From Planctomycetota bacterium (GTDB lineage Bacteria; Planctomycetota; Brocadiia; JAJRTI01), in contig JAJRTI010000359.1 of assembly GCA_024278415.1 (NCBI GenBank), positions 1 through 12,392 on the forward strand: a stretch of DNA of 12,392 bases, given 5' to 3'. Position 1 is the first letter of the stretch; every line of letters starts with the position of its first letter. Below are positions 1 to 12,392 of the stretch, in pieces. Position numbers and translations under genes: made by a program. The notes beneath the pieces are model-generated. The model did no database searches, was not told the origin of the DNA, and saw nothing but the letters and a program-made list of their open reading frames with translations.

Positions 1-171
1 GCCACCTCCGGTCAGAACATATCATGTTTGGACCACCTCCTTCCTCAACAAGACCACCCCAGCGTCGCCGCCTCCGGATGAGCGGCCCTGCTGGGCTTGC
101 TTGTCCGTCCCAACACGTTATCGGGACACGATGACCACGGCAGCCGGTTAAGCTACCGCAGTTGTTACAAG

Positions 172-222
172 GCGGGCTGCGCCCGCAACCCGGGAGCGGA
201 ACGCCTTCGCGTTCCGCGCTCC
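172..222. repeat. two adjacent short palindromes upstream of the first gene
   Basis: The first hairpin has perfect 6-bp arms (GCGGGC/GCCCGC, 172-177 and 181-186) around a TGC loop. The second (193-222) pairs GGAGC with GCTCC and GGAACGC with GCGTTCC around a CTTC loop, with a 2-nt bulge on the right arm. The second is followed by TAATTGT rather than a run of T, so a classical terminator is not well supported. They could be REP-like dispersed palindromes or the end of a transcript entering from the left. I recognise no gene in positions 1-333. Confidence 0.5.
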
Positions 223-306
223 TAATTGTACCTTTGCCCCATCTTGTTGGCAAGAACGTGCGTGGACTTGGTTTGGCGCGCCATGCGGATTGGGCGCGTC
301 CGCCGT

Positions 307-335
307 GTGCCATCACGACGGCCGGCTGCTATAAT
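307..335 (+). promoter_or_regulatory. candidate sigma70-type promoter
   Basis: A perfect TATAAT box lies at 330-335. It is preceded by GTGCCA (307-312), which matches four of six bases of TTGACA, with exactly 17 bp between them. Transcription would begin near 342, just before the ATG at 376. The ATG at 334 lies inside the -10 box and so could not be used from this promoter. This is a motif match only; one TATAAT can occur by chance. Confidence 0.4.
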
Positions 336-375
336 GGCGCGTCCGCATCCTCCTGACCCCGACGCACCTGCGCAA

Positions 376-2112
376 ATGCCTGACACATCGAAATCGAGCC
401 CGCATCCGGTTCTCCAACTCGGCGCCGCGTTGCTCGCGGCCGGGGCTTGCTTGTACGCCGGCTACCGCATCGGCGTGGGCCGCGCCTTTATTCGAGACAA
501 GCGTCTGGCCGAAGGCCCGGAGTTGTTGGACGCGCAGCCTGCCGAATGGGCGCCTCCTGGAGGGCCGGCACCTGCGCCGGGTGCGGCTTCGTGCGACAGG
601 AACGCGGACGCGTGCGCGCCGGGCGAGACGCCGCAGGCGCGCCCCTTCTCGATCGACGCGGCCATGCCGCTGCGGATCTCCTGGCCCCTGGACGTAGGAC
701 CGGATGACGACGCGGGCGCTCGCATCTGCTTGCGCGCGAGGCAGGGTGCGAACGAGATTCAGCTCCCCGGGACGGGCAAGGCGCTGTACCCCTTCTCCAT
801 TCGCCGGCCCGGCCAATACCGGGCGTGGTGCCGCGTGCGCTGGGTCGACGATGGCGTGGGCAGCGTCGAATGCAACAACAGTTGGTTTGTCGCCTTCGAC
901 AACCGGCCGGCGGAGGTCGTGGGCAACGCGGGCAAGCGTGACGACTGGCACTGGGAGAAGGGGCCCGCCGCGCAGCTCGACGCCGGCGAGCATTGGCTCC
1001 GCGTGGAACTCCGAGAGGACGGCGTGCGGATGGACCGTATCGCGATAGTCCCTGACGGCACGGCTCCGGAGCCAGACCGTCTCGACCAGGCAAAGCCGCT
1101 CCCATTCGGTGGGTGCTTGGACGAGCGGCCGCCCCTCGATCCGCAGCAGGCCGTCGAGAATGTGGACTGTTGGGCTCTCCCTACAGGGTCTCTCGTTATC
1201 GGCGCTGGCCACGTAAACGAAGTTACGCTCGGCGCGTCGTACCATGGGTGCCAGGCGGCGGACTTCTCCGGCCGGATCGTGGTGCGTTGCCCCACCGCGC
1301 CTGGCCTGGTGGTGGATGGCGACCCCGTGCTCAATCTGGACGGGAACGAGCGCCGAGTGCGGCGCACGCTGCGGCTGAAGTTCCCGGCTTCCGCTCCGCG
1401 GCGAGTCCACCGAGTGAACGTGGCCGTGCTCGACATGAACGGCGCGTGCGTGTTCGCGCAGGAACTGCGGTTTGTGAAAGCGTACGCGTGGGCCTTCATG
1501 GGGCCGTTTGCAGACGTGGCGCGCGGCCGGGATAGGCGTCTGGTTCGCGCACCGGCGATCGACCGGCTGAGACAAGCGTGCGACGCGGCGCCGCGGCGGC
1601 TGGCGATGATGCAGAGCGCGGAGGCGCTCGGCCTGGCCGCCCTGCCAATGGCCGCTAACGGCGCAAAGTTAGAGTGGCGCGTGGTGGCGAATGGAGCCTG
1701 CTACGATTGGACCGGCTGCGTGGACCTGCGCAAGGTCTACGGCCCCACGCCTCCCGCGTTCGCGTACGCGGCGACGTGGATCCGCGCGGAGACGAACCTG
1801 CACCACCGGTCATTCATATTCCAGTGTGACGATTCGGGCTGGCTGTGGATGAACGGCCGCGTCGTGGCGTCCATGCCCATGGACTTGCCCCGCGAGGCCC
1901 AGCGCGTGTGGACATCGGCGATCCTCAGGAAAGGCCTCAACCCGGTGGTGGTGAAACTCACGCAGCACGAACGCTACTGGGCGTTCCGGTTCGACGTGGT
2001 GGACTGGCACTACCAGGGCCGGCGGGGCGATGTGATTACCGGCGTCGAGCTGGAGCAATGGCCGAGAGCGAAGCCGGCGAAACCGAGCGGGAAACGGGCG
2101 GGAGGGGCTTAG
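376..2112 (+). CDS. membrane-anchored protein with two carbohydrate-binding-like beta domains
   Basis: I do not recognise a named family. From the ATG at 376 the product is 578 residues. A short polar start is followed by a hydrophobic stretch (about residues 12-34, VLQLGAALLAAGACLYAGYR), read as a membrane anchor or uncleaved signal. A Pro/Ala-rich, low-complexity linker follows. Residues about 97-222 look like a beta-sandwich carbohydrate-binding module: it has the pattern of an aromatic pair (WHWEKG), then LDAGEHWLRVELRED, then a closing MDRIAIV strand. The middle is Ig-like, and residues about 425-548 resemble a PA14/galactose-binding fold (CDDSGWLWMNGRVV, then a WAFRFDVVD strand). No catalytic motif is visible. 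The frame is open back to a TTG at 226, and an ATG at 334 is also possible. I chose 376 because the candidate -10 box covers 334 and the anchor then sits near the N-terminus. A role at the cell surface in glycan binding is inference. Confidence 0.75.
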   Translation: MPDTSKSSPHPVLQLGAALLAAGACLYAGYRIGVGRAFIRDKRLAEGPELLDAQPAEWAPPGGPAPAPGAASCDRNADACAPGETPQARPFSIDAAMPLRISWPLDVGPDDDAGARICLRARQGANEIQLPGTGKALYPFSIRRPGQYRAWCRVRWVDDGVGSVECNNSWFVAFDNRPAEVVGNAGKRDDWHWEKGPAAQLDAGEHWLRVELREDGVRMDRIAIVPDGTAPEPDRLDQAKPLPFGGCLDERPPLDPQQAVENVDCWALPTGSLVIGAGHVNEVTLGASYHGCQAADFSGRIVVRCPTAPGLVVDGDPVLNLDGNERRVRRTLRLKFPASAPRRVHRVNVAVLDMNGACVFAQELRFVKAYAWAFMGPFADVARGRDRRLVRAPAIDRLRQACDAAPRRLAMMQSAEALGLAALPMAANGAKLEWRVVANGACYDWTGCVDLRKVYGPTPPAFAYAATWIRAETNLHHRSFIFQCDDSGWLWMNGRVVASMPMDLPREAQRVWTSAILRKGLNPVVVKLTQHERYWAFRFDVVDWHYQGRRGDVITGVELEQWPRAKPAKPSGKRAGGA

Positions 2113-2219
2113 TATCGCGTCACGCTTGTGCTGTCGCACCGCCCGCGGCGCAACGGATGCGGCCTCCTCTGGCGTGCGTGGCAGAGGGCGCAGGGGAATT
2201 GCCGCCGGACTGCGCCGCG

Positions 2220-2540
2220 CTTGTAGTAGGCCCGTGAGGGCCTTCTGCTCATGTGACGCTTCGCCATCGGACCAGCGGGCGCCCTTACGGTCGCCACTAC
2301 GAGCGGGTCGCTCCCGCGGTCGCACCGCGGTGGTACCGTGCTTGTAGTAGGCCCGTGAGGGCCTTCTGCTCATGTGACGCCTCGCCATCGGACCAGCGGG
2401 CGCCCTTACGGTCGCCACTACGAGCGGGTCGCTCCCGCGGTCGCACCGCGGTGGTACCGTGCTTGTAGTAGGCCCGTGAGGGCCTTCTGCTCATGTGACG
2501 CTTCGCCAGCGGGCGCCCTTACGGTCGCCACTACGAGCGG
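2220..2540. repeat. 121-bp tandem repeat, nearly three copies
   Basis: Copies begin at 2220, 2341 and 2462, exactly 121 bp apart. Copies 1 and 2 differ at one base (T at 2260, C at 2381). Copy 3 lacks 8 bp, removed between two CCA triplets, and loses similarity near 2540. Each unit begins CTTGTAGTAGG and carries near its middle CCACTACGAG, an imperfect inverted match (8 of 10) to the start. It also contains perfect hairpins such as GGCCC-GTGA-GGGCC and the palindromes GGGCGCCC and ACCGCGGT. No believable gene lies in 2113-2558; frames open through the repeat only because of its composition. It looks like a small non-autonomous palindromic element that has expanded in tandem. The flank 2113-2219 shows nothing clear. 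Confidence 0.9.
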
Positions 2541-2558
2541 GGGGGCGCTCCGCGGCCG

Positions 2559-2990
2559 TCAGTTGTGCCGCCCCCGGGCCATGCTGTAGAAGTCGCACTC
2601 CTCGCAGGGAGTTCGGCAGACCAACTTTGCGTGCCCCTCTTCCTCGATCTCATTGGCGATCTCGTAGCAGCGGCTGGCCCTGGCGCGATACACGAGGCAG
2701 CCGCGGCACGCGGTGCGCAACTCGCCGCCCTTCGAGTTGTATTCCCAGCAGTAGTTGAAGACGTTGCCATCGTCCGAGCGCTGCGTCATGAGGTCGATGA
2801 GCGCTCGTTTGTGGATGCGGCAGTGCCCGCCCGGCGTGCGTCGTGCTTGAAGCTTGCCCGAGTTGACCCACTTGAGCACGGTGTCGGGCGTGACGGAGCA
2901 GAGCGCGGCGGCTTGGCCCGTGGTCAGATACTCGCCGGCGAAATCGGCGATTCTGGCGATGCCGAGGCGGTTCTTCTCGTGACGGTTCAT
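2559..2990 (-). CDS. excisionase/MerR-like HTH protein with cysteine-rich C-terminus
   Basis: A 143-residue, probably cytoplasmic DNA-binding regulator. Residues about 21-68 form a classic HTH_17/excisionase-type winged helix: YLTTGQAAALCSVTPDTVLKW, then NSGKLQARRTPGGHCRIHK, where the GGHCRI turn is the wing. The second half (81-135) has seven cysteines: C81 in a CWEY motif, C95 and C98 (CxxC), C108, and C125/C129/C132. The last three have C-x3-C-x2-C spacing. Such clusters bind zinc or an iron-sulfur cluster, and the CWE motif recalls small 'two-CW' type domains, so a metal- or redox-responsive regulator is a reasonable inference. It is not linked to an integrase, so a true excisionase role is unlikely. 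It stands alone, convergent with the upstream gene and divergent from serS. No strong ribosome-binding site precedes the ATG. Confidence 0.85.
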   Translation of the reverse strand: MNRHEKNRLGIARIADFAGEYLTTGQAAALCSVTPDTVLKWVNSGKLQARRTPGGHCRIHKRALIDLMTQRSDDGNVFNYCWEYNSKGGELRTACRGCLVYRARASRCYEIANEIEEEGHAKLVCRTPCEECDFYSMARGRHN

Positions 2991-3282
2991 AGCACAGGTG
3001 GGGGAATCGAGGCTCTTGGAGTTGCGTGCCGCCCGCTTGTGAAAGAAAGTACACGATTATCATGTCGAACGCAAGCGGTGGCACGTCGCCCTGCCGACTG
3101 TGTGCCTCGACGTGGCTCAAGAGGGCTGAAGCCCCAAGCCGTGGCAGGCTCCCGTCCTTGAATCCCGCGCGAGCCTCTGATAACGTATGGTGCTCTGCAT
3201 GCCTTAGACGACGCGTATCGACCGATTCATCGCGTAATCTGGGCGTTGTTACCCCCACCACCTCGTCCCGTAGCTACCCATT
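2991..3282. other. intergenic region between divergent HTH gene and serS
   Basis: This 292-bp gap must contain the start signals of both divergent genes, but I find no convincing -35/-10 pair or Shine-Dalgarno sequence on either strand. A perfect small hairpin, GGGCTGAAGCCC (3123-3134), lies in the middle. No T-box-like leader or tRNA gene is recognisable ahead of serS. Short frames here have no family features. Confidence 0.4.
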
Positions 3283-4554
3283 ATGATTGACATCAAACTC
3301 ATCCGAGAAGAGCCGGACTTCGTCCGGCAAGCGGCCGCCAACAAAGGCGTCGAGGTCGACGTGGACAAGATCGCCGCGCTCGACCAGGACGTGCGGCGGC
3401 TGAAGACGGAGTCGGAGGCGATTCGGCAGAAGCAGAAGGAAGTGGGCAAGGACATCGCCAAGGCCCAGGGCGAAGAGAAGCAGAAGATGATCGTGGCCAT
3501 GAAGGAGGTCGCAGACCAGGTCAAGGCGTTCGGCGAGCAACTCGCCGCGGCCGAAGCGGAGCTTCACAAGGCCATGCTCCTCGTGCCGGTGCCCGCGCTG
3601 CCCGAAGTGCCGGTGGGTGCATCGGAAGAGGAGAACGTCGTGGTCCGGCAGGTCGAGGGCGCGTGCCCTAAGATGGACTTCGAGCCCAAGGACTACCTCG
3701 AACTCGCGGAGGCCTGCGACATCATCGACGTGGAGCGCGCGGGCAAGGTCTCGGGCTCGCGCTTCGGTTACCTGAAGAACGAAGCCGCGCTCATGGAGTT
3801 CGCGCTCGTGCAGCTCGCGTTCCAGACGCTCGCGCAGGAGGGGTTCTGCCCGGTCGTGCCGCCGGTCATGATCAAGCCCGAACCCATGGAGGCCATGGGC
3901 TACCTCGCGCGGGGGTACGACGAGGTGTACCGCGTGCAGGACGATCTGTTCCTCGTGGGCACATCGGAGCAGTCCACCGGGCCGTACCACATGGGCGAAA
4001 TTCTCGACGAGGCGGAGTTGCCGAAGCGCTACGTCGCATTCAGCACCTGCTTCCGCCGCGAGGCCGGCGCGCACGGCAAGGACACGCGGGGCATTCTGCG
4101 CGTGCACCAGTTCGACAAGGTCGAGATGTTCTGCTTCTGCCATCCGGACAACTCGGGCGATGAGCACCAGTTCATGATCGGCATGGAGGAAAAACTCGTG
4201 CAGACGTTGGGCATCCCGTACCAACTCGTGCAGATGTGCACCGGCGACCTGGGCGACCCCGCGGCGAACAAGAACGACATCGAGTGTTGGATGCCGGGGC
4301 AGGGCACATATCGCGAGACGCATTCGTGCAGCAACTGCTGCGACTTCCAGGCCCGGCGGCTCAAGGTGCGCTACCGTCGCAAAGACGACGGCAAGGTGGA
4401 GCACGTGCACACGCTCAACGGCACCGCTTTCGCCATCGGCCGCATGCTCATCGCGATCATCGAGAACTACCAGCAGGCCGACGGCAGCATCGTCGTGCCT
4501 GCCGCACTGCGGCCGTTGATGGGGGGAATTGAGGTGATTCCCGTGCGGAAGTAG
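3283..4554 (+). CDS. serS: seryl-tRNA synthetase
   Basis: Class II cytosolic aminoacyl-tRNA synthetase that activates serine with ATP and charges tRNA-Ser (and tRNA-Sec where present). The length, 423 residues, is normal for the family. The N-terminus starts with the typical MIDIKLIREEPDFVRQA and continues as the long Lys/Glu-rich coiled-coil arm (about 28-100) that grips the tRNA variable arm. The catalytic core follows: the serine-binding T-S-E triad (227-229, in LVGTSEQSTGPYH), motif 2 with FRRE (257-260) and RGILRVHQFDKVEMF, the conserved SNCCDFQARR segment, and motif 3 (NGTAFAIGR, with the invariant arginine at 387), ending LRPLMGG. All key residues are present, so it should be active. 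It begins at the ATG that opens the canonical N-terminus, although no Shine-Dalgarno sequence is visible. It appears monocistronic: the next gene is 210 bp away behind a long inverted repeat. Confidence 0.97.
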   Translation: MIDIKLIREEPDFVRQAAANKGVEVDVDKIAALDQDVRRLKTESEAIRQKQKEVGKDIAKAQGEEKQKMIVAMKEVADQVKAFGEQLAAAEAELHKAMLLVPVPALPEVPVGASEEENVVVRQVEGACPKMDFEPKDYLELAEACDIIDVERAGKVSGSRFGYLKNEAALMEFALVQLAFQTLAQEGFCPVVPPVMIKPEPMEAMGYLARGYDEVYRVQDDLFLVGTSEQSTGPYHMGEILDEAELPKRYVAFSTCFRREAGAHGKDTRGILRVHQFDKVEMFCFCHPDNSGDEHQFMIGMEEKLVQTLGIPYQLVQMCTGDLGDPAANKNDIECWMPGQGTYRETHSCSNCCDFQARRLKVRYRRKDDGKVEHVHTLNGTAFAIGRMLIAIIENYQQADGSIVVPAALRPLMGGIEVIPVRK

Positions 4555-4612
4555 CGCTTCCATACCGGGATCGTCCTCCACGCGGCCTCCAATCGCAAGG
4601 TCGCGGCAGGAC

Positions 4613-4708
4613 GGAGGCCACGAAGACACCAAGCCGCACCAAGGAAAGCCAATTTCGAGTCCGATTCATCTTTGTGTCACTTCGTGCCTTGGTGTCTTAG
4701 TGGCCTCC
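4613..4708. repeat. imperfect inverted repeat between serS and the dehydrogenase gene
   Basis: The 21-nt arm at 4613-4633 is complementary to 4688-4708 at 20 of 21 positions. Partial pairing continues inwards (GCACCAAGGAAA against TGTCACTTCGTGC). The arms consist of phrases related to CACGAAGACACCAAG. This kind of sequence resembles dispersed intergenic repeats of many bacterial genomes (from memory, not searched). It could fold into a long hairpin in RNA and separate serS from the downstream gene, but there is no T-tract to make it a typical terminator. Confidence 0.8.
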
Positions 4709-4750
4709 GAGGCCGTGCCTCACAGATACGAAATGGCGGAGAACCCAACA

Positions 4751-4755
4751 AAGGA
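4751..4755 (+). promoter_or_regulatory. Shine-Dalgarno sequence of the dehydrogenase gene
   Basis: AAGGA lies 9 nt before the ATG at 4765. It fixes that ATG as the start, in place of an in-frame TTG at 4672 that would add 31 unrelated residues overlapping the inverted repeat. It is one of few clear ribosome-binding sites in this window. Confidence 0.75.
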
Positions 4756-4764
4756 ACATCACCC

Positions 4765-5811
4765 ATGAAAGCTGCTGTCATCAAAAGCCCTGGCGTCATC
4801 GAAGTCGAAGAAGTGCCGACCCCCAAGCCGGCCGAGGGCGAAGTGTTGCTCAAGGTCGAGGCCTGCGCACTCTGCGGCACGGATCAGCGCGTCCTCAAGG
4901 GCGAGAAGAACGTCGACGTCGCCATCGTGGGCCATGAGATCACCGGCACGGTCGTCGAGGTCGGCGCGGGGGTCGAGGGCGTGAACGAGGGCGACCGCTA
5001 CGTCGTGCAGACCGTCATCGGTTGCAACGAATGCCCCATGTGCGCGATCGGGCGGCAGAACCTCTGCGAGAAGGGCTTCGTCGCGATGGGCTACCAGTTC
5101 GACGGCGGGTTCGCCGAGTACATGGTCATGCCCAAGGTTGCGGTCGACCAGGGCTGCCTCATCCCCATCGCGGGCAGCATGGCCGCGGACGTGGGCACGC
5201 TGATCGAGCCCCTGAGCTGCTGCGTCAACGGCATGCGGCCCATCCCGCTTGAAGAAGCCGGCCACGTGGTCGTGTTCGGCGGCGGCATCATCGGCTGCCT
5301 CAACAGCCTCGTGGCCCGGGCCCGCGGCGCGAAGCGGATCACGATCATGGACGTGTCGCCGGAGCGCCTGGCTCTGCTCAAGAAGCTCGGCCTGCCGTTC
5401 GACGACCTCGTCAACAGCGCGGAGGTCGACCCGGTCGAGTGGGTCAAGGACCAGACCGACGGCCGCGGGGTGGACGTGGTGGTCGCAGCCGCGTCCGTGA
5501 AGCAACTCGCGTCGCTCGGCATGAAGCTGCTTGCGCGAGACGGCCATCTATCGGTGTTCGCCGGCATGCCCAAGTCCGACCCGGTCGAGCCCATCGACCT
5601 GAACCTCATCCACTACCTCGAACTGCACGTGCACTGCGCGAACAGTTCGGTGCAGCGGGACTACTTCGTCGCGCGGGACTTCCTCGAGTCGGGCAAGATC
5701 GACGGCGCGCAACTCGTCACGCACACCTTCAGCCTGGACGACTTCAACGAGGCCGTGGCCACGCAGGGCAACCCCGCGTCCGGCGCGCTGAAGGTGATCA
5801 TCCAGCCGTAG
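4765..5811 (+). CDS. zinc-dependent medium-chain alcohol/polyol dehydrogenase
   Basis: A 348-residue cytoplasmic NAD(P)-dependent oxidoreductase of the medium-chain (MDR) superfamily, in the sorbitol/threonine dehydrogenase-like branch. It should oxidise a secondary alcohol, probably a sugar alcohol; the exact substrate cannot be read from sequence. The GroES-like N-terminal domain has the catalytic-zinc ligands C37 (CGTD) and H57-E58 (VGHE). The structural-zinc lobe has C87, C90, C93 and C101 (C-x2-C-x2-C-x7-C). The Rossmann cofactor domain has the glycine-rich turn GGGIIG (172-177). A negatively charged residue at the end of the second strand (TIMDVSPERL) suggests NAD rather than NADP. Length and motifs are complete, so it is probably functional. 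No partner pathway gene lies next to it: serS is upstream and a repeat-rich, gene-free region is downstream. Confidence 0.93.
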   Translation: MKAAVIKSPGVIEVEEVPTPKPAEGEVLLKVEACALCGTDQRVLKGEKNVDVAIVGHEITGTVVEVGAGVEGVNEGDRYVVQTVIGCNECPMCAIGRQNLCEKGFVAMGYQFDGGFAEYMVMPKVAVDQGCLIPIAGSMAADVGTLIEPLSCCVNGMRPIPLEEAGHVVVFGGGIIGCLNSLVARARGAKRITIMDVSPERLALLKKLGLPFDDLVNSAEVDPVEWVKDQTDGRGVDVVVAAASVKQLASLGMKLLARDGHLSVFAGMPKSDPVEPIDLNLIHYLELHVHCANSSVQRDYFVARDFLESGKIDGAQLVTHTFSLDDFNEAVATQGNPASGALKVIIQP

Positions 5812-5866
5812 ATCTCGTCCCGCTCTACGTGTAGTCTCGCTCGTCCTCTGATGCTCAAAGACGAAT

Positions 5867-6060
5867 GCCTCCGCAGGGCATGTCCCTGCGGAGCGGCGAT
5901 TGGAAGCCAGAAAAGAAGTTCTGAGTTTACTTCTCTCCCCCGCCCTTGCCTTTCCGCTCGGCAAGCCGAGCGGAAAGGCAAGGGCGGGGGAAACGGTTCC
6001 GGCACGCTTCTGTCTGGCTCTCAATCATGGCCCCGCACGGACATGCCGTGCGGAGGCCTA
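5867..6060. repeat. large imperfect palindrome with a perfect 27-bp inverted repeat at its centre
   Basis: The centre is a perfect inverted repeat: 27-nt arms at 5936-5962 and 5965-5991 around an AA loop, running through GCCCTTGCC and its complement GGCAAGGGC. Symmetrical around the same centre are two further hairpins, CTCCGCAGGG-CATGT-CCCTGCGGAG (5869-5893) and CCGCACGG-ACATG-CCGTGCGG (6033-6053). The second is an inverted, slightly diverged copy of the first. The stretches between also match in inverted orientation (GATTGGAAGCCAGAAAAGAAG at 5899-5919 against the complement of about 6007-6026). The whole is therefore a head-to-head duplicated or palindromic mobile-element-like repeat. It encodes nothing believable: frames on both strands simply repeat the same palindromic translation. 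Confidence 0.88.
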
Positions 6061-6077
6061 AGCAAGAGGCAAGATGC

Positions 6078-6116
6078 AAATCGCTCGTCTGCGATTTTGG
6101 TTGCGGCGAATGCCGC
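6078..6116. repeat. two small hairpins
   Basis: AAATCGC (6078-6084) pairs with GCGATTT (6091-6097) around TCGTCT. GCGGC (6103-6107) pairs with GCCGC (6112-6116) around GAAT. They lie between the large palindrome and the RHS remnant. I see no gene in 5812-6305. These may be debris of the same repeats or of the decayed toxin locus. Confidence 0.45.
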
Positions 6117-6305
6117 GGTGGGGACGAGGAGTACGACACGGGATGGAGGTGTGGACACCGGCAGGGCGCTAAACGTCCACGATCCGTCCGCGCGCCAGCC
6201 GCGCCGTGCGGCTCGCAAGCCGGTGCAGATGCTCGCGCTGGTGCGATACGATGACCATGCTCTGGGGCAGCCCATCCAAGCAAGATCGCCATCACGCGCT
6301 CCGCG

Positions 6306-6473
6306 TGCGCGTCGTACGCATACGTCGCCGAGTTGCCCAGCGCGTCTGTCACTTCGATCAACCTCCGCGTTGCGTTGTACGTCTGCTCCGTGCGGTTGCC
6401 GAGCGAATCGACCGTGGCCGCGAGCAGATTTGACGTTATTGTACTTGAACTGCGTCACATTGTTGACGAACAT
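6306..6473 (-). pseudogene. frameshifted RHS/YD-repeat gene remnant
   Basis: Read on the minus strand from an ATG at 6473, this matches the first residues of the RHS segment that starts at 8962: MFVNNVTQFKYNN against MNLGSVTELEYNK. One extra base near 6427-6433 then shifts the frame. In the new frame it continues LAATVDSLGNRTEQTYNATR, then RLIEVTDALGNSATYAYD, which aligns with ADPLGNRTEQTYAAAGRLIEVKDALGN of the intact copy. Similarity stops near 6306, right after the second YD repeat, and what follows is unrelated. It is therefore a dead fragment, the oldest visible member of the RHS array. It begins 49 bp after the ankyrin gene, as the intact copy begins 50 bp after its own upstream gene. 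Confidence 0.8.
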
Positions 6474-6521
6474 TTTTGAATGGCGTATCGGATGTGGACG
6501 ACGATTTGGCCACGTCAACCG

Positions 6522-6546
6522 TCTATTGCGTATGGCGTCCCCTGAT
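6522..6546. repeat. recurrent cassette-boundary sequence, copy 1
   Basis: These 25 bp match 9012-9036 at 24 positions (single mismatch: C at 6541 against G at 9031). On the minus strand the sequence encodes the last residues GRHTQ and the TAG stop of the ankyrin-repeat gene, exactly as the other copy does for an unrelated membrane protein. It marks the junction between an immunity gene and the RHS segment after it. Confidence 0.9.
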
Positions 6547-7044
6547 TACTGCAACTTTGCTGACGGAGGCTCCGCCTTCAAAGAGAAGGCGGATGGCTTG
6601 GGGATTTCCGGACGGCTTCGCCCAGTCCAACGGTGTGGCGCCACCAAGGGCTCTGCAATCAACATCAGCCCCCGATTCAATCAGTACAGATATCAGTCTA
6701 TCATATCCTTTCATTGCCGCACTATGGATAGGTGTGAATCCCTTCTTGTCCCTCGCATTGGGATTTGCGCCATGCCGCAGCAGCAGCGCCACAAGCTGGC
6801 CGTGGTCACAGGCCACGGCTAGGTGAAGTGGCGATAGCCCCAATTCGTCCTGTGCATTCACGTCAACTGCCGACCCCGCTAGCATACGTCTGACCGCCCG
6901 AATGTCACCGGCCTTGCAGGCCTCATGAATCGAGCCCGCACGAACAGCGGATAGGCAAGGCAGCGTGCTCAACACCATCTGCATCAAAATGCACGCGGTC
7001 CTAGCGGCAGAGCCCGCGTGCTTTGTCAAACGCGGATTGTCCAT
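6523..7044 (-). CDS. ankyrin-repeat protein, probable immunity partner of the PLA2-type RHS toxin
   Basis: From the ATG at 7044 the product is 173 residues. About four ankyrin repeats are visible: IHEACKAGDIRAVRRML, then GLSPLHLAVACDHGQLVALL, then GFTPIHSAAMKGYDRLISVL, then GATPLDWAKPSGNPQAIRLL, each ending in a GA(N/D)-type turn. The N-terminus has a basic region followed by a hydrophobic stretch (TACILMQMVLSTLPCLSAV) ending in VRA-GS. This resembles a cleavable signal peptide and would place the protein in the periplasm, facing an incoming membrane-active toxin. It overlaps the end of the PLA2-tipped RHS gene (stop at 7001) by 44 bp. The start is uncertain: the frame is open to 7113, and ATGs at 6984 and 6978 just after the RHS stop are possible but would cut the signal peptide. 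Its last five residues lie in the shared 25-bp boundary sequence. Ankyrin proteins are known as immunity proteins in other polymorphic-toxin loci; the pairing here is inferred from position. Confidence 0.85.
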   Translation of the reverse strand: MDNPRLTKHAGSAARTACILMQMVLSTLPCLSAVRAGSIHEACKAGDIRAVRRMLAGSAVDVNAQDELGLSPLHLAVACDHGQLVALLLRHGANPNARDKKGFTPIHSAAMKGYDRLISVLIESGADVDCRALGGATPLDWAKPSGNPQAIRLLFEGGASVSKVAVIRGRHTQ

Positions 7045-8962
7045 GATTATGAACAGCACCGTAGTATATGTACGCGAGATTGGCACATAGTTGGCTTCCG
7101 TTGTATTTGTCAAGGCAAACCTCGATCATACAGTCTTCGAACTGTTGGTCACATGCATTCTTACTGCCAGCCTTGGGGTCACCGTAGCATTCATCATGCC
7201 CTTTACAACAGCCGGAGAAGTCAAATCCCCCTGGCTTGTCCGGAATTAGCCCTGCTGTTGAGCCACTGCCGCACCAGTGCGGCTTTTGCGGCTTTGGCTT
7301 CGGAGGCCTCCATGGTTTCCAAGGGCGTGGTCCGGGGGCGGGTAAAGCCCATGGCCCAGGTTGATACGGGTGGGGATATGGTACACCGCCGGAGCCTGGA
7401 AGCGGGCGTCTTAGCCTAGGAGTAGGTCTTGGGCGGGGCCCCACCTGGCCTCGCTCCCTATGCCTCTGGGGCCGATTGCGCTGCTCTGGGTATGGGAACA
7501 ACCATCTCTCTATGGGCATAGCCTGCAACCCGCTGGGATCAATTACGGCCAATGGAGAAGACGGGAATAGGTACATAGGGATGGCCAGATCACGGTCGCG
7601 TGCGACAAAGCTCCCTCTGCCCGGGGAATACGCTCTAAAGAGGGGCAGCCGGAGTTCGCCAGTATCGCGCACACTCAGGTACGTCCCTGGAAAGACGAAC
7701 CGATTGGGCGAGGAGCCAGTCTCGGATGTGATTTCGCCGAAGGGGAGGAAAGCGTAGGTCTTGGCCGGCGCGGCGGTGGAGTCCGTTGGCGCGTGGATGC
7801 CGCCTACCTGATCCTCGTGGTAGTAGTAGTCCACGTTCGTGGCGACATCGTGTTGCGTCACGAGGCTGTACGCGCCTTCGATGGGCGTGTACCCGTGCGC
7901 ATACGCTCGCGTCAGCGCGTTCTGGTTGTCGAGTTCTGCCACGATGTCCAACCCGTCCCACACGTAGCGCGTCGGCCCGGTCGAGTCCGTGATCTTCACC
8001 CGCGTCCCGCCCCCGTCATACCCAAACGTGTCCTGCACGCCGCTGGGTAATGACAGTTGTTTGATCAGGTCTTCCGGCGTCCAGTCGAACGTCGTGGTTC
8101 CTTCGCTGCCGGTCTTTGTGATCAGCGACCCGTTGCCGTCGTACGCGTAGGTCGTAGTTTCGTTGTTCGTGGTTTCGGTGAGCAATTCGTTCGCGGCGTT
8201 GTACGTGTAGTCGGTCTGGATGCCGTCCTTGACTTCGGTGAGACGATTGCCGACCGCGTCGTAGGTCCAGGCGAGGTCGTATTCGCCCTGCTGCTCGTCG
8301 AGGTGCTTGACCGCGGACGTGAGCCGGTCGAGTGCGTCGTTGCCGTAGTCGATCCACGAGCCGTCCTCTCGGTCAATGCGGGTGATGTTGCCGACTGCGT
8401 TGTGCTCGTACGCAAACGTGCAGATCGGGCTGTTGTCGCTCTTGCAGTGCGCCAGGCTCGTGAGACGGCCGACGCTGTCGTACACATACGTCGCGTACGT
8501 GCCGTTGCCGTAGTCCTTGCGGGTCAGCCGGTCCGCGGCGTCGAACTGGTAGTTCGCTGCGGGATCGGTTTCTGACCAGTGCGTCCAGATGACTTGTGTC
8601 ATGCGGCCCGCGGCGTCGTAGCTGTAGCGCGCCTCGCTGGCGTCGGGGTAGATGAGCTTCGTGCGGTTGCCGACCGCGTCGTATTCGTAGCCCGTGGTGA
8701 CGCTCCCCGGCTCCACCCGCTGGGTCGGTCGGTTCAGTGCGTCGTACGCCCACGTCGCTTCGCCCGGCCAGTCCGTGCGCTTGACGCGGTTGCCTACCGC
8801 GTCGTGCGCGTAGGCGGTCGTATTGCCCAGAGCGTCTTTCACTTCGATGAGCCTCCCGGCCGCGGCGTACGTCTGCTCCGTGCGGTTGCCGAGCGGATCG
8901 GCCTTCGCGATGAGCAGGTTCACCTTATTGTACTCCAACTCCGTCACGCTGCCAAGGTTCAT
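7001..8962 (-). CDS. truncated RHS/YD-repeat protein with C-terminal phospholipase A2 toxin domain
   Basis: A 653-residue RHS segment. Residues 1-430 are YD repeats (for example YDAVGNR, YDALNRPTQRV) plus the RHS core end (YYYHEDQVGGIHAPTDS, FLPFGEITSETGSSPNRFVF) that builds the toxin-enclosing shell. The core ends at DPSGL (475-479), the usual self-cleavage boundary. The 174-residue tip has a Pro/Arg-rich linker (about 496-562), then a compact Cys-rich domain. This carries both phospholipase A2 signatures: CCKGHDEC (585-592; catalytic H589) matches C-C-{P}-x-H-{LGY}-x-C, and CDQQFEDC (604-611; D605) matches C-D-x5-C. A Gly-rich CGSGSTAG loop (564-571) fits the calcium site. It should hydrolyse membrane phospholipids. 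The upstream end is abnormal: no ribosome-binding site, no delivery domains, and RHS-like reading frame before the ATG up to a TGA at 9005-9007. It looks like a displaced 3' piece of a full RHS gene and may be silent. Confidence 0.88.
   Translation of the reverse strand: MNLGSVTELEYNKVNLLIAKADPLGNRTEQTYAAAGRLIEVKDALGNTTAYAHDAVGNRVKRTDWPGEATWAYDALNRPTQRVEPGSVTTGYEYDAVGNRTKLIYPDASEARYSYDAAGRMTQVIWTHWSETDPAANYQFDAADRLTRKDYGNGTYATYVYDSVGRLTSLAHCKSDNSPICTFAYEHNAVGNITRIDREDGSWIDYGNDALDRLTSAVKHLDEQQGEYDLAWTYDAVGNRLTEVKDGIQTDYTYNAANELLTETTNNETTTYAYDGNGSLITKTGSEGTTTFDWTPEDLIKQLSLPSGVQDTFGYDGGGTRVKITDSTGPTRYVWDGLDIVAELDNQNALTRAYAHGYTPIEGAYSLVTQHDVATNVDYYYHEDQVGGIHAPTDSTAAPAKTYAFLPFGEITSETGSSPNRFVFPGTYLSVRDTGELRLPLFRAYSPGRGSFVARDRDLAIPMYLFPSSPLAVIDPSGLQAMPIERWLFPYPEQRNRPQRHRERGQVGPRPRPTPRLRRPLPGSGGVPYPHPYQPGPWALPAPGPRPWKPWRPPKPKPQKPHWCGSGSTAGLIPDKPGGFDFSGCCKGHDECYGDPKAGSKNACDQQFEDCMIEVCLDKYNGSQLCANLAYIYYGAVHNHGQSAFDKARGLCR
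7689..8805. repeat. duplicated RHS core DNA, copy 1 (matches 10465-11581)
   Basis: This 1117-bp stretch aligns with 10465-11581 at a constant offset of 2776 bp at both ends, implying no net insertion or deletion, with high identity by eye. To its left both similarity at the DNA level and at the protein level break off at the NRFVF segment. To its right the copy here jumps over 756 bp (252 codons, in frame) present in the other copy and resumes in RLIEVKDALGN. It is a substrate for homologous recombination between the two toxin tips. Confidence 0.9.
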
Positions 8963-9011
8963 TTTCGAATCAAGCGACGGCGGCGGATGACGAACTCGAA
9001 CGCCTCAGCCT

Positions 9012-9036
9012 TCTATTGCGTATGGCGTCCGCTGAT
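9012..9036. repeat. recurrent cassette-boundary sequence, copy 2
   Basis: Partner of 6522-6546 (24 of 25 identical). It encodes the final GRHTQ and stop of the membrane protein gene on the minus strand. The spacers downstream of the two copies are also related: both lead within about 50 bp to an SKM reading frame that starts an RHS segment. Confidence 0.9.
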
Positions 9037-9762
9037 GTCGTCCGGATTTCCGGATGACGCACGGTTATGGGCGCCCCCCAATGATGCCGGTCTCAAGAAG
9101 CCATTTCGGATCATCTCGCCGACGCATCGCGAGGCAAAGCCAGGGACGCGGATGGTAGTCGTGGTGGTGCTCCACGACACTCCGTCTGAGGAAAGGAAGG
9201 CATCCCACGGTGGGCCTGTGTCAATCTCAAACATGAGCAACTGGAAACTGCGGTCCGTGTACAGCATGACGGTGACACGGGTTGTGTACCTGCCTTGCCC
9301 TGGCGACGCAATGTCCGAACGCCGGAAGGCCTGACAGAAGAACAGCAACTTTTCCGGTCGGCGCTCATCCAGCAGAACGCCAGAATCATCCTCTATCGTC
9401 AGCCGCGTGATATGCCTCATGCCTATCGCCTTGGTCTCGTGTAGGAGTCGCTCCTGCACATGGAAAGAACGCACGGCCCATATGTTGAGCGCAACCAGGC
9501 CTATGAACGCCACGGTCCAACGACTGACCGCGTTCGTACGGGGATGCCCACTCCGTCGCGCCACATTCATGATGTAGTAGGGGAGACATGTCGCCACGCC
9601 GGGCAATGCGGCGGCCCAGAGCCTGTCAAACCAGAAAATGTCGGGATACAGGAATGCCATCACAACGTAGGCGGCACCGCCTACCAACACCACTGGCCAT
9701 GCGTTAGGGCCTTGACCACACCACTTGCGGATGCCGCCGATCATTCCAGAATCTGCTGCCAT
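9013..9762 (-). CDS. 3-TM membrane protein, probable immunity partner of the Gly/Cys-rich RHS tip
   Basis: I recognise no named family. With the ATG at 9762 it has 249 residues. Three hydrophobic helices are visible: about 22-39 (WPVVLVGGAAYVVMAFLY), 48-67 (LWAAALPGVATCLPYYIMNV) and 82-97 (WTVAFIGLVALNIWAV). They are followed by a soluble domain of about 150 residues with beta-strand character (ITRLTIEDDSGVLLDE, RVTVMLYTDRSFQLLMFEID). It begins 11 bp after the stop of the large RHS gene, and its Shine-Dalgarno sequence overlaps that stop, so the two are translationally coupled. That is the standard layout of toxin tip followed by immunity gene. A membrane immunity protein fits a toxin acting on or through the membrane. 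An ATG at 9789 overlapping the RHS gene is an alternative start. The last five residues (GRHTQ) are shared with the unrelated ankyrin protein. Confidence 0.8.
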   Translation of the reverse strand: MAADSGMIGGIRKWCGQGPNAWPVVLVGGAAYVVMAFLYPDIFWFDRLWAAALPGVATCLPYYIMNVARRSGHPRTNAVSRWTVAFIGLVALNIWAVRSFHVQERLLHETKAIGMRHITRLTIEDDSGVLLDERRPEKLLFFCQAFRRSDIASPGQGRYTTRVTVMLYTDRSFQLLMFEIDTGPPWDAFLSSDGVSWSTTTTTIRVPGFASRCVGEMIRNGFLRPASLGGAHNRASSGNPDDISGRHTQ

Positions 9763-9771
9763 ACGGCATGA

Positions 9772-9775
9772 CCTC
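9772..9775 (-). promoter_or_regulatory. Shine-Dalgarno sequence overlapping the RHS stop codon
   Basis: On the minus strand GAGG (9775 down to 9772) sits 9 nt before the ATG at 9762 and shares two bases with the TGA stop (9776-9774) of the upstream RHS gene. This supports translational coupling and the choice of start; the ATG at 9789 has no equally placed site. Confidence 0.55.
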
Positions 9776-12392
9776 AATCCCTGCAGCATCCAATGCGTAC
9801 CGGCCCCGTAAGAAGTTTGTACCTACACCAAGTCACCTTGATCTGCCAGCTCCAGCCTCTCCGGCCCAGACCAACACCACCACCGACCTCGATAGTGCCG
9901 CTCGGCTCGCCGGGGAGCCACCAAGTATTACGGCTGAAATCACGATAGCCAATATCAACACCTCCCCCCACGACTCCCGCGCTTGCCCCCAACTCCAGGA
10001 ACCAGCCGCGGTAATCTTCGGGCCTGCATGTCCGTCCCCTCAAGTTCACCACGCCACCACCTCCAGATACACCAATCGCCGCTCCAAAACATATCTTCCG
10101 AAACACCATCTCCAGCTTATTGCCTTGCCCATCACAACAACGAACCCGCGCCAGGCCACCGCCAATAAGGAAATGCGCCTCTCCACCACCCCCACGACCG
10201 TTTCCTGGACCCGGCGATGGAGCAGGTCCGAAATGTGTACTGCCAGGGGGATCCTCTCGCCTATACGGTTGCGTCATATGCGGGAAGAACAAGGGCCAAA
10301 GCCCGGAAGGATCCAGGTGCCCCAGTGGATTGCTGCGGCAATAAGCGTTTGGCACCGAGCCATCGAGGGGGTCACGACCCAGGAATAGGCCCACGGACGC
10401 CTGGTAGCAACGGACCGGGCTGACGCGCAGATCGCCCATGTCCGCGAGCCCCATATACATCGCCGGAAAGACAAACCGATTCGGCGCAGAGCCGGTTTCA
10501 GACGTGATCTCGCCGAAGGGGAGGAAGTCGTAAGTGTTGGCGAGCGCGCCGGCGGAGTCCGTGAGCGCGTGGATGCCGCCAACCTGGTCTTCGTGGTAGA
10601 AGTAGTCGGAGTTGGATGACACATCGTGCTGCGTCACCAGGCTGTACGCGCCCTCGATGGGCGTGTAGCCGTGCGCATACGCGCGCTTGAGCGCGTTCGG
10701 GTCGTCCAATTCAGCTACGATGTCGAGGCCGTTCCAGACGTAGCGCGTCGGGCCAGTCGAGTCCGTGATCTTCACACGCGTCCCGCCGCCGTCGTATTCG
10801 AACGTGTCCTGCACGCTGTTCGGCGACGTCAGGCTCTCGATCAAGTCTTCCGGCGTCCACGTGAACGTCGTCGTTCCTGCGCTGTCGGTCTTCGTGGTGA
10901 GAGAACCGTTGCCGTCGTACGTGTAGGTCGTGGTTTCGTTGTTCGTGGTCTCCGTCAGCAACTCGTTCGCGGCGTTGTACGCGTAGCTGGTCTCGATGCC
11001 GTCCTTGACTTGGGTGAAACGATTACCGACTGCGTCGTACGTCCAGGCGAGGTCGTACTCGATCTGCTGCTCGTCGAGGTGCTTGACCGCGGACGTGAGC
11101 CGGTCGAGCGCGTCGTTGCCGTAGTCGATCCAGGTGCCGTCTTCGCGGTCGATGCGCGAAATGTTCCCGACCGCATCGTGCTCGTAAGCAAACGTGCAGA
11201 TCGGGCTGTTGTCCGGCTTGCGATGCTCAAGGCTCGTGAGCCGGCCGACGCTGTCGTAAGCGGATGTCGCGTACGCGCCGTTGCCGTAGTCCTTGCGGGT
11301 CAGCCGGTCCGCGGCGTCGAACTGATACGTCGCCGCGGGCTCGGTTTCGGACCAGTGCGTCCAGACGACCTCCGTCATGCGGCCGGCCGCGTCGTAACTG
11401 TAGCGCGCCTCGCTGGCGTCGGGGTAGATGAGCTTGGTGCGGTTGCCTGCGGCGTCGTATTCGTATGCCGTGACCACGTTCCCAGGCTCCACCCGCTGCG
11501 TGGGCCGGTTGAGGGCATCGTACGCCCACGTCGCGTCGCCCTGCCAATCGGTGCGCGTCGTGCGGTTGCCTACCGCGTCGTATTCGTTCACTACGCTCGT
11601 GCCGTCGTAGTAGTCGATGCGGGTGAGCCGGTTGACTGCGTCGTACGCGTAGAGCGTGTCGTGGTTGTTGCCGTCCGTGCGTTTGACCAGGTTCGAGTTC
11701 GCATCGTATTCGTACGCCTTGCTCTTGCCGATGGCGTCCGTCTCGGTCGCTAGCCGGTTCAGCGCGTCGTACGCGAACGTGGTCGCGTGCCCGTTGCCGT
11801 CGGTGACCGTGAGCAGGTTGCCGACCGCGTCGTATGAGAAATTGGTCTGGTAGCCGGCTGGGTCGATGATCTGCGTCTGCCGGTCCAGGCTGTCGTACGT
11901 ATACTCCGTGCTTCGGCCCAGGGCGTCGGTGAAGGCGATGCGGTTGCCCACAGCGTCGTACGCGTAGGCGCTGCTCGTTCCGTCCGCCAGGGTCACGGTC
12001 ATCAGGCGGTTCAAGCTGTCGTACGCGTACGTGGTTACGTTCCCCAACGGATCCGTGACGGTGAGCTGGTTGCCCACTGCGTCGTATGCGTAGCTCGTGC
12101 TGTGGCCCAGGGGGTCGGCCTCCTGGGTGAGCCGATCCAGCGCGTCGTAAGCCATGGTCCGGGTGTGGCTCTGGGGATCGGTGATGCTGAGGGTGTTGCC
12201 GACCGCGTCGTAGGTCATGGCCGTCTGCCCGCCCGCGGGGTCGGTGATCTTGGTCAGCCGGCCCCGGGAGTCGTATTCGTTCGTGGTGACCCGGCCCAGT
12301 GCGTCGGTCTCTTGCGTCAGGTCGCCGGCGCCATCGTATGCGTACGTCGTTGAATTGCCGAGCGCGTCTTTCACTTCGATGAGCCTCCGCGC
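9774..12392 (-). CDS. RHS/YD-repeat polymorphic toxin, 3' part, with Gly/Cys-rich C-terminal tip
   Basis: At least 872 residues; the gene runs off the right edge, so the N-terminus (PAAR-like, secretion or other delivery domains) cannot be seen. The reading frame continues as ARRLIEVKDALGN to the edge, so the GTG at 12374 is not the true start. Numbering from that GTG, residues up to about 640 are some two dozen YD repeats (YDAVGNR, YDSLNRL, YDALDRLTQE types). The RHS core end follows (YFYHEDQVGGIHALTDS, FLPFGEITSETGSAPNRFVF, LGRDPL), ending at DPSGL (688-692), the expected self-cleavage boundary. The 174-residue tip (693-866) starts Pro-rich, then becomes Gly-rich with alternating hydrophobics (HFLIGGGLARV, ELGASAGVVGGGVDIGY, IEVGGGVGLG) and seven cysteines, two as CC pairs. 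I know of no enzyme motif in it; a beta-structured membrane-active toxin is a guess supported by its membrane-protein neighbour. Confidence 0.9.
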   Translation of the reverse strand, partial: ARRLIEVKDALGNSTTYAYDGAGDLTQETDALGRVTTNEYDSRGRLTKITDPAGGQTAMTYDAVGNTLSITDPQSHTRTMAYDALDRLTQEADPLGHSTSYAYDAVGNQLTVTDPLGNVTTYAYDSLNRLMTVTLADGTSSAYAYDAVGNRIAFTDALGRSTEYTYDSLDRQTQIIDPAGYQTNFSYDAVGNLLTVTDGNGHATTFAYDALNRLATETDAIGKSKAYEYDANSNLVKRTDGNNHDTLYAYDAVNRLTRIDYYDGTSVVNEYDAVGNRTTRTDWQGDATWAYDALNRPTQRVEPGNVVTAYEYDAAGNRTKLIYPDASEARYSYDAAGRMTEVVWTHWSETEPAATYQFDAADRLTRKDYGNGAYATSAYDSVGRLTSLEHRKPDNSPICTFAYEHDAVGNISRIDREDGTWIDYGNDALDRLTSAVKHLDEQQIEYDLAWTYDAVGNRFTQVKDGIETSYAYNAANELLTETTNNETTTYTYDGNGSLTTKTDSAGTTTFTWTPEDLIESLTSPNSVQDTFEYDGGGTRVKITDSTGPTRYVWNGLDIVAELDDPNALKRAYAHGYTPIEGAYSLVTQHDVSSNSDYFYHEDQVGGIHALTDSAGALANTYDFLPFGEITSETGSAPNRFVFPAMYMGLADMGDLRVSPVRCYQASVGLFLGRDPLDGSVPNAYCRSNPLGHLDPSGLWPLFFPHMTQPYRREDPPGSTHFGPAPSPGPGNGRGGGGEAHFLIGGGLARVRCCDGQGNKLEMVFRKICFGAAIGVSGGGGVVNLRGRTCRPEDYRGWFLELGASAGVVGGGVDIGYRDFSRNTWWLPGEPSGTIEVGGGVGLGRRGWSWQIKVTWCRYKLLTGPVRIGCCRD
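10465..11581. repeat. duplicated RHS core DNA, copy 2 (matches 7689-8805)
   Basis: Partner of the 1117-bp core duplication. This copy is embedded in the longer gene, with 756 further bp of YD repeats (about 11582-12337) that the other copy lacks. Third-position differences dominate by eye, so both copies have evolved under protein constraint or been kept similar by gene conversion. Confidence 0.9.

Follow-up and report, generated by a model that had tools for sequence, protein, structure and literature searches.

The window, by which the whole analysed stretch of 12,392 nucleotides from a Planctomycetota bacterium is meant, very probably carries an RHS polymorphic-toxin array, in which modules of core, tip and immunity gene follow each other on the same strand. 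At least one of them (8962-7001 together with its ankyrin gene) would be an orphan located behind another RHS gene, and a stub would mark the place of a third module that has been lost or was not finished. The array is a real and mostly known kind of arrangement. New here are the family to which the first tip (tip A) belongs and an orphan core that is maintained and whose boundary is marked.

All features of the array are located on the minus strand (Table 1). The repeats of PF05593 are strongly matched, and the RHS repeat-associated core TIGR03696 stays below its cut-off with 25.9 and 22.9 versus 32.5 bits. An earlier note on this DNA had proposed an orphan tip/immunity array, and this is borne out by core homology that runs up to DPSGL, unrelated tips, separate small genes, the lack of room for an N-terminal region and the presence of comparable pieces in some other genomes. 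The note's three same-strand RHS segments are found as two segments on the minus strand, the third being a 240-bp stub. When the segment 1 ORF is counted from 12374, its core reaches DPSGL at residue 688; the open frame of the orphan starts with an ATG at 8962 and encodes 474 core residues. Both unrelated tips extend for exactly 174 residues past this motif, as the earlier note had it, and each is followed by a different small gene. The two genes are separate ORFs that each overlap the preceding RHS ORF. The frame of immunity gene B can also be opened by a TTG at 7113.

Table 1. Position of the array features in the window.
Feature	Position	Strand	Remarks
RHS segment 1	9774-12392	-	YD-repeat core, RHS_repeat PF05593 E 4e-90; 5' end open at contig end
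Duplicated core, segment 1 copy	10456-11581	-	by alignment
Tip A, Gly/Cys-rich, 174 residues past DPSGL	9777-10298	-	mostly beta (predicted)
Putative immunity gene A, 258 aa	9013-9789	-	overlaps tip A stop; two hydrophobic segments close to N-terminus
Boundary repeat, copy one, 240 bp	8798-9036	-	75% identical to 6308-6546
19-bp box at end of immunity gene A	9012-9030	-	identical to the other copy
Orphan RHS ORF, 653 aa	7001-8962	-	without N-terminal delivery region
Duplicated core, orphan copy	7680-8805	-	by alignment
PLA2 tip, 174 residues past DPSGL	7004-7525	-	PF09056 match; motif CCKGHDECY at 7210-7184
Putative immunity gene B, 173 aa, ankyrin repeats	6523-7044	-	ATG at 7044 inside the end of the PLA2 ORF; hydrophobic N-terminal stretch
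RHS stub, boundary repeat, copy two, 240 bp	6308-6546	-	frame-shifted, without recognisable tip
19-bp box at end of immunity gene B	6522-6540	-	identical to the other copy

The two cores align without a gap over 1126 bp with 85.1% identity, and chance is excluded (alignment E reported as 0.0). The duplication described earlier is thus real, with this length instead of 1117 bp. At the protein level 318 of 374 amino acids are identical, there is no stop codon in either copy, and the Nei-Gojobori estimates are dS 0.53, dN 0.084 and dN/dS 0.16. The longest exact runs between the copies are 48, 45 and 38 bp. Segment 1 has a core that is longer than that of the orphan by 756 bp, which corresponds to 252 codons or 12 x 63 bp in frame. 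Judged from the substitution pattern, the orphan core is old yet not decaying, because dS is as high as 0.53 while dN/dS is 0.16. The low dN/dS speaks against a long-dead remnant, so that a maintained reserve or a gene in use fits the orphan better. The PLA2 cassette may be either of the things that the earlier note suggested, a displaced or older tip or a reservoir for switching. With a core that has been under selection and is not decaying, the question of reserve or remnant becomes testable.

Another reading is that both RHS ORFs are ordinary expressed paralogues from a tandem duplication, with no reserve and no switching. In its favour, the second core has a low dN/dS and no stops, its ORF has its own ATG, and a promoter-like site is found at 8955-8927. 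This explanation is nevertheless unlikely, since the interval from 9013 to 8962 leaves no space for an export or delivery region and the promoter-like matches are weak evidence, with 6 in the region versus a mean of 1.4 in shuffled sequences. A complete N-terminal delivery domain and promoter directly upstream of 8962 in related genomes was what the earlier note named as speaking against the array; within the window there is no room for such a domain. The other objection it raised, misassembly, would mean that two separate RHS loci have been fused artificially; in favour of it, the window possibly stems from a metagenome assembly and its repeats have exact runs of 29-48 bp. However, the identity of the cores is 77-90% in every 100-bp bin, non-repeated sequence at 9774-9037 separates the copies, and similar arrangements are found in other assemblies. 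A second core that is both divergent and free of stops also makes misassembly an unlikely origin of the two-core arrangement, and an artefact of this kind is regarded as very improbable.

It is possible, but somewhat doubtful, that segment 1 is itself an orphan and that the visible sequence comes from within a longer cassette array, with the full-length exported RHS gene further upstream. According to the earlier note each segment begins with related sequence. For segment 1 such a beginning is not visible, as the contig end cuts it off; the first 58 bp that are present match the starts of the stub (12391-12334 versus 6369-6312) and the orphan (12388-12334 versus 8856-8802). The contig break adjoins, by alignment, the expected place of a 29-bp exact repeat that is common to the orphan and stub starts, and no N-terminal domain is visible on segment 1. 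With the contig breaking off within the repeat that opens the other copies, segment 1 may be an orphan as well. On the other hand, the 12 YD units by which its core exceeds that of the orphan are what a fuller gene would show.

The preferred reading remains the array in which an orphan follows another RHS gene. An RHS core encloses the tip and brings about its delivery. If the Salmonella case is taken as a model, the duplicated cores, which offer exact runs of up to 48 bp, could recombine and so place the orphan PLA2 tip on a full-length exportable RHS gene. Such recombination may be rare here because the cores are 85% identical, whereas Salmonella has 95% identity over 522 bp. Since the orphan core has been kept under amino-acid selection, it would either be expressed from its own start or be periodically re-used. 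The orphan has an ATG, and the promoter-like site mentioned above matches at 10 of 12 positions, so the orphan might be an expressed gene instead of a silent one. The PLA2 tip would hydrolyse phospholipids in a rival cell, and each small gene would protect its owner. We infer both the switching of tips and the toxin and immunity functions from this arrangement.

A second repeat of 240 bp with 75% identity marks the left side of both downstream copies. It opens with an identical 19-bp box placed exactly at the ends of the two unrelated small genes, and consequently immunity proteins A and B both finish in GRHTQ. In 200 shuffled sequences, with as many as 3 mismatches allowed, the mean number of chance copies of the box was 0.00. 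This box at both immunity-gene ends had been missed by the earlier note. Having the left boundary in common, the two downstream copies point to one kind of event or a single tandem duplication and not to two random breaks. The RHS similarity of the stub is spread over different reading frames and stops at 6308. A frame of 144 codons (6361-5927) continues from the stub into a hairpin region with a sub-threshold Pfam RHS match (17.7 versus 22 bits), and no third tip or immunity gene was recognised in it with Pfam. The description of the third segment as a decayed cassette is therefore right about the shifted frame and overstated otherwise; the stub is a left-boundary remnant.

The box was compared with a REP/RAYT-type motif, ATTCNGGGGACACCATACTTAATT, of 24 positions in which a free N is counted as a match. 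The two copies agree with it at 19 and 17 of the 24 positions, the free N included, while a score of at least 17 occurs as background at 6 sites in 1.19 million positions. A looser pattern of the motif matched at 35 sites, distributed over 11 of the 246 genomes, and nowhere in the reversed control. The CGCAAT ending of the window was absent from all 35 sites in this sample; outside the window it was found in viral contigs only, at chance-like sites. The viral contigs had six motif sites, five of them chance-like and without an ATTC-type lead, and no copy of the exact 19-mer. By its appearance the motif could be the terminus of a REP or of a small transposon. In seven hand-picked genomes, matches to the REP-type transposase Y1_Tnp numbered 22, 13 and 9 in the three that carry the motif and 7, 1, 1 and 0 in the four that do not, with few of the matches adjoining a motif site. 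A tie between the box of the window and a REP-type motif is no more than suggestive, since the CGCAAT ending was otherwise confined to the chance-like viral sites. No unusual fold was found at either box, and terminator-like sites were at the same level as in shuffled sequence. A GC-richer form of the motif was also tried, and plasmids gave no support for it.

Tip A has at least five members in protein searches, and every one of them is found at an RHS C-terminus. Five is a lower bound because the searches were limited by candidate length and one of them scored the best 7987 candidates. The homologous region corresponds to about 9777-10193. Tip A has no sequence match in Pfam or PDB. No Vap entry was obtained for the three of the five tips that were scanned in Pfam at E of 10 or below, and a profile of the five members gave no PDB sequence at the same limit. 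Tip A and immunity protein A were both absent from the 246 genomes in searches run without a positive control; tip A was also absent from plasmids and viral contigs, and immunity protein A reached no family above cut-off. Tip A would be another toxin, with the membrane protein encoded by gene A as its antidote.

Foldseek gave no significant match for tip A. Two low-confidence models of the tip had the Vap barrels of Rhodococcus equi as their best structural matches, and the predicted fold may resemble these; with such model confidence the likeness is a lead and not a result. Tip A represents a small, well-conserved and unannotated family of putative toxin tips for which no function has been described, and the Vap barrel is its candidate fold. 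A more far-reaching combination is that tip A is the first of a small family of RHS toxins whose Vap-like beta-barrel acts on membranes, that the Rhodococcus Vaps, whose proto-gene is thought to have been horizontally acquired, descend from such a tip, and that the 19-bp box is a REP/RAYT-like edge marking cassette insertion or duplication. Taken as a whole this is quite improbable.

The second tip matches PF09056 (prokaryotic phospholipase A2) with 33.0 bits for the tip alone and 30.1 bits for the whole ORF, where the cut-off is 29.4, and its match in PDB is a bacterial PLA2 (7ygk, E 6e-7). The His, the Asp and six cysteines are invariant in 5 aligned PLA2 domains of the 8 available. Immunity protein B contains ankyrin repeats (E 1e-25), and PADLOC returned two rows, both for this ankyrin protein. 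By homology the tip is inferred to be a secreted-type phospholipase A2 that would damage the membranes of rival cells, with the ankyrin protein as its antidote. Read from gene position alone the pairing is plausible, and the published Tox-PLA2, ankyrin immunity and lipase-ankyrin complex make it so.

Matches to the PLA2 tip were found in seven of the 246 genomes. One of these (G112) has an RHS ORF of 2092 aa (RHS_repeat E 2e-50) with a signal-like N-terminus and a PLA2 domain at its end, followed by a leucine-rich-repeat protein; the domain is just below two Pfam cut-offs (33.4 versus 34 and 20.4 versus 29.4 bits). The other six matches are in short open frames (five, 189-307 aa) or in a frame of 1729 aa (one). 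The one relative from the protein search with the PLA2 tip, P0001, matches the end of the core only.

The genome that hosts the array is not close to any genome sampled. A search with the RHS core through 246 genomes of one phylum, Planctomycetota, at E of 1e-20 or better and with the best six candidates per genome, identified at least 47 places in 29 genomes. Forty of these 47 were examined as stretches; the remainder are the orphan inside locus L117 and the six weakest places. A same-strand RHS piece downstream of a tip was present in four of the 40 loci and absent from 36, with less than 2 kb of downstream sequence at 8 of the 40. L117 has an orphan of 560 aa that ends in a different tip, and a Y1_Tnp gene (42.4 versus 23 bits) lies further downstream. 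Among the four, L117 is the only locus that combines a long intact orphan with unrelated tips as in the window. The orphan of L130, 417 aa, has a tip and a linked gene related to the first pair. In L118 a short core piece with another tip comes after an IS110-type transposase gene, and in L103 a 72-codon stub copied from the start of an RHS ORF (80.7% over 218 bp) is followed by a leucine-rich-repeat gene. A plan comparable to that of the window is therefore seen in a minority of the RHS loci examined. RHS matches in plasmids, enterobacterial plasmids included, were all below 60% identity, and a pattern scan of genome contigs with poor patterns gave 18 distant RHS loci. The seryl-tRNA synthetase of the window is at most 48% identical to those in the 246-genome sample, where 234 genomes had a match.

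Orphan rhs modules and the recombination of cassettes are established (PMC3150448, PMC3967940, PMC3482391). Orphan rhs-CT/rhsI modules have been described from Salmonella, Yersinia and Dickeya (PMC3967940, PMC3150448), arrays of orphan rhs are treated in PMC3150448, and recombination with standalone toxin cassettes is presented as a general feature of polymorphic toxins (PMC3482391). The window resembles the enterobacterial modules in that a downstream core fragment of the same strand runs up to DPxGL, continues into an unrelated tip and is linked to a small gene, and no N-terminal or export region is found between the end of immunity gene A (9013) and the start of the orphan ORF (8962). Such modules are located behind a full-length rhs/rhsI pair; in the window, the RHS gene in front of the orphan is truncated by the contig end. 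Enterobacterial orphans are described as usually without translation start signals, whereas the orphan of the window has an ATG at 8962 and an open frame that retains 474 residues of the core. In Salmonella LT2 the main and orphan rhs have 522 bp in common at 95% identity, and orphan recombination has been reported (PMC3967940); the cores of the window are only 85% identical. A boundary box common to both downstream copies is another difference from the enterobacterial orphans.

Neither Tox-PLA2 on RHS proteins nor immunity by ankyrin proteins is new to the literature. PMC3482391 lists Tox-PLA2 as a PLA2-fold domain of RHS proteins and names planctomycetes as one group of carriers; the window likewise has a PLA2-fold domain on an RHS protein. 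The table row for Tox-PLA2 in that source gives no immunity partner, whereas in the window the tip is followed by an ankyrin gene. Imm-ank is listed there with Tox-AHH, and the window is similar in that an ankyrin-repeat gene adjoins the toxin. In Enterobacter, a lipase of the T6SS and its ankyrin immunity protein (Tle6/Tli) have been solved as a complex (PMC11470151). The likeness to the window would consist of an ankyrin-repeat protein that protects from a phospholipase and has a secreted form. However, Tle6 is an alpha/beta-hydrolase delivered by the T6SS, unlike the PLA2-fold RHS tip. The Vap proteins of Rhodococcus equi are described as eight-stranded antiparallel barrels, and their homologues, although uncommon, occur in different phyla (PMC6852188). 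They are secreted as proteins of their own and belong to a different setting, whereas tip A, which has no sequence match to Vap, forms the C-terminus of an RHS protein.

Between the frame-shifted RHS stub and a dehydrogenase gene lies a palindrome whose two 26-bp arms match perfectly around a spacer of 2 nt; its region is predicted to fold far more stably than shuffled sequences (z -8.7). Promoter-like hexamers lie at an equivalent position in both boundary repeats, which open the two downstream RHS copies.

Other features of the window are an imperfect inverted repeat (73%) in the interval that separates the seryl-tRNA synthetase gene from the dehydrogenase gene, and a head-to-tail 121-bp repeat, present as two complete copies (98%) plus part of a third, directly 3' of an ORF encoding 628 aa. 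Searches of Pfam and NCBIfam with this ORF gave no matches at E <=1. A small protein has a helix-turn-helix of excisionase/MerR-like type and a cysteine-rich C-terminal part.

Coordinates of the features
Feature	Position	Strand
628-aa ORF	window 226-2112	+
121-bp repeat array	window 2215-2541	
Small helix-turn-helix protein	window 2559-2990	-
Inverted repeat	window 4612-4709	
Palindrome	window 5937-5990	
Promoter-like hexamers	window 8955-8927	-
Promoter-like hexamers	window 6466-6438	-
Leucine-rich-repeat gene	L103 5999-7051	

In L103, one of the 40 RHS loci examined in the Planctomycetota sample, the RHS stub is immediately followed downstream by a leucine-rich-repeat gene, which looks like a putative immunity gene whose toxin was lost.
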